A stretch of DNA of 64,000 nt, taken from contig NZ_QUWK01000002.1 of NCBI RefSeq assembly GCF_003429665.1, positions 200,990 through 264,989 on the forward strand. The letters are read 5' to 3'. Shown one piece after another: positions 1 to 64,000 of the stretch (positions are counted from its first letter, which is position 1; each line of letters starts with the position of its first letter). The position numbers were made by a program, and so were the translations under genes. The notes beneath the pieces are model-generated. The model ran no database searches and was not told the origin of the DNA. It saw only the letters and a program-made list of their open reading frames with translations. The DNA is from Sphaerochaeta halotolerans (GTDB taxonomy: Bacteria; Spirochaetota; Spirochaetia; Sphaerochaetales; Sphaerochaetaceae).

Positions 1-1
1 G

Positions 2-781
2 TCTGTCTTGAGCATATTCCCTTTCTGGGTCATGTTCATGAATGCAACACGTAGCACCTTTGAGATACAGCAGAATTCCATTGGTCTGGTTCCCTCCAAG
101 TTTTTGCTCAGCAACTGGGAAATACTGCAAGGTAAGACGTTTGATCCAATCGTTGGGTTTGTGAACTCCATGCTTGTCAGCACGGGCGCAACACTCTGTG
201 CAGTGTATTTTTCATCACTCACAGCCTATGCCTTGGTTGCGTACAGCTGGAAACTCCGTCAGCCGTTCTTTACCTTCATCATGGCTGTCATGATGATTCC
301 GACCCAGGTAAGCGGTATTGGATTCTATCAGTTCATGTATCGAATCGGATGGACCAACAGCCTCTGGCCGTTGATCATCCCAGCAACGGCCACACCGGCG
401 ATGGTGTTCTTCATGCGGCAGTACCTGATGGCCTCGCTCTCCTTGGATATTGTCGATTCAGCAAGAATCGACGGGTCCAGGGAGTTCCATACCTTCAACA
501 GAATCATTCTTCCCATCATGAAGCCTGCTATGGCCACGCAGGCAATATTTACCTTTGTGTTCAACTGGAACCGATTGTTTGAACCCTTGATTCTGCTTAC
601 CGATGGTGACAAATACACCATGCCCATCATGGTCAGTCTGCTCAGAGGAGATATCTACAAGACAGAGTACGGTGCGGTATACCTCGGGTTGTCCATGACC
701 GTACTGCCGCTTTTCATAGTCTACTTTGCACTCTCAAAGCACATCATCGCTGGAGTCGCACTTGGAGCACTGAAAGAGTAG
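2..781 (+). CDS. Carbohydrate ABC transporter permease, MalG type (5' end outside window)
   Basis: Inner-membrane permease subunit of a sugar ABC importer. The open frame enters from the left edge, so the N-terminus is missing; TTG at 8 is not a convincing start. About five hydrophobic segments are visible. The cytoplasmic EAA loop that docks on the ATPase lies near nt 460-545 (DSARIDGSREFHTF followed by ILPIMKP). The C-terminus GVALGALKE is typical of MalG-like subunits. The GH3 glycosidase 45 nt downstream suggests that the imported oligosaccharide is cleaved inside the cell. Substrate cannot be told from sequence. Confidence 0.9.
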   Translation, partial: SVLSIFPFWVMFMNATRSTFEIQQNSIGLVPSKFLLSNWEILQGKTFDPIVGFVNSMLVSTGATLCAVYFSSLTAYALVAYSWKLRQPFFTFIMAVMMIPTQVSGIGFYQFMYRIGWTNSLWPLIIPATATPAMVFFMRQYLMASLSLDIVDSARIDGSREFHTFNRIILPIMKPAMATQAIFTFVFNWNRLFEPLILLTDGDKYTMPIMVSLLRGDIYKTEYGAVYLGLSMTVLPLFIVYFALSKHIIAGVALGALKE

Positions 782-826
782 CCGGTCTTGGGGTACATGG
801 ATACTGAAATAAGGAGTTTGTAACAT

Positions 827-3181
827 ATGCAGCAGAATAAGGAACGTGCCTTGGAACTGCTTAGGAAGATGAGTATTGAAGAAAAAGTCTCCCAGTTGGT
901 TTCGGCATGGCTTGAAATAGGATTAGATGGATCGTTGCACGTACGTGAGTATGGGCATGCTGAACTACATGATGGGGATGTCAAGGCAGAGGTTCTGGGG
1001 AAAGGCATCGGTCAACTCACCCGGCCCTACGGTACAATGGCAAATGATGCAGTGCGACAGGCCAAGGCGATCAATGAGCTGCAACGGTATCTCCTCAAGG
1101 AAACCCGCTTGGGAATTCCTGCTCTCCTGCATGAGGAGTGTCTCACCGGTGCCATGGTCAAGGGAGCGACGATTTTCCCCTCAGCCTTGAACTATGGCAG
1201 TACCTGGGAACCCTCATTGGTGGGCAACGTAGGAAAAGCAATTGGGGACGAACTCAGAAGTCTTGGGGTGCATCAAGGGCTTGCCCCTGTCCTGGATGTT
1301 GCTCGAGATGCGCGTTGGGGTCGTTTGGAAGAGACATACGGAGAAGATCCCTACCTATGCGGAGTTATGGGTATCGCGTATGTGCAGGGTCTGCAAGGAG
1401 AGAGAAGAAGCCCGATTGCAACACTGAAGCATTTTGTCGGGCACTCTGCCAGTGAAGGGGGGAGAAACCATGCACCGGTTCATATCGGGCCCACTGAACT
1501 GCGAAATACGTTTGCACTCCCCTTTGAGATGGTCGTCCGTCATGCCCATCCCGGCTCAGTGATGCCGGCGTATCATGACATTGATGGGGTACCTTGTACC
1601 AGCAATCGTTCCTTGATAACCGACTTGCTTAAACATCAATGGGGTTTCGATGGCTTAGTCGTCGCTGATTATGAGGCAATCGTCCAGCTCTTCCATGACC
1701 ATCGCGTAGCAAGTGATATGGCTGAAGCCGCCGCTTTGGCCTTCAATGCTGGAATGGATATTGAACTACCTGGGTACACAGTCTTTAAGGAAGGGTTGAT
1801 CGAAGCGCTGTATCGTGGCTTGATCACCAATGATGCGCTTGATGAGGCGGTGCTTCGGGTCTTACAGGAGAAGTACAACCAAGGGGTGTTCGAGCATCCG
1901 TTCATCAAGGAAGATGCGATTGAACTGGGGACGGAAAAGAACCATGCTCTTGCTGTAGAGGTAGCCGAGAAATCGCTTGTTCTGCTCAAGAATGATGGAA
2001 CACTTCCTCTGAAGCAAGCAGGTTCAGTTGCCTTGGTCGGCCCGCTTGCAGACCATCCCTATGCCATGTTCGGTGGATACTCCACCCCGATTCATCTCCA
2101 GGGTTCCCATGGTCCCGAAGAGACAGTCCCTCTCCACGCAAAGACCATTCGTGCTGCCCTCTCTGAGGTATTGGGTGATGTCCCCTTGACCTTCGAGCCG
2201 GGGTGTATGCTCTATGAGAGCAAGGTGGAGAAAGCCATCTTTTTTCCAGGTGATGTTCCCGAAGAAGAAGAAGGTGTCCATGAGCTCAGCCAAGACACCC
2301 AGGGCATTGAGAAAGCAGTAGCCGCTGCCGTCTCATCGGATGTAACGGTCATGGTAGTTGGTGATATCGCCGGGCTGTTCCGACAAGGAACGGTCGGGGA
2401 GGGCTCTGATGCTGATAGCTTGAAGTTACCCGGGGTGCAAGAACAACTCATGGAGGCGGTCTTGGCAACAGGAAAACCTGTCGTGGTCGTCCTGGTAAGC
2501 GGAAGGCCGTACACCATGCACCATGCGGTGAGTCAAGCCAGTGCCATTCTTGCCACCTGGCTTCCCGGAGAAGGGGGAGGCGAAGCAATCGCACGTACTC
2601 TGGTGGGTTTGAACAATCCTGGTGGAAAAACGATACTCTCCTTCCCAAAGTGTGCTGGTTCGATGCCCTACGCGTACAACCACTTCAAGAAGGCAGGAGG
2701 ATTGAAGGTCCAGCCGAAGTTCGGTGCCTTGTATCCCTTTGGCCATGGGCTCAGTTACACCACTTTTGATTGGGATGATTTTCAGGTGGAAAACCCAATG
2801 ATCCAGGGTGATGAGGAATTCCATTTCTCACTAACGGTACGCAACGGGGGCACGTGTGGAGGTGATGAAGTCGTGCAGGTCTACCTGCAGGACAAGGTAG
2901 CCTCAATTGTTCGCCCTGTGAAAGAGTTGAAAGCTTTCTGTCGTGTTTCCTTGCAGCCGGGAGAGCAGAAGCGTATTTCCTTTACCATTCCTGCAGACAT
3001 ACTCTCCTTTGTCGGCAGTGATGCGAGAAGAGTCCTTGAACCTGGGTCCTTCTTGCTTCAAGTCGGCAAGAGCAGTGAAGATATTGTCTTCAGTGAGGAG
3101 ATTGCAGTAGTAGGGAAGTCGAAAGTTTTTTCCAAGGACTGGCGATTTCTTTCCTCAGTTTCTGTCACTGATTGTACATAG
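827..3181 (+). CDS. Glycoside hydrolase family 3 (beta-glucosidase/beta-xylosidase-like)
   Basis: Retaining exo-beta-glycosidase of 784 residues with no signal peptide, so probably cytosolic. Domain order is the GH3 TIM barrel (about 1-330), the GH3 C-terminal alpha/beta domain (about 380-640) and a fibronectin III-like domain (about 690-765). The expected nucleophile is D281 in GLVVADYEAI. The conserved KHFVGH and GRLEETYGEDPYL motifs are present. The ATG at 827 has SD AAGGAG at 811-816. Its position directly after a sugar permease fits intracellular processing of imported oligosaccharides. GH3 members differ in specificity (glucose, xylose, N-acetylglucosamine); the Fn3-containing architecture favours glucosidase or xylosidase, but this is not settled. 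Confidence 0.93.
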   Translation: MQQNKERALELLRKMSIEEKVSQLVSAWLEIGLDGSLHVREYGHAELHDGDVKAEVLGKGIGQLTRPYGTMANDAVRQAKAINELQRYLLKETRLGIPALLHEECLTGAMVKGATIFPSALNYGSTWEPSLVGNVGKAIGDELRSLGVHQGLAPVLDVARDARWGRLEETYGEDPYLCGVMGIAYVQGLQGERRSPIATLKHFVGHSASEGGRNHAPVHIGPTELRNTFALPFEMVVRHAHPGSVMPAYHDIDGVPCTSNRSLITDLLKHQWGFDGLVVADYEAIVQLFHDHRVASDMAEAAALAFNAGMDIELPGYTVFKEGLIEALYRGLITNDALDEAVLRVLQEKYNQGVFEHPFIKEDAIELGTEKNHALAVEVAEKSLVLLKNDGTLPLKQAGSVALVGPLADHPYAMFGGYSTPIHLQGSHGPEETVPLHAKTIRAALSEVLGDVPLTFEPGCMLYESKVEKAIFFPGDVPEEEEGVHELSQDTQGIEKAVAAAVSSDVTVMVVGDIAGLFRQGTVGEGSDADSLKLPGVQEQLMEAVLATGKPVVVVLVSGRPYTMHHAVSQASAILATWLPGEGGGEAIARTLVGLNNPGGKTILSFPKCAGSMPYAYNHFKKAGGLKVQPKFGALYPFGHGLSYTTFDWDDFQVENPMIQGDEEFHFSLTVRNGGTCGGDEVVQVYLQDKVASIVRPVKELKAFCRVSLQPGEQKRISFTIPADILSFVGSDARRVLEPGSFLLQVGKSSEDIVFSEEIAVVGKSKVFSKDWRFLSSVSVTDCT

Positions 3182-3202
3182 TTGCTTTTTACCTCCCCGT
3201 TC

Positions 3203-3255
3203 GGCAACGTGCTTGGTCATCCCTGCGGCCTGGTACGTTGCCACTTTTCTTTTTC
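3203..3255 (+). terminator. Probable terminator after the GH3 gene
   Basis: Eight-base arms GGCAACGT (3203-3210) and ACGTTGCC (3235-3242), with a 24-nt loop, are followed by a T-rich stretch (ACTTTTCTTTTT). It closes the sugar operon before the AmmeMemoRadiSam genes. The long loop lowers confidence. Confidence 0.5.
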
Positions 3256-3313
3256 CCGGTGGATGCAACCTTGCATTTCTCGTCCAGTGGACTATCATCA
3301 TAGATGAGGTGCC

Positions 3314-4171
3314 ATGATGAACATGATGCGAGATGCCCAATATGCAGGTTCCTGGTATCCAAAGGATCCAGACGTGTTGCGACTCTTGGTGACAGAGTCG
3401 ATTGAAGCGAGCAAGAAACGGGAAACCTACCAGAAAGGACCCTATAGGTTTGCGGTTCTCCCGCACGCTGGGTTGTTCTACTCGAGTGCAGGTATTGCTC
3501 CTTTCTTTACCTCAGGTCTAGAAGGGATTGAGAAAATCCTTATCATTAGTCCCAGTCATTATACCAACCTGCCGGAGAATCTTCTTGTGAGTGCTCCACT
3601 CGCTGGATGTAGGACACCCCTTGGCACTGTGGAATCATTCAATCTCGCGAATACCCAGAGCCAATGGTTCTCTGCCATCCAGAGTGAACATGCCCTTGAG
3701 ATGGTCCTCCCGTATATTGCAGCACAGAACAGTTCTGTGAAGGTATCCCTTGCCATGATCAGCCATTTCAGCGACGCAGAAGCAATAGACAATGTTGCAC
3801 GCTCACTGTTGGATGAACTGGGGCAAGGTGAATTGGAAGCTGGACGGACAGCCATCATTGCCAGCAGTGATTTCACCCATTATGGACCCCGGTTCGGGTA
3901 TACGCCTTATGGAAACAGGGCTGGGGGTATGGTGAAGGAAGATGATTTGAGTTTAGCTCATTTGCTGGTTGAGGGCCGTGTAGCTGAAGCCTTCGCGTTC
4001 TGCGCATCGAAGCATTCCACCGTATGTGGGTACGCTGCTGCCTTGTTGGTCGCATCCATCGCCCAGCGGATGCATTGTAACGGGTGGGTAGCCGACTACT
4101 ACACATCCCTTGATGTATCCTCATCAAATGACGCAAATTTTGTCGCTTATTCAACGATTCTTTGGAGGTAG
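3314..4171 (+). CDS. amrB: AmmeMemoRadiSam system protein B (MEMO1-like)
   Basis: 285-residue protein of the MEMO1/extradiol-dioxygenase-like fold. Visible family motifs are YAGSWYP at the N-terminus, PHAGLFYSS, ISPSHY, SHFSD and ASSDFTHYGPRFGY; the histidines and aspartates in these form the metal-binding pocket in homologues. The start is ATG 3314 or the adjacent ATG 3317, both close behind a GAGGTG SD. It is followed after 3 nt by the AMMECR1 gene and then the radical SAM gene, the standard three-gene context. The biochemical role of bacterial MEMO proteins is unknown; the conserved trio suggests a protein or nucleotide modification step. Confidence 0.92.
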   Translation: MMNMMRDAQYAGSWYPKDPDVLRLLVTESIEASKKRETYQKGPYRFAVLPHAGLFYSSAGIAPFFTSGLEGIEKILIISPSHYTNLPENLLVSAPLAGCRTPLGTVESFNLANTQSQWFSAIQSEHALEMVLPYIAAQNSSVKVSLAMISHFSDAEAIDNVARSLLDELGQGELEAGRTAIIASSDFTHYGPRFGYTPYGNRAGGMVKEDDLSLAHLLVEGRVAEAFAFCASKHSTVCGYAAALLVASIAQRMHCNGWVADYYTSLDVSSSNDANFVAYSTILWR

Positions 4172-4174
4172 GAA

Positions 4175-4735
4175 ATGAACTGTGTTGAGCAAAAGACCCT
4201 TTTGGCTCTGGCCAGAGAGGCAATAACAAGTACGCTTACCCACTGTGAAACACCGATTTATGATCAAATGAAGAGGGAGGACCAACCGCCTTACTCCAAT
4301 GAGTTGGGGTGTTTTGTTACAATACATACCAAGGAAGGGACATTGCGTGGTTGCATAGGCAATCTCTGGGGCAGGGGACCTCTCTGGCAGGAAGTGCCGA
4401 AACTGGCAAGGGAGTCTGCTTTCAGTGACCCCCGTTTCCATCCCCTGAGAGCAGAAGAATTGGAACAGGTGGTCCTCGAAATCTCCTTGCTTTCCAAGTT
4501 GCAATCCATTGATGACTGGAAACAGATTAGGATTGGAATTGATGGTGTACTCTTGAGTCATGGATACCATCGATCAGTATTCCTTCCTCAGGTAGCAACC
4601 GAGCAAGGATGGGATCTGGAGACAATGCTCAGCCAGCTTGCAATGAAGGCCGGCCTTGATCCTGAGGCTTACACAGACCAAGCCTGTCGTTTTGAAGTGT
4701 TCCAGGCCCAGGTATTCAAAGAGGATGTGTCGTGA
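4175..4735 (+). CDS. amrA: AmmeMemoRadiSam system protein A (AMMECR1 domain)
   Basis: 186 residues covering one AMMECR1 domain. The hallmark LRGCIG motif lies in TLRGCIGNL, followed by the conserved SAFSDPRFHPL segment and LEISLLS. ATG 4175 has SD GGAGG at 4164-4168, inside the end of amrB. The gene overlaps amrS by 4 nt (GTG start inside the stop region), so the three genes should be translated together. The molecular function of AMMECR1 proteins is unknown. Confidence 0.93.
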   Translation: MNCVEQKTLLALAREAITSTLTHCETPIYDQMKREDQPPYSNELGCFVTIHTKEGTLRGCIGNLWGRGPLWQEVPKLARESAFSDPRFHPLRAEELEQVVLEISLLSKLQSIDDWKQIRIGIDGVLLSHGYHRSVFLPQVATEQGWDLETMLSQLAMKAGLDPEAYTDQACRFEVFQAQVFKEDVS

Positions 4736-5694
4736 GTGGAACAGCGTACCTTGTTTGTGATTACTGTTACCGTCATTGCCGGTTGAAGGACAAAGAAGTT
4801 GGCTTCTGCGGGGTGCGGGAGCGTTCAAGAGATGTAATCTTTACCCATAATTATGGTGGATTAGTGGCTATTGCTGTAGATCCGGTGGAGAAAAAGCCAC
4901 TCTATCACTTCCTGCCTGGAACCAATACCCTCTCCATTGCCATGTTCGGATGCAACTTGACCTGCAGTTTCTGCCAGAACTATGCAATCAGCCAGAAGGC
5001 ATGGGATTCAAGTGCTCAGCGGACCTATTATACGGCCAGAGAAGTGGTCGATCTCGCTCGGGAAAAACAGTGTCCTTCCATCAGTTTCACCTATAGTGAA
5101 CCCTTGGTTTGGCAGGACTATATGATTGAAGTGGCAACCCTCGCAAAACAAGAAGGACTCAAGACCATCATGGTGAGTAATGGAACCTTCAGCGAAGAAG
5201 CCTTGCATAGGATCAACCCCTGTATTGATGCGTTCAATATTGACATAAAAGGGGATGATGCGTTCTACCATGGTTACTGTGGGGGTAGCGGCCGTCCGGT
5301 GTGGAAGGCGCTTGAACAGATAGCTCAAAGTAAGGCGCATCTGGAAGTGACTACCATGGTCATGGAAGGAGTGCATACAATCGAGATGATTACCTCCATA
5401 GCCAACAACCTTTTTTCAGCAGGTATCCAAGTCTGGCATCTGAGTCGGTATTTTCCACGGTACCAGGAGCAGAGGCATGAAACCAGCGAACAGTACCTGG
5501 AAGCAATGGTAAAAGAAGTACGTTCCAGTCATATTCCTTATGTGTACCCAGGGAACTCTTCCCTAGATCAGAATACCTATTGCCCACAGTGCAAGGCACT
5601 ACTGATCCGACGTACCTGGGCTTTTCATGACAGTAGCATTGACCAATCCCACTGCCCGGTATGTGGTCATCATATCTATGGTACTTGGTTGTAG
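4732..5694 (+). CDS. amrS: AmmeMemoRadiSam system radical SAM enzyme
   Basis: 320-residue radical SAM protein related to pyruvate formate-lyase activating enzymes. The N-terminus has the family cysteines CDYCYRHCRLKDKEVGFCG. The SAM [4Fe-4S] motif CNLTCSFC follows at about residues 73-80. A C-terminal CPQC/CPVC pair near residues 283 and 310 could bind zinc or iron. The GTG start at 4732 overlaps the amrA stop. It presumably acts on a substrate bound by AmrA/AmrB; the substrate is unknown. Confidence 0.93.
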   Translation: MSGTAYLVCDYCYRHCRLKDKEVGFCGVRERSRDVIFTHNYGGLVAIAVDPVEKKPLYHFLPGTNTLSIAMFGCNLTCSFCQNYAISQKAWDSSAQRTYYTAREVVDLAREKQCPSISFTYSEPLVWQDYMIEVATLAKQEGLKTIMVSNGTFSEEALHRINPCIDAFNIDIKGDDAFYHGYCGGSGRPVWKALEQIAQSKAHLEVTTMVMEGVHTIEMITSIANNLFSAGIQVWHLSRYFPRYQEQRHETSEQYLEAMVKEVRSSHIPYVYPGNSSLDQNTYCPQCKALLIRRTWAFHDSSIDQSHCPVCGHHIYGTWL

Positions 5695-5710
5695 CTTCTT
5701 GCAATCAAAA

Positions 5711-5738
5711 CCATAGCGCGGTACTATCACCGCTATGG
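5711..5738 (+). other. Hairpin enclosing the start codon of the C_GCAxxG_C_C gene
   Basis: Arms CCATAGCG (5711-5718) and CGCTATGG (5731-5738) can form an 8-bp stem with a 12-nt loop. The putative ATG 5735-5737 lies inside the right arm. No SD sequence is visible. An alternative register, GCGG 5718-5721 with CCGC 5730-5733, is also possible. Confidence 0.45.
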
Positions 5739-6169
5739 AAACAACACCTACTACTCAGTATGTAAAGCGTGCCTACGCTCTCAGAGAAAAAGGATACAAC
5801 TGTGCTCAAGCGGTTGCTTGTAGTTTTGCCGATGTCGTGGGCATGGACGAACAGGAACTCTTTGTTATAAGCGAAGCCTTCGGCGGGGGAATGGGTGGCC
5901 ATAAGGCAACCTGTGGAGCGGTCAGCGGAGCTGTCTTGATCATCAGCTTGCTTACCAGCGGCGGCAGTGTGGAAGCTGCAACAAAGCAGACTACCTATGC
6001 ACATGCAGGTGAAATAGTGGACGGGTTCTTGGCGCAGAACGGTACGTTGGTCTGCAGTGAACTCAGGGGTGATGATACTGGCATTGTGTTGCGAACTTGT
6101 GACCTTTGCGTTGAGGATTCAGTTGTTTTGTTGCATAAACTGTTGCATAGGATTGGTAAAACCTCTTAG
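5735..6169 (+). CDS. C_GCAxxG_C_C family redox-type protein
   Basis: 144 residues with the signature cysteines of the C_GCAxxG_C_C family: GYNCAQAV at the N-terminus, a glycine-rich FGGGMGG stretch followed by ATCGAVSGA, and C-terminal cysteines including CDLC. These residues suggest metal or iron-sulfur binding; the function of the family is not established. It lies 40 nt after amrS and 76 nt before the purine operon, and could be the last gene of the AmmeMemoRadiSam unit. The start codon is uncertain because it sits in a hairpin and lacks a clear SD. Confidence 0.82.
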   Translation: METTPTTQYVKRAYALREKGYNCAQAVACSFADVVGMDEQELFVISEAFGGGMGGHKATCGAVSGAVLIISLLTSGGSVEAATKQTTYAHAGEIVDGFLAQNGTLVCSELRGDDTGIVLRTCDLCVEDSVVLLHKLLHRIGKTS

Positions 6170-6252
6170 TACCGCTATTTATTCTCCTAGGTCATAAGAC
6201 AGAGTTGTTCTACTGTATATATTTTGTTGCATAGGTATTGCATAAATGCAAC
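6130..6252 (+). promoter_or_regulatory. Repeated GTTGCATA motifs ahead of the purine operon
   Basis: GTTGCATA occurs at 6130-6137, 6142-6149 and 6226-6233. A variant ATTGCATA lies at 6237-6244 and an inverted ATGCAAC at 6246-6252. The last three elements fall just before or on the purE start region and could be a regulator site. The first two are inside the upstream coding sequence, where they encode a short LHKLLHR repeat, so part of the pattern may be coincidental. Confidence 0.35.
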
Positions 6253-6272
6253 GATTTCGCTATCGTACGTCT

Positions 6273-6785
6273 ATGCAAACAACCCAGAAAAACCGTGTGG
6301 CTGTGCTGCTTGGCAGCGAACATGATGCACCGTTGGTCGAAGGGGCCTTTACGGTCTTGCAGGAGCTGGATATTCCTTTTGAGGCACATATTCTCTCAGC
6401 ACATCGAAGTAATGAAGCTGCAATCCGATTTGCAGAAAAAGCAGCTGAAGAAGGGTATGCCGTACTCATTGCTGCGGCGGGAAAAGCCGCCCACCTTGCG
6501 GGGGTATTGGCAAGTAGAAGTCTCCTGCCAGTGATAGGAATCCCCCTTTCAGCCTCGCTGGGCGGAATGGATGCCTTGCTTTCCACGGTCCAGATGCCCA
6601 ACGGCTATCCTGTGGCAACTGTAGCCATTGATGGGGCAGCCAATGCGGCACTGCTTGCCGCCCAAATCCTGGCCCTTGGCGATGAGAATCTCTCTTTCCG
6701 CATACAAGAACGGAGAAAAGCGATGGCCGAGAAAGTTGCTCAGGCTGATGAGCGTTTTCATAGGAGCTTTACCCCTAACCGGTAA
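6273..6785 (+). CDS. purE: 5-(carboxyamino)imidazole ribonucleotide mutase PurE
   Basis: Converts N5-CAIR to CAIR, or AIR plus CO2 to CAIR in class II enzymes. Motifs are LLGSEHDAPLVEG, SAHRSNEAA, AAAGKAAHLAGVLA and LLSTVQMPNGYPVATVAI. The SAHR and AAHLAG segments look like class I (PurK-dependent) PurE rather than the animal/class II type, but no purK is in this window. ATG 6273 fits the family N-terminus (about 170 residues). An in-frame ATG at 6246 is also possible; neither has a good SD. It is the first gene of the eight-gene purine operon. Confidence 0.93.
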   Translation: MQTTQKNRVAVLLGSEHDAPLVEGAFTVLQELDIPFEAHILSAHRSNEAAIRFAEKAAEEGYAVLIAAAGKAAHLAGVLASRSLLPVIGIPLSASLGGMDALLSTVQMPNGYPVATVAIDGAANAALLAAQILALGDENLSFRIQERRKAMAEKVAQADERFHRSFTPNR

Positions 6786-6812
6786 GGCTCTTTTGTATAG
6801 GAGAGGACACAG

Positions 6813-7526
6813 ATGCAAAAGCGAACCATGCTCTATGAAGGGAAGGCGAAGCGGTTGTATGAGACTGATGACAAAGATTTGTACATCGTTTCCTACAAGG
6901 ATGATGCCACGGCGTTCAATGGAAAGAAGCGAGGCTCGATACTTGGCAAGGGGGCGATTAACAACAAGGTCACCAATCATATGATGCAACTATTGGAGGG
7001 GGAGGGTATCCCAACTCATTTTGTTACACAACTCAGTGAAACCGATACCTTGGTCAAAGCGGTAACGATCATACCTCTGGAGGTGATCGTACGGAATATT
7101 GCAGCCGGTTCACTCTCCTCCCGTCTAGGCTTGGAGGAAGGTGTGCATCTTGCAACTCCCGTCCTGGAGTTCTGTTATAAGAGGGATGATCTTGATGACC
7201 CCATGGTGAACATGTATCATATCAAGGCTCTCTCCTTGGCAACGGACGAACAGGTACAGCAGATAACCAGCTATGCTTTACGCATCAATGAGGTTTTATG
7301 CTCCTATCTTAGGGACTTGGGAATTACCTTGGTCGATTTCAAGCTGGAGTTTGGAATGACCTCAAGTGGGCAGTTGCTCCTCAGCGATGAGATTTCACCC
7401 GATACTTGCAGGTTCTGGGATACAAAAACCAACAAAAAACTGGATAAGGATCGCTTCAGAAGGGATCTTGGCGATGTCGAGGCAGCGTACCAAGAACTAT
7501 TGTCACGACTGATGGGAGATGCCTGA
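6813..7526 (+). CDS. purC: SAICAR synthetase PurC
   Basis: Phosphoribosylaminoimidazole-succinocarboxamide synthase, 237 residues, the usual length. It ligates aspartate to CAIR with ATP. Recognisable segments are LYEGKAKRLYETDD, DDATAFNGKK, VRNIAAGSLSSRLG and DEISPDTCRFWD. ATG 6813 follows a GGAGAGGA SD. The TGA stop overlaps the purF ATG by one base (TGATG), so translation is probably coupled. Confidence 0.97.
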   Translation: MQKRTMLYEGKAKRLYETDDKDLYIVSYKDDATAFNGKKRGSILGKGAINNKVTNHMMQLLEGEGIPTHFVTQLSETDTLVKAVTIIPLEVIVRNIAAGSLSSRLGLEEGVHLATPVLEFCYKRDDLDDPMVNMYHIKALSLATDEQVQQITSYALRINEVLCSYLRDLGITLVDFKLEFGMTSSGQLLLSDEISPDTCRFWDTKTNKKLDKDRFRRDLGDVEAAYQELLSRLMGDA

Positions 7527-8911
7527 TGACATCTCTCAATGAGGCTTGCGGTGTATTCGGCATCTACAGTCCCTCTTCTGTTGCTGTCAATCAAGCATGC
7601 TTCAAAGGTCTGTATGCTCTGCAGCACCGGGGACAGGAGGGGTGTGGGATTGCCTTCAACTGTGATGGAGTGTTGAGTGTCACCAAGGACGTGGGTTTGG
7701 TTGCCGACGTATTTGCATACCCCCCTGAGCTACCCGTTGGTACAACTACGATGGCCATAGCCCATACCCGCTATGGGACAAGTGGAGAGAGAAGCCCGGA
7801 AAATGTCCAACCGTTGATTTTCCACCACATGCTGGGAAGCCTAGCCCTGGCTCACAATGGGAATCTGACCAATGATACACAGCTTCGTCGTACCTTGGAA
7901 CTGAAAGGTTCACTCTTTCACTCCTCGAGTGACACCGAAGTATTTGCCCATATCCTTACCAGCCATCGCCTGGTCTGCCAAAGCCTGGAAGATGCACTGT
8001 CCAAGACCATGGATGAGGTGGAAGGAGCCTACTCCCTTTTGGTGATGAATGAAGACTCCCTCATCGCGGTACGTGATCCCCATGGTTTCCGCCCACTGTG
8101 CCTCGGCAAACTGGAAGATGGCTACGTGTTTGCCAGCGAAAGTTGTGCACTCGATGCTGTTGGGGCACAGTTCCTTCGGGATATTGAACCTGGGGAAATC
8201 TGCATCATTGATGGAAAGGATGGAACAATACATTCCAACACATCGCATTGCAAAAGCGTTGCTACGAGTCTTTGTGTCTTTGAGCTCATCTATTTTGCCC
8301 GTCCCGACAGTGTTATAGATACCATCAGCGTTCATGAAGCCAGAATTCGTAGTGGTGCATTCCTTGCCTTGGAGCATCCCTCTCAGGCAGATGTGGTCAT
8401 TGGAGTGCCAGATAGCGGGATTGATGCTGCAATAGGGTATTCCAGACAGTCTGGGATACCCTATGGAATTGGATTTATCAAGAACAAGTACATCGGAAGG
8501 ACCTTTATCCAACCCGAGCAGGGAGAGAGGGAGAGTACGGTACGGATCAAGCTCAATCCGATTAGCTCCACGGTACGGGGGAAACGTGTGGTCTTGATTG
8601 ATGATTCCATCGTGAGAGGGACTACGAGCAAGCGAATTGTCCGATTGCTCAGGGAAGCCGGGGCAAAAGAGGTTCATTTGCGCTCTTCAGCTCCACCCTT
8701 TCTATTTCCCTGCTATTACGGCACTGACATCGACTCAAAGAAAGATCTCTTTGCCTGCAACCATGATCATCAATCCATGGAAACAATACTCGGTGTCGAC
8801 TCACTTGGGTTTCTTACCACTGACCAAGTGATAAAGCTTTCAGATCATCCGGGCATAGGGTTCTGCCGAGCATGTTTTACCGGTGAATACCCCTGTCCGA
8901 AAGAGGCATAG
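7526..8911 (+). CDS. purF: Amidophosphoribosyltransferase PurF
   Basis: Commits PRPP to purine synthesis by forming phosphoribosylamine from glutamine. The 461-residue protein is of the Bacillus type. A seven-residue propeptide MTSLNEA precedes the N-terminal nucleophile C8 (CGVFGIY). The four cysteines expected for the [4Fe-4S] cluster are visible in CVFELIYFARP, PCYYGTD and the C-terminal CRAC. The PRPP loop is VVLIDDSIVRGTTSKR. It overlaps purC by one base and is followed 10 nt later by purM. Confidence 0.97.
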   Translation: MTSLNEACGVFGIYSPSSVAVNQACFKGLYALQHRGQEGCGIAFNCDGVLSVTKDVGLVADVFAYPPELPVGTTTMAIAHTRYGTSGERSPENVQPLIFHHMLGSLALAHNGNLTNDTQLRRTLELKGSLFHSSSDTEVFAHILTSHRLVCQSLEDALSKTMDEVEGAYSLLVMNEDSLIAVRDPHGFRPLCLGKLEDGYVFASESCALDAVGAQFLRDIEPGEICIIDGKDGTIHSNTSHCKSVATSLCVFELIYFARPDSVIDTISVHEARIRSGAFLALEHPSQADVVIGVPDSGIDAAIGYSRQSGIPYGIGFIKNKYIGRTFIQPEQGERESTVRIKLNPISSTVRGKRVVLIDDSIVRGTTSKRIVRLLREAGAKEVHLRSSAPPFLFPCYYGTDIDSKKDLFACNHDHQSMETILGVDSLGFLTTDQVIKLSDHPGIGFCRACFTGEYPCPKEA

Positions 8912-8921
8912 GAGTCAAGAT

Positions 8922-9941
8922 ATGCAAACACAAAGATATGCTGAGGCTGGAGTGGATGTGAGGCGTGGCTACAAAGCAGTAGAGCTGATGAAGAAGCATG
9001 TTGCCACCACCATGATTGATGGGGTACGCTCAGATCTTGGCGGATTCTCCGGGCTTTTTGAACTGGATTTGGAGGACACCCCCCATCCTGTTCTTGTATG
9101 TGGGACTGACGGGGTAGGGACCAAACTCAAGATTGCATTTGCCCTCGACCGCCATGATTCAGTAGGCATCGATTGTGTTGCCATGTGCGTCAATGATGTC
9201 ATCTGCTGTGGTGCTAAGCCTCGTTTGTTTCTCGATTACATTGCCTTAGGTCTCCTTTCACCACTGAAAGTGGAACAGATTGTCAAAGGGGTTTCCAAAG
9301 GGTGCAGGCAGGCCGGATGTGCCCTCATCGGTGGGGAGACTGCCGAGATGCCTGGGTTCTACCAGGAAGGAGAGTATGACCTGGCAGGGTTCTGTGTTGC
9401 CGTGACAGAAAAAGAAAAAATCTTCGACCCTGGTACTATCAAACCTGGGGATTGCCTGCTTGCTCTCCCTTCCTCTGGGGTGCATTCCAATGGATTCTCC
9501 CTGATCAGGCAGGTCTTTAGCCTTGATGCAGATCCTTCACTGCTCTTTCACTGGTATGAATCGCTTGGCTGTACCCTGGGCGAAGAATTGCTCACGCCAA
9601 CACGCATCTACGTTTCACAGGTGCTTGCACTAGCAAAGCAGATTACCATAAAGGGGGCCAGCCACATTACCGGAGGAGGTTTTTATGAGAATATCCCAAG
9701 AATGCTTCCCCTTGGGCTAGGGGCTGCGATTAAGAAAGAATCCATCAAGAAGAAACCGATTTTCAGCCTTATCCAGAGCACAGGTTCAATCCCAGATGAT
9801 GACATGTATGCCACGTTCAATATGGGGGTGGGAATGGTGCTTGCCATCGACAAGGAAGACGCGGATTTTGCGCTTTCCCTTATTCCTGATGCATGGGTGC
9901 TGGGAGAGGTGACAGATTCAGCTAAGGTAGTGATTGCATGA
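8922..9941 (+). CDS. purM: Phosphoribosylformylglycinamidine cyclo-ligase PurM (AIR synthetase)
   Basis: Closes the imidazole ring (FGAM to AIR). Family motifs are YAEAGVDVRRGYKAV, CGTDGVGTKLKIA, GGETAEMPGFY and HITGGGFYENIPRML. ATG 8922, behind TAGGAGTC, is preferred over the in-frame GTG 8883, which lies inside purF and would add 13 atypical residues. With this start the protein has 339 residues, normal for the family. The stop overlaps the purN start by 4 nt (ATGA). Confidence 0.96.
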   Translation: MQTQRYAEAGVDVRRGYKAVELMKKHVATTMIDGVRSDLGGFSGLFELDLEDTPHPVLVCGTDGVGTKLKIAFALDRHDSVGIDCVAMCVNDVICCGAKPRLFLDYIALGLLSPLKVEQIVKGVSKGCRQAGCALIGGETAEMPGFYQEGEYDLAGFCVAVTEKEKIFDPGTIKPGDCLLALPSSGVHSNGFSLIRQVFSLDADPSLLFHWYESLGCTLGEELLTPTRIYVSQVLALAKQITIKGASHITGGGFYENIPRMLPLGLGAAIKKESIKKKPIFSLIQSTGSIPDDDMYATFNMGVGMVLAIDKEDADFALSLIPDAWVLGEVTDSAKVVIA

Positions 9942-11227
9942 TTCGCATCGCTGTACTGGCAAGCGGGAGTGGTACCAACCTCCAGGCCATGCTTGATGCT
10001 GTTGATGCAGGGTTGCTCAGGCATGGCACGGTAGTTCTGGTCGTCAGCGACAAGCATGATGTACCAGCCTTGCGTCGTGCAAAACAGAAGGGGATCACTG
10101 CGGTTGCCCTTGACAAGAAACAGCTCAAGACGGCACGGTTTGAGAGTGAGCTCTTGGATTTGCTCAGTGCTTACCGGATAGATTTGGTGGTTTTAGCAGG
10201 TTTTTTGACAATTCTCGGTGGCAATGTGGTGAGACAGTACCCTGAGAGGATTCTTAATATCCACCCCTCCTTGATACCCAGTTTCTGTGGAAAAGGGTAT
10301 TATGGCAGACGTGTACACGAGGCTGCCTTGGCACGTGGGGTGAAACTCAGCGGGGCAACCGTGCACATTGTCAGTGATGAAGCTGATGCCGGTCCTATAC
10401 TCGCACAGCGAGCACTACAGGTACAGGATGATGATACGCCGGAAAGTCTGGGGAAGCGGATTCTGGAGACTATCGAGTGGAAATTGCTTCCTGAAACCGT
10501 GGAGCACTATTGTCAGCTATTGGAGCATGAAATGAATTTGAACACAGCACTGCAGGCACAACGGTATCCTGGGAGGGGTATTATATGTGGATTGAATGAT
10601 GAAGGTAAGAGCATTGTTGCCTACTTCATCACCGCCCGTAGCGAACACAGCAAGAATCGTCGTCTGGTTGCAGAGTCCGGAACCGTAAGGACCGAGGCGA
10701 TTGATGAGCGTTTGGTCAAGGATCCTTCCTTGATTATCTACCGCGCAATGGACACGTATGAAAAGCAACTTGTTGTCTCCAACGGAGACCAGAGTGATAC
10801 AATCCTCACCTACCTTGCTGAAGGCAAGGGGATGGAAGAGGCGCTGGAGAGCCGCACCTATGAGCCCGATGCCCCAAACTATACCAGCCGTATCAGCGGC
10901 TTGGTGGATCTGTCAGGTGGAGGAGCGTACACACTTTCCATCCTGAGGAGGAAGAAAGGGGAGTGTGAAAGGGCTTTGTTTTCGTTTCCACAACCAACAA
11001 AGGGAGAGGGACATCTCATCCACACCTATGAAGGTGAGAAAGACCCACTCGCTCCTTTTGCAGGGAAGCCAAAGCAGGTGGTACTGAAAGGGTCGGGGGC
11101 GGAGATTGCAAACCAAATCTGGGATAACCTTGATGAATCGTATCGGGTAGCACTCTGTGTCCGCGAAACAAATCTTTCGGTAGGTTCATTTGAATTGTTT
11201 TTGATCAATGCAGAGAAGGGGAGGTAG
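9938..11227 (+). CDS. purN: Fusion: GAR transformylase (PurN) + PurO-type IMP cyclohydrolase
   Basis: 429 residues in one frame. Residues 1 to about 195 are PurN: VLASGSGTNLQAML, NIHPSLIPSF and GATVHIVSDEADAGPIL, with the catalytic Asn-His-Asp region. Residues about 199-429 match the IMP cyclohydrolase family found as a separate ~235-residue protein in many Clostridia: YPGRGIICGLND, ARSEHSKNRR, VVSNGDQSDTI, PNYTSRISG and GEGHLIHTY. The fusion would supply steps 3 and 10 of purine synthesis. The next gene is the AICAR formyltransferase without its own cyclohydrolase domain, which fits. An internal ATG at 10532 with GGAG at 10522-10525 could also produce the cyclohydrolase alone. Confidence 0.9.
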   Translation: MIRIAVLASGSGTNLQAMLDAVDAGLLRHGTVVLVVSDKHDVPALRRAKQKGITAVALDKKQLKTARFESELLDLLSAYRIDLVVLAGFLTILGGNVVRQYPERILNIHPSLIPSFCGKGYYGRRVHEAALARGVKLSGATVHIVSDEADAGPILAQRALQVQDDDTPESLGKRILETIEWKLLPETVEHYCQLLEHEMNLNTALQAQRYPGRGIICGLNDEGKSIVAYFITARSEHSKNRRLVAESGTVRTEAIDERLVKDPSLIIYRAMDTYEKQLVVSNGDQSDTILTYLAEGKGMEEALESRTYEPDAPNYTSRISGLVDLSGGGAYTLSILRRKKGECERALFSFPQPTKGEGHLIHTYEGEKDPLAPFAGKPKQVVLKGSGAEIANQIWDNLDESYRVALCVRETNLSVGSFELFLINAEKGR

Positions 11228-12388
11228 ATGGTGGATTATTTGGATTTGAAGTATGGGTGCAATCCCAACCAAGGACAGGCACGGATCAGTATGGAAGCAG
11301 GAAATCTTCCCTTGCAGGTGCTTTGCGGAAGCCCAGGATACATCAACCTATTGGATGCGCTCAATGGATGGCAGCTGGTCAGTCAACTTTCTGGGGCAAC
11401 CGGACTCAGCGCAGCCGCCTCGTTCAAGCACGTCAGTCCGGCAGGTGCGGCCGTCTCTCTTGCGTTGAATGAAACAGAGCGAAAGATGTACTTCATCGGT
11501 GAGGATGAAGAGCTTTCTCCTCTTGCCACTGCCTATGTGCGTGCCCGTGGTGCCGACCGAATGTCCTCATTCGGGGATTTTATCAGCCTCAGTGACCGCT
11601 GTGATGTGCAAACAGCACGAATCATCAAGCGGGAAGTCTCTGACGGAGTCATCGCTCCATCCTATGACCCCCAAGCGCTTGCCTTGCTGCAGAAGAAGAA
11701 AGGTGGCAAGTATGTTGTGTTGCAGATTGATTCCACATATGAGCCTCCTTTGCTTGAAACAAGAAGTGTGTATGGCATAACCTTCACACAAGAGCGGAAT
11801 ACAGTAGTGTTGGATGCATCAGTCCTGGAACCTATTGTTACAAAGAACAAGAATTTGCCTGAGGAAGCTCGTCTCGATCTCCTTGTTGCACTCAATGCAT
11901 TGAAGTACACACAATCAAATTCGGTGTGTTTTGCCAAGCGTGGACAGACCATAGGGGTGGGAGCGGGACAGCAATCCAGAATCCATTGTACCCGGCTTGC
12001 AGGAGATAAGGCCGATGCCTGGCATCTTCGTCAATCGGGACGAGTGCTTGACCTTCCTTTCCTTCCCACCTTAAGCAGGAATGAGAAGGATAATGCAGTG
12101 GAGGCGTATCTGCGCTCCGAGATCCAAGACCCGAAGCACTATTTCAGTGAGGAAGTGCCTCCACTCACAGAACAGGAAAAGCAGGATATCATTGCATCCT
12201 GTACCGATGTGAGTCTTGCAAGTGATGCATTCTTCCCGTTTAGTGACAATATCGAGAGGGCTGTACAGAGCGGTGTCTCCTACATTGTGCAAAGTGGAGG
12301 TTCCCTGCGTGACGATGCAGTGATCAAGGCGTGCGATGAGCATGGCATCCTGATGGTGTGCAATGCGATACGCTTGTTCCATCACTAA
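11228..12388 (+). CDS. AICAR formyltransferase, stand-alone (PurH C-terminal type)
   Basis: 386 residues corresponding only to the transformylase half of PurH. The catalytic Lys-His pair lies in SFKHVSPAGAA, followed by RARGADRMSSFGDFI, LKYTQSNSVC and DAFFPFSDNI. The N-terminal MGS-like IMP cyclohydrolase domain of bifunctional PurH is absent. It transfers a formyl group from 10-formyl-THF to AICAR, and the product FAICAR would be cyclised by the PurO-type domain encoded immediately upstream. ATG 11228 abuts the previous stop and follows GGGGAGG. Confidence 0.95.
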   Translation: MVDYLDLKYGCNPNQGQARISMEAGNLPLQVLCGSPGYINLLDALNGWQLVSQLSGATGLSAAASFKHVSPAGAAVSLALNETERKMYFIGEDEELSPLATAYVRARGADRMSSFGDFISLSDRCDVQTARIIKREVSDGVIAPSYDPQALALLQKKKGGKYVVLQIDSTYEPPLLETRSVYGITFTQERNTVVLDASVLEPIVTKNKNLPEEARLDLLVALNALKYTQSNSVCFAKRGQTIGVGAGQQSRIHCTRLAGDKADAWHLRQSGRVLDLPFLPTLSRNEKDNAVEAYLRSEIQDPKHYFSEEVPPLTEQEKQDIIASCTDVSLASDAFFPFSDNIERAVQSGVSYIVQSGGSLRDDAVIKACDEHGILMVCNAIRLFHH

Positions 12389-12391
12389 GCG

Positions 12392-13690
12392 ATGCGTATC
12401 CTCATCGTCGGTTCAGGTGGCCGTGAACACGCCTTGGTGACAGTGATTGCAAAAAGCAAGTTGGCAACGGAGCTGTACTGTATCGGGCAAAACGCAGGAA
12501 TCTCTTCCCTTGCAACCATGGTTCCCCTCTCTCTTTCCAACCACGCAGGCATCACTGAATTTGCACTGCAGCATGCGATTGAATTCGCTGTCATAGGCCC
12601 TGATGAGGCCTTGGTCAGTGGTCTTGTTGATGTGTTGGAAGCACATGGCATACCTTGCTTTGGGCCGAGCAAGCAGGCAAGTCAACTTGAGGGAAGTAAA
12701 GCGTTTGCCAAGGCCTTCATGGTGCGTAATCATATTCCCACTCCTTCCTATCAGGTATTCACTGATATTGATGCAGCACGGGACTCTCTTTCCCATTGTT
12801 CCTTTCCAGTGGTGGTCAAAGCCGATGGGCTTGCCTTGGGTAAAGGCGTAATCATCGCAGAAACACTTGAAGAAGCTGAGCAGGCTCTACAGGCAATGAT
12901 GGTACAAAAAATCTTTGCTTCCAGTGGAAAGACTGTGGTGATTGAGGAATTTGTCAGTGGGCCGGAGGTTTCCCTGCTTGTCTTGACTGATGGAATACAT
13001 ATGAAGCCTTTGGTCAGTTGCATGGACCACAAGCGCGCCTACGATGGGGACCTGGGACCGAATACCGGTGGTATGGGTGTTATCGCCCCCAACCCTTTCT
13101 ACACTGAGCAGATAGCCGCTCGTTGTATGGAAAGCATCGTGCTTCCTACCATTGCTGCACTGATGAGAGAAGGCAGTCCGTTTGTGGGCTGTCTCTTTTT
13201 TGGTCTCATGCTCACCCAGCAAGGTCCTGTGGTGATCGAATACAACTGCCGCTTTGGTGACCCTGAAGCCCAGGTGGCTCTCTCCCTCTTGGATGGGGAT
13301 GTACTGGAACTACTGCTCTCTTGCAGAAATGGAACCCTTGATAAGGTCCAAGTGGTAAGCAAGAAGGCATCAGCTTGCTCCGTGACACTTGCCAGTGGAG
13401 GGTACCCAATTGCGTATGAGAAGGGAAAAGCTATAACCATTGGCAATCTTCCAAAGGGGGTTTCCCTTTTTCATGGGGGAACGTCCTATGACAAAAGCGG
13501 TCAGTTGGTAACTGATGGAGGCAGGGTTCTCCATGTGGTTGGAACAGGGAAATCTCTGCACGAAGCAATAACCGTTGCATATACGGCAGTGGATGCCATT
13601 TCCTATGAAGGGAAACAATACCGGCAGGATATCGGAAAGAGAGCATTGCAGGAGGAAGAGCATGGTTCGTCGTGTGTACATAACCCGTAG
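12392..13690 (+). CDS. purD: Phosphoribosylamine-glycine ligase PurD
   Basis: GAR synthetase, an ATP-grasp enzyme of 432 residues joining glycine to phosphoribosylamine. Motifs are ILIVGSGGREHAL, GPDEALVSGLVD, VVKADGLALGKGV, PLVSCMDHKRAYDGDLGPNTGGMG and EYNCRFGDPEAQ. ATG 12392 comes 3 nt after the previous stop. Its last 29 nt overlap the purL start. Confidence 0.96.
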   Translation: MRILIVGSGGREHALVTVIAKSKLATELYCIGQNAGISSLATMVPLSLSNHAGITEFALQHAIEFAVIGPDEALVSGLVDVLEAHGIPCFGPSKQASQLEGSKAFAKAFMVRNHIPTPSYQVFTDIDAARDSLSHCSFPVVVKADGLALGKGVIIAETLEEAEQALQAMMVQKIFASSGKTVVIEEFVSGPEVSLLVLTDGIHMKPLVSCMDHKRAYDGDLGPNTGGMGVIAPNPFYTEQIAARCMESIVLPTIAALMREGSPFVGCLFFGLMLTQQGPVVIEYNCRFGDPEAQVALSLLDGDVLELLLSCRNGTLDKVQVVSKKASACSVTLASGGYPIAYEKGKAITIGNLPKGVSLFHGGTSYDKSGQLVTDGGRVLHVVGTGKSLHEAITVAYTAVDAISYEGKQYRQDIGKRALQEEEHGSSCVHNP

Positions 13691-16600
13691 GCGTGAGTTT
13701 CGCCAGAGAGAGCAGGCACTGTCTGCTGAGTTGTCTCAGTTTCTTGACATACAAAATCTGGAAGGGCTACGTATATACTATCGCTACGATGTGGAACACC
13801 TTGAGGAAGCGACGTTCAGGATGCTGTGCGAACGTATCCTGATATTGCCGGGAAGAGATGAGCTACTCTCAGAGATTCCTGCCTCTGATTGGAATCTAGC
13901 GGTACAGATGCATGAAGGACAATTTGATCAGAGAGCTGAAGCAGTGCAACTGTCCTTGCGACTGCTCTTGCAGAATGAGACGGAGGCGAATATCAGATGT
14001 GCCACCGTCTATAGTTTCGAAGGATCTCTCAGGGCAGAGGAGCAAGAAAAGATTCGGACCTATCTCATTAATCCTGTAGAAGCAAGAGAGGCTTCCTTCC
14101 TGCTTCCCGAGCAACTCTCCGCGCATGTAGAGCCCCCCTCCTATCCTCCTGTGCTCCACGGTTTTCGTTTTTCCTCCGATCATGAGAAGACAAAAGCTGC
14201 CTACCAGCTCGCCATGGATACAGCAGACCTTGAAGTGGTACGGAAACACTTCCTTGCAATAGGGAGGGACCCCACCTTCACGGAGCTGCGCGTCATCGAT
14301 ACCTATTGGTCGGATCACTGCAGGCATACCACATTTTTAACACAGCTGGATACCGTGACCATTGAGGATCCTGAGATTGCCGCTACCTATGCGTCATATC
14401 TGGAGGCCAGGAAACAACTGGGAAGAGACAATCCGGTGAGTTTGATGGATCTTGCAACACTAGCGGCAAAGGTACTCAGAGCACAGGGGAAGTTGGACAA
14501 ACTGGACCTTTCTGAGGAGATCAACGCTTGCTCTGTGCAAATTGAGGTGAATACTCCCAATGGGGAAGAACCCTACCTGCTTCAGTTCAAGAATGAGACA
14601 CATAATCATCCAACCGAAATTGAGCCCTTCGGTGGAGCGGCCACCTGCATAGGTGGGGCAATTCGTGACCCGCTTTCTGGACGGGCTTATGTCTACCAAG
14701 CCATGAGGATCTCCGGCAGTGCAGACCCCCGTACCCCGCTCTCCCAGACCATGGAAGGAAAACTCCCCCAGCGGACGATTGCCCAACGCTCCAGTCAGGG
14801 GTACAGCTCCTATGGGAATCAAATTGGGCTGGCAACCAGCCTGGTCGAGGAAGTGTACCACCCAAATTTCAGCGCTAAGCATATGGAACTTGGATTTGTG
14901 CTTGGCTGCGTGCCCCAGCGGTTTGTCAGGCGCGAACGGCCGCTTCCTGGAGACTTGGTTGTGCTTGTAGGGGGGCGGACCGGTCGTGATGGGTGTGGAG
15001 GGGCCACAGGTTCCTCCAAAGAGCACGATGCACAATCCTTGGAATCCTGTGGCGCTGAAGTGCAGAAAGGAAACGCTCCAGAGGAGCGGAAGCTGCAGAG
15101 GCTGATGCGTAATCCCGATGCCATCGGGATGATCAAACGATGCAATGATTTCGGTGCTGGTGGTGTGAGTGTTGCCATTGGCGAACTTGCTGATGGACTT
15201 ATCATCGACTTGGATAGGATTCCGGTAAAATATGAAGGTCTGGATGGGACAGAGCGAGCCATCAGTGAGAGCCAGGAACGTATGGCAATGGTAGTGGACA
15301 AGCGTGATGCGGCTGCATTCATCCGCCTGGCTGAAGAGGAGAACCTTGAAGCAACCGTTGTGGCAACCGTGAGTGAGGATCCCCACCTGGTTATGCTGTA
15401 CCAGGGGCAGAAACTCGTTGATCTACAGCGAAGCCTGCTCGATAGCAACGGGGCGGCAAAGCATGCAACAGCATCGATCCCCCGAACAAGCAGTACAGCG
15501 AAATATCCAGACTCCTCATTTGATGTATCAGCCTTGCAGATGCTTTTGGAAGACCTGAATGTAGCGAGTAAGCAACCCCTCGCTCAACGGTTTGACAGTA
15601 CCATCGGTTCTACGACTATGCACTATCCATTTGGAGGAAGGTACCAGAGAACACCGGTTCAGTGTGTTGCATCTACCATTCCTCTGCCTCAAGGGGAGTC
15701 CTCTACTGCCACGCTGGCTTCCTGGGGATATGACCCATATGCGATGAGTGAAGATCCCTACCACGGTGCCTTCTGGGCTGTGGTCCACTCCCTTGCAAAG
15801 GTGGTTGCAAGTGGAGGGAACCTGAAAGAGTCCTACCTCTCATTCCAGGAATATTTTGGAAGGGTTGGATCAGATCCAGCCCGTTGGGGGATTCCCTTCT
15901 CTGCACTCCTTGGTGCCTATAAGGCGCAAATGCTTTTCTCTGTAGCTGCCATCGGAGGGAAGGATTCCATGAGTGGAACATTCCAGGACATCGATGTTCC
16001 TCCTACTTTGGTAAGTTTTGCCGTAGCAGTGACCAGTGCACATCGGTTGGTTTCCCCTGAGTTTAAACGGGTGGGCTCAAAGCTGGTGTTGTTCTCCTGT
16101 GATACGGAAGAGGGACTGCCTGCGCTGTTTGCAGAAGTCAGGCAGGTGCAAGCACGCAGTGCCTATGCACTTGGCTATGGAGGGATAGCTGAAGCAGTAG
16201 CCAAGATGGCATTGGGAAACCGAATAGGTTGTGAGCTCGAGACACAAGAGGATCTGCGGAAAAAGCGCTATGGCGCATTTCTTCTGGAACTGGATCCGAT
16301 GAGCAGACAGATAGGGATTCCCATCGGAAGGACCATCACAGCAGAACAAATACGCTTTCCTGGTTTCTCTGTGGATCTTGCTACTGTTGAGCAATGGCTG
16401 CTCTCTCCGCTTTCTTCCGTCTATGGGTCGATCAAACCGGTAAGAGAAGAACGACAGATTCCCCTGCTTGGCTATGGCAAGCGAATAGAGACACGCTCCC
16501 GCTATCCAAAGAAGAAACCGAAGGTTCTGCTACCAGTCTTTGAGGGAACCAACTGTGAATACGATATCGAGCGGGCTTGGAAGTACGCTGGTGGGGAGCC

Positions 16601-17297
16601 GGAGATTTTTGTAATCAATACGATGAGTCCAGACCGGGTAGTTTCAAGCATCGATCAATTCTCAAAGCTGTTGGCAGAGTCCCAGGTTCTGTTTCTCAGT
16701 GGAGGGTTTTCTGCCAGTGACGAACCAGATGGGTCGGGCAAGCTGATAGCAACATTCTTGCGCAATACACGGGTCAAGAAGGCGATTCATGCGCTTCTAA
16801 GGGACCGAGATGGATTGGTGGGAGGGATTTGCAACGGGTTCCAGGCTTTGCTCCAAGTTGGGTTGTTGCCACATGGGTCGATTACAGAACCCCGTTCAGG
16901 TGATCCTCTGTTGATCGAGAATATCCAAGGGCACCATCTCTCATCACTGGTTCACTGCCGGGTTTCCTCCGTCCTCTCCCCATGGATGGGAGCCTACCAG
17001 GTAGGAGATACCCGGTTGATCCCTATCAGCCATGGGGAAGGAAATTTCTTTGCTCCGTTGGAAACACTGAAAAGGCTTGAGAAGAACGGCCAGATTGCAA
17101 CGCAATATGTCGATGAGAGAGGAAATCCGCTTGCACCCAATGGCTCTCTGTGGGCAATCGAAGGTATCAGCAGCAAAGACGGAAAGGTCTTTGGGAGAAT
17201 GGCACACAGCGAGAGGGTGGTTACCCAGCTCTATACAAATACCCCGGCAGTTCCTGATGCTGGGCTGTTTCGGGGTGCTGTCAGGTATTTTTCCTAG
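13662..17297 (+). CDS. purL: FGAM synthase PurL, single-chain (synthetase + glutaminase)
   Basis: Large single-polypeptide formylglycinamidine ribonucleotide synthase of 1211 residues, with the glutamine amidotransferase domain at the C-terminus. Visible motifs are the FGAR-AT core (DTYWSDHCRHTTF, FKNETHNHPTEIEPFGGAATCIGG), the second half (AIGGKDSMSGTF) and the amidotransferase GGICNGFQALLQVG with its catalytic Cys. ATG 13662 directly follows the strong SD GGAGGAAGAG at 13651-13660; an in-frame ATG at 13575 lies inside purD and adds unrelated residues. The chain is somewhat shorter than the ~1295-residue E. coli enzyme. Last gene of the purine operon. Confidence 0.96.
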   Translation: MVRRVYITRRREFRQREQALSAELSQFLDIQNLEGLRIYYRYDVEHLEEATFRMLCERILILPGRDELLSEIPASDWNLAVQMHEGQFDQRAEAVQLSLRLLLQNETEANIRCATVYSFEGSLRAEEQEKIRTYLINPVEAREASFLLPEQLSAHVEPPSYPPVLHGFRFSSDHEKTKAAYQLAMDTADLEVVRKHFLAIGRDPTFTELRVIDTYWSDHCRHTTFLTQLDTVTIEDPEIAATYASYLEARKQLGRDNPVSLMDLATLAAKVLRAQGKLDKLDLSEEINACSVQIEVNTPNGEEPYLLQFKNETHNHPTEIEPFGGAATCIGGAIRDPLSGRAYVYQAMRISGSADPRTPLSQTMEGKLPQRTIAQRSSQGYSSYGNQIGLATSLVEEVYHPNFSAKHMELGFVLGCVPQRFVRRERPLPGDLVVLVGGRTGRDGCGGATGSSKEHDAQSLESCGAEVQKGNAPEERKLQRLMRNPDAIGMIKRCNDFGAGGVSVAIGELADGLIIDLDRIPVKYEGLDGTERAISESQERMAMVVDKRDAAAFIRLAEEENLEATVVATVSEDPHLVMLYQGQKLVDLQRSLLDSNGAAKHATASIPRTSSTAKYPDSSFDVSALQMLLEDLNVASKQPLAQRFDSTIGSTTMHYPFGGRYQRTPVQCVASTIPLPQGESSTATLASWGYDPYAMSEDPYHGAFWAVVHSLAKVVASGGNLKESYLSFQEYFGRVGSDPARWGIPFSALLGAYKAQMLFSVAAIGGKDSMSGTFQDIDVPPTLVSFAVAVTSAHRLVSPEFKRVGSKLVLFSCDTEEGLPALFAEVRQVQARSAYALGYGGIAEAVAKMALGNRIGCELETQEDLRKKRYGAFLLELDPMSRQIGIPIGRTITAEQIRFPGFSVDLATVEQWLLSPLSSVYGSIKPVREERQIPLLGYGKRIETRSRYPKKKPKVLLPVFEGTNCEYDIERAWKYAGGEPEIFVINTMSPDRVVSSIDQFSKLLAESQVLFLSGGFSASDEPDGSGKLIATFLRNTRVKKAIHALLRDRDGLVGGICNGFQALLQVGLLPHGSITEPRSGDPLLIENIQGHHLSSLVHCRVSSVLSPWMGAYQVGDTRLIPISHGEGNFFAPLETLKRLEKNGQIATQYVDERGNPLAPNGSLWAIEGISSKDGKVFGRMAHSERVVTQLYTNTPAVPDAGLFRGAVRYFS

Positions 17298-17375
17298 GGA
17301 ATGGGTCAGATGGTGACAATACGAAGGCATGTACCACTCTGTTGTGTCAATATGACTCATAAGGCGGTTACAAGC

Positions 17376-17396
17376 TACGTTTCTGGGAGAAACGTA
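17376..17396 (+). promoter_or_regulatory. Palindrome upstream of the sigma-54 promoter (candidate activator site)
   Basis: Nine-base arms TACGTTTCT (17376-17384) and AGAAACGTA (17388-17396) flank GGG. The centre is about 130 bp upstream of the predicted hsp20 start point, where sigma-54 activators usually bind. No T-run follows, so a purL terminator is less likely. An AT-rich tract (17420-17480) lies between it and the promoter. Confidence 0.45.
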
Positions 17397-17490
17397 CAGG
17401 AAATAGTTATTTGCTTAAAACCTCATTAAATGTATATATTAAAACAAAATAAAAAATATTTATATAGAGTTTTGTGTATAATCTGAAAAG

Positions 17491-17508
17491 TTGGCACGTT
17501 GATTGCAC
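17491..17508 (+). promoter_or_regulatory. Sigma-54 (-24/-12) promoter of hsp20
   Basis: TTGGCACGTTGATTGCAC matches the RpoN consensus TGGCACG-N4-TTGCA exactly. GG (17493-17494) and GC (17505-17506) are exactly 12 bp apart. The predicted start point is about 17518, 41 nt before the hsp20 ATG. Confidence 0.8.
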
Positions 17509-17558
17509 AATACTTAGCGTAACGAAATGAAACACAATGAACACATGGAGGTGTCAAC

Positions 17559-17984
17559 ATGAAATATTACGTATCCTACAACAACAGCAACCCTGTTTCG
17601 GAATTCGATTCCTTGTTCAATGACCTTTGGGCTGACTGGGGCACCAACCGCAGCAAGATTCCCCCAGTAGATATCTATGAAACCGAGAAAGCGTATGTAA
17701 TCGAAGCTGAGCTTGCTGGTTACAAGCAGGAAGAGGTTCATGTCAATGTCGATAAGCATGTACTGAAGATCAGCAGCGACAAGCAGAGCCTGAAGAGTGC
17801 TGATGAAAAACAGAAGAGTCTGGTTCGTGAGCGGTACTTCAAGAAGTTTGAGCGTTCTTTCAGTCTTCCCGAGGATATCGATGAAGAAAACATCGAAGGT
17901 GAGTTTGCTGACGGTGTTTTGACCATCACGCTTCCGAAGAAGAAAGAAGTACTTCCCAAGACCATTGAAGTAAAGATTAAGTAA
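17559..17984 (+). CDS. Small heat-shock protein, Hsp20/alpha-crystallin family
   Basis: 141-residue ATP-independent holdase. The alpha-crystallin domain spans about residues 38-135: PPVDIYETEKAYVIEAELAGYKQEEV at its start, FERSFSLPEDID, and GVLTITLPK near the end. A basic C-terminal KTIEVKIK includes the IxV/I-type tail used in oligomer contacts. ATG 17559 follows GGAGG. Expression appears to depend on sigma-54, because the only clear promoter upstream is the -24/-12 element at 17491-17508. Confidence 0.95.
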   Translation: MKYYVSYNNSNPVSEFDSLFNDLWADWGTNRSKIPPVDIYETEKAYVIEAELAGYKQEEVHVNVDKHVLKISSDKQSLKSADEKQKSLVRERYFKKFERSFSLPEDIDEENIEGEFADGVLTITLPKKKEVLPKTIEVKIK

Positions 17985-18026
17985 GGAAGTATCCGTATAG
18001 AGACAGTACCCACCCCTTTGCATCGA

Positions 18027-18052
18027 ACAGCCTGCAGGTTTCTGCAGGCTGT
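18027..18052. terminator. Hairpin between hsp20 and the convergent cupin gene
   Basis: Perfect 11-bp stem ACAGCCTGCAG (18027-18037) / CTGCAGGCTGT (18042-18052) with a GTTT loop. It lies between two convergent genes and could terminate either, although neither side has a strong T-run. Confidence 0.55.
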
Positions 18053-18064
18053 CTTGCGTCTGAG

Positions 18065-18409
18065 TCAGTCGAGAATGATCAGTGCGAGGAAGGTAAGTGG
18101 TTCTGCTTCCTCATTTCGGATGGCGTGGCTAGCCCCTCCGCCGGTAATGACCAAGTCCCCTTTCTCTACTACCTTGTCACCGTCAACTTCCCTAACGATG
18201 CCCTTCCCTGATGTTATCCAGTAATACTCAGTTTCGTTTACATGATTGTGCTCCCCGATGCTGCAGCCCTTCTCCAAACGAATCTCGGAGAAGAGTCTGC
18301 AATGGGCGACACTGCCTTCATCAGCCAGGGCTTTCAGAACAACCTGTCCTGTTCCTTCTCTCATGTTCTTTTTAATGGTTTCTTGCATGGTTGTTGCTTT
18401 TTTGATCAT
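18065..18409 (-). CDS. Cupin-domain protein
   Basis: 114-residue single-domain cupin. The metal-binding motif 1 appears as EHNHVNETEYYWITSGKG with His, His and Glu, and motif 2 as GDLVITGGGASHAI with the final His. ATG at 18409 (MIKKATTM) has SD AGGAG about 8 nt upstream; an in-frame start at 18457 would add 16 residues without support. Substrate unknown; similar small cupins bind metals or sugars. Divergent from nfnA, convergent with hsp20. Confidence 0.85.
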   Translation of the reverse strand: MIKKATTMQETIKKNMREGTGQVVLKALADEGSVAHCRLFSEIRLEKGCSIGEHNHVNETEYYWITSGKGIVREVDGDKVVEKGDLVITGGGASHAIRNEEAEPLTFLALIILD

Positions 18410-18464
18410 TTTTACTTCTCCTGTGGTCAGTGTGCCAGCTCCTAGGGAGTTGGGCAAGACATAC

Positions 18465-18493
18465 TTGACACTTCACAGTGATAAAAGAATACT
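18465..18493 (+). promoter_or_regulatory. Sigma-70-type promoter for nfnAB
   Basis: TTGACA (18465-18470), 17-bp spacer, AATACT (18488-18493). It would start transcription near 18500, leaving a ~110-nt leader before the nfnA ATG. The leader holds two similar 9-mers, CACGTAGTA and CGCGTAGTA. Confidence 0.55.
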
Positions 18494-18609
18494 AAATACA
18501 CGTAGTAAGACAGCAATAGCGATATTTTCCACGCGTAGTATGCAAGATTCTACCCTGCATTCTTGTCGGAAGGTTTCGATATGCCACCAGAGTATGCTGA
18601 GGAGAAGAC

Positions 18610-19458
18610 ATGAACAAGATTCTGGCAAAACAACGATTATCGAAGGAAGTGTTCCGGATGGAGATCGAAGCCCCTGAGATAGCAGAGGCAAGACACCCCG
18701 GTCAGTTCATCATCCTCCAAATGGGTGGGGACTTTGGCGAACGCATTCCTCTGACCATAGCAAATGCAGATCCTGTGAAAGGTTCCATCACCTTGATTTT
18801 CCAGGCAGTGGGTGAGACCACCCATCGTCTCGCTTTGCTTGAGCCTGGTGATACCATCCAGAACCTTCTTGGGCCTCTGGGTAAGCCAACCGATATCAAG
18901 AAGTATGGGAAGGTTGTGTGTGTCGGCGGAGGGATAGGGGTCGCTCCGCTCTTTCCCATTGTGGAAGGTATGAAGAAAGCAGGCAATGAAGTTACAGTAA
19001 TCATGGGCGCAAGAACCAAAGAACTCCTCATCATGGAAGAGGATATGCGTGCAATCGCTGATGAGGTGATTGTGGTAACTGATGATGGTTCCTATGGAAG
19101 AAAAGCTCTGGTAACAGTCCCCCTGAAGGAGATTTGTGAAGAAGACAAGCCCGATTGTGTTGTTATCATCGGGCCTCCCGTCATGATGAAGTTTGCTGCA
19201 CTTACCACCAAGCCCTATGGCATTCATACCATCGTATCCTTGAACACCATTATGATCGATGGCACCGGTATGTGTGGTGGATGCCGTGTTACCATCGGTG
19301 GAGAGACTAAATTTGTCTGTGTCGATGGGCCTGAGTTTGATGGTCATCTGGTTGATTGGGACAATATGTTGCTTCGACTCGGTACCTATAAGAGTGAGGA
19401 AGCAGAAGCGCATCACCGTTGCCATATTGGACTGAAGATCAACGAAGGGGAGGCATAG
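18610..19458 (+). CDS. nfnA: NADH-dependent ferredoxin:NADP+ oxidoreductase subunit A (FAD/[2Fe-2S])
   Basis: 282 residues of the PyrK/sulfide-dehydrogenase-like FAD/NAD family. The FAD domain includes GERIPLTIAN. The NAD domain has GGGIGVAPLFPI. The C-terminal cysteines MCGGCRV and FVCVDGPEFDGHLVDW bind a [2Fe-2S] cluster. ATG 18610 follows GAGGAG. With the NfnB-type gene 6 nt downstream it forms the Nfn electron-bifurcating transhydrogenase, coupling NADH and reduced ferredoxin to NADPH formation. A related SudAB role cannot be excluded. Confidence 0.88.
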   Translation: MNKILAKQRLSKEVFRMEIEAPEIAEARHPGQFIILQMGGDFGERIPLTIANADPVKGSITLIFQAVGETTHRLALLEPGDTIQNLLGPLGKPTDIKKYGKVVCVGGGIGVAPLFPIVEGMKKAGNEVTVIMGARTKELLIMEEDMRAIADEVIVVTDDGSYGRKALVTVPLKEICEEDKPDCVVIIGPPVMMKFAALTTKPYGIHTIVSLNTIMIDGTGMCGGCRVTIGGETKFVCVDGPEFDGHLVDWDNMLLRLGTYKSEEAEAHHRCHIGLKINEGEA

Positions 19459-19464
19459 AGGCAT

Positions 19465-20955
19465 ATGCACGTAACGAAAGAAGTACTTGACGCTCAAGCA
19501 AAAGCATTGCTCGAGCAACTAAACGATACGCCGTTGAGACCCAAGGATAGAGCTAAGATTCCCCTCCAAGAGATGCCAAGCCAAGCACCAGAAGTTCGTG
19601 TGTGCAATATGGAAGAGGTTGCACTTGGCTATACGGAGAACCAAGTCCGCCTTGAGGCGATGCGCTGTATCCAGTGCAAGAACCAGCCCTGTATTGCTGG
19701 TTGTCCTGTTTCCATCGATATCCCTGCATTTATTGCTGAGGCTGCCAAGGGAGACTATGGCAAGTCTGTGGAAATTATCAAGGAGAGTAGTTTGCTGCCA
19801 TCCATTTGCGGCCGAGTCTGTCCCCAGGAAGTACAGTGTCAGAAGTTCTGTACCGTTGGGAAGATGCACAAAGATGTTGAGCAGTCGGTCTCAATTGGTC
19901 GTATTGAACGCTTTGTAGCAGACTATGCGCGTGAACATGGGCTTGAGAAAATCCCATCCATCAAACCTGACAGTGGACGCAAGGTTGCTGTTGTCGGCTC
20001 TGGACCTGCAAGTATCTCTGCAGCGGCTGACTTGCGTAGGGAAGGACACACTGTGATGATGTTTGAAGCACTCCACAAGGCTGGGGGTGTATTGGTCTAT
20101 GGCATTCCTGAGTTCCGCCTTCCCAAGAAGATTGTGGAACATGAATTGCAGAATCTTAAGGATATGGGTGTAGAGATTCGACCCAACTATTTGGTAGGCA
20201 AGACGCGAAAGATTGCCGATTTGATGGAGAAGGACGGTTTTGATGCGGTATTTGTCGGCTCAGGTGCAGGACTTCCCAAGTTCCTTGGCATTGAAGGTGA
20301 AAACTACGTAGGTGTCTTCTCTGCAAATGAGTATCTGACTCGTAGTAACTTGATGAAGGCTTATGCAGTTGGAAAGTCTCAAACTCCGCTCTACCGATCT
20401 AAAAACGTTGCCGTTTTCGGTGGTGGCAATGTTGCCATGGATGCTGCAAGAACTGCTAAGCGTCTTGGAGCTGAGGAAGTGATCGTTGTCTATCGACGCA
20501 CCGAGGTGGAAATGCCGGCCCGCCGTGAAGAAGTAACTCACGCGAAGGAAGAGGGAATCAAATTTCTGTTTCTCCACGCTCCTCTGAAGATAACAGCAAA
20601 CGAGAAGGGTAGGGTCAATGGTGTTGAGTTAATTACGTGTGAACTTGGTGAGCCTGATGCTTCTGGTCGTCGTCGTCCGGTAGAGATCCCTGGCAGTGAG
20701 AAAATCTATGACTTTGATACGGCCATTATAGCCATCGGGAATGATAGCAATCCACTCATCAAGGCAACCACTGATGGTATTGAGGTCAACCGCAGGGGCA
20801 ACTTTATTGTCAATGAGGAAACCTGTGAGACGACACTGAAGGGTGTATACGCAGGTGGGGATATTGTTCTTGGTGCTGCAACGGTCATTCTTGCCATGGG
20901 GCAGGGAAGAAGAGCAGCCAAGGCTATGAATACCTACCTCAAGGGTCTAGCATAG
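19465..20955 (+). CDS. nfnB: Nfn subunit B / glutamate synthase small-subunit-like flavoprotein
   Basis: 496 residues. N-terminal cysteines CIQCKNQPCIAGCP and CGRVCPQEVQCQKFC would hold two [4Fe-4S] clusters. The FAD-binding GSGPASISAAADLRREG and the NADPH-binding GGGNVAMDAARTAKRLGAEEV follow, then the C-terminal GVYAGGDIV. It is often annotated as gltA (NADPH glutamate synthase), but the partner NfnA and the absence of a glutamate synthase large subunit favour the Nfn complex. Confidence 0.9.
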   Translation: MHVTKEVLDAQAKALLEQLNDTPLRPKDRAKIPLQEMPSQAPEVRVCNMEEVALGYTENQVRLEAMRCIQCKNQPCIAGCPVSIDIPAFIAEAAKGDYGKSVEIIKESSLLPSICGRVCPQEVQCQKFCTVGKMHKDVEQSVSIGRIERFVADYAREHGLEKIPSIKPDSGRKVAVVGSGPASISAAADLRREGHTVMMFEALHKAGGVLVYGIPEFRLPKKIVEHELQNLKDMGVEIRPNYLVGKTRKIADLMEKDGFDAVFVGSGAGLPKFLGIEGENYVGVFSANEYLTRSNLMKAYAVGKSQTPLYRSKNVAVFGGGNVAMDAARTAKRLGAEEVIVVYRRTEVEMPARREEVTHAKEEGIKFLFLHAPLKITANEKGRVNGVELITCELGEPDASGRRRPVEIPGSEKIYDFDTAIIAIGNDSNPLIKATTDGIEVNRRGNFIVNEETCETTLKGVYAGGDIVLGAATVILAMGQGRRAAKAMNTYLKGLA

Positions 20956-20995
20956 GGATATCTGTGGGCGAGTCTGTTCCCCCAGGTTCGCTCAC

Positions 20996-21024
20996 TTGAT
21001 ACACCTACTTTCTTTGTGTATAGT
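20996..21024 (+). promoter_or_regulatory. Promoter at the start of the EIIA gene
   Basis: TTGATA (20996-21001), 17-bp spacer, TATAGT (21019-21024). Transcription would begin near 21031, at or after the in-frame GTG codons that could start the gene. Confidence 0.6.
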
Positions 21025-21030
21025 AAAGCA

Positions 21031-21519
21031 GTGGATATTCTCAATGATTGCCAATCGGTGATCTGTCAGCTTACGTCGAAAGATAAGACCCAGGCCATCC
21101 TGGAAGTGATAGATTCCTGTTCAGTGTTTACGTCTCTCCCAGACCTCGAGCGTTTCAAGCGCGGGGTGCTTCGTCGTGAGCATATCCAGTCAACGGGTAT
21201 TGGTCATGGGGTTGCTGTTGCGCATGGGAAGATCCACGGCATCAATGAGGTCCATATCGCATTGGGTATCAGCAAGGAGGGGATAGAATATGGAAGCTGC
21301 GATGGAATGCCTGTCCATCTCCTGTTTGTTATTGCTTCTTCCCCATCCATCCAGATGGAGTACTTAGGTGCCTTGAGTGCTATTTTACGAGGAGTACGAA
21401 CCGAACAAATACAAGAGCACCTCCTAGCTCTGCAGCAAAGCAAGAGTGATGAGGCTTGTAACAGGTTTCTTTCCATGATGGCAAACCAGGAGTTTATCTG
21501 GTTTAGTAAAAGTCCCTAG
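21031..21519 (+). CDS. PTS EIIA domain protein (fructose/nitrogen type)
   Basis: About 162 residues of the type-2 EIIA fold related to PtsN and FruA. The phospho-histidine lies in GHGVAVAHGK, which corresponds to the GxAIPHGK motif with Ala in place of Pro. No EIIB or EIIC genes are adjacent, which suggests a regulatory PtsN-like role. The start is unclear: GTG 21016 lies in the -10 box of a good promoter, and GTG 21031 lies at the predicted start point and gives a family-like N-terminus, so a leaderless mRNA is possible. The 3' end overlaps the convergent cyclo-ligase gene by 4 nt. Confidence 0.8.
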   Translation: MDILNDCQSVICQLTSKDKTQAILEVIDSCSVFTSLPDLERFKRGVLRREHIQSTGIGHGVAVAHGKIHGINEVHIALGISKEGIEYGSCDGMPVHLLFVIASSPSIQMEYLGALSAILRGVRTEQIQEHLLALQQSKSDEACNRFLSMMANQEFIWFSKSP

Positions 21520-22064
21520 AAGAAGGCTCCCCCGCATAAGAGTGCATTTACCTGTATATCCCACTGATCAGTAGGGATTTTCTTGATAATCTGATGACTT
21601 CGACAAATGCCAAGGGTAAAGGCTTCCCTATGCTTCTGGAGATATCGATCATAGTAGCCTTTCCCTCTTCCAATGCGATCCTTTTGCATGGAGAATGCAA
21701 CACCAGGAACCAGAATAAGCGTTCTTGCAGTAGGTACCACCGTGTTCCCTTCTCGCGGCTCAGTAATTCCCAGGCTTCCTCTGTGTAATTGGTCCAGTCT
21801 CGTGACTTCCCGAAAGGTCATGGTACCATCCATTTCACTGACCGGTAATGCAAGATGTTTGTGGGCGATTGCATCGTGCAGCACGGCTTTTATATCAACC
21901 TCAGAGGTAATGGGATAATAGGCAAAAACCCAATCAGCATCTGTATATAGGGTGCTGGATAGCAAGGCATTGCAACTTGCAAGGTCTTCTCTTGAGAAAT
22001 CAGTTCCTCGCAGTACTTTTTCTTGCGTTATAAGCTGTGTTCTCAAACTCTCTTTGCTTTGCAT
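21516..22064 (-). CDS. ygfA: 5-formyltetrahydrofolate cyclo-ligase
   Basis: 182 residues. It converts 5-formyl-THF to 5,10-methenyl-THF with ATP, salvaging folate. The diagnostic GRGKGYYDRYL motif is near residue 130, preceded by LILVPGVAFS. N-terminal basic helix KESLRTQLI. Folate-linked metabolism recurs in the window (purN, AICAR formyltransferase, glyA, gcvH), but this gene is oriented with the downstream EcfAT genes, 7 nt after ecfT. Confidence 0.93.
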   Translation of the reverse strand: MQSKESLRTQLITQEKVLRGTDFSREDLASCNALLSSTLYTDADWVFAYYPITSEVDIKAVLHDAIAHKHLALPVSEMDGTMTFREVTRLDQLHRGSLGITEPREGNTVVPTARTLILVPGVAFSMQKDRIGRGKGYYDRYLQKHREAFTLGICRSHQIIKKIPTDQWDIQVNALLCGGAFF

Positions 22065-22071
22065 GGAATGA

Positions 22072-22779
22072 TTATACCATGAAGGATGATGTTGTGATCA
22101 GGAGAACCAATATGCAGAGGAATCCATCAGTTTTGCGATAGGGGAGCTGGGAGCGAGGTTTGTCCGGGTCAAAGTTCCTTGCTTCAAGGGCAAGTGAGAG
22201 ATCTTCCGCTTTATCCAACAACAAGAGGAAGATACTGGTGGAGAGTCCTATGATGGTCTTGTAAGGATTTTTCTTTCGTTCAAGCCTTGCTTTTCTCGCT
22301 GTATTAGCTTCAAGCGAGGCATCAAAGATCATGGGTAGTAGAGAGAGCGTGAGCTCGATACTGCTCGCTATTCTCCAACCGTTGAGGAAGGGTATCCTGT
22401 CCAACAGGCTTCCGAGCGACCTGGCAAGATCATCTGGGGCAGTGCTGTCTGCGATAAGCATGCCAGAGAGGATGATGGCACTGAACCTGAAGAATGCAGA
22501 GGCCGTACGTAGCCAATTGTTACTGGAAACGTACTCCATGATGGTGATCATGGCTAGGAGAACAAGGAAGAACCTCAGCTCTCTGTGATACTGCTTCAGT
22601 GGCAGTTGTTGGGAGATTCCTGCAATCGCTAACGCAGTAAAGATGATCAGGGTTCCCCATAGTGAGGTGTAGATCAGAGCAAGGCAGAGTACGATGACAG
22701 AGAGAAACTTGGTCATCGGGTTACAGTGATTGAGAAAACGTTCTTGTTTTCTATAGTGAAAGATCAGCGCTTCAGCCAT
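22072..22779 (-). CDS. ecfT: Energy-coupling factor transporter membrane subunit EcfT
   Basis: 235-residue integral membrane T component of an ECF vitamin/metal importer. Hydrophobic segments cover residues about 25-125 and the C-terminal 210-235. A long cytosolic helical part contains the two arginine-containing coupling motifs (seen as EANTARKARLERK and ALEARNF). It overlaps the ATPase gene by 16 nt. No substrate-binding S component is in the window, so this may be a shared (group II) module. Confidence 0.87.
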   Translation of the reverse strand: MAEALIFHYRKQERFLNHCNPMTKFLSVIVLCLALIYTSLWGTLIIFTALAIAGISQQLPLKQYHRELRFFLVLLAMITIMEYVSSNNWLRTASAFFRFSAIILSGMLIADSTAPDDLARSLGSLLDRIPFLNGWRIASSIELTLSLLPMIFDASLEANTARKARLERKKNPYKTIIGLSTSIFLLLLDKAEDLSLALEARNFDPDKPRSQLPYRKTDGFLCILVLLITTSSFMV

Positions 22780-23525
22780 GTTAAATCCTCAACATTGCTG
22801 GTTTTTGGGACGTACATTCCATGTTCTTCCAAGTGATTAAAGACTGTGTGTTTGGTCCCTTGTATAGCAACCAGTCCTGCTTCCAAGACAAGCACTTGGT
22901 CTGCATGTGCGAGGATTTTATCAATTTCATGGCTGACGATGATTACTGTGTGTCCATTCTCCTGCAATGCAAGCAAGGTTTCCAATACACTTACTGCTGA
23001 GCGATAGTCAAGGTTGGCAAAAGGCTCATCAAGGATGATGAGTTTTGGATTCATGACCAATATGCCAGCTATCGAGAGCTTTCTCTTTTCTCCACCACTG
23101 AGTGTACGGGGACGTTGATCTTTCTGATCCTGAAGATGCATGAGAGTAAGCACTTCATCCAGCCTCTTCTTTTGTTCAGCTTCATCCATAGAGAGATTTT
23201 CCATGCCGAAGCTGATGTCTTTCTCCACCGTTTGGCCAACAATCTGGGTGTCGGCATCCTGGAACACCAAACCGATGGAGTGCAGTCTTTTCTTTGGATA
23301 CTTGGTAACATCCTCTCCTGCAAGAAAGATTGCTCCACCGCTAGGCTTCAACAAGCCTTTCAGACAACGAAGCAGAATGCTCTTGCCAGCTCCATTTGGC
23401 CCGCTGATGAGCGTAAAACTTCCTTGGTTGACCGAGAAGCTAATGTCCTTGAGTATTTGCTTGTCTTTGGAAAAAGAGAAGCTCAGATGTTCTACTGAAA
23501 GGAGTACTGGTTGTGTGGTGGTCAT
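22764..23525 (-). CDS. ecfA: Energy-coupling factor transporter ATPase EcfA/CbiO-like
   Basis: About 253-residue ABC ATPase. Walker A GPNGAGKSILLRCL, Q-loop VFQDADTQ, signature LSGGEKRKLSIAGIL, Walker B LIILDEPFANLD and switch His in VIIVSHEID. The start at 23525 (MTTTQPVLLS) fits the family; an in-frame upstream ATG at 23582 would add 19 atypical residues. Only one ATPase gene is present, where many ECF systems have two. Confidence 0.92.
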   Translation of the reverse strand: MTTTQPVLLSVEHLSFSFSKDKQILKDISFSVNQGSFTLISGPNGAGKSILLRCLKGLLKPSGGAIFLAGEDVTKYPKKRLHSIGLVFQDADTQIVGQTVEKDISFGMENLSMDEAEQKKRLDEVLTLMHLQDQKDQRPRTLSGGEKRKLSIAGILVMNPKLIILDEPFANLDYRSAVSVLETLLALQENGHTVIIVSHEIDKILAHADQVLVLEAGLVAIQGTKHTVFNHLEEHGMYVPKTSNVEDLTWLKR

Positions 23526-23588
23526 GACAAACAGACTGTAACAGATGGTGATTGTTTGGGCAAGATTCCCTGTTTTCCCCAAAAGGTG

Positions 23589-23618
23589 TTGACAAGTGTG
23601 AGAAAAGTAGGGTATACA
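23589..23618 (+). promoter_or_regulatory. Promoter of tRNA-Phe
   Basis: Consensus TTGACA (23589-23594), 18-bp spacer, TATACA (23613-23618). The start point would be near 23625, 7 nt before the mature tRNA. Confidence 0.75.
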
Positions 23619-23631
23619 AGATGACGTTGAT

Positions 23632-23704
23632 GCCGCTTTAGCTCAGTTGGTAGAGCAAAGGACTGAAAATCCTTGTGTCCTCAGTTCAATTCTGAGAGGC
23701 GGCA
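23632..23704 (+). tRNA. tRNA-Phe (GAA)
   Basis: 73-nt cloverleaf. Acceptor GCCGCTT pairs with AGGCGGC, with discriminator A at 23704. D-arm GCTCAGTTGGTAGAGC, anticodon loop CTGAAAA within GGACTGAAAATCC, T-arm CTCAG-TTCAATT-CTGAG. The 3' CCA is not encoded. Confidence 0.97.
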
Positions 23705-23710
23705 AAACAG

Positions 23711-23750
23711 AGAGCTCCCTGTCCTATACGGATGGGGAGTTTTGCTTTTA
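23711..23750 (+). terminator. Terminator after tRNA-Phe
   Basis: Stem AGAGCTCCC (23711-23719) / GGGAGTTTT (23735-23743) with two G-U pairs and a 15-nt loop, followed by GCTTTT. Confidence 0.6.
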
Positions 23751-23851
23751 ATGGCAGCATGGGCTTGATTGCTTCAATGACGTGGTTTCTTGATGTGGAC
23801 AGAATCATTCGGGATTCCTGCGAAGATTCCATAGGGTTGTTTTCTCCAGAG

Positions 23852-24283
23852 TCAATCAATGGAAAAGTCATGCCGTTCCAGAGCTTGTTTTATTGTAGTG
23901 CATTTACAGAAATCAGTTTTGAAGTCTGTATCTGTTTTGCTTGAAAGCAACTCTCTGATTTTCGATATATTGCAGGTACGGATAAGCTCATCCTCAAGGT
24001 TATTAACTTGGGGAAGGCAATATACATGGCCTATCATTGATTGGTTGGATAGGAATTTCATATTCTTTTTTAGAATTGATGCATTCAGTGTATCTGTGTC
24101 AAATAGAAGTACGACATTGGTTTTATGTTTCAGTGTCATTAGTCGGGCACGAGTAAATTCTTCTTCAACAGCATTGAATACCTTGATTTTTCCTGGGACT
24201 ATGCATTGCATGTCGGTTTTAAGTGCTCTCAATAATACTGCATCTGTTTCACCTTCAACGTAATATTGGAATAGTTGTGGCAT
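23852..24283 (-). CDS. Small Toprim-like protein, partner of the upstream ATPase (candidate defence effector)
   Basis: 143 residues. The N-terminal VEGETD (E10) and VVLLFDTDT (D62, D64) match the Glu and Asp-x-Asp positions of Toprim nuclease/primase domains. NNLEDELIR and DFKTDFCK are also visible. It begins 15 nt after the ATPase stop with its own AGGAG, so the two are co-transcribed. ATPase plus small Toprim protein recalls OLD-type, PARIS and AbiL-like anti-phage systems, where the ATPase senses infection and the Toprim protein cuts nucleic acid. The assignment is by motif and context only. The gene is more AT-rich than its neighbours, consistent with horizontal acquisition. Confidence 0.7.
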   Translation of the reverse strand: MPQLFQYYVEGETDAVLLRALKTDMQCIVPGKIKVFNAVEEEFTRARLMTLKHKTNVVLLFDTDTLNASILKKNMKFLSNQSMIGHVYCLPQVNNLEDELIRTCNISKIRELLSSKTDTDFKTDFCKCTTIKQALERHDFSID

Positions 24284-24298
24284 CGTCTAGTATACTCC

Positions 24299-25408
24299 TT
24301 ACAGCCGGTCAATATCGTCTACATTCGGAGCAACCGAGAAGATGTCATTTTCAACTGCTCTACGTAAAGAATCCGTATTGCGTTTCAGATACTGGTCTGC
24401 ATAAACACATGAGATTCTATTTTCATGTCCAAAAATCTCCTTTTTTAGAAATACGTACGAGTGAATCGGAAGTGACATGTCTAATATATCTGCATTATGC
24501 GTAGTAAAAAATAACTGCTCATTTGCGCCCAATTTTTCTATCATCTTGGAGAGAATTGCCTTCTCCATATCGCTGTGAATATAGGAAAACTTCTCATCAC
24601 AGTAATAGAATCCGTATAAGCTAGAAATAATTGAGGAGAGCATAACAGCGATATCTACACCAGAGCGGGTACCGCTTGAGAGTATTTCACTATTAAGTAT
24701 TTCATTGTTCTTCATGATAAGGTCATGGTTATTTAGCCTAATAATATATGAGTTCTCGATATCTTGTGATTCACGAACCCCCTGTATAGATGGATCTAGA
24801 GCTCTTAGGACAGTCTCCAGTACGATTCGAAAACTTTTTTTCCCTACTGGAGTAAGATTTTTAAAGGAGTCTTTTGAAAATGGGTAGGAAAAGTACCAAC
24901 CAAAGGTATCAATTAGATCGAGTGCTTCAATATACGTTGAATTTGGGGTGTTTATGGTTCTTAGTTTTGCTACGCAACGTTCGTAGCTGTCGGTCTTTAA
25001 AATGGAAGTAGAACTTATCGTCAAGGAAATATCTTCTTCTCTATATCCAGTAGCAGTGGGTGGTGATATTTGGGCTACAATACGGTACATAGTCTTTATC
25101 GATGAATGAGTTATAAAATCCATTGAAAACGAAGATGGTTCAGAAGTATCATCGATGCAGTTGGCAATTGGGTCAATACTTTTTTTTGTGATAAAATTAA
25201 ATATCGCTATGAGCGCATTTCCTAGCGTTGTCTTCCCTGTTGCATTTGCTCCCATTAACACAATCAACTTCTTGTATCGGAAGTTTGGTCTATCTTCCAG
25301 ATATTCATCAGTAATAGTTGAGTTAGAGATTTTTTTTGGATACGTTAAAGACAGATGGAAGTTATTAAAAGAAAAGAAATTATCAAGTTTTATTTCTAAT
25401 AGTATCAT
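24299..25408 (-). CDS. AAA/ABC-type ATPase of a two-gene candidate defence system
   Basis: 369 residues of the AAA15/SMC-like ATPase class. Walker A GANATGKT at 53-60, ABC-type signature SSGT at 244-247, Walker B ending in DE at 271-272 (FYYCDEKFSYIHS) and switch His H304 in FFTTHNAD. This is the overall plan of RloA, AriA, AbiLi and OLD-like proteins. ATG 25408 has SD AGGAG just upstream. A perfect 12-bp inverted repeat sits directly ahead of the SD. The gene is AT-rich and lies near a tRNA gene. The specific system is not identified; AbiL-like is the best guess. Confidence 0.8.
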   Translation of the reverse strand: MILLEIKLDNFFSFNNFHLSLTYPKKISNSTITDEYLEDRPNFRYKKLIVLMGANATGKTTLGNALIAIFNFITKKSIDPIANCIDDTSEPSSFSMDFITHSSIKTMYRIVAQISPPTATGYREEDISLTISSTSILKTDSYERCVAKLRTINTPNSTYIEALDLIDTFGWYFSYPFSKDSFKNLTPVGKKSFRIVLETVLRALDPSIQGVRESQDIENSYIIRLNNHDLIMKNNEILNSEILSSGTRSGVDIAVMLSSIISSLYGFYYCDEKFSYIHSDMEKAILSKMIEKLGANEQLFFTTHNADILDMSLPIHSYVFLKKEIFGHENRISCVYADQYLKRNTDSLRRAVENDIFSVAPNVDDIDRL

Positions 25409-25422
25409 ATAAACACAACTCC

Positions 25423-25449
25423 TATAAATTCGTAAAATACGAATTTATA
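25423..25449. promoter_or_regulatory. 12-bp perfect inverted repeat before the ATPase gene
   Basis: TATAAATTCGTA (25423-25434), AAA spacer, TACGAATTTATA (25438-25449). It is immediately upstream of the ATPase SD on the minus strand. It could be an operator for autoregulation or a hairpin in the 5' leader. Confidence 0.6.
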
Positions 25450-25514
25450 ATAACTCAAGAGTTTGTGATATGCAAGAGTTGGTTCTCCTTTTTAAGAATT
25501 AGCTACCTCTGCCA

Positions 25515-25587
25515 AGTGAAGAGAGGGGCCCCCGACCGCTTGCTAGCAGAGCTCAGATGCCCAGCCGGTTAGCTCCCTCTCTTCACT
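25515..25587. other. Large structured inverted repeat, possible ncRNA or mobile-element scar
   Basis: A perfect 13-bp pair AGTGAAGAGAGGG (25515-25527) / CCCTCTCTTCACT (25575-25587) encloses a GC-rich 47-nt interior. The interior has a second helix GACCG (25534-25538) / CGGTT (25566-25570) and a TGCTAGCA palindrome. Its GC content contrasts with the AT-rich surroundings. No known RNA family was recognised. Confidence 0.5.
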
Positions 25588-25966
25588 AACAAGTATGCTC
25601 ATAATACTGTGGGGAGACAACCAGTCCTATATGAAGGTTATGATATAAGTAATTACAATATATAATTATAAATAGATTAAGCAATGATGAGAAAACACAT
25701 TTCTTCACAGACGGGAGTATGTCCTTTCTGTGCAATCATGGTACTGATGTACCAACAATGCAAATCCTTCTGGGGTTCGGTGTATTCGATTGGTAAGGTA
25801 ATGCAAGCTTCTTCTACACTCAATAAGGTGAGGGACGAGGTGAAGCAGTTGTTGATTGCCCTTGGAGCTTTCTCGTTCCTGCCTCAACAGGATACATGCG
25901 ATTTTTCTCATTCATTTTGCTTTTTCCTGCAACCTTCAGTATCATACAGGCAGGAGGAACTTCTTT
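25588..25966. other. Intergenic stretch without a supportable gene
   Basis: AT-rich at 25600-25680. A 96-codon plus-strand open frame from 25684 has no SD, no recognisable motif and runs through the promoter of the next gene, so it is not called. The right end holds the promoter at 25917-25945. Confidence 0.5.
25917..25945 (+). promoter_or_regulatory. Promoter of the 116-residue protein and FNR-like gene
   Basis: TTGCTT (25917-25922), 17-bp spacer, TATCAT (25940-25945). The start point near 25952 leaves a short leader containing the AGGAGG SD of the gene at 25967. Confidence 0.5.
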
Positions 25967-26317
25967 ATGGATGATCTACTGGCGAGATATACAAGCTTGG
26001 CTCCTGAAGCAAGTGAAGCCCAGATTGAGAAGACTGCCCAGGACTTGGAACGGCGAAATTACATGCCACCCTTGATTCTGGATGTGGAAGATTTTTATCA
26101 TCTGACGAAAGAGCGTATGCTGAGGGAGTATCATCGGGTTATGTCCCTTCCTTCAGAAAGTTCAGAGCTAAAGGCAGTGGTTGGGATTGGCGATCCTGAA
26201 GAAGTCAAAAAGAAACACCTGACCGTATTGCTTAATCAATATGAATTGCTGAGGGGACTGCGCTTAGGCGATGGAGATGCCTGGGCTACAGTCAACGAGC
26301 TGTACGAGGACGACTAA
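25967..26317 (+). CDS. Hypothetical protein, co-transcribed with the FNR-like regulator
   Basis: 116-residue acidic, largely helical protein of no family recognised here. ATG 25967 (MDDLLARY) follows a strong AGGAGG. The frame is open further upstream to 25856, but that part has no SD and low-quality residues. It ends 3 nt before the TTG start of the regulator, so the two are almost certainly one operon. No cysteine motifs or membrane segments. A regulatory or accessory role beside the FNR-like protein is only a guess. Confidence 0.7.
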   Translation: MDDLLARYTSLAPEASEAQIEKTAQDLERRNYMPPLILDVEDFYHLTKERMLREYHRVMSLPSESSELKAVVGIGDPEEVKKKHLTVLLNQYELLRGLRLGDGDAWATVNELYEDD

Positions 26318-26320
26318 GCC

Positions 26321-27019
26321 TTGGATATACATCAATGCAGCATCTGTGCAAACGGAAGTGAACCTTGTTTGCAGCATGTGCCTCTATTTCAGAATCTTGA
26401 GAGCGACCAGATCCAGGAAGTGCAACGCTTGATTAGGCAGATTGAGGTTGCCCCTGGTGCTGTATTGTTTCGTGAAGGGGATAATGCAGACAGTCTCTAT
26501 CTCATCAGGAAGGGATCACTTAAATTGGTCCGTTACGGGAGTGATGGATCAGAGTATATTCTCGACACGCTCTTTCCTGGGGATTTCTATGGAGGTGACC
26601 AGCTCTTCTTATCCAGTGTTGCCAGAGAGACCGGTGTAGCAACCGAACCCCTGGGTATCTGCATGATCAAGGCAAAGGAGCTTCAGCATTTGATCCTTCA
26701 AAAACCTGCGATTGCCTTGAAAACCATGACCTACTTGAATGCCAAGCTCGACCAGTACCGCCTGCAAGTTGAGATGCTTTCCACCTCTGACGTACAGAAA
26801 CGTATCTGCATGTACCTGATTGAGCGATATCGAAAAACCGGGAGTACCTCATTGCATCTTACCCAGGATGACATTGGGAGTGCACTGCATCTCACCAAGG
26901 AGACCGTGAACAGAAAGCTCTCCTCTTTGAAAGAGGAAGGAATCCTTCGTGTGGAAGGGAAGGGGAAGCTCCTCATTCTTGATATGGCCAAATTGGAAGC
27001 AATCTCCTTTGAAAGTTGA
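26321..27019 (+). CDS. Crp/Fnr family regulator with FNR-like cysteine pattern
   Basis: 232 residues. A cyclic-nucleotide-binding-type sensor domain (about 23-145) is followed by a helix-turn-helix (LTQDDIGSALHLTKETVNRKL, about 181-201). Cysteines C6, C9, C16 and C114 closely mirror the C20, C23, C29 and C122 ligands of the E. coli FNR [4Fe-4S] cluster, so an oxygen- or NO-sensing cluster is likely. TTG start at 26321, with GAGG upstream. RIC and a flavodiiron protein follow, fitting control of O2/NO detoxification. HcpR-like function is an alternative. Confidence 0.88.
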   Translation: MDIHQCSICANGSEPCLQHVPLFQNLESDQIQEVQRLIRQIEVAPGAVLFREGDNADSLYLIRKGSLKLVRYGSDGSEYILDTLFPGDFYGGDQLFLSSVARETGVATEPLGICMIKAKELQHLILQKPAIALKTMTYLNAKLDQYRLQVEMLSTSDVQKRICMYLIERYRKTGSTSLHLTQDDIGSALHLTKETVNRKLSSLKEEGILRVEGKGKLLILDMAKLEAISFES

Positions 27020-27041
27020 TTCCCCAACGGAGCGAGAGGAA

Positions 27042-27166
27042 AGGAACCATCATGATGGTTCCTCTCTGGAGCGAGTGCAGGGAAAGCAAGGTGAGATACC
27101 CCGTCCCTTGGGCGGAAAAGGAGGCAATGCCTCCTGGATTCAGGGCTTGCCCTGAGGTATTGATAC
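27042..27166. repeat. Run of consecutive hairpins between the fnr-like and ric genes
   Basis: Five palindromes occur in about 125 nt: a 22-nt perfect palindrome at 27042-27063 centred on CATG; a bulged CCGTCCC-TT-GGGCGG; GGAGGC-AAT-GCCTCC; TCAGGGC-TT-GCCCTGA at 27140-27155; and GGTAT-TG-ATACC at 27156-27167. The first is flanked by direct GGAGCGAG copies (27029-27036, 27068-27075). The first hairpin may terminate the fnr-like operon. The whole looks like a small palindromic repeat element. Confidence 0.55.
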
Positions 27167-27174
27167 CTTTCATT
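27145..27174. repeat. 30-nt dispersed repeat, copy 1
   Basis: 29 of 30 bases match 36876-36905; the single difference is A versus G at 27155/36886. It contains GGTATTGATACC and forms the right end of the hairpin run. Confidence 0.75.
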
Positions 27175-27241
27175 TGAATCATAGTTAGATACTTGATGCT
27201 CCTGTACACTATGCATGAAACAAAGAAATAAGGAGCACAAA

Positions 27242-27928
27242 ATGCAAAACATCAAACTATCAGAGCTGGTAAAAAATCATCCAGAAGCCACTATCTTTCT
27301 GAACGAACACCATATCGACTATTGTTGTAGAGGAGATCACTTCCTGTATGAATCACTTGAGGAACAGGGGTATGAAATTGAGCCATTCCTTGAGGAATTG
27401 GAAGCGTTCACTACAGAACAGAAAGAGAAACACAGTGCGGTAATTGCAGACGATGTATACATGATGGGAGTGCATGACCTCATCACTCATCTCGAAGCAA
27501 CCCACCATAAGGATGAGAGAGCCTTGCTCTCTTCCATCGATGGGAACCTGCTTGCCTTGCTTTCCGCTCACTATGCACGCCATAAGGATGAACTGCGGGA
27601 AGTCTATACCCTCTTCAGTACCCTTCGCTCAGAACTTATGCTACACTTTGCGCAAGAGGAAGTGGAAGTGTTCCCCCTGATGCAGAGAGAAGCAACAAAA
27701 AAAGCTTATGAAAAGGTTGTCTCGCTGGAATCAGATCATGAGGCAGCCGGTGATTTGATCAAGCGCTTGATCAAGGCAACTCATGACTTTACAGCACCTG
27801 TTGATGGTTGTGCTACCTATAGAGCTACCTATGCTCTATTAAAGCAGCTGGTAGAGGATATATTCTTGCACATCTACAAAGAGAACAGCATCCTGTTTCC
27901 AATGTATGCAGAAGGAGTGAATGCATGA
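27242..27928 (+). CDS. ric: Iron-sulfur cluster repair protein RIC (ScdA/YtfE)
   Basis: 228-residue di-iron protein that repairs iron-sulfur clusters damaged by NO or oxidants. The N-terminal ScdA domain has PEATIFLNEHHIDYCCRGD. A hemerythrin-like domain follows, with the expected His and Glu ligands in LEATHH, LSAHYARHKDEL, HFAQEEVEVFP, SDHEAAG and HIYKENSILFP. ATG 27242 with AAGGAG is preferred over the upstream in-frame start at 27215. The stop overlaps the flavodiiron gene start by 4 nt. Confidence 0.93.
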   Translation: MQNIKLSELVKNHPEATIFLNEHHIDYCCRGDHFLYESLEEQGYEIEPFLEELEAFTTEQKEKHSAVIADDVYMMGVHDLITHLEATHHKDERALLSSIDGNLLALLSAHYARHKDELREVYTLFSTLRSELMLHFAQEEVEVFPLMQREATKKAYEKVVSLESDHEAAGDLIKRLIKATHDFTAPVDGCATYRATYALLKQLVEDIFLHIYKENSILFPMYAEGVNA

Positions 27929-29112
27929 AGCGACTGGTGAAGAACAATGTTTCGTGGATTGGTAAAATTGATTGGGAATTGAAGAAGTTTCATGGTGATG
28001 ATTATTCAGTCAATCATGGATCTAGCCAGAACGCATACCTCATTGAAGAGGGAAAGACAGTTCTCATCGATACTATCTGGAAACCTTATGACAAACAGTT
28101 TAGGGAGAATCTTGAGAAGGAGATCAACCTGGATAAGCTTGACTTCATCGTTGTCAATCATGGAGAGGTTGATCATAGTGGTGCGCTTCCGTATCTCATG
28201 GAAAAAGTACCCAACCTGCCGATTTACTGCACTGCTAATGCAATCAAATCCCTTGTAGGGCAGTACCACCACCCTGAGTGGAATTTTAAGGTCGTAAAGA
28301 CAGGTGACAGTGTAGACATCGGGAACGGCAAGCAGTTGGTATTCGTGGAGATGAGGATGCTGCATTGGCCGGACAGTATGGCAACCTATTTGACTGGTGA
28401 TAACATTCTCTTCTCAAATGACGCATTTGGGCAGCATTATGCAGTGGAGGAACTCTTCAATGACAAGGCCGACCAGTGTCTGCTTTGGAATGAGGCGATG
28501 AAGTATTACGCAAATATTCTCAATCCATTTTCTCCTCTGGTGGCTCGAAAGATTGAAGAAATTGTGGCACTGAACCTTCCTATCGACATCATAGCACCAA
28601 GCCATGGCGCCATCTGGCGCGATGACCCGCTCCAGATTGTGAACGCATATGCTGCCTGGGCTGACTCCTATCAGGAGAATCAGATTACCATCGTCTATGA
28701 CACCATGTGGGACGGAACGAAACAGCTTGCGCATGCCCTGGCAGGAGAGATTCATGCTCTCGATGGCGATACGGTGGTAAAGGTGTTCAGCATCAGCCAG
28801 ACAAACAAGAATGACATCATGACTGAGGTGTTTAAATCAAAAGCCATAGCGTTGGGTTCTCCCACCGTTGGCAAGTCGATCCTTTCCTCAGTCAGTGGTT
28901 GGCTCCACTTCCTCTCTGAGCTGCAGTTCAAGAAGAAGCAGGCTGCAGTATTTGGTTGCTATGGCTGGAGTGGAGAAGGGGTAGGTATCCTGCGTGAGGA
29001 ACTTTCGAAGGCAGGTTTCGCTGTTGTGGAACCAGAGATGAAGGTGAATTGGAACCCAACTGAGGAACACCTTTCAGGGATGAAGGGCATCGCTGAAGCA
29101 CTCTGTACATAA
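27925..29112 (+). CDS. fprA: Flavodiiron protein, FprA type (O2/NO reductase)
   Basis: 395 residues. An N-terminal metallo-beta-lactamase-like di-iron domain carries the ligand motif HGEVDH, then SNDAFGQHYA and SHGAIW. A C-terminal flavodoxin domain begins with the FMN loop YDTMWDGTKQLAHAL. It reduces O2 to water or NO to N2O, protecting an anaerobe. The length excludes an extra rubredoxin domain, so a separate electron donor is needed. Four-nucleotide overlap with ric shows co-translation. Confidence 0.95.
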   Translation: MKRLVKNNVSWIGKIDWELKKFHGDDYSVNHGSSQNAYLIEEGKTVLIDTIWKPYDKQFRENLEKEINLDKLDFIVVNHGEVDHSGALPYLMEKVPNLPIYCTANAIKSLVGQYHHPEWNFKVVKTGDSVDIGNGKQLVFVEMRMLHWPDSMATYLTGDNILFSNDAFGQHYAVEELFNDKADQCLLWNEAMKYYANILNPFSPLVARKIEEIVALNLPIDIIAPSHGAIWRDDPLQIVNAYAAWADSYQENQITIVYDTMWDGTKQLAHALAGEIHALDGDTVVKVFSISQTNKNDIMTEVFKSKAIALGSPTVGKSILSSVSGWLHFLSELQFKKKQAAVFGCYGWSGEGVGILREELSKAGFAVVEPEMKVNWNPTEEHLSGMKGIAEALCT

Positions 29113-29120
29113 AGCCAGTT

Positions 29121-29138
29121 TTTGCTCGATTGCCCAAA
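29121..29138. repeat. 18-nt repeat, copy 1
   Basis: TTTGCTCGATTGCCCAAA, identical to 35579-35596. It lies 9 nt after the fprA stop. Confidence 0.6.
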
Positions 29139-29151
29139 GAAAGATACTACC

Positions 29152-29183
29152 TTGGCTGTAATCTATTACAATTGCAGTATAAT
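29152..29183 (+). promoter_or_regulatory. Promoter of the two-component system
   Basis: A perfect -10 TATAAT (29178-29183) is paired with a poor -35 TTGGCT (29152-29157, spacer 20). Transcription would start about 10 nt before the GTG start of the kinase. Confidence 0.45.
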
Positions 29184-29199
29184 GTAGTAATCTATCATT

Positions 29200-30657
29200 G
29201 TGACTATTCAAAAACGTTTGTATCTGTCGAATATCTTGATGATTATTGTTCCTGTAGGTATTACCATCGTAACGGCTTTCATTTGTCTGCTCGTTCTGTG
29301 GACGGTTTTAGGACGAACAACCGGGTTGGGGTTCGGCGATAGTGAAAGCTTCCAAGAGGCTCAGGGCACCATTGCGTTTGCAGTAGAGGAAATCTTGGAG
29401 TCCAACCCAGAGGACCAGGTTAAGCAACTGCATTCCATAAGTCGCTTACTCGATGATGCCTCCATGTCAGTCACCATTCTGGAGGATGGCAAGCTGCTGT
29501 ACCAATATGGGGAGAACAGCAGCAAGGATTCGCTATTGATTACTGCTGTGGAAGCAATGGGGGAGGGTGGTTTTCTTTCCACCACCGACCGTAGCCTCTT
29601 TGCCGATACCCTTATCTCAAATGGAAAGACATACCAGCTCTATTTATTCAGCACTCCCAGACGGTATGCATATACTACGTTGAAAGCAGTCTTCGCCTTG
29701 TCGTTATTGATCTTGGCGGCTGTTATAGTGCTCTCGGTGTATGCAACCAACTTTTTTTTGACTAAATTCGTATTCCAGAAAATCAATACGCCGCTGAATA
29801 TCCTTATTGATGGTGTTCACCAGATTCGTGATGGTAATCTTTCCTATCGTATCGTCTACGAAGGGGATGACGAATTTGCCGCCATTTGTACCGACTTCAA
29901 TGAGATGGCTGTAAAGCTCAAGCATTCTGTGGAACAGGCACGACTGCATGAAGAAAGCCACAAAGCGTTAGTTGCAGAACTCTCACATGACCTGCGTTCT
30001 CCTTTAACTTCAATCCAAGCCTATGTATCCGGCTTGCTGGATGGTATTGCTCCCACCGAGGAGACGCGACAACGGTATCTTCTCACCATTCAGAAAAAGG
30101 CTGAGGAAATCCAACATCTCGTATCTCAAATGCTTCTATTCTCAAAAATGGAATTGGATGAGTATCCTCTGCATCTTGAAACGACCGATTTGAAGCGATA
30201 TCTGCTTCTGTTCTTTAGTGAAGCTCAACCTGAATATGCAGCTCAAGGGCTTGCCATCACCTATGAGCTTTGCGACGCACAGGTTACGGTCGACCGGGCC
30301 GCACTACATCGCGTCCTGGTCAATATTCTGGACAACAGCGTCAAGTACAAAACAAAGGAGCAAGGGAGGATGCATGTCGTCTTGTCCGATAGAGGCGACA
30401 ACTTCCAATTGAGCATGACCGATGATGGCCCGGGAGTCACTCCCCATTCCCTTCCCAAACTGTTTGATCTGTTTTATCGTGAGAGTGTTTCACGGCGAGA
30501 TCCCCAGTTGGGGAGTGGCCTAGGATTGGCCATTGCTGCGAAGATCATAGAACGGATGGGAGGGATGATACGGGCAGAACTTGCTTCTCCCCAAGGGTTG
30601 TCCCTGCTCATCCATCTACCGAAGGAAACCGTACATGTACCAAATACTGATCGTTGA
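29200..30657 (+). CDS. Sensor histidine kinase
   Basis: 485 residues with two membrane segments (about 10-35 and 165-190) enclosing an extracytoplasmic sensor of ~130 residues with no recognised fold. A HAMP linker (about 190-245), a HisKA domain with H263 in ELSHDLRSPLTSI and a HATPase_c domain (NILDNSVKYK, DDGPGV, GSGLGLAIAAKI) follow. GTG 29200 gives a basic start before TM1. No SD is visible and the predicted leader is about 10 nt. It overlaps the regulator gene by 20 nt. Confidence 0.92.
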   Translation: MTIQKRLYLSNILMIIVPVGITIVTAFICLLVLWTVLGRTTGLGFGDSESFQEAQGTIAFAVEEILESNPEDQVKQLHSISRLLDDASMSVTILEDGKLLYQYGENSSKDSLLITAVEAMGEGGFLSTTDRSLFADTLISNGKTYQLYLFSTPRRYAYTTLKAVFALSLLILAAVIVLSVYATNFFLTKFVFQKINTPLNILIDGVHQIRDGNLSYRIVYEGDDEFAAICTDFNEMAVKLKHSVEQARLHEESHKALVAELSHDLRSPLTSIQAYVSGLLDGIAPTEETRQRYLLTIQKKAEEIQHLVSQMLLFSKMELDEYPLHLETTDLKRYLLLFFSEAQPEYAAQGLAITYELCDAQVTVDRAALHRVLVNILDNSVKYKTKEQGRMHVVLSDRGDNFQLSMTDDGPGVTPHSLPKLFDLFYRESVSRRDPQLGSGLGLAIAAKIIERMGGMIRAELASPQGLSLLIHLPKETVHVPNTDR

Positions 30658-31327
30658 AGATGACCCGTCAATTGCCACCATCATTGAAGAATACTTGAGA
30701 TTCGAAGGGTTTTCCGTCACCATCGCCTCCGAGGGCCCAGCCGGCTTAGCCCAAGGGTTGAGTGGAATGTTCAATCTCATCCTCCTGGATGTAATGCTTC
30801 CAGGTATGGATGGGTTTACCGTCTGCCAAAAGCTCCGTGAAAACTTGGATGTCCCTATTCTCATGGTTTCAGCCAGGCAGGAGGATATCGATAAAATCAA
30901 GGCATTAGGTCTTGGTGCTGATGACTACATCGAAAAACCCTTTACCCCCAGTGTCCTGATTGCGAAGATCAAGGCCCATATCATCCGCTACGAACGACTG
31001 AAAAATACCACCAAACGTACCGCCCGTATCAGCATGGGTGATATCATCATTGATACCGACACCCATCGAGTGTTCCTTGAGAATCAGGAAATAGAACTGA
31101 AGAACAAGGAATATGAACTATTGCTCTTCTTTATGCTTCATCCAGGTTCGGTTTTCAGCCGTGAATCCTTGTATGAAGAAATCTGGGGTATGGATTCAAT
31201 GGGAGACAACACCACTGTAGCGGTACATATCAATCGGTTACGGGAAAAAATTGAGAAAGATCCCTCCAGCCCCCGCTATATCCAAACAGTCTGGGGGGTT
31301 GGGTACCGTTTTTCCGAATTAGTTTAA
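30638..31327 (+). CDS. OmpR/PhoB-family response regulator
   Basis: 229 residues. The receiver domain has D51 in LILLDVMLPGMDGF, the acidic VEDD near the start and K in EKPFTPS. The C-terminal winged helix ends with VWGVGYRF. ATG 30638 has AAGGA upstream and lies in the last codons of the kinase gene. Targets are unknown; the glycosyltransferase cassette 73 nt downstream on the same strand is a natural candidate. Confidence 0.94.
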   Translation, partial: YQILIVEDDPSIATIIEEYLRFEGFSVTIASEGPAGLAQGLSGMFNLILLDVMLPGMDGFTVCQKLRENLDVPILMVSARQEDIDKIKALGLGADDYIEKPFTPSVLIAKIKAHIIRYERLKNTTKRTARISMGDIIIDTDTHRVFLENQEIELKNKEYELLLFFMLHPGSVFSRESLYEEIWGMDSMGDNTTVAVHINRLREKIEKDPSSPRYIQTVWGVGYRFSELV

Positions 31328-31400
31328 ACTTTTGTTAACATTACCACAAAGATAATTAATATTTATCTGCCAAAGTACGGGTGTACAAAGGAGTAGACCC

Positions 31401-32576
31401 ATGAGAATATTGCTTACATCAGATGTGTACAAACCAACCACGAATGGGGTCGTTACTTCCTTGGTAAATCTACAGGAAGGCCTGACCCAATTAGGACATG
31501 AGGTGCGAATCCTCACCCTGTCGGAGTCGCATACAACTTATTATAAGGATGGAGTCTGGTATCTTGGCTCCTTGAATTTAAGTACGATTTATCCGGGGAC
31601 CCGTGTGAGAGGCGCTCTTGCTCGGGGGTCATTGAAGGACTTGATTGCCTGGAAACCAGATGTGGTACACTCGCAAAGTGAGTTCAGTACCTTTATACTT
31701 GCAAAGCGAATCGCCCATGCGGTGGGAGCGCCCTTGGTGCATACCTATCATACCCTCTATGAGGATTACACCACCTATTTTTCACCTAATAAGCGGATGG
31801 GGCAAATTATGGCACAGCTATTCTCTATGCATGTTCTTGCCAAGACTGATGCCGTCATTGCACCGACTTCCAAGATTGAGCGATTGCTTCTTTCCTATGG
31901 TGTCGAAAAGTTGATTAAAGTAATTCCCTCCGGCATCGATCTTTCCAAGTTTGCCCCCACTAGTGTAGAAGATGATGCTACAAGCAGGTTGAGAGAGCAG
32001 TTGGGCATACCCAAGGATACCCAGGTGATTGTGTATGTAGGTCGGTTGGCCAAAGAGAAGAACATCGATGAATTGATTTCCAATTTTTCAACAATCGCCA
32101 ACAACAATAGAATGTTGCTTCTTGTTGGAGATGGACCAGAGCGGCCTATGTTGGAAGAACAGGTACGAACACTAGGGCTTGGGAAGCACGTCATATTCGC
32201 CGGCATGCAGAAGCAAGAAGATATTCCTTCCTTCTACCGATTGGGTACCGTCTTCTGCAGTGCATCCACCAGTGAAACCCAGGGGCTCACCTATGTAGAG
32301 GCCTTGGCATCGGGAATACCCGTCCTTTGTCGCAAGGATGACTGTCTCGATGATTTGGTACGGGATGGGATCAACGGGTGGCAGTATCGTACTCAAACCG
32401 AATACCAGCAATATCTTGAACGATTGTTAGCTAATCAAGAGTTACAGCAACGGCTTTCGGTTGATGCCCTTTCCTCCAGTACCCGGTATGACCGAATGGT
32501 GTTCGCACAGTCTGTAGCCGCTGTGTATGAAGCATTGGTCAACAGCCGCGCCAACGTGAGCAGGATATCAGCATGA
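31401..32576 (+). CDS. GT4 glycosyltransferase (diacylglycerol glucosyltransferase-like)
   Basis: 391 residues, GT-B fold, retaining GT4 family. The N-terminus ILLTSDVYKPTTNGVVTSL and HTYHTLYEDYTTYF resemble membrane-associated 1,2-diacylglycerol 3-glucosyltransferases. The donor site shows YVGRLAKEKNID, VGDGPE and ETQGLTYVEALASG with the EX7E glutamates. ATG 31401 follows AAGGAG. Glycolipid synthesis is inferred from similarity in outline and from the neighbouring lipid-type genes; other sugar acceptors remain possible. Confidence 0.88.
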   Translation: MRILLTSDVYKPTTNGVVTSLVNLQEGLTQLGHEVRILTLSESHTTYYKDGVWYLGSLNLSTIYPGTRVRGALARGSLKDLIAWKPDVVHSQSEFSTFILAKRIAHAVGAPLVHTYHTLYEDYTTYFSPNKRMGQIMAQLFSMHVLAKTDAVIAPTSKIERLLLSYGVEKLIKVIPSGIDLSKFAPTSVEDDATSRLREQLGIPKDTQVIVYVGRLAKEKNIDELISNFSTIANNNRMLLLVGDGPERPMLEEQVRTLGLGKHVIFAGMQKQEDIPSFYRLGTVFCSASTSETQGLTYVEALASGIPVLCRKDDCLDDLVRDGINGWQYRTQTEYQQYLERLLANQELQQRLSVDALSSSTRYDRMVFAQSVAAVYEALVNSRANVSRISA

Positions 32577-33154
32577 CGAAAAAAATTATCAATATCCTCA
32601 CCATTGTCGGCCTTGTGGCCAGCGTGGGGTATGGCATCTATGTATGGAAGATTGGAGTGCTCACTTCCTTGGATTCTCTGCGCACCTATATTGCAGGATT
32701 CGGAGCTTGGTCAGCCCTCTTCTTTGTGGCGTTCCAGGCTATCCAAGTGGTGCTTCCCATCCTTCCCGGCGGCCTTGGCTGTCTGGTCGGGGTACTGGCC
32801 TTCGGAGTATGGAAAGGGTTGGTCTACAATTATGTGGGCATTATCGCCGGTTCCTTGGCTGCTTTCGCCTTGTCCCGTTACTATGGAAGGCCCTTGCTCT
32901 ACCGGTTCTTCTCTACTCCCCTGATTCAGAAATATGACCAGTGGATGCAAAAGAAAGGACGGTTTACCCGCTGGCTCTCCATTCTTATATTCTTTCCGGT
33001 TGCACCGGATGACTACCTCTGTTTCCTTGCAGGGACCACTACCATTTCTTGGCGTTCTTTCACCACTATCATCGTACTGGGGAAACCCTTCTCCATCGCA
33101 TTGTACAGCCTTGGACTTACAACCCTGTTCACGCATCTCATTCCATGGACTTAG
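32573..33154 (+). CDS. TVP38/TMEM64 (VTT/DedA-like) membrane protein
   Basis: 193-residue membrane protein with about five hydrophobic segments. The family segment GGLGCLVGVLAFGVWKG and the later FFPVAPDDYLCFLAGTT, with its conserved Pro and Asp, are visible. VTT-domain proteins are implicated in lipid scrambling or transport. The start overlaps the GT4 stop by 4 nt. Its position between two glycosyltransferases suggests moving a glycolipid or lipid carrier across the membrane (inference). Confidence 0.87.
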   Translation: MTKKIINILTIVGLVASVGYGIYVWKIGVLTSLDSLRTYIAGFGAWSALFFVAFQAIQVVLPILPGGLGCLVGVLAFGVWKGLVYNYVGIIAGSLAAFALSRYYGRPLLYRFFSTPLIQKYDQWMQKKGRFTRWLSILIFFPVAPDDYLCFLAGTTTISWRSFTTIIVLGKPFSIALYSLGLTTLFTHLIPWT

Positions 33155-33158
33155 GATT

Positions 33159-33947
33159 ATGAATCGCAAATACAGTACTGTCTTGTTATTGTTGTTTCTT
33201 CTTGTTGCTTCTTGCTTGTGGGCAAAGCCTCAGAATCGTCTCTCCCTTTCTCAAACTGAATGGGAAACCCTATTGGATGGGCGGTATCTCACCCGATCTG
33301 TCATTTGGACAGATTCGGTGGCATCGCTTGCCCCCTTAGGTTCAATCGCCCAGGAAAAAACCAAAGAAGCCGAAGAACGTGCGAAAGGAATTTCTGTCGC
33401 ATCCCTCGCATTGGTCCCTTATCCAAAGGATTGGACAACCCAGAGTGAAGAACAACGCAAGCTGGAACTTTACAACTTGCTGCACCAAGTATCCACCTTG
33501 GAAGGGCTTCAATACGGGGACGCCAAGAAGGAGGTGCTTTTTTCCGAGTCCTATACGATCAAGGACCCTGAGAACAAAAAATCGAAGGTGTCTGATCCTG
33601 TTGTCCAAACACTGCCTTCCATCGATACAGTTTATGTCTGCCAGGAAGACTCGATTTTCGGCAAGAACATCTACCAACATACCTATCAGATTTCCGAAGA
33701 CGAGGTCTTCGTGGACATCACCAACTTGACCACGTTGAAATTTCTCGGTATCTCGTTTGTAAAACCGAAGGATATGTCCCTCTATCTGTCAACAATCCAG
33801 ACCCAGGACGGAATCCTTATCTATACCTGTACGACTCTTGCCACGACGGAGCCCAAGGTGTCGTTTCTTTTCTGGAGTTTCAACCTGGCTGATGAATCGA
33901 TGAACCGAATCGTTGCTTACCAAGACTGGTTCAAAACACAGGTATGA
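33159..33947 (+). CDS. Hypothetical exported protein, probable lipoprotein
   Basis: 262 residues. The N-terminus MNRKYSTVLLLLFLLVASC is a signal peptide with a lipobox-like LVASC, so Cys19 may be lipidated. The rest is a soluble, mixed alpha/beta sequence with no family recognised. ATG 33159 follows AGGATT and comes 4 nt after the VTT stop. The frame is open upstream to 32934, but that part overlaps the VTT gene. The last 4 nt overlap the next glycosyltransferase. An envelope role is likely from context. Confidence 0.8.
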   Translation: MNRKYSTVLLLLFLLVASCLWAKPQNRLSLSQTEWETLLDGRYLTRSVIWTDSVASLAPLGSIAQEKTKEAEERAKGISVASLALVPYPKDWTTQSEEQRKLELYNLLHQVSTLEGLQYGDAKKEVLFSESYTIKDPENKKSKVSDPVVQTLPSIDTVYVCQEDSIFGKNIYQHTYQISEDEVFVDITNLTTLKFLGISFVKPKDMSLYLSTIQTQDGILIYTCTTLATTEPKVSFLFWSFNLADESMNRIVAYQDWFKTQV

Positions 33948-34993
33948 ACATGAAAGTACTTTTGTATTCTGGGTCTTGGAACTTGGTTAAAGAAAGTGGA
34001 GTGGGGCAGGCACTGCTCCATCAACAGGCGATGCTCTCTTCCAAGGGCATAGCCACCACCCGTGAATGGGAATCTGATGCCACAATCATCCATGTGAATA
34101 CGGTTTTTCCGGACACGGTTTGGGCGGTAAGAAAGGCCAAGAGGAAGGGGATGCTCGTTGTACGGTATGCCCATTCCACCATGGAGGATTTCAAGCATTC
34201 ATTTCTGTTTTCCAATGCCTTGGCTCCGTTGTTCCGCCGATGGATACGATTCTTGTACCAGCAAGGGGATGTGGTTGTAACCCCATCCTCATATGCAAAG
34301 AGGCTTTTGGAATCCTATGGTGTGACCAAGCCTATCTTCGTGCTTTCCAATGGTGTTGATACCACCCGGTTTTTCCCGAGCAAGGAGAAGCGTACTGCAT
34401 TTCGCAGGAGCTTCGGTTTGTCTGAGACTGAATTGGTGGTGATCAGCGTGGGCCTCTTCATCGAACGTAAAGGCATTCTGGATTTTCTTGCATTGGCCAA
34501 ACGTATGCCTTCCGTTACCTTCCTGTGGTTCGGCCATACTCCGTCCTCGTTGATGACCAAACGAGTAAAGCAGGCAATACAGGAGAAAAGCGACAATGTT
34601 CGGTTCCCTGGCTACATCGACCAAGATTCCCTCTCTCAAGCATACTGTGGTGCTGACTTGTTCGTGTTTCCCAGTCATGAGGAAACGGAAGGCATCGTTG
34701 TACTCGAGGCCCTAAGTAGTGGTGTTCCCGTCATTATCCGCGATATTCCGGTCTATGAGGATTGGTTGATTGACAAGCAGAATGTCTACAAGGCGGGCAA
34801 TCTGGAAGATTTACAACGACTCATCTCCCAATTTGCCGAAGGGTTGCTACCCGATCTGACTGAAGCGGGACTGGCAGTAGCCAAAGAACGCAGCATTCCT
34901 GCCATCGCTGACCGAATGCTGGAGGTGTATCGGCAGTCTGGAACGACGATGGACCTTGGTGGGAAGGATGCAAAACATGCTGGTAAGTTATGA
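33944..34993 (+). CDS. GT4 glycosyltransferase, second of the cassette
   Basis: 349 residues, GT-B fold. Donor-site motifs are VISVGLFIERKGILDF, FPGYIDQDSLSQAY and FPSHEETEGIVVLEALSSG with the EX7E pair. The N-terminal SGVGQALLHQQAML and VRYAHSTMEDF resemble glucosyl-diacylglycerol (second sugar) transferases. It overlaps the lipoprotein gene by 4 nt and the PAP2 gene by 17 nt. It may add the second sugar to the product of the first GT4, as in monoglucosyl/diglucosyl-diacylglycerol pathways (inference). Confidence 0.86.
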   Translation: MNMKVLLYSGSWNLVKESGVGQALLHQQAMLSSKGIATTREWESDATIIHVNTVFPDTVWAVRKAKRKGMLVVRYAHSTMEDFKHSFLFSNALAPLFRRWIRFLYQQGDVVVTPSSYAKRLLESYGVTKPIFVLSNGVDTTRFFPSKEKRTAFRRSFGLSETELVVISVGLFIERKGILDFLALAKRMPSVTFLWFGHTPSSLMTKRVKQAIQEKSDNVRFPGYIDQDSLSQAYCGADLFVFPSHEETEGIVVLEALSSGVPVIIRDIPVYEDWLIDKQNVYKAGNLEDLQRLISQFAEGLLPDLTEAGLAVAKERSIPAIADRMLEVYRQSGTTMDLGGKDAKHAGKL

Positions 34994-35531
34994 ACTGAAT
35001 ATCTTGGATGCGCTGCAGTCTATTCACACTCCCTTTCTTGATTGGCTGATGGTTGCCGTCACCAATCTTGGTGACTACGGTCTAATCTGGATTATTCTTG
35101 CATTAATTTTGACTATTCTCCCAAAAACCCGTAGGACGGGCATTGCTCTCATGATTGCTCTGTTGCTTGATGTATTGGTCAGCAATATATGGCTGAAAAA
35201 CTATGTTGCACGCTTAAGACCATGTGAGGTAAACCCAACAGTCCCTCTGTTGATACCCAAGCCTTTGGATTATTCCTTTCCTTCCGGGCACACCGCAGCT
35301 TCTTTTACTGCATCTTGTACCTTGTTGGGTATGAAGAGCCGACTGGGGTGGCCGTCTTTGTTCCTCTCTATGTTGATAGCATTCTCACGTTTGTACCTGT
35401 ATGTGCATTATCCCACTGATGTACTTGCCGGCATGCTGGTTGGTTTCAGCCTTGGTGCTCTGGTTCCCTCTCTGTTCAACCTACAATCATCGATACATGC
35501 TCTGAGGTTGGTGCCTCTGGAAAACCGATAG
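34977..35531 (+). CDS. PAP2-family membrane phosphatase
   Basis: 184 residues with several hydrophobic segments. The complete lipid-phosphatase motif is present: KNYVARLRP (KX6RP), PSGHTAASF (PSGH) and SRLYLYVHYPTD (SRX5HX3D). Such enzymes dephosphorylate phosphatidate, undecaprenyl pyrophosphate or related lipids; in this setting phosphatidate to diacylglycerol for the glycosyltransferases is attractive. ATG 34977 with GGAAGG at 34962-34967 is preferred over the in-frame TTG 34956. Confidence 0.93.
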   Translation: MLVSYELNILDALQSIHTPFLDWLMVAVTNLGDYGLIWIILALILTILPKTRRTGIALMIALLLDVLVSNIWLKNYVARLRPCEVNPTVPLLIPKPLDYSFPSGHTAASFTASCTLLGMKSRLGWPSLFLSMLIAFSRLYLYVHYPTDVLAGMLVGFSLGALVPSLFNLQSSIHALRLVPLENR

Positions 35532-35578
35532 AGATTCCCCCCTGAGGTATCCTGCATAAGGAACTTTCAATGCCATTC

Positions 35579-35596
35579 TTTGCTCGATTGCCCAAA
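35579..35596. repeat. 18-nt repeat, copy 2
   Basis: Identical to 29121-29138. Here its right part forms a hairpin TTGCCC-AAACA-GGGCAA (35589-35605), absent from copy 1. About 30 nt to the left, CCCTGAGGTAT (35540-35550) also matches part of the 30-nt repeat. Confidence 0.6.
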
Positions 35597-35622
35597 CAGG
35601 GCAACAGTGGTAGAGTCAGATC

Positions 35623-36573
35623 ATGGATGCAACAGCCAGCAAAGCCCTGCATTATGAAACACTTGTCCTCGCTTCTGGTGGAGCAGAATCAAAAGCTGGG
35701 GAAGCCTTCTCATTGGCTTCCTCTCAATTTGATGTGACTGATTCACTTCCCTTGCATATCGGGGAGTATGCTGCCTTGCTGAAAATGGACGAGAGCAGAA
35801 TCAGCGAAGCCTACTATCACTGTCGGCCATTCTTTGAGGAAATGAATGAGCATGTATTGGTTCTCGATGAGAACAGCCCTTTTTGGCCCTCCCAAGTGAA
35901 TAATTTTGCCTACCGTCCGCGCTTTCTCTATGTACAAGGAAATGTATCCCTGCTGAAGGCTCCCTCAGTTTCAGTCATCGGTACTCGCTCTCCATCCCTG
36001 GAGGGGAAGAAACTCGCATTACAGACATCCAATGCGCTTGCAAAGGCTGGCTATGTGGTTACCAGTGGTCTTGCTCTTGGCATAGACGGGGTGGCACACA
36101 AGGGAGCGCTCTCAGCTGGAGCACCTACCATGGCAGTTATCGGTACTCCGCTCTCTCAATGCTATCCGAAGGAACATACAGACTTGCAAGCTGAAATAGC
36201 CAAGTGCGGAGTAGTGGTCAGTCGTTTTGCTCCCTCAACCACTACGCAGAAATGGCATTTTCTGCTTCGTAACCGCTTGATGAGTGCATTAAGCCTTGCC
36301 TCTGTAGTAGTGGAAGACCGAGACGGAGGAGGAGCAGTCCGCCAAGCCTCCTTTGCTTTGGAGCAAAAGAAATATCTTTTCATCTATCAGAGCAGTGTTG
36401 AGAACCGAAGTGTTTTCTGGCCACGAAAGTTTGCTAACGAGAGCCGTGTGTTCGTAATCAGGAAGAGTGAGGATATACCCCGTATCCTCAAGAAGGCAAT
36501 GGAGACCAAGCGTACCGTTGGCAAACCCAAGGAGAAGGCTGTACAGCTTGATCTGTTCGCTTTAGAGGAATAG
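35623..36573 (+). CDS. DprA/Smf-like DNA-processing protein with C-terminal QLDLF motif
   Basis: 316 residues. The Rossmann-like DprA core shows VIGTRSPSLEGKK, VTSGLALGIDGVAHKGAL, AVIGTPLSQCYPKEH, LLRNRLMSALS and VVVEDRDGGGAVRQASFAL. DprA loads RecA on single-stranded DNA in transformation. The usual C-terminal winged helix is missing; the protein ends with QLDLFALEE, which contains a textbook beta-clamp-binding pentapeptide. The N-terminal ~85 residues are divergent. ATG 35623 has only a weak SD. It is a DprA-family member, but a role in transformation is unproven. Confidence 0.82.
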   Translation: MDATASKALHYETLVLASGGAESKAGEAFSLASSQFDVTDSLPLHIGEYAALLKMDESRISEAYYHCRPFFEEMNEHVLVLDENSPFWPSQVNNFAYRPRFLYVQGNVSLLKAPSVSVIGTRSPSLEGKKLALQTSNALAKAGYVVTSGLALGIDGVAHKGALSAGAPTMAVIGTPLSQCYPKEHTDLQAEIAKCGVVVSRFAPSTTTQKWHFLLRNRLMSALSLASVVVEDRDGGGAVRQASFALEQKKYLFIYQSSVENRSVFWPRKFANESRVFVIRKSEDIPRILKKAMETKRTVGKPKEKAVQLDLFALEE

Positions 36574-36615
36574 GTATCTTGTTGTATTTCTATACTGCAC
36601 TATAATTAGTGCGTT

Positions 36616-36894
36616 ATGGAAATATAAGAACGTGCTTCCTACTTGGAATTCAAGGAACTTTTTTCCCCGATGGGTTGTTTCACTCTTCAGCAAATAGCAT
36701 CAGGTTCACGGTTTTCTGTAAGCAGAAACACTATTGGACGATGGGTGAAGGAACATAAACTCATTGGTTAGAAACAAAATGTGTACACATTTCCCGAATA
36801 TCTTCGCGATAGCGATGCTCAACTATATTTTGCAAACAAGATGTATCAACCTTCGTATATCAGCATACATAGTGCGCTTGCCCTGGGGTATTGA
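36616..36894 (+). pseudogene. Remnant of an AbiEi-type antitoxin (type IV TA)
   Basis: One frame from ATG 36616 reads through TAA 36625 and TAG 36769 to TGA 36892. It encodes a winged-helix-like N-terminus (FTLQQIASGSRFSVSRNTI, WVKEHKLI) and QLYFANKMYQPSYISIHSAL, which resembles the start of the AbiEi DNA-binding antitoxin family. Two internal stops and loss of the C-terminal half mark it as a pseudogene. It breaks off inside the 30-nt repeat at 36876-36905, beyond which a toxin fragment begins. Confidence 0.65.
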
Positions 36895-36905
36895 TACCTT
36901 TCATT
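36876..36905. repeat. 30-nt dispersed repeat, copy 2
   Basis: 29/30 identity to 27145-27174. It lies exactly at the junction between the antitoxin and toxin remnants, as expected for a scar of insertion or deletion. Confidence 0.75.
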
Positions 36906-37116
36906 GGAGGCACCAATCTTCGACTCATTAAGCATAGAGACCGTTTTAGCGGAGATCTTGATTTTGACTGTACAGATGACGGATAGTATTCTGGTATAGT
37001 TACGGCGTCTAGGGTATCAAGTAATGCCAAAAGAAAAAGAACATGAAGGTTTACATGCTTGTAGCATTAATCTCTATTCCCCTTCTTTCATCGCACACTA
37101 CACGCATACAGAGGAC
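36891..37116 (+). pseudogene. Remnant of an AbiEii-type nucleotidyltransferase toxin
   Basis: 36891-36983 reads FIGGTNLRLIKHRDRF then SGDLDFD, the GG(T/S)...DxD nucleotidyltransferase motif of AbiEii/AbiGii toxins. The frame stops at TAG 36984. A +1 frame from 36988 continues with LGYQVMPKEKEHEGLHAC, resembling the next part of the family, after another stop. The start and the C-terminal two thirds are gone. Clearly non-functional. Confidence 0.6.
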
Positions 37117-37163
37117 TGAACATCCTTGACATGAAAACGTCGGGGAGACTACTATCAACTATT

Positions 37164-38957
37164 ATGAAAAACCAGCTCACCGCAAACGAATTACGGCAAA
37201 AATTCATTGATTTCTTTATATCCAAGAATCATGTCCAGATCAGTGGAGCTTCCTTGATTCCCGAGAACGACCCAACGGTCCTGTTTACCACCGCCGGTAT
37301 GCACCCATTGGTACCATATATCATGGGTAGCGAACACCCTGCTGGCACGCGCCTCACTGACTACCAGAAGTGTATCAGAACCGGAGATATTGAGGCGGTA
37401 GGGGACCCTCACCATCTCACCTTTTTCGAGATGCTGGGCAACTGGTCCCTCGGAGATTACTTCAAGAAAGAGGCTATTGCATTCAGCTATGAGTTCCTCA
37501 CTGAGGTGCTTGGTATTGATGCTTCCCTCCTATCAGTAACGGTTTTTGCAGGAGATGATGAGGTTCCTCGTGATGAGGAGGCTGCTTCCGCATGGGAAGC
37601 GCACGGCATCCCCCGAGAACGAATCTACTTTCTCACACGAGAGGACAACTGGTGGGGGCCTGCCGGAGAAACTGGTCCCTGTGGTCCAGACAGTGAGATG
37701 TTCATAGACACGGGAAGACCTGCCTGTGGCCCCGATTGCCGCCCTGGGTGTTCCTGCGGCAAGTACTTTGAAATCTGGAACGATGTCTTCATGGGCTATA
37801 AGAAGGACAGTGACGGCACCTATCGTGAGATGGAGAGAAAGTGTGTTGATACCGGCATGGGAATTGAACGTACCATCGCTATCCTGCAGGGAAAGAAATC
37901 GGTCTATGAGACAGAGGTATTTATCCCCATTATTGCCGGTATTGAGAAGCTCTCTGGAAAACACTATGGAAGCGATGAGGAGATAGATACCTCAGTGCGT
38001 ATCGTGGCAGACCATATTCGCACCAGCGTATTCATCCTTGGAGACCAGAGAGGGGTGGCTCCCTCCAACGTCGGGCAGGGCTATATCCTGCGTCGTCTGA
38101 TCAGGCGAGCAGTTCGGCATGCTCATAAGCTGGGCATCGAGGGTTCTTTCCTTGGGAACCTTGCACTCATCGTGCTTGACCTCTACAAGATGCCATATCC
38201 TGAGATTCTGGAGAATAAGGATTTTATTCTGAAAGAGCTGGCTCAGGAAGAGGCAAAGTTCTCTGAAACCTTGGCAAAGGGGGAGCGAGAGTTTGAAAAA
38301 ATGCTACCAAACCTACTCAAGGGCAAGAACCGGGAGATAAGCGGAAGAACCGCTTTCAAGCTCTACGATACCTATGGGTATCCCATTGAGCTCACCAAGG
38401 AATTGGCAGCAGAACATGGCTTCACCGTGGATGAGGCAGGCTTCAATGCTGCATTCGAGAAGCATCAGGAGATCAGCCGAAGTGGAGCAGACAAGCAGTT
38501 CAAGGGAGGCCTAGCAGACCACAGTGAAAAGACGACTGCATTACACACTGCAACCCACTTGTTGCATCAAGCTCTGAGAACTGTGCTTGGCGAGCATGTC
38601 GGACAAAAAGGGTCGAACATCACCCCCGAGCGACTTCGCTTTGACTTCACACATCCCTCTGCTATGAGCAAGGAAGAGATCCAGCAGGTCGAGGATATGG
38701 TCAATGCACAGATTAAGCGCAATCTGCCTGTTACCTGCGAGACCATGACTGTTGAGGAAGCAAAAGCACAAGGTGCCATTGCATTCTTTGATAGCAAGTA
38801 TGGTGAGCAGGTTAAGGTCTACTCAATTGGTGATTTTTCCAAGGAAGTCTGTGGAGGTCCTCATGTAGAGAATACTGGTGATATGGGTCACTTCAAGATT
38901 CTCAAGGAGCAATCCTCCTCGGCGGGAGTAAGAAGGATCAAGGCCGTTCTGGAGTAA
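37164..38957 (+). CDS. alaS: Alanyl-tRNA synthetase, short form without C-Ala domain
   Basis: About 597 residues. The class II catalytic core spans residues ~1-240 (FTTAGMHPLVPYIMG, TFFEMLGNWSLGDYFK). The tRNA-recognition region follows, then the editing domain with zinc/editing motif HTATHLLHQAL and CGGPHVEN. The protein ends right after the editing domain; the dimerising C-Ala/DHHA1 domain of the usual ~870-residue enzyme is absent. Short AlaS is known in some spirochaetes. ATG 37164 gives the family N-terminus; ATG 37131 is an in-frame alternative, and neither has a well-placed SD. Confidence 0.94.
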   Translation: MKNQLTANELRQKFIDFFISKNHVQISGASLIPENDPTVLFTTAGMHPLVPYIMGSEHPAGTRLTDYQKCIRTGDIEAVGDPHHLTFFEMLGNWSLGDYFKKEAIAFSYEFLTEVLGIDASLLSVTVFAGDDEVPRDEEAASAWEAHGIPRERIYFLTREDNWWGPAGETGPCGPDSEMFIDTGRPACGPDCRPGCSCGKYFEIWNDVFMGYKKDSDGTYREMERKCVDTGMGIERTIAILQGKKSVYETEVFIPIIAGIEKLSGKHYGSDEEIDTSVRIVADHIRTSVFILGDQRGVAPSNVGQGYILRRLIRRAVRHAHKLGIEGSFLGNLALIVLDLYKMPYPEILENKDFILKELAQEEAKFSETLAKGEREFEKMLPNLLKGKNREISGRTAFKLYDTYGYPIELTKELAAEHGFTVDEAGFNAAFEKHQEISRSGADKQFKGGLADHSEKTTALHTATHLLHQALRTVLGEHVGQKGSNITPERLRFDFTHPSAMSKEEIQQVEDMVNAQIKRNLPVTCETMTVEEAKAQGAIAFFDSKYGEQVKVYSIGDFSKEVCGGPHVENTGDMGHFKILKEQSSSAGVRRIKAVLE

Positions 38958-38979
38958 ACCCTGTCTATCTTCAAGGAAA

Positions 38980-39002
38980 AGCCCTGCAGGTTGCAGGGCT
39001 TC
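38980..39002. terminator. Terminator between alaS and rlmN
   Basis: 10-bp stem AAGCCCTGCA (38980-38989) / TGCAGGGCTT (38993-39002) with a 3-nt loop, followed by CTTACTTTCC. It serves convergent genes and may act in both directions. Confidence 0.75.
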
Positions 39003-39024
39003 TTACTTTCCAGGTTCGGGTTTG

Positions 39025-40107
39025 CTACTCGTCATCCTCATCATCAATCATCAACTCATAGTCGAGACCTTTGTTGATGGGTACTGCAAGCTGTCCACAC
39101 GCCCCGTTTATCCCTCTACCTCTCGAACGACGTTGGGTATAGTTGACCCGGTAGTGGTCGAGTTCACGGCAGAAAGCATCAATCTCTTCCTCAGTTGGTG
39201 TCTCATAGGGAAGCTCCTCGGCAGGATTCCATGGAATAAGATTTACCACTACATTCATGCCCGCAACATAGGTAGCAAGTTTCTTGGCGCTAAACTCATT
39301 GGTATTTACACCATGCAACAAGCAGTATTCGATTGTGAATCGTTTTCCACCAACATGTTGGTATACCATCAAGGCTTTCTTCAGTGCCATGATGTCCCAC
39401 TTCTCATTTACCGGCATGATCCGTGAACGGAGTCGGTTGTCTGCACTAACCAAGGAGACAGCAAGTTTGACTGGGAGCTTCTGCTCTGCCAATTTCAAAA
39501 TACCAGGGACCACCCCGCAGGTGGAGATGGTTATTCTTCTGAGGCTGATATTGAAGCTCTCTTTCTCATGGAAATAGTGAATCGATTGAATCACTGGAGC
39601 AATATTTGCCAAGGGCTCTCCCATCCCCATGTACACGATATGGGTAATGGGTTGGTCGCTTACCGCAAGGAGGTGTATGTATTGCTCAATGATCTCCCCT
39701 GTACTGAGGTTCCTGAGCAAACCCATGGTGCCGGTTCTACAGAATGTGCATCCCATCGCACAGCCAACTTGGCTGGAGAGACATGCGGTATGTCTTCCTC
39801 GTTTATCTATAAGCAGCACACACTCGACAACCTTTCCGTCATGAAGGCGGATGCCCATTTTTGTCGCACCGCTCTCATCGGTCTCACTGGTTTCCACAGT
39901 TGAAGAGATAGCACTGTCCATCACTTCCTTGAGACGTAGTCGCTCAGCCTTGGGCAGGTTGGTCATCTCATCGAAAGCGGTAACTCCCTTGACGAGCCAC
40001 TGATAAATCTGTTTTCCATAGAAGGCCCTGGGCAGTGATAGAATCTCAGCAATAGTTTCTGCATCCAGCCCATACAGTGAGCGTGGTATAGTATTTTTTT
40101 GTTCCAT
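39025..40107 (-). CDS. rlmN: 23S rRNA (adenine-2503-C2)-methyltransferase RlmN
   Basis: 360-residue radical SAM methyltransferase acting on A2503 of 23S rRNA and A37 of some tRNAs. The SAM cluster motif is CAMGCTFC. SSQVGC precedes it, MGMGEPLAN follows, and the C-terminal region contains RSRGRGINGACGQL with the second catalytic Cys. N-terminal LPRAFYGKQIYQWLVKG is typical. The C-terminal tail is short and acidic (DDEDDE). Confidence 0.96.
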   Translation of the reverse strand: MEQKNTIPRSLYGLDAETIAEILSLPRAFYGKQIYQWLVKGVTAFDEMTNLPKAERLRLKEVMDSAISSTVETSETDESGATKMGIRLHDGKVVECVLLIDKRGRHTACLSSQVGCAMGCTFCRTGTMGLLRNLSTGEIIEQYIHLLAVSDQPITHIVYMGMGEPLANIAPVIQSIHYFHEKESFNISLRRITISTCGVVPGILKLAEQKLPVKLAVSLVSADNRLRSRIMPVNEKWDIMALKKALMVYQHVGGKRFTIEYCLLHGVNTNEFSAKKLATYVAGMNVVVNLIPWNPAEELPYETPTEEEIDAFCRELDHYRVNYTQRRSRGRGINGACGQLAVPINKGLDYELMIDDEDDE

Positions 40108-40120
40108 TTTCCCAGTATAC

Positions 40121-41716
40121 CTACTTCAGCATGGAAAGGATAGCGATGGCGACACCAGTGATTCCCTCCCCTCCAAGTAAGCCACTGGCAACCAATCCAG
40201 TCTTGTCCTGCAACTTTGCTGTTTCAGTGCGTTTTTTGAAGATTGCTTTCAGAACTCCGGAGATAAGAGCTCCTAAGCCCATTACTGAACTGATGTAGAT
40301 AGGCAGGTATACGCCGAGTCCAAGGGTTGCACTGGGTATGTTCACCAAGTAGAGTACCAAGCCGATGCCAAGGCCGATGAGGAATGCGGGGACATGTCCA
40401 AGACCCCCTACCATGGCTGCAACTGCTGCTGCTTGTGGTGCTGGCAATTCCGCAGTTCCAAATCCTCCAAACGAGGCTTTCATGATCAACAGGACAAACA
40501 CGGAGAGTACTGCACCAATGACTCCTCCGATGCCCTCTCCAAGAATTTGTTGCCTTGGATCGGTCTTCAAGAGATATCCACTTTTTAGATCGTTCATGAC
40601 ATCACCGGTCAAACCACAAGCAACTGCAACCACCGCAGCAATGCTGAAGGAGGCGATGAGGGAAGGGTTCGAGATCAACTGAATGACAAGCAGGACCAGG
40701 ATACCGAAGATTTCCATCGGGTTTATACCGGTCTGACCAGTCAGCATTCCTGAAAGGTAGGTAGCTAGATAGATGCCTGCTATCAAGACAAGTGCCTCGA
40801 TAAGACCGAGTTCTGTCCCTAATGAGAGCATGAGTACTGAGAAAAGCAGTACCAGGGCAACAATCAAAGTAGTTCTGTTGAAGGTTGCCTTGGGTTTGTC
40901 TTCAAGTTTTCTTTGGGCAAGCAGTTTTGATCCCACTGCCTTGAAGAAAACTCCAAGTCCTGTTCCAATCATCAGCCCGATTCCAAGATTAGAGCGAAAT
41001 ACATCAGCTTCTGCCATCGAGGCAAACAAGCCGCTCTGGATACCCAGCGGGGTCAGGATGTAGTAGCCAAATACAGCTCCGCCGAACCAGAGCAATGCAA
41101 ACAATGGCCCGATGATAGCACCAATTCCCATTGCCATGGGGCTGACCCAGATGGAGAAGGCAGGGATCAATGCACTACCCTTGAATAGGGTCAGCAAGGC
41201 TGGGATTTTTCCAAACCCGTCTCGTAGGACGGTAAAGAGTACCGAGCCTCCCATGGATGCAAAGAGCGTCTTTGCTCCAGCTCCTCCTTTGCTTCCTGCT
41301 TGCAAGGTGTTGTAGCTTGCTAGGCCCATTGGATAGGGGAGAGCTTCATCAATGATGAGCTTCTTACGGTACAGGGCAGAGAACAGTGTTCCTAAAATAG
41401 CACCTACAACAGCGAGGATTATTAAGCTGACTGTGGAAAAATTAGCATCCGGGTCGATCATCCAGAGCCCGGGGAGGGTGAAAGCCAATCCACCGGCAAC
41501 CATGGCTCCTGAGCTCATGATGGTATGGGTAACATTGATTTCCTGGAGTGTAGAGCCTTTGGCTCGTTTCAATGCTGCCAAACTGACTACCGTTACAAAG
41601 ATGGTCGGCCAGGGTAGCGCTCCCATTCTAAGAGCAACATACATGGAACTGGTGGTGATTACCAGCAATCCAACAAGAGCAATAAGGGCACCACGAAGGG
41701 TAAGCTGTCTATTCAT
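40121..41716 (-). CDS. OPT-family oligopeptide/metal-chelate transporter
   Basis: 531 residues with about 14 hydrophobic segments, no ATPase partner. The OPT features are GALPWPTIFVTVVSLAAL in the first TM pair and MNDLKSGYLLKTDPRQQ between later helices. Bacterial OPT proteins import peptides or peptide-like metal chelates by proton symport. The length is at the lower end for the family. 13 nt separate it from rlmN downstream on the same strand, which may be accidental. Confidence 0.9.
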   Translation of the reverse strand: MNRQLTLRGALIALVGLLVITTSSMYVALRMGALPWPTIFVTVVSLAALKRAKGSTLQEINVTHTIMSSGAMVAGGLAFTLPGLWMIDPDANFSTVSLIILAVVGAILGTLFSALYRKKLIIDEALPYPMGLASYNTLQAGSKGGAGAKTLFASMGGSVLFTVLRDGFGKIPALLTLFKGSALIPAFSIWVSPMAMGIGAIIGPLFALLWFGGAVFGYYILTPLGIQSGLFASMAEADVFRSNLGIGLMIGTGLGVFFKAVGSKLLAQRKLEDKPKATFNRTTLIVALVLLFSVLMLSLGTELGLIEALVLIAGIYLATYLSGMLTGQTGINPMEIFGILVLLVIQLISNPSLIASFSIAAVVAVACGLTGDVMNDLKSGYLLKTDPRQQILGEGIGGVIGAVLSVFVLLIMKASFGGFGTAELPAPQAAAVAAMVGGLGHVPAFLIGLGIGLVLYLVNIPSATLGLGVYLPIYISSVMGLGALISGVLKAIFKKRTETAKLQDKTGLVASGLLGGEGITGVAIAILSMLK

Positions 41717-41816
41717 TTTTTACACTTCCTCTCTAAATGTATGGTAAACAGATTCGGGAAAAAACACCAGTGGTTTTATCTTTTTGCATTTCACCTGCAA
41801 CCCCCATATGGTTGCC

Positions 41817-41845
41817 TGTTCAAGAAATTGTGCTTATGGTATAGT
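41817..41845 (+). promoter_or_regulatory. Promoter of the small outer-membrane-like protein
   Basis: TGTTCA (41817-41822), 17-bp spacer, TATAGT (41840-41845). A short hairpin GTAGGA-GTTCA-TCCTAC (41865-41881) lies in the leader just before the AAGGAGA SD. Confidence 0.45.
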
Positions 41846-41896
41846 TTGAATATCAAAATTTATAGTAGGAGTTCATCCTACAGAAGGAGAGTGCGT

Positions 41897-42370
41897 ATGA
41901 AGAAAGTATTACTTGCTGTACTTTTACTGGCTATGGTACTGCTTCCTGCTACTGCAGCAGAGAGAGCTTCGAAGACTGACCTTGCAGTGGGACTGAACCT
42001 TGGAACCAACAGTGGTGTTGGTGTGCAGTACCGGATGAATGACTTTGATGTCATCGGTAATGTTGGCTTTGGATTTCTTGGGGGGAATAATCTTTCCGTT
42101 GATGCAGCTGCCAACTACAAAGTAACTGAATTCTATATTGAGAATGCTCAGTTTGACGTAACCGTTGGTGGTGGTGCTGCCTTGAGTATTCCCTTTGAAG
42201 ATGACAAGGAACTTGGTTTGGCCGCTATCGTTCCAGTAGGCATTGTCTATAACTTGGACAGCATGGACTTCCCGCTTGATTTCTATCTGCGTGTTGCCCC
42301 TGGCATAAGGATTCTCCCGGAGGTAGAGGCCTACCTTGGTGGATACATTGGAGCTCTCTGGAGATTCTAA
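41897..42370 (+). CDS. Small secreted/outer-membrane beta-barrel-like protein
   Basis: 157 residues. A Sec signal peptide MKKVLLAVLLLAMVLLPATAA is followed by alternating hydrophobic/polar strands rich in Gly and Asn (TDLAVGLNLGTNSGVGVQY, GFLGGNNLS). The C-terminus ends in aromatic ALWRF, as in outer-membrane proteins recognised by BamA. ATG 41897 follows AAGGAGA. Specific family not recognised; an 8-strand barrel is plausible. Single-gene unit with its own promoter and terminator. Confidence 0.8.
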   Translation: MKKVLLAVLLLAMVLLPATAAERASKTDLAVGLNLGTNSGVGVQYRMNDFDVIGNVGFGFLGGNNLSVDAAANYKVTEFYIENAQFDVTVGGGAALSIPFEDDKELGLAAIVPVGIVYNLDSMDFPLDFYLRVAPGIRILPEVEAYLGGYIGALWRF

Positions 42371-42397
42371 CTCCAAACAGTCAGTACCAGAGACATG

Positions 42398-42427
42398 GTG
42401 TCACCCTTTTTTGGGTGGCACTTTTTT
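42398..42427. terminator. Strong terminator between the barrel gene and hflX
   Basis: 9-bp stem GTGTCACCC (42398-42406) / GGGTGGCAC (42413-42421), loop TTTTTT, followed by T6 (42422-42427). It overlaps the last bases of the convergent hflX. Confidence 0.85.
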
Positions 42428-43736
42428 AGGACTTGCGGAATTCACGGAGCGGGCCTTGGAACCGTGGCTGGATACGCGTCTTTACCAGGATTCCCTCTCC
42501 TTGGTAGTCAATAAATTCAACTTGACCATGGCGATGGATGTGTGCAACCAGATCATGGCGGGAATTGGGCAGGAAGTAGGTCGCTGTAGGATAGAGTTCT
42601 CCGAGGGTCTTGGCAATCTGGTCAAGCAACGCTTCGATGCCGGTCCCCTCCTTGATAGAGGTTTCGATTACAACCGGATAGAGTGACTTGAGCCTGCTTA
42701 CAGCAAATGAGTCAGTAACCATGTCCATCTTGTTAGCAAGCACGATGGCTGGTTTTTCGGTGCAGCCCAGTTCCTCAAGAACCTCGACAGTGGTGGTATA
42801 ACTCGCGAGCATGTTTGGGTGGGATGCGTCACAGACAATGATCAGGAAGTCTGCAAAGCGGGCCTCCTCAAGGGTGCTCTTGAATGCCTGGACAAGATGG
42901 TGGGGGAGGTCACTCACAAATCCAACAGTATCGGAGAGTAGGATTTCTTCACCTCCTGGGAGATTCACCTTTCTTGTGGTGGGGTCTAGGGTGGCAAACA
43001 GCTTGTTCTCTGCCAAAACCCCTGCATTGGTCAAGGCGTTGAGCAGACTGGACTTCCCGCTGTTGGTGTATCCCACAATGGCACCCGTTGGAATGTTGGT
43101 ATTCATTCTCTGATTACGTTGGGTATTGCGTTGTTGCACCACCTTTTCCAACTGTGCTTTCAAGCTGACTATTTTCTCCTGGATCTGTCGCCTATCCAGC
43201 TCGAGCTGTTTCTCTCCCTCTCCACGGGTTCCTTTCACACCACCATGCTGTCGCCCCAGACTGGTCCATCTTCTGGTAAGTCGGGGGAGCGAATACTCCA
43301 GACGGGCTAGTTCAACCTGCAGTACTGCTTCCTTGGTTGCTGCACGGTCTGCAAAAATCTGGAGGATGACTTCGTCACGGTCTATCACACAGATGGAGAG
43401 CATGGTCTCCAGATTACGCTGCACACGAGGACTGATTGGGCAGTCGAACACGATCAAGTCGGGTTCTTTCGCTTCAATCAATGCCTTGAGCTGTTCAACC
43501 TTCCCGCTACCGATCATGGTCGCACTGTGAACCTTCCTCAGTGGTATATGCTCAGTATGCACAGCAATAGGGCCCATGGTATCAACCAGGGCTTCGAGTT
43601 CTTGTGCACGGTTCCCAGTGGTTTGCGGTGTGTCTTCACTCCTGACGAGGATCAGAAGCAGTGCTCTCTGTCGTTCTTCTTGTATGTCAAGGCCGGAAAC
43701 AAGCTTTTCCGTGTCTTCTGTTTGTGTACTACCCAT
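42426..43736 (-). CDS. hflX: GTPase HflX
   Basis: 436 residues. Ribosome-associated GTPase that splits or rescues stalled 70S ribosomes under stress. The N-terminal HflX domain has DTMGPIAVHTEH and GSGKVEQLKALIE. The glycine-rich linker helices include GGVKGTRGEGEKQLELDRR. The G domain has GYTNSGKSSLLNAL (G1), DTVGFVSDLPHHL (G3) and NKMD (G4). Divergent from ychF. Confidence 0.95.
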   Translation of the reverse strand: MGSTQTEDTEKLVSGLDIQEERQRALLLILVRSEDTPQTTGNRAQELEALVDTMGPIAVHTEHIPLRKVHSATMIGSGKVEQLKALIEAKEPDLIVFDCPISPRVQRNLETMLSICVIDRDEVILQIFADRAATKEAVLQVELARLEYSLPRLTRRWTSLGRQHGGVKGTRGEGEKQLELDRRQIQEKIVSLKAQLEKVVQQRNTQRNQRMNTNIPTGAIVGYTNSGKSSLLNALTNAGVLAENKLFATLDPTTRKVNLPGGEEILLSDTVGFVSDLPHHLVQAFKSTLEEARFADFLIIVCDASHPNMLASYTTTVEVLEELGCTEKPAIVLANKMDMVTDSFAVSRLKSLYPVVIETSIKEGTGIEALLDQIAKTLGELYPTATYFLPNSRHDLVAHIHRHGQVEFIDYQGEGILVKTRIQPRFQGPLREFRKS

Positions 43737-43826
43737 TGGTGTTGACTATAGGGCTGGTTAACGAGCAAGTCAATATGTGATACACTGCTCTAGCTGGCTC
43801 CGCCTGAGCCAATAATGAGGTAAATC

Positions 43827-44933
43827 ATGGGTGTTAATTGCGGCATAGTTGGACTTCCCAACGTAGGAAAATCTACAATATTCTCAGCACTTACGGCAGC
43901 TCCCGCCGAAGTAGCAAACTATCCTTTCTGTACCATTGATCCCAATGTGGGCATTGTTTCCGTCCCTGACAAACGGCTGGACAAGATTGTGGCTTTGATC
44001 CCACCTGAGCGGGTCATTCCCGCTACCTTCGAATTTGTCGATATTGCGGGATTGGTCGCTGGTGCGAGCAAGGGTGAAGGACTGGGGAACCGGTTTCTAG
44101 CATCAATCAGGGAAGTAGGGGTAATCGCCCACGTTGTTCGGTGTTTCGAAAACAGTGATATTGTCCACGTCAACAACAAGATAGATCCTCTAGGGGATAT
44201 TGAGACTATCAACATTGAGTTGGCTCTGGCCGACCTCGATACTGTAACAAACCGATGGGCAAAACAATCTAAGCTGAATCGATTGAGCAAAGAAGCACAG
44301 AAAGAGATGGAAAAATCCCTTCCTGTACTCTCACGCCTCAAGGATTGCCTTGAACAGGGAAAGAGCGCCCGTAGCCTACAGCTTGATGAAGATGAACTTG
44401 CATTGGTCTCAGACCTCCACTTGATTACGCTCAAACCGGTCATCTATGTCTGCAACGTTGATGAGGAAGGCATAGTAGAAGAAAATGCATTTGTGAAGCA
44501 GGTGAGACAGGTTGCTGAGGAAGAAGGGTCAGAAGTAGTCGTTATTTGCGGAAAGATTGAGTCTGAGATTGCCGTTTTGGAAACAGAAGAGGAGAAGCAA
44601 GAGTTTCTCGAGGCTGTTGGGCTCCAGGAGTCTGGTCTGAACCAGCTGATCAGGAGTGCGTATCATATCCTTGGCTTGCGTACCTTCTTTACTGCAGGAT
44701 CTGATGAAGATAGGGCATGGACCTTCCGTGCCGGATTCAAGGCACCACAGGCAGCTGGAGTAATCCACTCAGATTTTGAACGGGGATTCATCAAGGCTGA
44801 GGTATACAACTGTGAAGACCTCTTCACCTATGGGAGTGAACAAAAGGTCAAGGTAGCAGGAAAGTTGAGGATGGAAGGCAAAGAGTACCTGGTGCAGGAT
44901 GGGGACATCATGCACTTCAAGTTCAACGTTTAA
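43827..44933 (+). CDS. ychF: Redox-responsive ATPase YchF (Ola1 family)
   Basis: 368 residues. Obg-related P-loop NTPase that prefers ATP. G1 GLPNVGKSTIFSAL, G3 DIAGLVAGASKGEGLGNRF, an Asn-based NVDEEG in place of NKxD, and the C-terminal TGS-like domain ending in DGDIMHFKFNV. Length is normal. It binds ribosomes and modulates oxidative-stress responses in other bacteria. The stop is 3 nt from the convergent lipoprotein gene. Confidence 0.96.
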   Translation: MGVNCGIVGLPNVGKSTIFSALTAAPAEVANYPFCTIDPNVGIVSVPDKRLDKIVALIPPERVIPATFEFVDIAGLVAGASKGEGLGNRFLASIREVGVIAHVVRCFENSDIVHVNNKIDPLGDIETINIELALADLDTVTNRWAKQSKLNRLSKEAQKEMEKSLPVLSRLKDCLEQGKSARSLQLDEDELALVSDLHLITLKPVIYVCNVDEEGIVEENAFVKQVRQVAEEEGSEVVVICGKIESEIAVLETEEEKQEFLEAVGLQESGLNQLIRSAYHILGLRTFFTAGSDEDRAWTFRAGFKAPQAAGVIHSDFERGFIKAEVYNCEDLFTYGSEQKVKVAGKLRMEGKEYLVQDGDIMHFKFNV

Positions 44934-44936
44934 GCA

Positions 44937-45656
44937 CTACCAACGTACTGTGAACGTAATGGGTTCAGCAAGCAAGAGGAAGTCAATGAGTGGAAAGCTG
45001 AATTCATAGACGCGCTGTGCTACTTTCTTTCCATTGCTGAACGATGTGATTTCCTTTGGGGTATTCACCCTCAGGGTAATCACAGAGCGTTCAATAGCTG
45101 GAGGGCCTTCTTCTCCAAGCATGAAACTGATCATCTCAAGATAGTCTGCCTCACTGAGTCCCTGGTTGTACACGGGACCGAATGCTTCAAAGTTTTCGTC
45201 AGCCAGGAATGGAATGACCGGAACCAGCTGGTCGTAGTTGTCCATGGAGAGGAAGAATGTCATGGAGTGTTCGCCTATATCCAAAAGACTCTGATTCTCG
45301 CCTGCTCCCAAATCAGTAATCAAGCGTTGTAAGTTGCTGAACTCAAAAACACCCTCATAGGAGTGCTCATCAAGTTTTTTCAATCCAACATTTCTAGTTG
45401 TAGGACTATACTGCAAAGCTTTTTCAAAATCCCCAATTGCCTTGTCCATGAGGGGGATGTCCTCATTTTCGGGATCGAATTCACTGAAATCCTCCAGGAC
45501 TGCAATAAAAAAGTCCTCAACAGTAAAATCAAAATCAGAGTAATGGTATCCTGTTTGCTTGAAGGATATATTTTCAGTTATGGTGCAACCGCTCACAAGT
45601 ACCAGAGAGGCAAGTACTGCAATCAATAGTCTGGTTATTTGTTTTCTTCTCTTCAC
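44937..45656 (-). CDS. Hypothetical lipoprotein
   Basis: 239 residues. Lipobox LVSGC places the lipidated Cys at residue 24 after a basic, hydrophobic signal peptide. The mature part alternates strands and short helices, with no family recognised. GTG start at 45656 with AAGGAA upstream. Monocistronic between ychF and the radical SAM gene. Confidence 0.8.
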   Translation of the reverse strand: MKRRKQITRLLIAVLASLVLVSGCTITENISFKQTGYHYSDFDFTVEDFFIAVLEDFSEFDPENEDIPLMDKAIGDFEKALQYSPTTRNVGLKKLDEHSYEGVFEFSNLQRLITDLGAGENQSLLDIGEHSMTFFLSMDNYDQLVPVIPFLADENFEAFGPVYNQGLSEADYLEMISFMLGEEGPPAIERSVITLRVNTPKEITSFSNGKKVAQRVYEFSFPLIDFLLLAEPITFTVRW

Positions 45657-45717
45657 CGGTTATTCATTCCTTTTGGTTTACTGTACGGGATTTCTGTACG
45701 CTTCTCAAGCGTAAGTT

Positions 45718-47349
45718 CTATTCGAGGGGTACAAAAAGCAAGCTTCCGTCCGCATCTCTTGTGATTCCCAGAACCTCTTGTGTCTTTTTTGGGTAGCGCT
45801 TCAAGAAGGCATCGCCCGAGAGATGTTCAAAATCGGAGAGTGCATCCAATGAGTAGGAGAGTTGGAGTACCGGGCTCTCTTCGTATTCATGGAAAAACGC
45901 AATTCCCTGATGTAGCTCAATAAAGGAGAGCATGGCGGCCTCATACTGTGTAAAACCTAGTTTTGTCATGAGGCTACGCACGAATGTTTCCTGAAGTAAA
46001 TAGATGTCCAGATCCTCTGCTTTGCCCCCACTTCTCTTCAGATATGCCTCCAGGAACGAAGAAAAAGAGAGGAGGATTGCCGATGGTCTCAAGGAGACCA
46101 CTTCGCTGAGTTTCTGCAGCCACATGCCTGCCTGTCCCTTGGTAAAGAATAGGTCGAGGGCTTCCTTCAGCACCTGAGCCTGTTGTAACGCTTTCTTGGG
46201 AAAACTGGGAGACTCGATAATGGTATAGGGAGCTTCTCTTAGGTGGGTAATGGAAAAATCATTTGCTTGTTCTGCTACCAGAGTCCCTGGAAGCAAAGAG
46301 AGGGGAAATACATCGAGGTTGCTTGGCTTCAATGAGACAGCATAGTCAACACTCTTCATGAAGGCTGAAAGGGTGTCGTTGGGGAGCCCAATGATGAGAT
46401 CCAAACCAAAAGGGATTCCCCGGGCATTGAGGAGGGAGATCTTCTTTGCGAAGAGCTTGCTGTCAAACCTTCGGTTGGCGGTTTTCAGCACTGCTTGGTC
46501 GCTACTCTGCAGGCCGATCTGCAAGGCACAGTTGATCTGTGCAAACGCATCTGCCAGTTCGCTGTCCAATAGTTCTGCCCTGATTTCAAACACGAAATGA
46601 ATATCGCTCTGACGTTCAGCAAGCATGCCAAGAATTGTGAGCGTTCGCTGCTTGTCCATGTTGAAGGTGGGGTCGAGGATATACACCTCTCCAACCTGTT
46701 TGGTGATGAGCAATTCCAGTTCGGCTTCAAGCTGTGCAAGGGGGAAATGCCGGACAGAACGCTGGCCTCGGGATTCAAAACAGAAGGAGCAATGAAACGG
46801 GCAACCTCGGGTCATTTCCCACAGCACGCTTGCGCCCTGTTTTAGAAAACGATCTGCATGATGGTTCAAAAGGGGAGAAGGAAGCCCGGAAAGCTCTGGA
46901 GAAGGAGCCCAAGAGAGTTCATCCAGGGTTGTTACGATTCCCTTCCCCTGGGGTTTCTTCCCCGCGCGGATGGCTGAGATTGCCTGTACTACCACTTCTT
47001 CTCCTTCCCCGAGTATGAGGAAGTCCAGGATGGAAAGGTCGAAGCTCAACGGATTAGCGCTAGCTTCAGGGCCGCCTGCAAAAATGACCAAATCATCAAT
47101 CTTTGCTCGTAGTGCCAGCGTGAAGCGGTCCATCCAGGCTCTGTTCCAGAGATAGACGGAGAGACCAACCACCTGTGGCTTCATGTTTGCTAATTTGGTT
47201 GCAGCATGGAACGGGTCATCAGCCAACGTAAAAGGTAGGTGTTCCGCGTTTATTTTTGCTGCGGCGAGTGCACTCTGGATGCAGATTGCACCCAGTGGAT
47301 AGCTGAGGTTGCCTTCTTCAAGACAACAGGAAACCAAAGAGATATTCAT
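45718..47349 (-). CDS. B12-binding-domain radical SAM protein
   Basis: 543 residues. The N-terminal half resembles a cobalamin-binding Rossmann domain (LSYPLGAICIQSALAAA, VGLSVYLWN, VIFAGGPEASANP). The radical SAM motif CPFHCSFC is near residue 190, followed by EVYILDPTFNMDKQRT and IGLQSSD. A helical C-terminal region of ~200 residues follows. ATG 47349 (MNISLVSCC) is chosen because the upstream 33 codons are family-atypical. B12 radical SAM enzymes do methylations or ring rearrangements; this substrate is unknown. Confidence 0.87.
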   Translation of the reverse strand: MNISLVSCCLEEGNLSYPLGAICIQSALAAAKINAEHLPFTLADDPFHAATKLANMKPQVVGLSVYLWNRAWMDRFTLALRAKIDDLVIFAGGPEASANPLSFDLSILDFLILGEGEEVVVQAISAIRAGKKPQGKGIVTTLDELSWAPSPELSGLPSPLLNHHADRFLKQGASVLWEMTRGCPFHCSFCFESRGQRSVRHFPLAQLEAELELLITKQVGEVYILDPTFNMDKQRTLTILGMLAERQSDIHFVFEIRAELLDSELADAFAQINCALQIGLQSSDQAVLKTANRRFDSKLFAKKISLLNARGIPFGLDLIIGLPNDTLSAFMKSVDYAVSLKPSNLDVFPLSLLPGTLVAEQANDFSITHLREAPYTIIESPSFPKKALQQAQVLKEALDLFFTKGQAGMWLQKLSEVVSLRPSAILLSFSSFLEAYLKRSGGKAEDLDIYLLQETFVRSLMTKLGFTQYEAAMLSFIELHQGIAFFHEYEESPVLQLSYSLDALSDFEHLSGDAFLKRYPKKTQEVLGITRDADGSLLFVPLE

Positions 47350-47682
47350 GTGATGATAGTAGCGATTGCCATCTCCTCTTGCAAGCTGGTGTGGTAGATG
47401 TATAGTATTAGGTATGAGACGGTTGTGCCCGGTATTCCTAGGAGCCAACGGAACAAATACAGGAGACGAGAGCAGTGCTGGCCTCGAATAATCGTCCCCT
47501 TACACGTTATACTGAAAATACGAGGTTCTCGTGGTTGTAAGAAAGCAGGAGCCCGGGAAATTGCAGTAGGAGAAACCCCTCATACGATTGTCTGTTGATT
47601 GAAATTTTCAACACCAAGAAGTTGGAGTGTTACACGTGTTGACTATACAAATCACCATAGTATGGTTGAGGTGGAGACCAAA
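47350..47682. other. Intergenic region with no supportable gene
   Basis: It separates the divergent radical SAM gene from a small plus-strand gene. A 66-codon frame at 47398-47598 has no SD and no recognisable features. There is a 5-bp hairpin ACGAG-GTT-CTCGT (47520-47532) and a possible promoter TTGACT (47639-47644) / TATGGT (47661-47666), spacer 16, for the gene at 47683. Confidence 0.4.
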
Positions 47683-47853
47683 ATGGGGATAATGCGATTT
47701 TCTGCCATTTCGACGTACCGGTTTCTCCTTTCAAGCAGAGGGGAGCAACAGCTTCATTTTGAGACAGAAGACTCAGGAATTGCTTCCTGGGAGTTGTTTG
47801 AAAACCCCGATCCAGGGGATGCTGGAGTCTTCAGATACACCATTCTTGAATAG
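47683..47853 (+). CDS. Small hypothetical protein
   Basis: 56 residues starting MGIMRFSAISTYRFLLS and ending in a compact, acidic segment (ELFENPDPGDAG). ATG 47683 has GTGGAG six nucleotides upstream and lies just after a possible promoter at 47639-47666. The frame is open back to 47599. No family recognised. It may be a genuine small protein upstream of topA, or chance. Confidence 0.4.
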   Translation: MGIMRFSAISTYRFLLSSRGEQQLHFETEDSGIASWELFENPDPGDAGVFRYTILE

Positions 47854-47872
47854 GAAGTTTTTTCATTAAGCG

Positions 47873-47901
47873 TTGACAAAAGCTGAAGCCGGCAGTATAT
47901 G
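47873..47901 (+). promoter_or_regulatory. Promoter and leader hairpin of topA
   Basis: TTGACA (47873-47878), 17-bp spacer, TATATG (47896-47901). The leader contains a small hairpin AAGACC-ATC-GGTCTT (47911-47925) directly before the AGGAG SD. Confidence 0.65.
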
Positions 47902-47939
47902 TGTTAACTTAAGACCATCGGTCTTTAGGAGTATATTGC

Positions 47940-50477
47940 ATGGATAATGCCAACACACTGATAATTGTCGAGTCGCCAACCAAGGCCAGAACCATCTCGA
48001 AATTCCTTCCCTCGAACTGCAAAGTTGTTGCCAGCAAAGGGCATATTCGCGATCTTCCCGAGGATAGGATGGCAATTGATGTCGAGAAAGGCTTCGCCTG
48101 TGAGTATCAGATAGTGGCAGGTAAACAGTCTTTGATCAAGGAGCTCAAGAGTTCCCTGAAGACCGTCGACCGTCTTTTGTTGGCAACTGATGAGGACCGC
48201 GAGGGAGAAAGTATTTCCTGGCATTTGCTTGAAGTACTCAAGCCAAAGGTACCCCATCAGAGGATGGTATTCCATGAGATAACAAAGAAGGCAATAACCG
48301 ATGCGCTTGACCATGGGCGGGATTTGGATGAAAACCTAGTTCAGGCGCAGGAAAGTAGACGTGTTGTCGATCGTCTCTACGGCTATACCCTCAGCCCTAC
48401 ACTCTGGAAAAAACTTTCCAACAAACGACTTTCAGCTGGAAGGGTGCAGTCTGTTGGGTTGCGTCTGACCGTTGACCGTGAACGCTTGAGGATTGCCTTT
48501 TCCCAGAGCACGTACTTTGATGCAAAGGCACAACTCCTTAGTGTTTCCAAACAGGCTTTCGAGGCAAAAATAACTGCGTATGCTGGTCAGCCAATTGCAA
48601 CTGGAAAGGACTTCGATTCTACTACCGGTGTATACAAGGGAAAGGAAAACACCTTGCTGCTCGATGAAGAGCGGGCGAAGGCTATTGTGAAGGAACTTTC
48701 CTCTGAAACCTTTATTGTAGAAGATATCCAGAAAAAGCCGTTTGTAACCCGCCCCTCGATTCCTTTTACTACCAGTACCTTGCAGCAGGATGCAATCAAG
48801 AAGCTGCACATCAGTGCATCTGAAACGATGCGTATTGCTCAGCGGCTCTATGAGAATGGGTACATCACGTACATGCGTACCGATAGTCCTTCTTTGAGCC
48901 AAGAAGGGACGAATGCCGCACGTGATTTGGTAAATCAGCTTTATGGAAAAGAGTACCTCTCCCCCTCTCCGAGATATTTCGCAGCAAAGAGTGTTGGAGC
49001 CCAGGAAGCCCATGAGGCGATCAGGCCGGCAGGGGAACGGTTTGCTGTTCCCAGTGAGACCTCTCTCAGTGGGAAGGATTTTGCTCTATATGAGTTGATC
49101 TGGAAGCGAACCCTAGCAAGCCAGATGGCCGATGCTAAGAAGGCAACCACGACCGTGACCATTAAGGCTGGGAATGGAACCTTCGTAGCATCAGGAACAC
49201 AGATTGTATTTCCCGGTTTTATACGTGCTTATGTTGAAGGTTCGGATGACCCCGATGCAGCATTGGATGATAAGGAGACCCTCTTGCCAGCAATGAAGGC
49301 TGGAGAGGAGTGTGCCTTACAGCAGCTTGAGGAGGTAGCACACCAAACTAAGAGTCCTGCCCGTTACACTGAAGCATCCCTTGTGCAGGAGTTGGAGAAG
49401 CGGGGCATCGGTAGGCCATCGACCTATGCTTCCATTATCAAAACACTACTGGACAGAAAGTATGTAATCAAGGATGGTCCAGCCTTGGTTCCGACATTCA
49501 TGGGATTTGCGGTCTGCCAGTTCCTGGAAAGCAATTTCCCGCAGTTCATCGACTACGACTTTACCTCGAAGATGGAAGACAACCTCGACAAGATTGCAGC
49601 CGGGAAACTGGACAAGAAGGTCTTTCTTAATGCGTTTTACCTTGGAGAAGAGGGACTGGAGAACCAGAACAAGCTTCAGCTTGCTCTGGACAACAAGGTA
49701 GTCACAAAGACTTTGCGTCTCCCCCAGATTAGTGAGGAGAACCCAGTGATGATTGGTCCATACGGTCCGTATGTGGTGGATGGTGAAGGGCAGTTTATTT
49801 CGCTTCCCAACACGTGGTTGCCAGGCACTACCACCGATGAGGATGTGAAGACTCTTATCGCTGAGGGTAAAAAGGTGCATGTGCCGGTTGAAATCGGCAA
49901 AGGTCCGGTTCATGGTGAGCCGGTGAAAGTGATGAATGGAAGGTTTGGACCCTACTGGCAGGAGGGGGACGGAAAGAGTGCAGTACGCGCTTCCATCCCT
50001 AAATGGGTCCAAGATGCGGGTAAGAGCGAAGATCTGGAGATTGCAAGCAGATATCTTGCACTTCCCCGTGTACTGGGTAAAGATGAGCAGGGAAATGAAG
50101 TGCTTGCTCAAAAAGGAAAGTATGGTCCTTACATCTCCTGCAATAAGAAGACAAGAAAACTCAATCGGTTGGATAAAGACCAACAGCTCTTTTCTATAAC
50201 TCTTGAAGAGGCCCTTGAATTGCTCAGCAAGGAGCCTGAGAAGGGTAGTGGGGGAAAAGCAGGAAGGGGGAGTGCCAAGGCTTCCGTAATCAAGGAACTT
50301 GGCCAATTCGAAAAAGAGACAGTGGCGCTTGCCACTGGACGCTACGGCTTCTACCTTCGTGTCGGCAATCAGAATATTGCCCTACCCAATGAGTACAAGA
50401 AGGATGAAGAGAAAGCCGGTGCTTTGACGATAGATGAGGCAGTAGCGATCATCCGCGCAAAACGTGCGAAGGAATAA
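47940..50477 (+). CDS. topA: DNA topoisomerase I (type IA)
   Basis: 845 residues. Relaxes negative supercoils. The Toprim domain starts LIIVESPTKARTISKFL and has ATDEDREGE. The active-site Tyr lies in YITYMRTDSPSLS; KRGIGRPSTYASIIKTLL follows. The C-terminal part carries about four GPYGPYV/GRFGPYW/GKYGPYIS/GRYGFYL repeats and lacks the tetracysteine zinc ribbons of the E. coli enzyme. The start is ATG 47940 behind AGGAG. Confidence 0.96.
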   Translation: MDNANTLIIVESPTKARTISKFLPSNCKVVASKGHIRDLPEDRMAIDVEKGFACEYQIVAGKQSLIKELKSSLKTVDRLLLATDEDREGESISWHLLEVLKPKVPHQRMVFHEITKKAITDALDHGRDLDENLVQAQESRRVVDRLYGYTLSPTLWKKLSNKRLSAGRVQSVGLRLTVDRERLRIAFSQSTYFDAKAQLLSVSKQAFEAKITAYAGQPIATGKDFDSTTGVYKGKENTLLLDEERAKAIVKELSSETFIVEDIQKKPFVTRPSIPFTTSTLQQDAIKKLHISASETMRIAQRLYENGYITYMRTDSPSLSQEGTNAARDLVNQLYGKEYLSPSPRYFAAKSVGAQEAHEAIRPAGERFAVPSETSLSGKDFALYELIWKRTLASQMADAKKATTTVTIKAGNGTFVASGTQIVFPGFIRAYVEGSDDPDAALDDKETLLPAMKAGEECALQQLEEVAHQTKSPARYTEASLVQELEKRGIGRPSTYASIIKTLLDRKYVIKDGPALVPTFMGFAVCQFLESNFPQFIDYDFTSKMEDNLDKIAAGKLDKKVFLNAFYLGEEGLENQNKLQLALDNKVVTKTLRLPQISEENPVMIGPYGPYVVDGEGQFISLPNTWLPGTTTDEDVKTLIAEGKKVHVPVEIGKGPVHGEPVKVMNGRFGPYWQEGDGKSAVRASIPKWVQDAGKSEDLEIASRYLALPRVLGKDEQGNEVLAQKGKYGPYISCNKKTRKLNRLDKDQQLFSITLEEALELLSKEPEKGSGGKAGRGSAKASVIKELGQFEKETVALATGRYGFYLRVGNQNIALPNEYKKDEEKAGALTIDEAVAIIRAKRAKE

Positions 50478-50489
50478 TGACAGGTAACA

Positions 50490-51602
50490 ATGGCAAATTT
50501 TTTACGGAGGACTCCTCCTAAAAAGCAAAATGTGGAAACCATCACCAGTGAAAATACAGTGGATATACTCTCCTCTGAATTCAAACTAAACAAGGAGAAG
50601 GTGTCGAGTATTCTCAGGAGTGTTGGTATCAATCTGGAGGCACAGAACCCTGTCGGGGAGCTTGAGCTGTACAGGGAAGTGATTGCTAGCAAAATTGGCG
50701 ACAGGAGTCGATTCCTAAATCCTGATGAGGCTTATATAGCGGAACTCGATGAGCAGTTACGCTCATTTGATGAAATTTATATTGACACTGCTCCCATCAT
50801 TCAAAAAGACTGGTTCTTGCATTTTGTCACGAATGCGGAAAGCATTCTTAAGCGGCGCAAGAAAAAACTCATCATCCTCGAAAAAACCCTTGAGGAATTA
50901 CATGGGCTAAAAGACAATCAAGAGAAGGACAAGGAGGTGCGAATTCGTTCCACAATCCGTCCTGATTTGATTCGCTTTCTGGCAAAGCGTGGATTGGTCC
51001 GTATCGGAGACACCGGCAGCCAAGGGATTGCCGATGATCACCTTGTGCAATTGTTCACACAAATCGGCAGTAAACGTAATCTTCTCCTGATCACCCAGGA
51101 CCGTGGTCTGAGTGAACGGATTGTCCGTCTCTCGGCGGAATTGGAGAAGAAAGAAGCAGAACAAGAGGAGCTTCCTTGGTTTCGCCGCCTTTTTTCACGA
51201 AAAAGCGAGGAAACAGACACCACCCATCGCATGGTGGTGTGTAAGCTTGTTGAGGAAGGTAAACTAAAACGTTGCTATATCTGCCCTGAATGTAATGAAA
51301 GTTACTACGATGACCTGCATGACTGTGAAGGGATGGTCCTCTGTGGCCGTTGTTACCTGAATCTGAAGGAACAGGAAGCAAAACAGGAAGCAGTGAACAA
51401 GAAGCAGCGAGAGGCTGAATTACAGGCTGAAGAGGAACGGCAGAAGCGAATGGAAGCAGAAGAGGCGCGCCTGGAATATGAGCGTTCCCGGGACACCGTG
51501 GAAAATCGTCTGCGCACAAAACGTGGCAAGGTTTTCCATATTTCCCTAATTGTATTGCTGGCCCTTTTGCTAATCCTATTGATTCTCTTACTGGTTCTGT
51601 AA
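50490..51602 (+). CDS. PIN-domain, zinc-ribbon, tail-anchored protein
   Basis: 370 residues with an unusual architecture. Residues ~90-215 look like a PIN nuclease fold with acidic residues D99 (IYIDTAP), E135 (TLEEL), D182/D183 (GIADDHL) and D204 (LLITQDRGL). C265-x2-C268 and C285-x2-C288 form a zinc-ribbon-like element, with C262 and C279 also present. A charged coiled coil (~292-345) leads to one C-terminal membrane helix (350-370, almost all Leu/Ile/Val). The nuclease domain would face the cytosol. It lies 12 nt after topA and is probably co-transcribed. No named family recognised; RNase activity is inferred. Confidence 0.75.
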   Translation: MANFLRRTPPKKQNVETITSENTVDILSSEFKLNKEKVSSILRSVGINLEAQNPVGELELYREVIASKIGDRSRFLNPDEAYIAELDEQLRSFDEIYIDTAPIIQKDWFLHFVTNAESILKRRKKKLIILEKTLEELHGLKDNQEKDKEVRIRSTIRPDLIRFLAKRGLVRIGDTGSQGIADDHLVQLFTQIGSKRNLLLITQDRGLSERIVRLSAELEKKEAEQEELPWFRRLFSRKSEETDTTHRMVVCKLVEEGKLKRCYICPECNESYYDDLHDCEGMVLCGRCYLNLKEQEAKQEAVNKKQREAELQAEEERQKRMEAEEARLEYERSRDTVENRLRTKRGKVFHISLIVLLALLLILLILLLVL

Positions 51603-51611
51603 AGATGACAA

Positions 51612-51640
51612 AAGGCTGTTGGGAATTCCAACAGCCTTTC
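51612..51640. terminator. Terminator between the PIN gene and tRNA-Arg
   Basis: 12-bp stem AAAGGCTGTTGG (51612-51623) / CCAACAGCCTTT (51629-51640) with loop GAATT. It likely serves both the plus-strand PIN gene and the convergent tRNA. Confidence 0.8.
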
Positions 51641-51642
51641 TT

Positions 51643-51716
51643 ACCCCCGGCGCGATTCGAACGCACGACCCCTTCCTTAGGAGGGAAGTGCTCTATCCAG
51701 CTGAGCTACGAGGGCA
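51643..51716 (-). tRNA. tRNA-Arg (CCU)
   Basis: 74-nt cloverleaf. D-arm GCTCAGCTGGATAGAGC, anticodon stem CTTCC/GGAAG around loop CTCCTAA, T-arm GTGCG-TTCGAAT-CGCGC. Acceptor GCCCTCG pairs with CGGGGGT, giving a G1-U72 wobble at the end; discriminator A. CCA is not encoded. Confidence 0.94.
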
Positions 51717-51771
51717 GCACACAGCCGATACTACCCCAAATGCAGGGGTGGATGCAAGGGGCGGGTGAAAG

Positions 51772-52203
51772 TTATTGTTGCTGCAACAGGTCCCTGATCT
51801 CAGTAAGCAATATGATATCTTTCGGAGTAGGTGCAGGAGGCGCTTCCTCTGCTTCTGCTCGCTTCTTTGCCTCAATCCTTTCACGGATTCTGTTAATTGT
51901 CCTAACCATCATGAATACTACGAATGCAATGATGAGGAAATCGATGATCTTCTGGATGAAGTTTCCGTACATGATGGCAACCTCACTGGTTTGCTCCGTA
52001 GCCTCAGCAATCACTATTTTGAGGTCAACGAAACTCACCCCACCCAGGAACAGCCCGATCAAGGGCATAAGAATTTCTTTCACAAGTGAATTGACAATTT
52101 CTTTGAATGCGGTGCCAACAATGATACCGACAGCCATATCAATTACATTTCCCCTTGAAATGAATTTCTTGAACTCAGCATTCATCCCCTGTTTTCCTGC
52201 CAT
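51772..52203 (-). CDS. mscL: Large-conductance mechanosensitive channel MscL
   Basis: 143 residues. Homopentameric emergency valve for osmotic downshock. N-terminal EFKKFISRGNVIDMAVGIIVGTAF (TM1), then a short periplasmic loop, a second TM (FLIIAFVVFMMVRTINRI) and the C-terminal helical bundle ending TEIRDLLQQQ. SD AGGAGGT lies just upstream of ATG 52203. Confidence 0.97.
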   Translation of the reverse strand: MAGKQGMNAEFKKFISRGNVIDMAVGIIVGTAFKEIVNSLVKEILMPLIGLFLGGVSFVDLKIVIAEATEQTSEVAIMYGNFIQKIIDFLIIAFVVFMMVRTINRIRERIEAKKRAEAEEAPPAPTPKDIILLTEIRDLLQQQ

Positions 52204-52300
52204 ACATACCTCCTACGGCATACTTTCCTAAAGTATAGAATAAAACAGGGGAATTCCCTACAAGTTTCGTTTCAGTAATTTATGGAAAATTTACAAATTG

Positions 52301-52328
52301 TTGTGGTTGAATGTTGCATAAATATACT
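52301..52328 (+). promoter_or_regulatory. Promoter of the liv operon
   Basis: TTGTGG (52301-52306), 16-bp spacer, TATACT (52323-52328). The start point near 52335 gives a ~70-nt leader before livK. Confidence 0.5.
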
Positions 52329-52405
52329 AGTTAATGTATAAACTTAACCAATGTTTAGAAACGAAAAGGTTTCAGATTATTCGATCAGTATATGGAGGTA
52401 CTAAT

Positions 52406-53578
52406 ATGAAAAAAAGCATGTTTGTCTGTTTTATCCTGGTGGCTCTGCTGGCTTCCCCCTTGTTTGCACAGGGCGGTGGAGAATCAGCCAGTCCTAAAAT
52501 TGGTTTCATGGGTCCCATGACCGGGGACTATGCCAACTATGGTGTGCGGAGCAACAACTCTGTAATCATGGCTGTTGAACAGTTCAACGCTAAGGGTGGT
52601 TTTGGTGGAAAAGTTCCAGTAGTTCTCGTTTCCGAGGACTCTGAGGGTAATGTTGAGAAAGGTCTTTCTGCTATCGAGAAGCTCAGCTCTGCTGACCAGA
52701 TTGTTGGCATGATCGGTCCTGTTCTCACCGGTACTAGCTTTGCAGTTGGCGAACGTGTCCAGAGTGAAGGCATTGTCATGATCAGTCCCTCTGCTACTCA
52801 TGCTGACATAACCAGTATTGGGGATTATGTCTTCCGTACTGTAGTGTCCGATGGTCTGCAGGGCGAGGTTGCCGGTAACTATTTCTACAGTGAACTCGGT
52901 TATCGCAACATTGGTGTTCTCTATGCCAAGAATGACTACAGCCAGGGCTTGTACGAAGGTATGACCGCTGCATTCGAAGCAGCTGGTGGAAAGGTAACCA
53001 TTGCCGAATCCTTCCAGGTTGGTGATAAGGATTTCAAGACCCAGCTCACCAAGATCCGCTCAGCCAATCCAGAAGCAATTTACATCCCCAACTATACCGC
53101 TGAAATGGCTCAGATTCTCGAGCAGGCAACTCAGCTTGGTATGGATATCCCGTTCCTCTCCTGTGATGGTTTCTCCAACCCAGAGATCTACGACCTTGCT
53201 GGTGATTTCACTGATGGTGTCATCTATGTTGGACCTGCAAAGGTTAAGGAAAGCCCTGCCTACAGCGATTTTGTTGCACAGTATGAAGCCAAGTTTGGGG
53301 TAGGGCCTGACAGCTTTGCTACCAATGCTTATGATGGAGCAAACATTCTTCTTCAGGCAATGGACAAGGTGTATAGGGAGACCGGCAAGTTTAACCGTGC
53401 TGCAATCCGTGATGCAGTTGCAGCCACCAAGGATTATCCCGGTGTTGCAGGTACCATTAACTTTGCCGAGAATGGTGACTTGATTGCATACCAGGGACTC
53501 TACAAGGTCAATGGCACTACTCCTGAATACCTCGGTTCCTATACCGTTGTTGACGGAGTTCTTACCAAGGTAGACTAA
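52406..53578 (+). CDS. livK: Branched-chain amino-acid ABC transporter substrate-binding protein
   Basis: 390 residues. Signal peptide MKKSMFVCFILVALLASPLFA, with cleavage after LFA, then a type-I periplasmic binding fold (KIGFMGPMTGDYANYG, IGMIGPVLTGTSFAVG, LYAKNDYSQGLYEGM, FATNAYDGANILLQA). ATG 52406 follows GGAGG. A strong terminator between it and livH probably makes this protein more abundant than the membrane subunits. Leucine/isoleucine/valine specificity is the default; other amino acids or amides are possible. Confidence 0.93.
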   Translation: MKKSMFVCFILVALLASPLFAQGGGESASPKIGFMGPMTGDYANYGVRSNNSVIMAVEQFNAKGGFGGKVPVVLVSEDSEGNVEKGLSAIEKLSSADQIVGMIGPVLTGTSFAVGERVQSEGIVMISPSATHADITSIGDYVFRTVVSDGLQGEVAGNYFYSELGYRNIGVLYAKNDYSQGLYEGMTAAFEAAGGKVTIAESFQVGDKDFKTQLTKIRSANPEAIYIPNYTAEMAQILEQATQLGMDIPFLSCDGFSNPEIYDLAGDFTDGVIYVGPAKVKESPAYSDFVAQYEAKFGVGPDSFATNAYDGANILLQAMDKVYRETGKFNRAAIRDAVAATKDYPGVAGTINFAENGDLIAYQGLYKVNGTTPEYLGSYTVVDGVLTKVD

Positions 53579-53618
53579 GGTCTCTGTTACTTCCCGGTCT
53601 TACTCGGGAGATGGGAGG

Positions 53619-53648
53619 AAGACCGGTGTTGTTTACACCGGTCTTTTT
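53619..53648 (+). terminator. Strong terminator between livK and livHMGF
   Basis: 11-bp stem AAGACCGGTGT (53619-53629) / ACACCGGTCTT (53635-53645) with loop TGTTT and a following T-run (TTTTT within 53644-53648). Confidence 0.85.
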
Positions 53649-53692
53649 ATGGTATCGTAGCAACTAGTTTTTCATATGAAGGAGAGCGCATC

Positions 53693-54610
53693 GTGGGAAT
53701 TGCCGAATTCTTTCAACATTTGATGAATGGCCTAACCTTGGGTGGCATCTATGCCCTGATAGCCCTTGGGTACACCATGGTGTACGGCATTCTGAAATTT
53801 ATCAACTTCGCCCATGGTGATATATTAATGGCTGGGGCATATGTAGGTCTGTTTGTGTTTGATGGGCTGAGGGGGGATGCCCCGCTTGGTACATGGACCC
53901 TTATTGCATTCTTCCTAGCCATGCTTATCAGTATGGGGTTCAGTGCCGTACTAGGTATGACCATAGAGCGCGTCGCATATAAACCGCTTCGAGGAGCTAA
54001 CAGGCTTGCCCCGTTGCTGAGCGCAATTGGCGTCTCGTTCATTCTCTCCAATAGTGCTGCGTGGGCCTTTGGTACACACTCCAGAAAATTCAACTATCCT
54101 TTTGACAATACACCGGTGCACATAGGGGAGGTGGTTATCACGCCACACCAAATTCTCATCTTGAGTGTCTCATTGATAATGATGATCATCCTCAAGCTTT
54201 TCGTTGATAAGACCAGGATGGGAAAGGCAATGCGTGCAACCAGCTTGGATCAAGGAACAGCTATGTTGATGGGAATCAACGTCAACCGAGTCATCAGTAT
54301 GACCTTCGCCATTGGCAGTGCGTTGGCAGCCGTTGGTGGTATTTTGATAGCCTTGGATTTCAAGGTTTACGCTACGATGGGTACCATGACAGGGCTTAAG
54401 GCTTTTGTTGCTGCTGTCGTTGGAGGAATAGGGAATATCAGTGGAGCCATGTTTGGAGGAATCCTTCTCGGATTGCTGGAGACCTTTGGAGTTGCCATTT
54501 TCGGTATTCCTACCGGACTCAAGGACACTATTGCCTTTGGAGTACTGATTCTCATTCTCTTGATCAAGCCGGAAGGCCTGTTCGGCAAGGTCGAAAAGGA
54601 GAAAGTGTAA
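53693..54610 (+). CDS. livH: Branched-chain amino-acid ABC transporter permease LivH
   Basis: 305-residue membrane permease with about eight hydrophobic segments. Family segments are GGIYALIALGYTMVYGILKFINFAHGD, MRATSLDQGTAMLMGINVNRV and LKAFVAAVVGGIGNISGA. GTG start at 53693 after AAGGAGA. It pairs with LivM and the LivG/LivF ATPases encoded next. Confidence 0.95.
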   Translation: MGIAEFFQHLMNGLTLGGIYALIALGYTMVYGILKFINFAHGDILMAGAYVGLFVFDGLRGDAPLGTWTLIAFFLAMLISMGFSAVLGMTIERVAYKPLRGANRLAPLLSAIGVSFILSNSAAWAFGTHSRKFNYPFDNTPVHIGEVVITPHQILILSVSLIMMIILKLFVDKTRMGKAMRATSLDQGTAMLMGINVNRVISMTFAIGSALAAVGGILIALDFKVYATMGTMTGLKAFVAAVVGGIGNISGAMFGGILLGLLETFGVAIFGIPTGLKDTIAFGVLILILLIKPEGLFGKVEKEKV

Positions 54611-54611
54611 T

Positions 54612-55529
54612 ATGCTTAACTTTTTTCTGTTGATACTTATCTATTCAGGAATTTATGCGCTGATGGCTATGGGACAGAATATCATCACAGGATACGGTGG
54701 GATGCTCAGCCTCACTCAGGCAGGTTTTTTTGCTATTGGTTCCTATGTAACGGCAATCCTCACCACACAGGCAGGATGGTCCTTCTGGGCAACACTTCCG
54801 GTTGCTTTTTTGGTAAGTGCCCTGTTCGGTCTGCTTATCGGTTTGCCGACCCTACGCCTCAAGGGTGACTACCTGGCCATCGCAACACTGGGCTTTGGTG
54901 AAATTGTACGAAACGTCTTGAACAACTGGGACTCACTGACCAATGGCCCGATGGGTATCCAGAGAATCCCCATGCCTGTCATTTTGGGATTCACCATCAA
55001 CCCGTACAAGAAATATGCTTTCCTCGTAATGGTGATAGTGTTCGTAATTATTGCCTACATTCTTTTCCAACGACTGGCTCGTTCAAGAATGGGTCGGGCT
55101 CTAGCTGCAGTAAGGGAAGATGAAATTGCCGCCCAATCCATGGGTATCAATATCACAAAGTATAAGGTCTATGCGTTTATCCTTGGCGCTTCAGTAGCTG
55201 GAATCGCAGGCTCCTTGCAAGCCACCTTTACCTTATCAGTCACACCAGGAACCTATACATTCATGGTCTCAGTCATGGTGCTCTGTATGGTAGTCCTCGG
55301 TGGAATGGGTAACTTCAAAGCTTCAATCCTGGGTGCGTTCATCATTCAGTTCATCAGTTATTTTCCTCAGCTTACGGGTTTGTCCAGTGTCATTCCTCCT
55401 CAGTTCAAGCAGATCCTTTTCGGTTTAATCTTGGTTGTCATGATGATCTGGAGACCACAGGGAATCCTTGGAAGAGAGGCAACACGTTACCGCAAACGAG
55501 CAGTAACCCCCACGGGAGGTGAACAATGA
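54612..55529 (+). CDS. livM: Branched-chain amino-acid ABC transporter permease LivM
   Basis: 305 residues, multispanning. Motifs GYGGMLSLTQAGFFAIGSY, PTLRLKGDYLAIATLGFGEI, LAAVREDEIAAQSMGIN and MVLGGMGNFKASILGA are typical LivM. It starts 1 nt after the livH stop and overlaps livG by 4 nt. Confidence 0.95.
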   Translation: MLNFFLLILIYSGIYALMAMGQNIITGYGGMLSLTQAGFFAIGSYVTAILTTQAGWSFWATLPVAFLVSALFGLLIGLPTLRLKGDYLAIATLGFGEIVRNVLNNWDSLTNGPMGIQRIPMPVILGFTINPYKKYAFLVMVIVFVIIAYILFQRLARSRMGRALAAVREDEIAAQSMGINITKYKVYAFILGASVAGIAGSLQATFTLSVTPGTYTFMVSVMVLCMVVLGGMGNFKASILGAFIIQFISYFPQLTGLSSVIPPQFKQILFGLILVVMMIWRPQGILGREATRYRKRAVTPTGGEQ

Positions 55530-56305
55530 TTTTGTTGGAGACAGAGGCCCTCACCAGAGCCTACGGAGGTGTTGTTGCAGTCAACAAGGTTGACTTCGAG
55601 GTGGAAAGTGGTTTGATCACTGGACTCATCGGCCCCAATGGGGCTGGTAAAACCACCTTGTTCAATACTATGACAGGTCTTGATACCCCCTCATCTGGAA
55701 AGGTTTGGTTCAACAATAAAGAGATTACCGGGTATCCAGCTCATAAGATCTGTAGAATGGGTATTGCCCGTACCTTCCAGAACATCCGGCTCTTCAAGGA
55801 ACTCACAGTCGTTGAAAATGTCATGATCGGCAGGCATTTCAAGACAGGGAAAAGTGAAACCAAGGGACGCTTCCTCAACGCCGTGAAGAGCTATGTGAAG
55901 CTTAAGGAAGAGGAAGAGGAAATCTATGAGAAAGCATTGGACTGGCTCGATTTCTTTGATATGGAAGCTTCCAAGAATGAGCTTGCAAAAAATCTTCCTT
56001 ATGGCAAACAGCGTGAGCTTGAAATAGCTCGGGCGCTTGCTACTGATCCAAAGTTGCTTTTCTTGGATGAACCTGCAGCTGGTATGAACCCCCAGGAGAC
56101 TGATCATCTGATGGCTACCATCAGAAAGATCAGGGATTTGGGGGTTACGGTTGTTTTGATCGAGCATGATATGAAACTGGTGATGAATATTTGTGATACC
56201 ATCACTGTCCTTAACTATGGGCAGAAACTTGCCCAGGGGACTCCCCATGAGATTAAGAAAAACCCGAGTGTCATCGAGGCGTATCTCGGTAAGGATGAAG
56301 CATGA
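55526..56305 (+). CDS. livG: Branched-chain amino-acid ABC transporter ATPase LivG
   Basis: 259 residues. Walker A GPNGAGKTTLFNTM, signature LPYGKQRELEIARAL, Walker B LLFLDEPAAGMNPQE and switch VVLIEHDMKLVMNICD. LivG-specific insertion between Walker A and the signature (GRHFKTG onward). Overlaps both neighbours by 4 nt. Confidence 0.96.
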   Translation: MILLETEALTRAYGGVVAVNKVDFEVESGLITGLIGPNGAGKTTLFNTMTGLDTPSSGKVWFNNKEITGYPAHKICRMGIARTFQNIRLFKELTVVENVMIGRHFKTGKSETKGRFLNAVKSYVKLKEEEEEIYEKALDWLDFFDMEASKNELAKNLPYGKQRELEIARALATDPKLLFLDEPAAGMNPQETDHLMATIRKIRDLGVTVVLIEHDMKLVMNICDTITVLNYGQKLAQGTPHEIKKNPSVIEAYLGKDEA

Positions 56306-57060
56306 AAGAATTGCTCACGATAGATGACATATCTGTTTCCTATGGGAACATCAAGGCACTGAAACAAGTCAGTATGCATGTCAATGAAGGAGATGTTGTC
56401 TGTCTCATTGGAGCGAATGGAAGCGGAAAGAGTACACTTCTCAAATCCATCATGGGACAAGAACCCTTGGATTCCGGCTCCATCACCTTTGATGGAGAGG
56501 AAATTTGCAGGGCAAAGAACGCTGGAGCCAAACAAGGCAAGCGTTCAAAGATACTCACAACTGACTTGATTGCAGCAAAGGGAATCAGCTTGGTTCCTGA
56601 AGGCCGACGTGTATTTGCCGATATGACTGTGGAAGAAAACCTCGATATGGGAGCCTTTCTTGTACGCGATGATGCCCTGATTGCAGAGCGAAAGGAATCC
56701 ATGTATGACTTCTTCCCAATCCTCGGGGCGAGAAGAAGACAGAAAACTCGTTCCCTCAGTGGAGGCGAACAGCAGATGATGGCTATCGCCAGGGCATTGA
56801 TGAGTGGCCCCCGCCTGATTCTGCTTGATGAACCAGGACTCGGTCTTGCCCCCTTGGTGATTGCAGACATCTTCGAGAAGATTGCCTTGATCAACCAACA
56901 GGACAAGGTAACGGTTTTTCTCGTAGAACAGAACGCCCGTATGGCACTGAGGGCTTCCTCTGAAGGGTATGTCATGGAGAATGGTAGGATTGTATTGAGT
57001 GATGCATCCTCCACACTTTTGGAAAATGAACGGGTAAGGGAAGCCTATCTGGGCGAATAA
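56302..57060 (+). CDS. livF: Branched-chain amino-acid ABC transporter ATPase LivF
   Basis: 252 residues. Walker A GANGSGKSTLLKSI, LVPEGRRVFADMTVEENL, signature LSGGEQQMMAIARAL, Walker B LILLDEPGLGLAPL and VFLVEQNARMAL. An extra basic insert (KNAGAKQGKRSKILT) lies before the Q-loop. Last gene of the liv unit. Confidence 0.96.
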   Translation: MKELLTIDDISVSYGNIKALKQVSMHVNEGDVVCLIGANGSGKSTLLKSIMGQEPLDSGSITFDGEEICRAKNAGAKQGKRSKILTTDLIAAKGISLVPEGRRVFADMTVEENLDMGAFLVRDDALIAERKESMYDFFPILGARRRQKTRSLSGGEQQMMAIARALMSGPRLILLDEPGLGLAPLVIADIFEKIALINQQDKVTVFLVEQNARMALRASSEGYVMENGRIVLSDASSTLLENERVREAYLGE

Positions 57061-57117
57061 TTACTGGAAATTCACGATGGCATGAATTATAGTGTGCTTA
57101 GATGGTAGGAGATCCAA

Positions 57118-57762
57118 ATGATTATCGAACGAAGAATGACGCGTAATCCTGTTACAGCTACTCCCGATATGTCCATCGCGGAGGCATCTGCCTTGATGAA
57201 ACAGGAGAAGGTCCACCGGCTTCCTGTGCTCGATAAGGAGAAACGGCTGGTTGGTATCATAACTGAAAAGGATATCTTGTATGCCACGCCTTCTCCGGCG
57301 ACAAGCCTTTCAATCCATGAGATGGCGTACCTGTTGAGCAAGCTTACGGTAAAGAAGCTCATGAGCAAGAACGTGGTTTCCATCACCAAGGACACAACAG
57401 TTGAGGAAGCTGCCCGCATGATGGTTGATCAGGATCTGAGCAGTCTTCCAGTGCTTGAAGGACAGCAGTTGATCGGTATTGTGACAAAGAGTGATATGTT
57501 CAAGATTTTGCTTGAGCTCTTTGGTGCACGTCATTTCGGAATTCGCCTAACCTTTGTGGTTGAAGATAAGCCGGGAACCATTGCCAAGATCAGTCAGGTT
57601 TTGAGTGAGGCTGGAATTGACATTATCACCTTTGGTACGTTTATGGGAACTGATCCCACCAATGCCATCTGTACCATCAAGGTTCAAGGAGCATCTATCA
57701 GCAAGGTAGTGGAGCTCATGAAGCCCTATGTATCTCAGTTGCTGGATGTTCGGGAGGTCTGA
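57118..57762 (+). CDS. CBS-pair plus ACT-domain protein (AcuB-like)
   Basis: 214 residues. Two CBS repeats (about 1-60 and 78-135: MTRNPVTATPDMSIAEAS, MSKNVVSITKDTTVEEAA) bind adenine nucleotides in homologues. A C-terminal ACT domain (about 145-214: FVVEDKPGTIAKISQVLSEA) typically binds amino acids. Placed 57 nt after livF, it could sense branched-chain amino acids and energy state, but that is inference. ATG 57118 with AGGAG. The next gene starts directly at its stop. Confidence 0.9.
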   Translation: MIIERRMTRNPVTATPDMSIAEASALMKQEKVHRLPVLDKEKRLVGIITEKDILYATPSPATSLSIHEMAYLLSKLTVKKLMSKNVVSITKDTTVEEAARMMVDQDLSSLPVLEGQQLIGIVTKSDMFKILLELFGARHFGIRLTFVVEDKPGTIAKISQVLSEAGIDIITFGTFMGTDPTNAICTIKVQGASISKVVELMKPYVSQLLDVREV

Positions 57763-58731
57763 GTGCCGAAGAAGAAAAAGAAGGCTTCGAATACAAGCGA
57801 GACGGCTGGAAACAGCCGTCTTGTAGTTGATTCAGATGCCTACAAGCCGTTTGAACACATACATGAAGCAAAAAAGCAACCTGTGAAGCAGAAACAGCCT
57901 GTCAGTCAACGGAAAGAGCCATTGGTGCTTGGGTATGATCCAAAGGCAAATTTTGGCGATATCCTTGCCACATGGGAGCAGACAGGGGAACTAGGTGGAG
58001 TAACCAAGCGGATGAAGAGCCACAGCAAGGTAGCAGTGGAGAAATCCTTTGGTGAGATTCTTCAAGAATGGGAAGGGGAAAAGCAAACTGCCAAAAGCAA
58101 GAAAGCTGATCAGGTTTCTATCAAGAAGAGTAAGACCTATGTGCCCAAGAAGGATTTTGCCTCACTCCTGGATGAGTTCGAGGGGAGTGAACGCCCCAAG
58201 AAGAAACGAGGGAAGCCTGTCTCCGATCAGCGAAAGAGAGAACAAGAGGACCTTCCCGTACAACCTTCACAGGAGATGCAGGAAGCACTTGATGAGAAAG
58301 TTGAGCTTGACCAGGAACGTGATAGCTCGGTGAGCTGGTCCTTTGCTGATACCTACAAACAATGGTCAACAGTGCGTGATGAAGAAGCAGCCATCAAGCA
58401 GGCGCAGAAGGAAAAGCAGGAGGGGAAGAGCGATCCCTACACCATATCAGCGCTTCGTGCAATGGAGCCCCAGTCAACATTGGACCTGCATGGCATGAAG
58501 GTGGCGGAAGCAGAGCAGGCAACCGCAGAATTCCTGCGTTCAGCAAAGGAACAACGACTTCTGAAGGTTGCAATCATCACTGGAAAAGGTTTGCACAATG
58601 ACAAGGGGTATTCCCTTTTGAAGGAAGCTGCACTCTCCCAGATACGTATCAGCAAGGTAGTACGTGAAGCGTACACCCCAAAAGCCCAGTATGGTGGTAG
58701 TGGAGCTATTTGGATCATCATGAAACGATGA
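57763..58731 (+). CDS. Smr-domain protein (MutS2 C-terminal-like)
   Basis: 322 residues. About 230 residues of charged, low-complexity lysine/glutamate-rich sequence with repeated GDILATWEQ, GEILQEWEG and FASLLDEFEG units are followed by a C-terminal Smr domain (TLDLHGMKVAEAEQATAEFL, IITGKGLHNDKG). Smr domains nick DNA or RNA. The three similar 'ILxxWE'-type segments in the N-terminal half look like a short repeated helix. GTG start at 57763 is immediately after the CBS gene stop. Confidence 0.88.
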   Translation: MPKKKKKASNTSETAGNSRLVVDSDAYKPFEHIHEAKKQPVKQKQPVSQRKEPLVLGYDPKANFGDILATWEQTGELGGVTKRMKSHSKVAVEKSFGEILQEWEGEKQTAKSKKADQVSIKKSKTYVPKKDFASLLDEFEGSERPKKKRGKPVSDQRKREQEDLPVQPSQEMQEALDEKVELDQERDSSVSWSFADTYKQWSTVRDEEAAIKQAQKEKQEGKSDPYTISALRAMEPQSTLDLHGMKVAEAEQATAEFLRSAKEQRLLKVAIITGKGLHNDKGYSLLKEAALSQIRISKVVREAYTPKAQYGGSGAIWIIMKR

Positions 58732-58754
58732 TCCTGTCAATAAGAACGCACAAG

Positions 58755-58785
58755 AAAGCCGGGTTCTCAAGGGAATCCGGCTTTT
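58755..58785. terminator. Terminator between the Smr gene and infA
   Basis: AAAGCCGG-type left arm (58755-58762) pairs with CCGGCTTTT (58777-58785) around a 14-nt loop that has its own TTC/GAA pairs. Convergent genes; likely bidirectional. Confidence 0.75.
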
Positions 58786-58800
58786 CCCACATTGGTGGTG

Positions 58801-59019
58801 TTAGCGCTCGCGGTAAATGATACGACCTTTGGTCAGATCATAGGGAGAAAGTGCAACACGCACGGTATCACCAGGAACAATCCTGATGTAGTGTTTGCGC
58901 ATCTTGCCCGAAAGATGGGCAAGAATGACATGTTCATTCTGTAGTTCCACACGGAACATGGTGTTGGGAAGTGCTTCGCGTACGATGCCTTCTACTTCAA
59001 TTGCTTCTTCTTTGGCCAC
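58801..59019 (-). CDS. infA: Translation initiation factor IF-1
   Basis: 72 residues, the standard length, S1-like OB fold. [38 protein letters not shown] and [18 protein letters not shown] match the family well. GTG start at 59019 with GGAGG. It stands alone here, not in the secY-rpmJ ribosomal cluster where it often lies. Confidence 0.97.
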
Positions 59020-59088
59020 AAAACCTCCAAATATTTGCTTAAAAGCAAGAAAATTATATGCACTAGGTCAAAATGTGTCAACAGTGTC

Positions 59089-60480
59089 CTATGCAATAAA
59101 AATATCCCAATATCCTTTCAGGAAGATGCCTAAAATGATTGCTGGCAATACGTACTTGAAGTACGGACGAAGCACCTTGGGAAAACCTAATCCGTTGGAT
59201 CCACTATCTGCTTCTGTGATAAACTTGTCCCATCCCCAACCATATTTCCAAGTACAGTAAATGGTGAAGAAAAGCGATCCCAGAGGGAGGAGGGTAGAAC
59301 TTACCACAAAGTCCTCAAGGTCAAGGACTCCCGTCCCCGGTCCAAGAGGCTGGAATCCTGCAAGTACGTTGAATCCAAGGATACAGGGAAGGCTGAGCAG
59401 GACAATGGCGATTCCATTGAACAGGGTTGCCTTCTTGCGATCAACGCCCTTGGTGTCGATCCAGAAGCTGATGATGTTCTCAAAAACTGCAATAAGCGTG
59501 CTTAATGCTGCAAAGCTCATGAAGAGGAAGAACAGGGAACCCCAAATACGGCCACCCGACATTTGATTAAAAATGTTGGGAAGTGTGATGAAGATCAGCG
59601 AAGGACCGGCATCGGGCTGAACACCGAAGGCAAATGCAGCAGGGAAAATAATCAGGCCACTACAAAGGGCTACAAATGTATCAAGGCCGATGATGCGGAC
59701 CGCTTCACCCGTGAGGCGGTGTTCCTTGCCGATATAGGAACCAAAGATGGAGATAGAGCCGATGCCGAGGCTCAAGGTGAAGAATGCTTGGCCCATTGCT
59801 GCATATATTGTTTCAGAGAGACCGCTTTCGACCATCTTTCCAAAGTCAGGAACCAAGTAAAACTTCAGTCCTTCTCCAGCACCATCGAGTAGCATGCTGT
59901 TGAACGCGAGGACCAGCATTAACAGGAGTAGACCGATCATCATTTGCTTGGTAATTTTCTCTACTCCACTTTGTAATCCCTTGGCTACGGGAAGGAGTCC
60001 CAAGACTACAGCCAGAATCATCCAGAAGATCATGCTTCCAGGTTTCCCCAGCATGGTAGAAAAGAATCCGCCTACTTGATCGGCGTTCAACCCAACAAAG
60101 TCTCCTTTGATGGTGTGAACAAAATAGGAAAGAAGCCATCCGGTAATTGTCGTGTAGAACATCATTAAAACGTAGTTACCGATAATGGCAAGTTTGCCAT
60201 ACAGATGCCAAGGTTTTTTCGTCGGTGTCAAAGTTTCGAACGTAAGTCCAATATTGGTCTGACTTGCTCTTCCGATGGAAAGTTCCATGACCATGACCGG
60301 AAGGCCGAGGATAATGAGAAATACCATGTAGACCAGTACAAACGCGGCTCCTCCGTACCTTCCTGCTATGTAAGGGAAACGCCATACGTTCCCCAGCCCG
60401 ATGGCACATCCCGCTGATAGGAGGATGAAGCCCAATCTGCTCGCCAATGCTTCCCGTGTTTTTGTAGCGCCTAAACTCAT
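59089..60480 (-). CDS. Sodium-dependent transporter, NSS (SNF) family
   Basis: 463 residues with about 11-12 membrane segments, as in prokaryotic LeuT/MhsT-type symporters. TM1 has AGCAIGLGNVWRFPYIAGRYGGAAFVL with the unwound GNVWRFP substrate/sodium site; GQAFFTLSLGIGSI is TM6. It moves amino acids with Na+. Divergent from glyA-gcv (169 nt apart), so glycine or a related amino acid is a reasonable but untested substrate. Confidence 0.93.
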   Translation of the reverse strand: MSLGATKTREALASRLGFILLSAGCAIGLGNVWRFPYIAGRYGGAAFVLVYMVFLIILGLPVMVMELSIGRASQTNIGLTFETLTPTKKPWHLYGKLAIIGNYVLMMFYTTITGWLLSYFVHTIKGDFVGLNADQVGGFFSTMLGKPGSMIFWMILAVVLGLLPVAKGLQSGVEKITKQMMIGLLLLMLVLAFNSMLLDGAGEGLKFYLVPDFGKMVESGLSETIYAAMGQAFFTLSLGIGSISIFGSYIGKEHRLTGEAVRIIGLDTFVALCSGLIIFPAAFAFGVQPDAGPSLIFITLPNIFNQMSGGRIWGSLFFLFMSFAALSTLIAVFENIISFWIDTKGVDRKKATLFNGIAIVLLSLPCILGFNVLAGFQPLGPGTGVLDLEDFVVSSTLLPLGSLFFTIYCTWKYGWGWDKFITEADSGSNGLGFPKVLRPYFKYVLPAIILGIFLKGYWDIFIA

Positions 60481-60586
60481 ATACTCTCTCTCTTCTCACT
60501 AGTGTAGCAAGTTGTTCATTGTAGAAGACAACCGCCACATTCTGAAGTATGATAAGGAAAAATGCAACCCAAAATTGCCTGGTGCG

Positions 60587-60618
60587 TTGACAGAGACGCC
60601 CTACAGGGGCAAGATACC
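60587..60618 (+). promoter_or_regulatory. Possible promoter of glyA-gcvH-gcvPA
   Basis: TTGACA (60587-60592) with a weak GATACC at 60613-60618 (spacer 20). A small inverted repeat GCCC-TACA-GGGC lies between them and could be an operator. No glycine riboswitch was recognised in the 169-nt gap. Confidence 0.35.
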
Positions 60619-60649
60619 AAGTAACATAGCACGCAAAGAGGTATAACAC

Positions 60650-62179
60650 ATGTCCAGTGGAACAGCATTGCAAGCGTATTTGTCAGAAACCAAAGAGATG
60701 AATGGCCCTATGGTTGCCTATACTGCAGCCCTTGAACAGATTGCACAAGTCGATTCGGGTATTGCAGGTCGCATTGTCAATGAGCTGAAAGATCAGCGAA
60801 CCCACTTGAAGTTGATTGCAAGTGAGAATTTTTCATCAATCGCTTCCCAGCTTGCAATGGGCAACCTGCTCACCGACAAGTATAGTGAAGGGTTTGCCTA
60901 CCACCGTTTCTATGCTGGTTGTGACAATGTCGATGCCATAGAAGCGGCTGCTTGCGAGTATGCTTGCGAACTCTTTGGTGCTGAGCATGCTTATGTGCAA
61001 CCTCATAGTGGTGCTGATGCCAACTTGGTTGCGTACTGGGCAATTCTCAATACGCGCATCCAGATTCCCGCCTTGGAGGAGATTGGGATACCCAATCCCA
61101 GTAACCTCAGCCGGCAGCAGTGGGACCAGGTTCGAGAGAAGCTGGGAAACCAACGACTCTTGGGTCTTGATTACTACTCGGGAGGACACCTGACACACGG
61201 GTATCGCCAGAACATCTCAGCTCAGATGTTTGATGCTTATACGTATACAGTTGAGGAAAAGAGCGGGCTGCTTGACTATGATGCAATTGAGAAAATGGCG
61301 CAGGAAGTCAAGCCGTTGATTCTCTTGGCTGGTTATAGTGCATACCCGAGGAAGATTGACTTCAAACGGATGAGTGAAATTGCCCATGGCGTAGGTGCTG
61401 TATTCATGGTTGATATGGCCCACTTTGCTGGCTTGGTTGCAGGAAAAGTCTTCACTGGAGCCTATGACCCAATTCCCTGGGCTGATGTTGTAACCACGAC
61501 AACTCATAAGACACTGCGTGGTCCACGAGGTGGTATGATACTCTGCAAGAAGGAGTTTGCTGAAAGTGTGGACAAGGGGTGCCCATTGGTGCTCGGTGGC
61601 CCACTTCCCCATGTGATGGCAGCAAAGGCCATTGCACTCAAGGAAGCTCTTGCCCCATCATTCAAAACCTATGCACAGGACATCGTAAGAAACTCTGATG
61701 CATTGGCAAAAGCGTGCCTTGCTGAAGGAATTCCTGTTGCAACAGGGGGAACGGACAACCATTTGATGCTTCTTGATGTCAGGCCCTTTGACCTGAACGG
61801 GCGACAAGCTGAGACCGCCCTCAGGGAGTGTGGCGTTACATTGAACCGGAATGCGCTTCCATTTGATCCGAACGGCCCTTGGTACACCAGTGGTCTTCGT
61901 ATTGGAACCCCTGCTGTAACGACGCTCAAAATGGGCACACAAGAGATGAAAGAAATTGCATCCATAATCGCGCTGGTACTTAACCATACCAAGCCGATGA
62001 TTCTCACCAAGGGTGCAAATGCTGGCCAGCCAAGCAAGGCAAAGGCGGTAACTGAGAATACAGCAAAGCAAGAAGCCCAGAAACGAGTTCTGGCATTGCT
62101 CGAGAAGTTCAAGCTCTATCCTGAGCTGGACCTTCCGTTCCTTGAGAAGCATTTTCCACTCGACAATAGCGAGCGGTGA
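60650..62179 (+). CDS. glyA: Serine hydroxymethyltransferase, long form
   Basis: 509 residues, about 90 longer than common bacterial SHMT. PLP enzyme interconverting serine and glycine with THF. Core motifs are LIASENFSS, NLLTDKYSEGFAYHRFYAGC, QPHSGADANLVAYWAIL, GGHLTHG, VVTTTTHKTLRGPRGGMI (PLP lysine in HK) and LRIGTPAVTT. Extra sequence lies at the N-terminus (about 40 residues), in an insertion before GGHLTHG (about 40 residues) and at the C-terminus. Similar long SHMTs occur in spirochaetes. With gcvH and gcvPA downstream it links one-carbon units to purine synthesis. Confidence 0.95.
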   Translation: MSSGTALQAYLSETKEMNGPMVAYTAALEQIAQVDSGIAGRIVNELKDQRTHLKLIASENFSSIASQLAMGNLLTDKYSEGFAYHRFYAGCDNVDAIEAAACEYACELFGAEHAYVQPHSGADANLVAYWAILNTRIQIPALEEIGIPNPSNLSRQQWDQVREKLGNQRLLGLDYYSGGHLTHGYRQNISAQMFDAYTYTVEEKSGLLDYDAIEKMAQEVKPLILLAGYSAYPRKIDFKRMSEIAHGVGAVFMVDMAHFAGLVAGKVFTGAYDPIPWADVVTTTTHKTLRGPRGGMILCKKEFAESVDKGCPLVLGGPLPHVMAAKAIALKEALAPSFKTYAQDIVRNSDALAKACLAEGIPVATGGTDNHLMLLDVRPFDLNGRQAETALRECGVTLNRNALPFDPNGPWYTSGLRIGTPAVTTLKMGTQEMKEIASIIALVLNHTKPMILTKGANAGQPSKAKAVTENTAKQEAQKRVLALLEKFKLYPELDLPFLEKHFPLDNSER

Positions 62180-62209
62180 TGGTAGCATTGACGATGGTGG
62201 AGGCAAGCA

Positions 62210-62593
62210 ATGAGTAAGATTATGGAAAATCTGCGCTACAGCAAAGATCATGAATGGGTTCGCATTGAAGGCGATAAGGCCTACGTTGGTATAACAGACC
62301 ATGCACAGCATGAACTAGGTGAGATTGTCTTTGTTGAACTTCCTCCCCTTGGTGAGCAATATCGCAAGGGAGAAGAGATATCTACCGTTGAGAGCGTCAA
62401 GGCAGCTTCAGCCATCATTAACCCTGTTGAGGGGGTCGTGCATGAAGCCAATGAGGATCTGGATGGATCTCCTGAATTGATCAACGAGGATTGTTATGCA
62501 CATCACCTCTATATTCTTACTTCCTTTTCTCAAGCTGATTATGATGAACTGTTGGATGCGAAGGCATACCAAGCATACCTAGAGACTCTATAA
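62210..62593 (+). CDS. gcvH: Glycine cleavage system H protein
   Basis: 127 residues. Lipoyl carrier of the glycine cleavage complex. The lipoylated Lys lies in TVESVKAASAI. KDHEWVRIEGDKAYVGITDHAQHELGEIVFVELP is typical. ATG 62210, 30 nt after glyA, with GGAGG. A partial terminator follows before gcvPA. Confidence 0.97.
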   Translation: MSKIMENLRYSKDHEWVRIEGDKAYVGITDHAQHELGEIVFVELPPLGEQYRKGEEISTVESVKAASAIINPVEGVVHEANEDLDGSPELINEDCYAHHLYILTSFSQADYDELLDAKAYQAYLETL

Positions 62594-62610
62594 AGAGAGC
62601 ATACCTGTGA

Positions 62611-62638
62611 GCCGCCAGATCTTGGCGGCCTTTGTTTG
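62611..62638 (+). terminator. Hairpin between gcvH and gcvPA (partial terminator)
   Basis: 7-bp GC-rich stem GCCGCCA (62611-62617) / TGGCGGC (62623-62629), loop GATCT, followed by CTTTGTTTG. As gcvPA lies on the same strand 20 nt on, read-through is needed. Confidence 0.55.
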
Positions 62639-62658
62639 CCCATGTGCTGGAGGCATAC

Positions 62659-64000
62659 ATGATATATCCCTATATTCCCCATACTGATGAAGATCGAAAG
62701 ATTATGCTTGAAGCTATCGGTCTTTCTTCAATGGAGGAGCTTTTTTCCGGTTTGTCAGAGGACATTCTCCTCTCTGATTCAGTTCCAATCAGTCATGGTC
62801 GGACTGAAGACGAAGTGCAACGAATGATTGATTCCATTGCACAACGCAATGTTCGAGGTATACCGTTTCTGGGGTGTGGTTGTTATGACCATATTATACC
62901 CTCTACGGTTGAGGCGCTTTCCAGTCTTCCTTCCTTCGTTACTGCATATACTCCTTACCAAGCAGAGATGAGCCAAGGGTTGCTCCAAGCAATCTATGAG
63001 TTCCAAAGCATGATTTGTGAGATTACTTCAATGGATGTAGCAAATGCCTCGCTGTATGATGGAGCTAATGCTGCAAGTGAAGCTGCTTCCTTGATGGTGG
63101 GGGCAAAACGACATGCATCGGTGGTGTTGGTCTCCTCTACACTGCACCCATTTACCCTGCAGGTCCTGCAGACGTGGGCAAAGGGAACCGGAAAGTCCCT
63201 GCGCATCGTAAAGGAGAAAGATGGAGTGGTGGACCTTTCGCTGCTTTCCTCCCTTCTGGATTCTACGTGTGCTGGATTGATTGTCCAGAGCCCAAACCGA
63301 TACGGCTTGTTGGAATCATATGAGGGAGTTGCAGAGATTCTTCATGAGCAAAAAGCACTTTTTGCCATTTCAAATGATCCCCTGTCCCTTGCGATGCAAA
63401 AATCTCCAGGGCAATGGAATGCAGACATTGCAATCGGGGATACCCAGTCCTTGGGACTCCCACTTGCCTTTGGTGGCCCGAGCTGTGGTTTCATGGCGGT
63501 GAAGGAAGCACTCCTGAGAAAACTCCCAGGTCGGTTGGTTGGCCTGACTGAAGATGGGAAAGGAAGAAAAGGGTTCACCCTGACGTTCCAAGCGAGAGAG
63601 CAACATATAAAGCGAGAGCGTGCAACAAGCAATATCTGTTCCAACCAGGCATTGGCGGCACTGATGACTACCATCCATCTTTCCAGCCTCGGATGGGACG
63701 GGATGCTCGAGGCTGCAAACCAAAGCTATGCCAAGGCACATTATCTGGCATACCATCTAGCCCAGCTTCCAGGAATGACCTTGGTTTGGGACAAACCTTT
63801 CTGGTGTGAATTCCCCTTGGTTTTTTCCGATTCCAAACGTCTGAGAAAGTTTATGCAAGAGCTCCGTAATGAAGGGATATTTGCTGGTGTAAGACTTTCA
63901 ACACTGACTCGAAAGGTCAAGGATGAATTAGTTCTCCTTGTCGCTGTGACGGAAAAACGTAGTCGTGAGGAGCTGGAACTCTACCTAGCAGCAGCACGGA
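62659..64000 (+). CDS. gcvPA: Glycine dehydrogenase (decarboxylating) subunit 1, gcvPA (3' end cut)
   Basis: At least 447 codons, running off the window edge near its natural end (family length ~445-450). N-terminal half of the split P protein: YIPHTDEDRKIML, GCGCYDHIIPSTVEAL, YTPYQAEMSQGLLQAIYEFQ, SLYDGANAASEAA, FGGPSCGFMAVKE and TLTFQAREQHIKRERATSNICSNQAL. ATG 62659 follows GGAGG. gcvPB and perhaps gcvT should lie beyond the window. Confidence 0.95.
   Translation, partial: MIYPYIPHTDEDRKIMLEAIGLSSMEELFSGLSEDILLSDSVPISHGRTEDEVQRMIDSIAQRNVRGIPFLGCGCYDHIIPSTVEALSSLPSFVTAYTPYQAEMSQGLLQAIYEFQSMICEITSMDVANASLYDGANAASEAASLMVGAKRHASVVLVSSTLHPFTLQVLQTWAKGTGKSLRIVKEKDGVVDLSLLSSLLDSTCAGLIVQSPNRYGLLESYEGVAEILHEQKALFAISNDPLSLAMQKSPGQWNADIAIGDTQSLGLPLAFGGPSCGFMAVKEALLRKLPGRLVGLTEDGKGRKGFTLTFQAREQHIKRERATSNICSNQALAALMTTIHLSSLGWDGMLEAANQSYAKAHYLAYHLAQLPGMTLVWDKPFWCEFPLVFSDSKRLRKFMQELRNEGIFAGVRLSTLTRKVKDELVLLVAVTEKRSREELELYLAAAR

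Follow-up and report, generated by a model that had tools for sequence, protein, structure and literature searches.

We propose that a 73-nt nested inverted repeat in Sphaerochaeta halotolerans forms the 5'-terminal, Y-shaped stem-loop of a lineage-specific small RNA or leader that would be read from the minus strand. This is our best reading, with a probability of about 0.5, and the transcript itself is predicted from sequence. The hairpin lies within the window (the whole 64,000-nt stretch of DNA that was analysed), beside AbiL-like defence genes. It is not tied to those genes, and it is a lineage-specific, single-site element of one Sphaerochaeta clade. We will refer to these features of the window:

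25515-25587, minus strand: 73-nt nested inverted repeat, the proposed 5'-terminal stem-loop of a minus-strand RNA (outer stem of 12-13 bp, three-way junction, two inner hairpins)
25592-25597, minus strand: promoter-like -10 element, CATACT, kept in 7 of 7 species
25615-25620, minus strand: promoter-like -35 element, TTGTCT, 17 nt from the -10 element, kept in 7 of 7 species
25665-25693, minus strand: a second, outer promoter candidate, TTCTCA-N17-TATAAT, in 6 of 7 species (cut off by an insertion in the relative G019)
25721-25790, plus strand: remnant of the upstream region of an ABC-F gene, from alignment to five relatives; the gene and uORF have been lost, along with a portion of the promoter

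Form and distribution of the hairpin

The arms of the repeat, AGTGAAGAGAGGG (25515-25527) and CCCTCTCTTCACT (25575-25587), are exact reverse complements of 13 nt each, and the region folds more stably than shuffled sequences, which bears out the perfect outer stem of the original prediction. Positions 25505-25597 have a predicted energy of -35.1 kcal/mol on the plus strand (z = -3.1) and -45.6 kcal/mol on the minus strand (z = -3.6); for each strand, 1 of 200 shuffles was equally good. The nested inner helix that had also been described was right in that both strands have nested helices, but these are not the same ones on the two strands, and the conserved unit exceeds the 73-nt repeat: it covers about 25515-25625, with two invariant blocks on the right-hand side of the hairpin. 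The consensus fold of the minus strand has an outer 12-bp stem, a short CCG/CGG helix, a three-way junction, and two inner hairpins. The minus strand has the lower energy in all seven species with the hairpin, and the consensus energies are -30.8 (minus) versus -20.0 (plus) kcal/mol. Pairing counts favour neither strand (97.3% of cells pair on the plus strand and 97.5% on the minus strand).

Covariation does not establish this structure. In the outer arms, 10 of 12 pairs are invariant, and the covariation that the original prediction had named as a test is almost absent: a single pair changed on both sides, which shuffled data equalled. Searching the window with Rfam at the gathering scores returned two tRNAs only; at E ≤ 5 the best match was a microRNA model, with 16.9 bits against a cut-off of 83, and the relative G001 gave nothing convincing. 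There is no run of T directly after the stem on either strand, as an intrinsic terminator would have. The terminal core sites of integron attC sites have the motifs GTTRRRY and RYYYAAC; the repeat ends in neither of them.

A DNA search of 60 genomes gave seven strong matches (E ≤ 3.4e-22), all within the 26 Sphaerochaeta genomes (counting the window's own), and the rest were short fragments. Our models R1 and R3, run over 139 genomes of the order, each found the same seven, with the other matches being weak. So homologues do exist, as the original prediction had allowed, in 7 of 26 Sphaerochaeta genomes. In all seven carriers the hairpin is at the orthologous site downstream of tRNA-Phe, although in G011 AbiL and a large insertion lie between the tRNA and the hairpin. 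It is single-copy in its own genome. A look for copies elsewhere in the genome, which had been recommended, found none beyond that one; together with the orthologous site in 7 of 7 species, this argues against the end of a mobile element, which had been one suggestion. No copies were found on plasmids or phages.

A pattern match in a viral contig covers only model positions 19-63 (15.6 bits), without the outer stem, and we consider it to be due to chance. A pattern scan of GTDB genomes gave 12 matches, of which two were Sphaerochaeta(ceae) records; the other ten were from unrelated taxa and were also attributed to chance. With R3 over 392 genomes drawn from the phylum there were three further weak matches. 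Two stems in G058 (27.9 bits, E = 6e-4) have in common with the hairpin the outer-stem pattern alone and were set aside as structural look-alikes, and the one in G300 was taken as another. (G058 has long GC-rich palindromes at two sites, L177 and L179, which are nearly identical and REP-like.) G005 has a 31-nt stem (E = 0.064) with 17 nt of arm in common and the inner part absent.

Conservation and a putative minus-strand promoter

The hairpin of the window and that of any one of the six relatives have the same base at 63-65 of 73 positions (86-89%). Across seven neighbouring genes, fourfold degenerate sites are 38-78% identical between the window and relatives, depending on the gene and pair; pooled between the window and G001, they are identical at 352 of 584 sites (about 60%), and the hairpin is more conserved than these (Fisher p = 1.3e-06). 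This difference suggests that the hairpin is under purifying selection. The signal comes from the window's lineage alone, because when the six relatives are compared with each other, conservation of the hairpin does not exceed that of fourfold sites. Past the hairpin, the next 43 columns of the alignment are 79-84% identical, and the 90 columns after those are 63-67% identical, except in G019. As the stem-loop is conserved, it is probably the functional part.

To the right of the hairpin, all seven carriers keep two blocks that flank a variable stretch. On the minus strand these blocks hold TTGTCT and CATACT, with a 17-nt spacer in all seven (TTGTCT-N17-CATACT). If transcription starts 7 nt past the -10 element, then the start is 2-3 nt or less from the first base of the stem. 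A promoter so conserved and so placed arose in 183 of 20000 shuffles of the columns upstream of the hairpin, in a test that considered one strand and whose thresholds were chosen after seeing the data. Also, the element matches the consensus at 8 of 12 positions, and a scan yields several equally good chance sites in every species. The outer candidate, TTCTCA-N17-TATAAT, matches the consensus better. On the plus strand, no promoter is common to all seven species within 120 nt upstream of the hairpin. We also considered a plus-strand leader peptide, in the frames beginning at ATGCTCATAAT and ATGCTCAGCCGG; we rejected it because these have a deletion or early stops in some species.

Under our proposal, the promoter at 25620-25592 would start a minus-strand RNA at about 25585, and the first 75 nt or so of this RNA would form a three-way junction closed by a very stable stem. 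The stem-loop might shield the 5' end, or it might bind a protein or another RNA. Where no gene lies beyond the stem-loop, the product would be a small RNA. In the species that lack AbiL, it would cross some 0.1 kb of poorly conserved sequence toward the terminator of tRNA-Phe; we found no convincing minus-strand terminator after the hairpin. For the window and G011, that transcript would continue into the AbiL-like genes and so be a long leader to them, which seems to be a coincidence of position. Thus the small RNA of the original prediction remains as our best reading, on the minus strand, while its link to the defence module is not supported by the distribution of the two across species.

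AbiL-like and ABC-F genes beside the hairpin

The ATPase next to the hairpin matches the PADLOC model for AbiLi (E = 5.4e-30), which is what makes the module resemble an AbiL system. The partner ORF (23852-24283) has no match in Pfam and a weak PADLOC match (E2, 6.2e-05), and it is a candidate AbiLii. A retron-like system had also been raised, but the five ORFs at 23852-27019 include no reverse transcriptase according to Pfam.

The suggestion that the hairpin regulates the AbiL-like operon as a leader RNA is very unlikely. A minus-strand transcript would enter these genes, which begin 177 nt downstream. However, AbiLi homologues (E ≤ 1e-20) are present in just two of the seven hairpin carriers (the window and G011) and absent from the other five. 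Conversely, AbiL is found in 7 of the 60 genomes, and five of those lack the hairpin: the best score of the hairpin model in these five genomes is 12.2 bits, versus 123.3 for the window. With AbiL missing from five carriers and the hairpin missing from five AbiL loci, the hairpin and the module are not linked. For instance, G018 has no hairpin, and its AbiL is about 0.7 kb away from the same tRNA-Phe. Furthermore, the stretch from the hairpin to the start of AbiL contains a promoter-like site of the gene's own and a palindrome. The 27-nt palindrome, TATAAATTCGTA-AAA-TACGAATTTATA (25423-25449), separates this promoter-like site from the start of the ATPase, and G011 has a similar one; it may be an operator for autoregulation. 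We also considered that the hairpin was transferred together with AbiL. The AbiL-like genes of the window and G011 are somewhat closer than core genes are (99/135 and 34/52 fourfold sites), but the window's hairpin is no nearer to that of G011 than to those of other carriers, and we rejected this idea.

In the six other carriers, the hairpin is upstream of a plus-strand ABC-F gene (in G019, past an insertion of about 36 kb). Where it is complete, the product has 515-523 amino acids; its best NCBIfam match, NF000355, scores 247.6 bits and does not reach the cut-off of 380. The gene has a promoter-like sequence of its own, TTGCTA-N17-TATAAA (found by inspection). All 11 of the Sphaerochaeta genomes with the gene have a three-codon uORF, Met-Lys-Asn (MKN), before it (such as at L022:4395-4406, with matching sites in the 10 other genomes, at three or more different loci). 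In the window's genome there is no ABC-F match at E ≤ 1e-60: across 25721-25970, the gene, the uORF, and part of the promoter were lost, and all six other carriers kept them. The MKN uORF is likely an antibiotic-sensing attenuator outside of the Gram-positives. Tripeptide uORFs are described for vmlR (MIN) and cplR (MRI), and vmlR2 is another case (PMC9226507, PMC10201436); of these two papers, with which we compared it, PMC10201436 mentions neither MKN nor "Spirochaet".

Our first reading was that the hairpin is part of the ABC-F leader. We dropped it since the gene has its own promoter and uORF and since the hairpin is kept without the gene. The broader version, in which the hairpin is a plus-strand cis-element within a long regulatory region of ABC-F and was orphaned in the window's genome, is unlikely as well. 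It would account for the gene following in every other carrier and for the conservation of the whole interval across the five intact loci. However, the likeness to the ABC-F attenuators above is in the uORF-bearing leader of the relatives' gene, while the hairpin is outside of this leader, about 200 nt upstream of its predicted promoter. Also, 5 of the 11 genomes with the gene and the uORF lack the hairpin, and the hairpin is conserved both in the window's lineage, which lacks the gene, and in G019, where the two are separated. The inner part of the hairpin has no particular complementarity to the ABC-F leader of G001 (186 of 200 shuffles were equally good).

Insertion sequences and DNA-level sites

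The only additional full-length matches of R1 at E ≤ 1 in the 139 genomes are leaders of ISNCY-family insertion sequences. These elements have many copies in the genus, and their leader hairpin is just before the first reading frame. (The elements have an ORF with an N-terminal zinc-ribbon-like region and a DDE ORF, in different frames. Their leader hairpin has a 5' arm that resembles a Shine-Dalgarno sequence, as at L118, L119, and L125-L144 in the window's own genome and relatives; six leader matches, one of them weak, are in the window's own genome.) So the hairpin could be a relic or a domesticated piece of an ISNCY 5' leader with a similar hairpin, which we consider improbable. A model built from nine leaders ranks the hairpin first in the 64 kb (20.1 bits, E = 0.033), but this is in part circular, as the hairpin had been used to find some of those leaders. 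With a profile of 18 leaders there was no significant match (E = 8.8 for the window and 0.76 for G001). Two leaders match the window's hairpin better than all of 1000 shuffles do, while for six of the nine, 39 to 885 of 1000 shuffles were equally good. Also, the stem arms are simple runs of purines or pyrimidines. The likeness to ISNCY leaders is therefore unproven, and this region as an IS leader, which was our second reading, was dropped on account of the circular model and the insignificant profile. A variant is an analogy to IS10 RNA-OUT, an antisense RNA that silences transposase mRNA in trans. By this analogy, the hairpin would be a solo antisense-type RNA gene, derived from an ISNCY leader and kept by the host at tRNA-Phe, that silences the transposase mRNAs of dispersed copies in trans. 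RNA-OUT is likewise a short and stable hairpin RNA that is read against leader-like sequence, but there is no transposase beside our hairpin, and its relation to the IS is unproven; this idea is quite speculative and we give it very little weight.

Alternatively, the repeat might act as DNA instead of RNA, such as a protein-binding operator, a cruciform, or a recombination target. The outer arms are conserved as sequence, given their invariant pairs, and the locus gathers insertions: AbiL is beside the hairpin in the window and in G011, G019 has a transposable prophage, and G011 also has an element with the same ends as that prophage. But the insertions in G019 and G011 have 5-bp duplications (ATTAC and AAAAT) that are outside of the hairpin, which indicates transposition rather than recombination at the hairpin. 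Furthermore, there is no second copy in the genome, and conservation extends to the inner part, for which a two-arm operator would have no need. A DNA-level site is thus rather improbable. The insertion in G019 is a Mu-like prophage of about 36 kb, flanked by the ATTAC duplication, between the hairpin and ABC-F (G019:C1, about 3072900-3108900; L046, L053, L054). We also considered that it was Tn7-like, but it has a Mu-type transposase match, a TniB/AAA protein, DUF3164, and a tail protein. The G011 element with the same end sequences (L071, L026) is near the same tRNA-Phe, at another position. Two insertions so close together suggest a preferred site.

If the hairpin is indeed the start of a minus-strand RNA, then it would resemble the leader of ompA, a bacterial mRNA leader with a 5'-terminal stem-loop: both would have a stable stem-loop at the 5' end behind a sigma-70-type promoter. 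Unlike such RNAs, ours is predicted only from sequence, has a three-way junction, lacks an Rfam match, and is confined to one clade. The library that we searched holds hardly any literature on small RNAs in Sphaerochaeta, with five articles that contain both terms, none of which has either term in its title or abstract. More broadly, proximity to a defence module does not mean that a hairpin belongs to it, and in this case the two are told apart by their distribution across species. And a single-copy structured element that has outlasted the loss of the adjacent resistance-type gene makes a clean candidate for an RNA gene in its own right.
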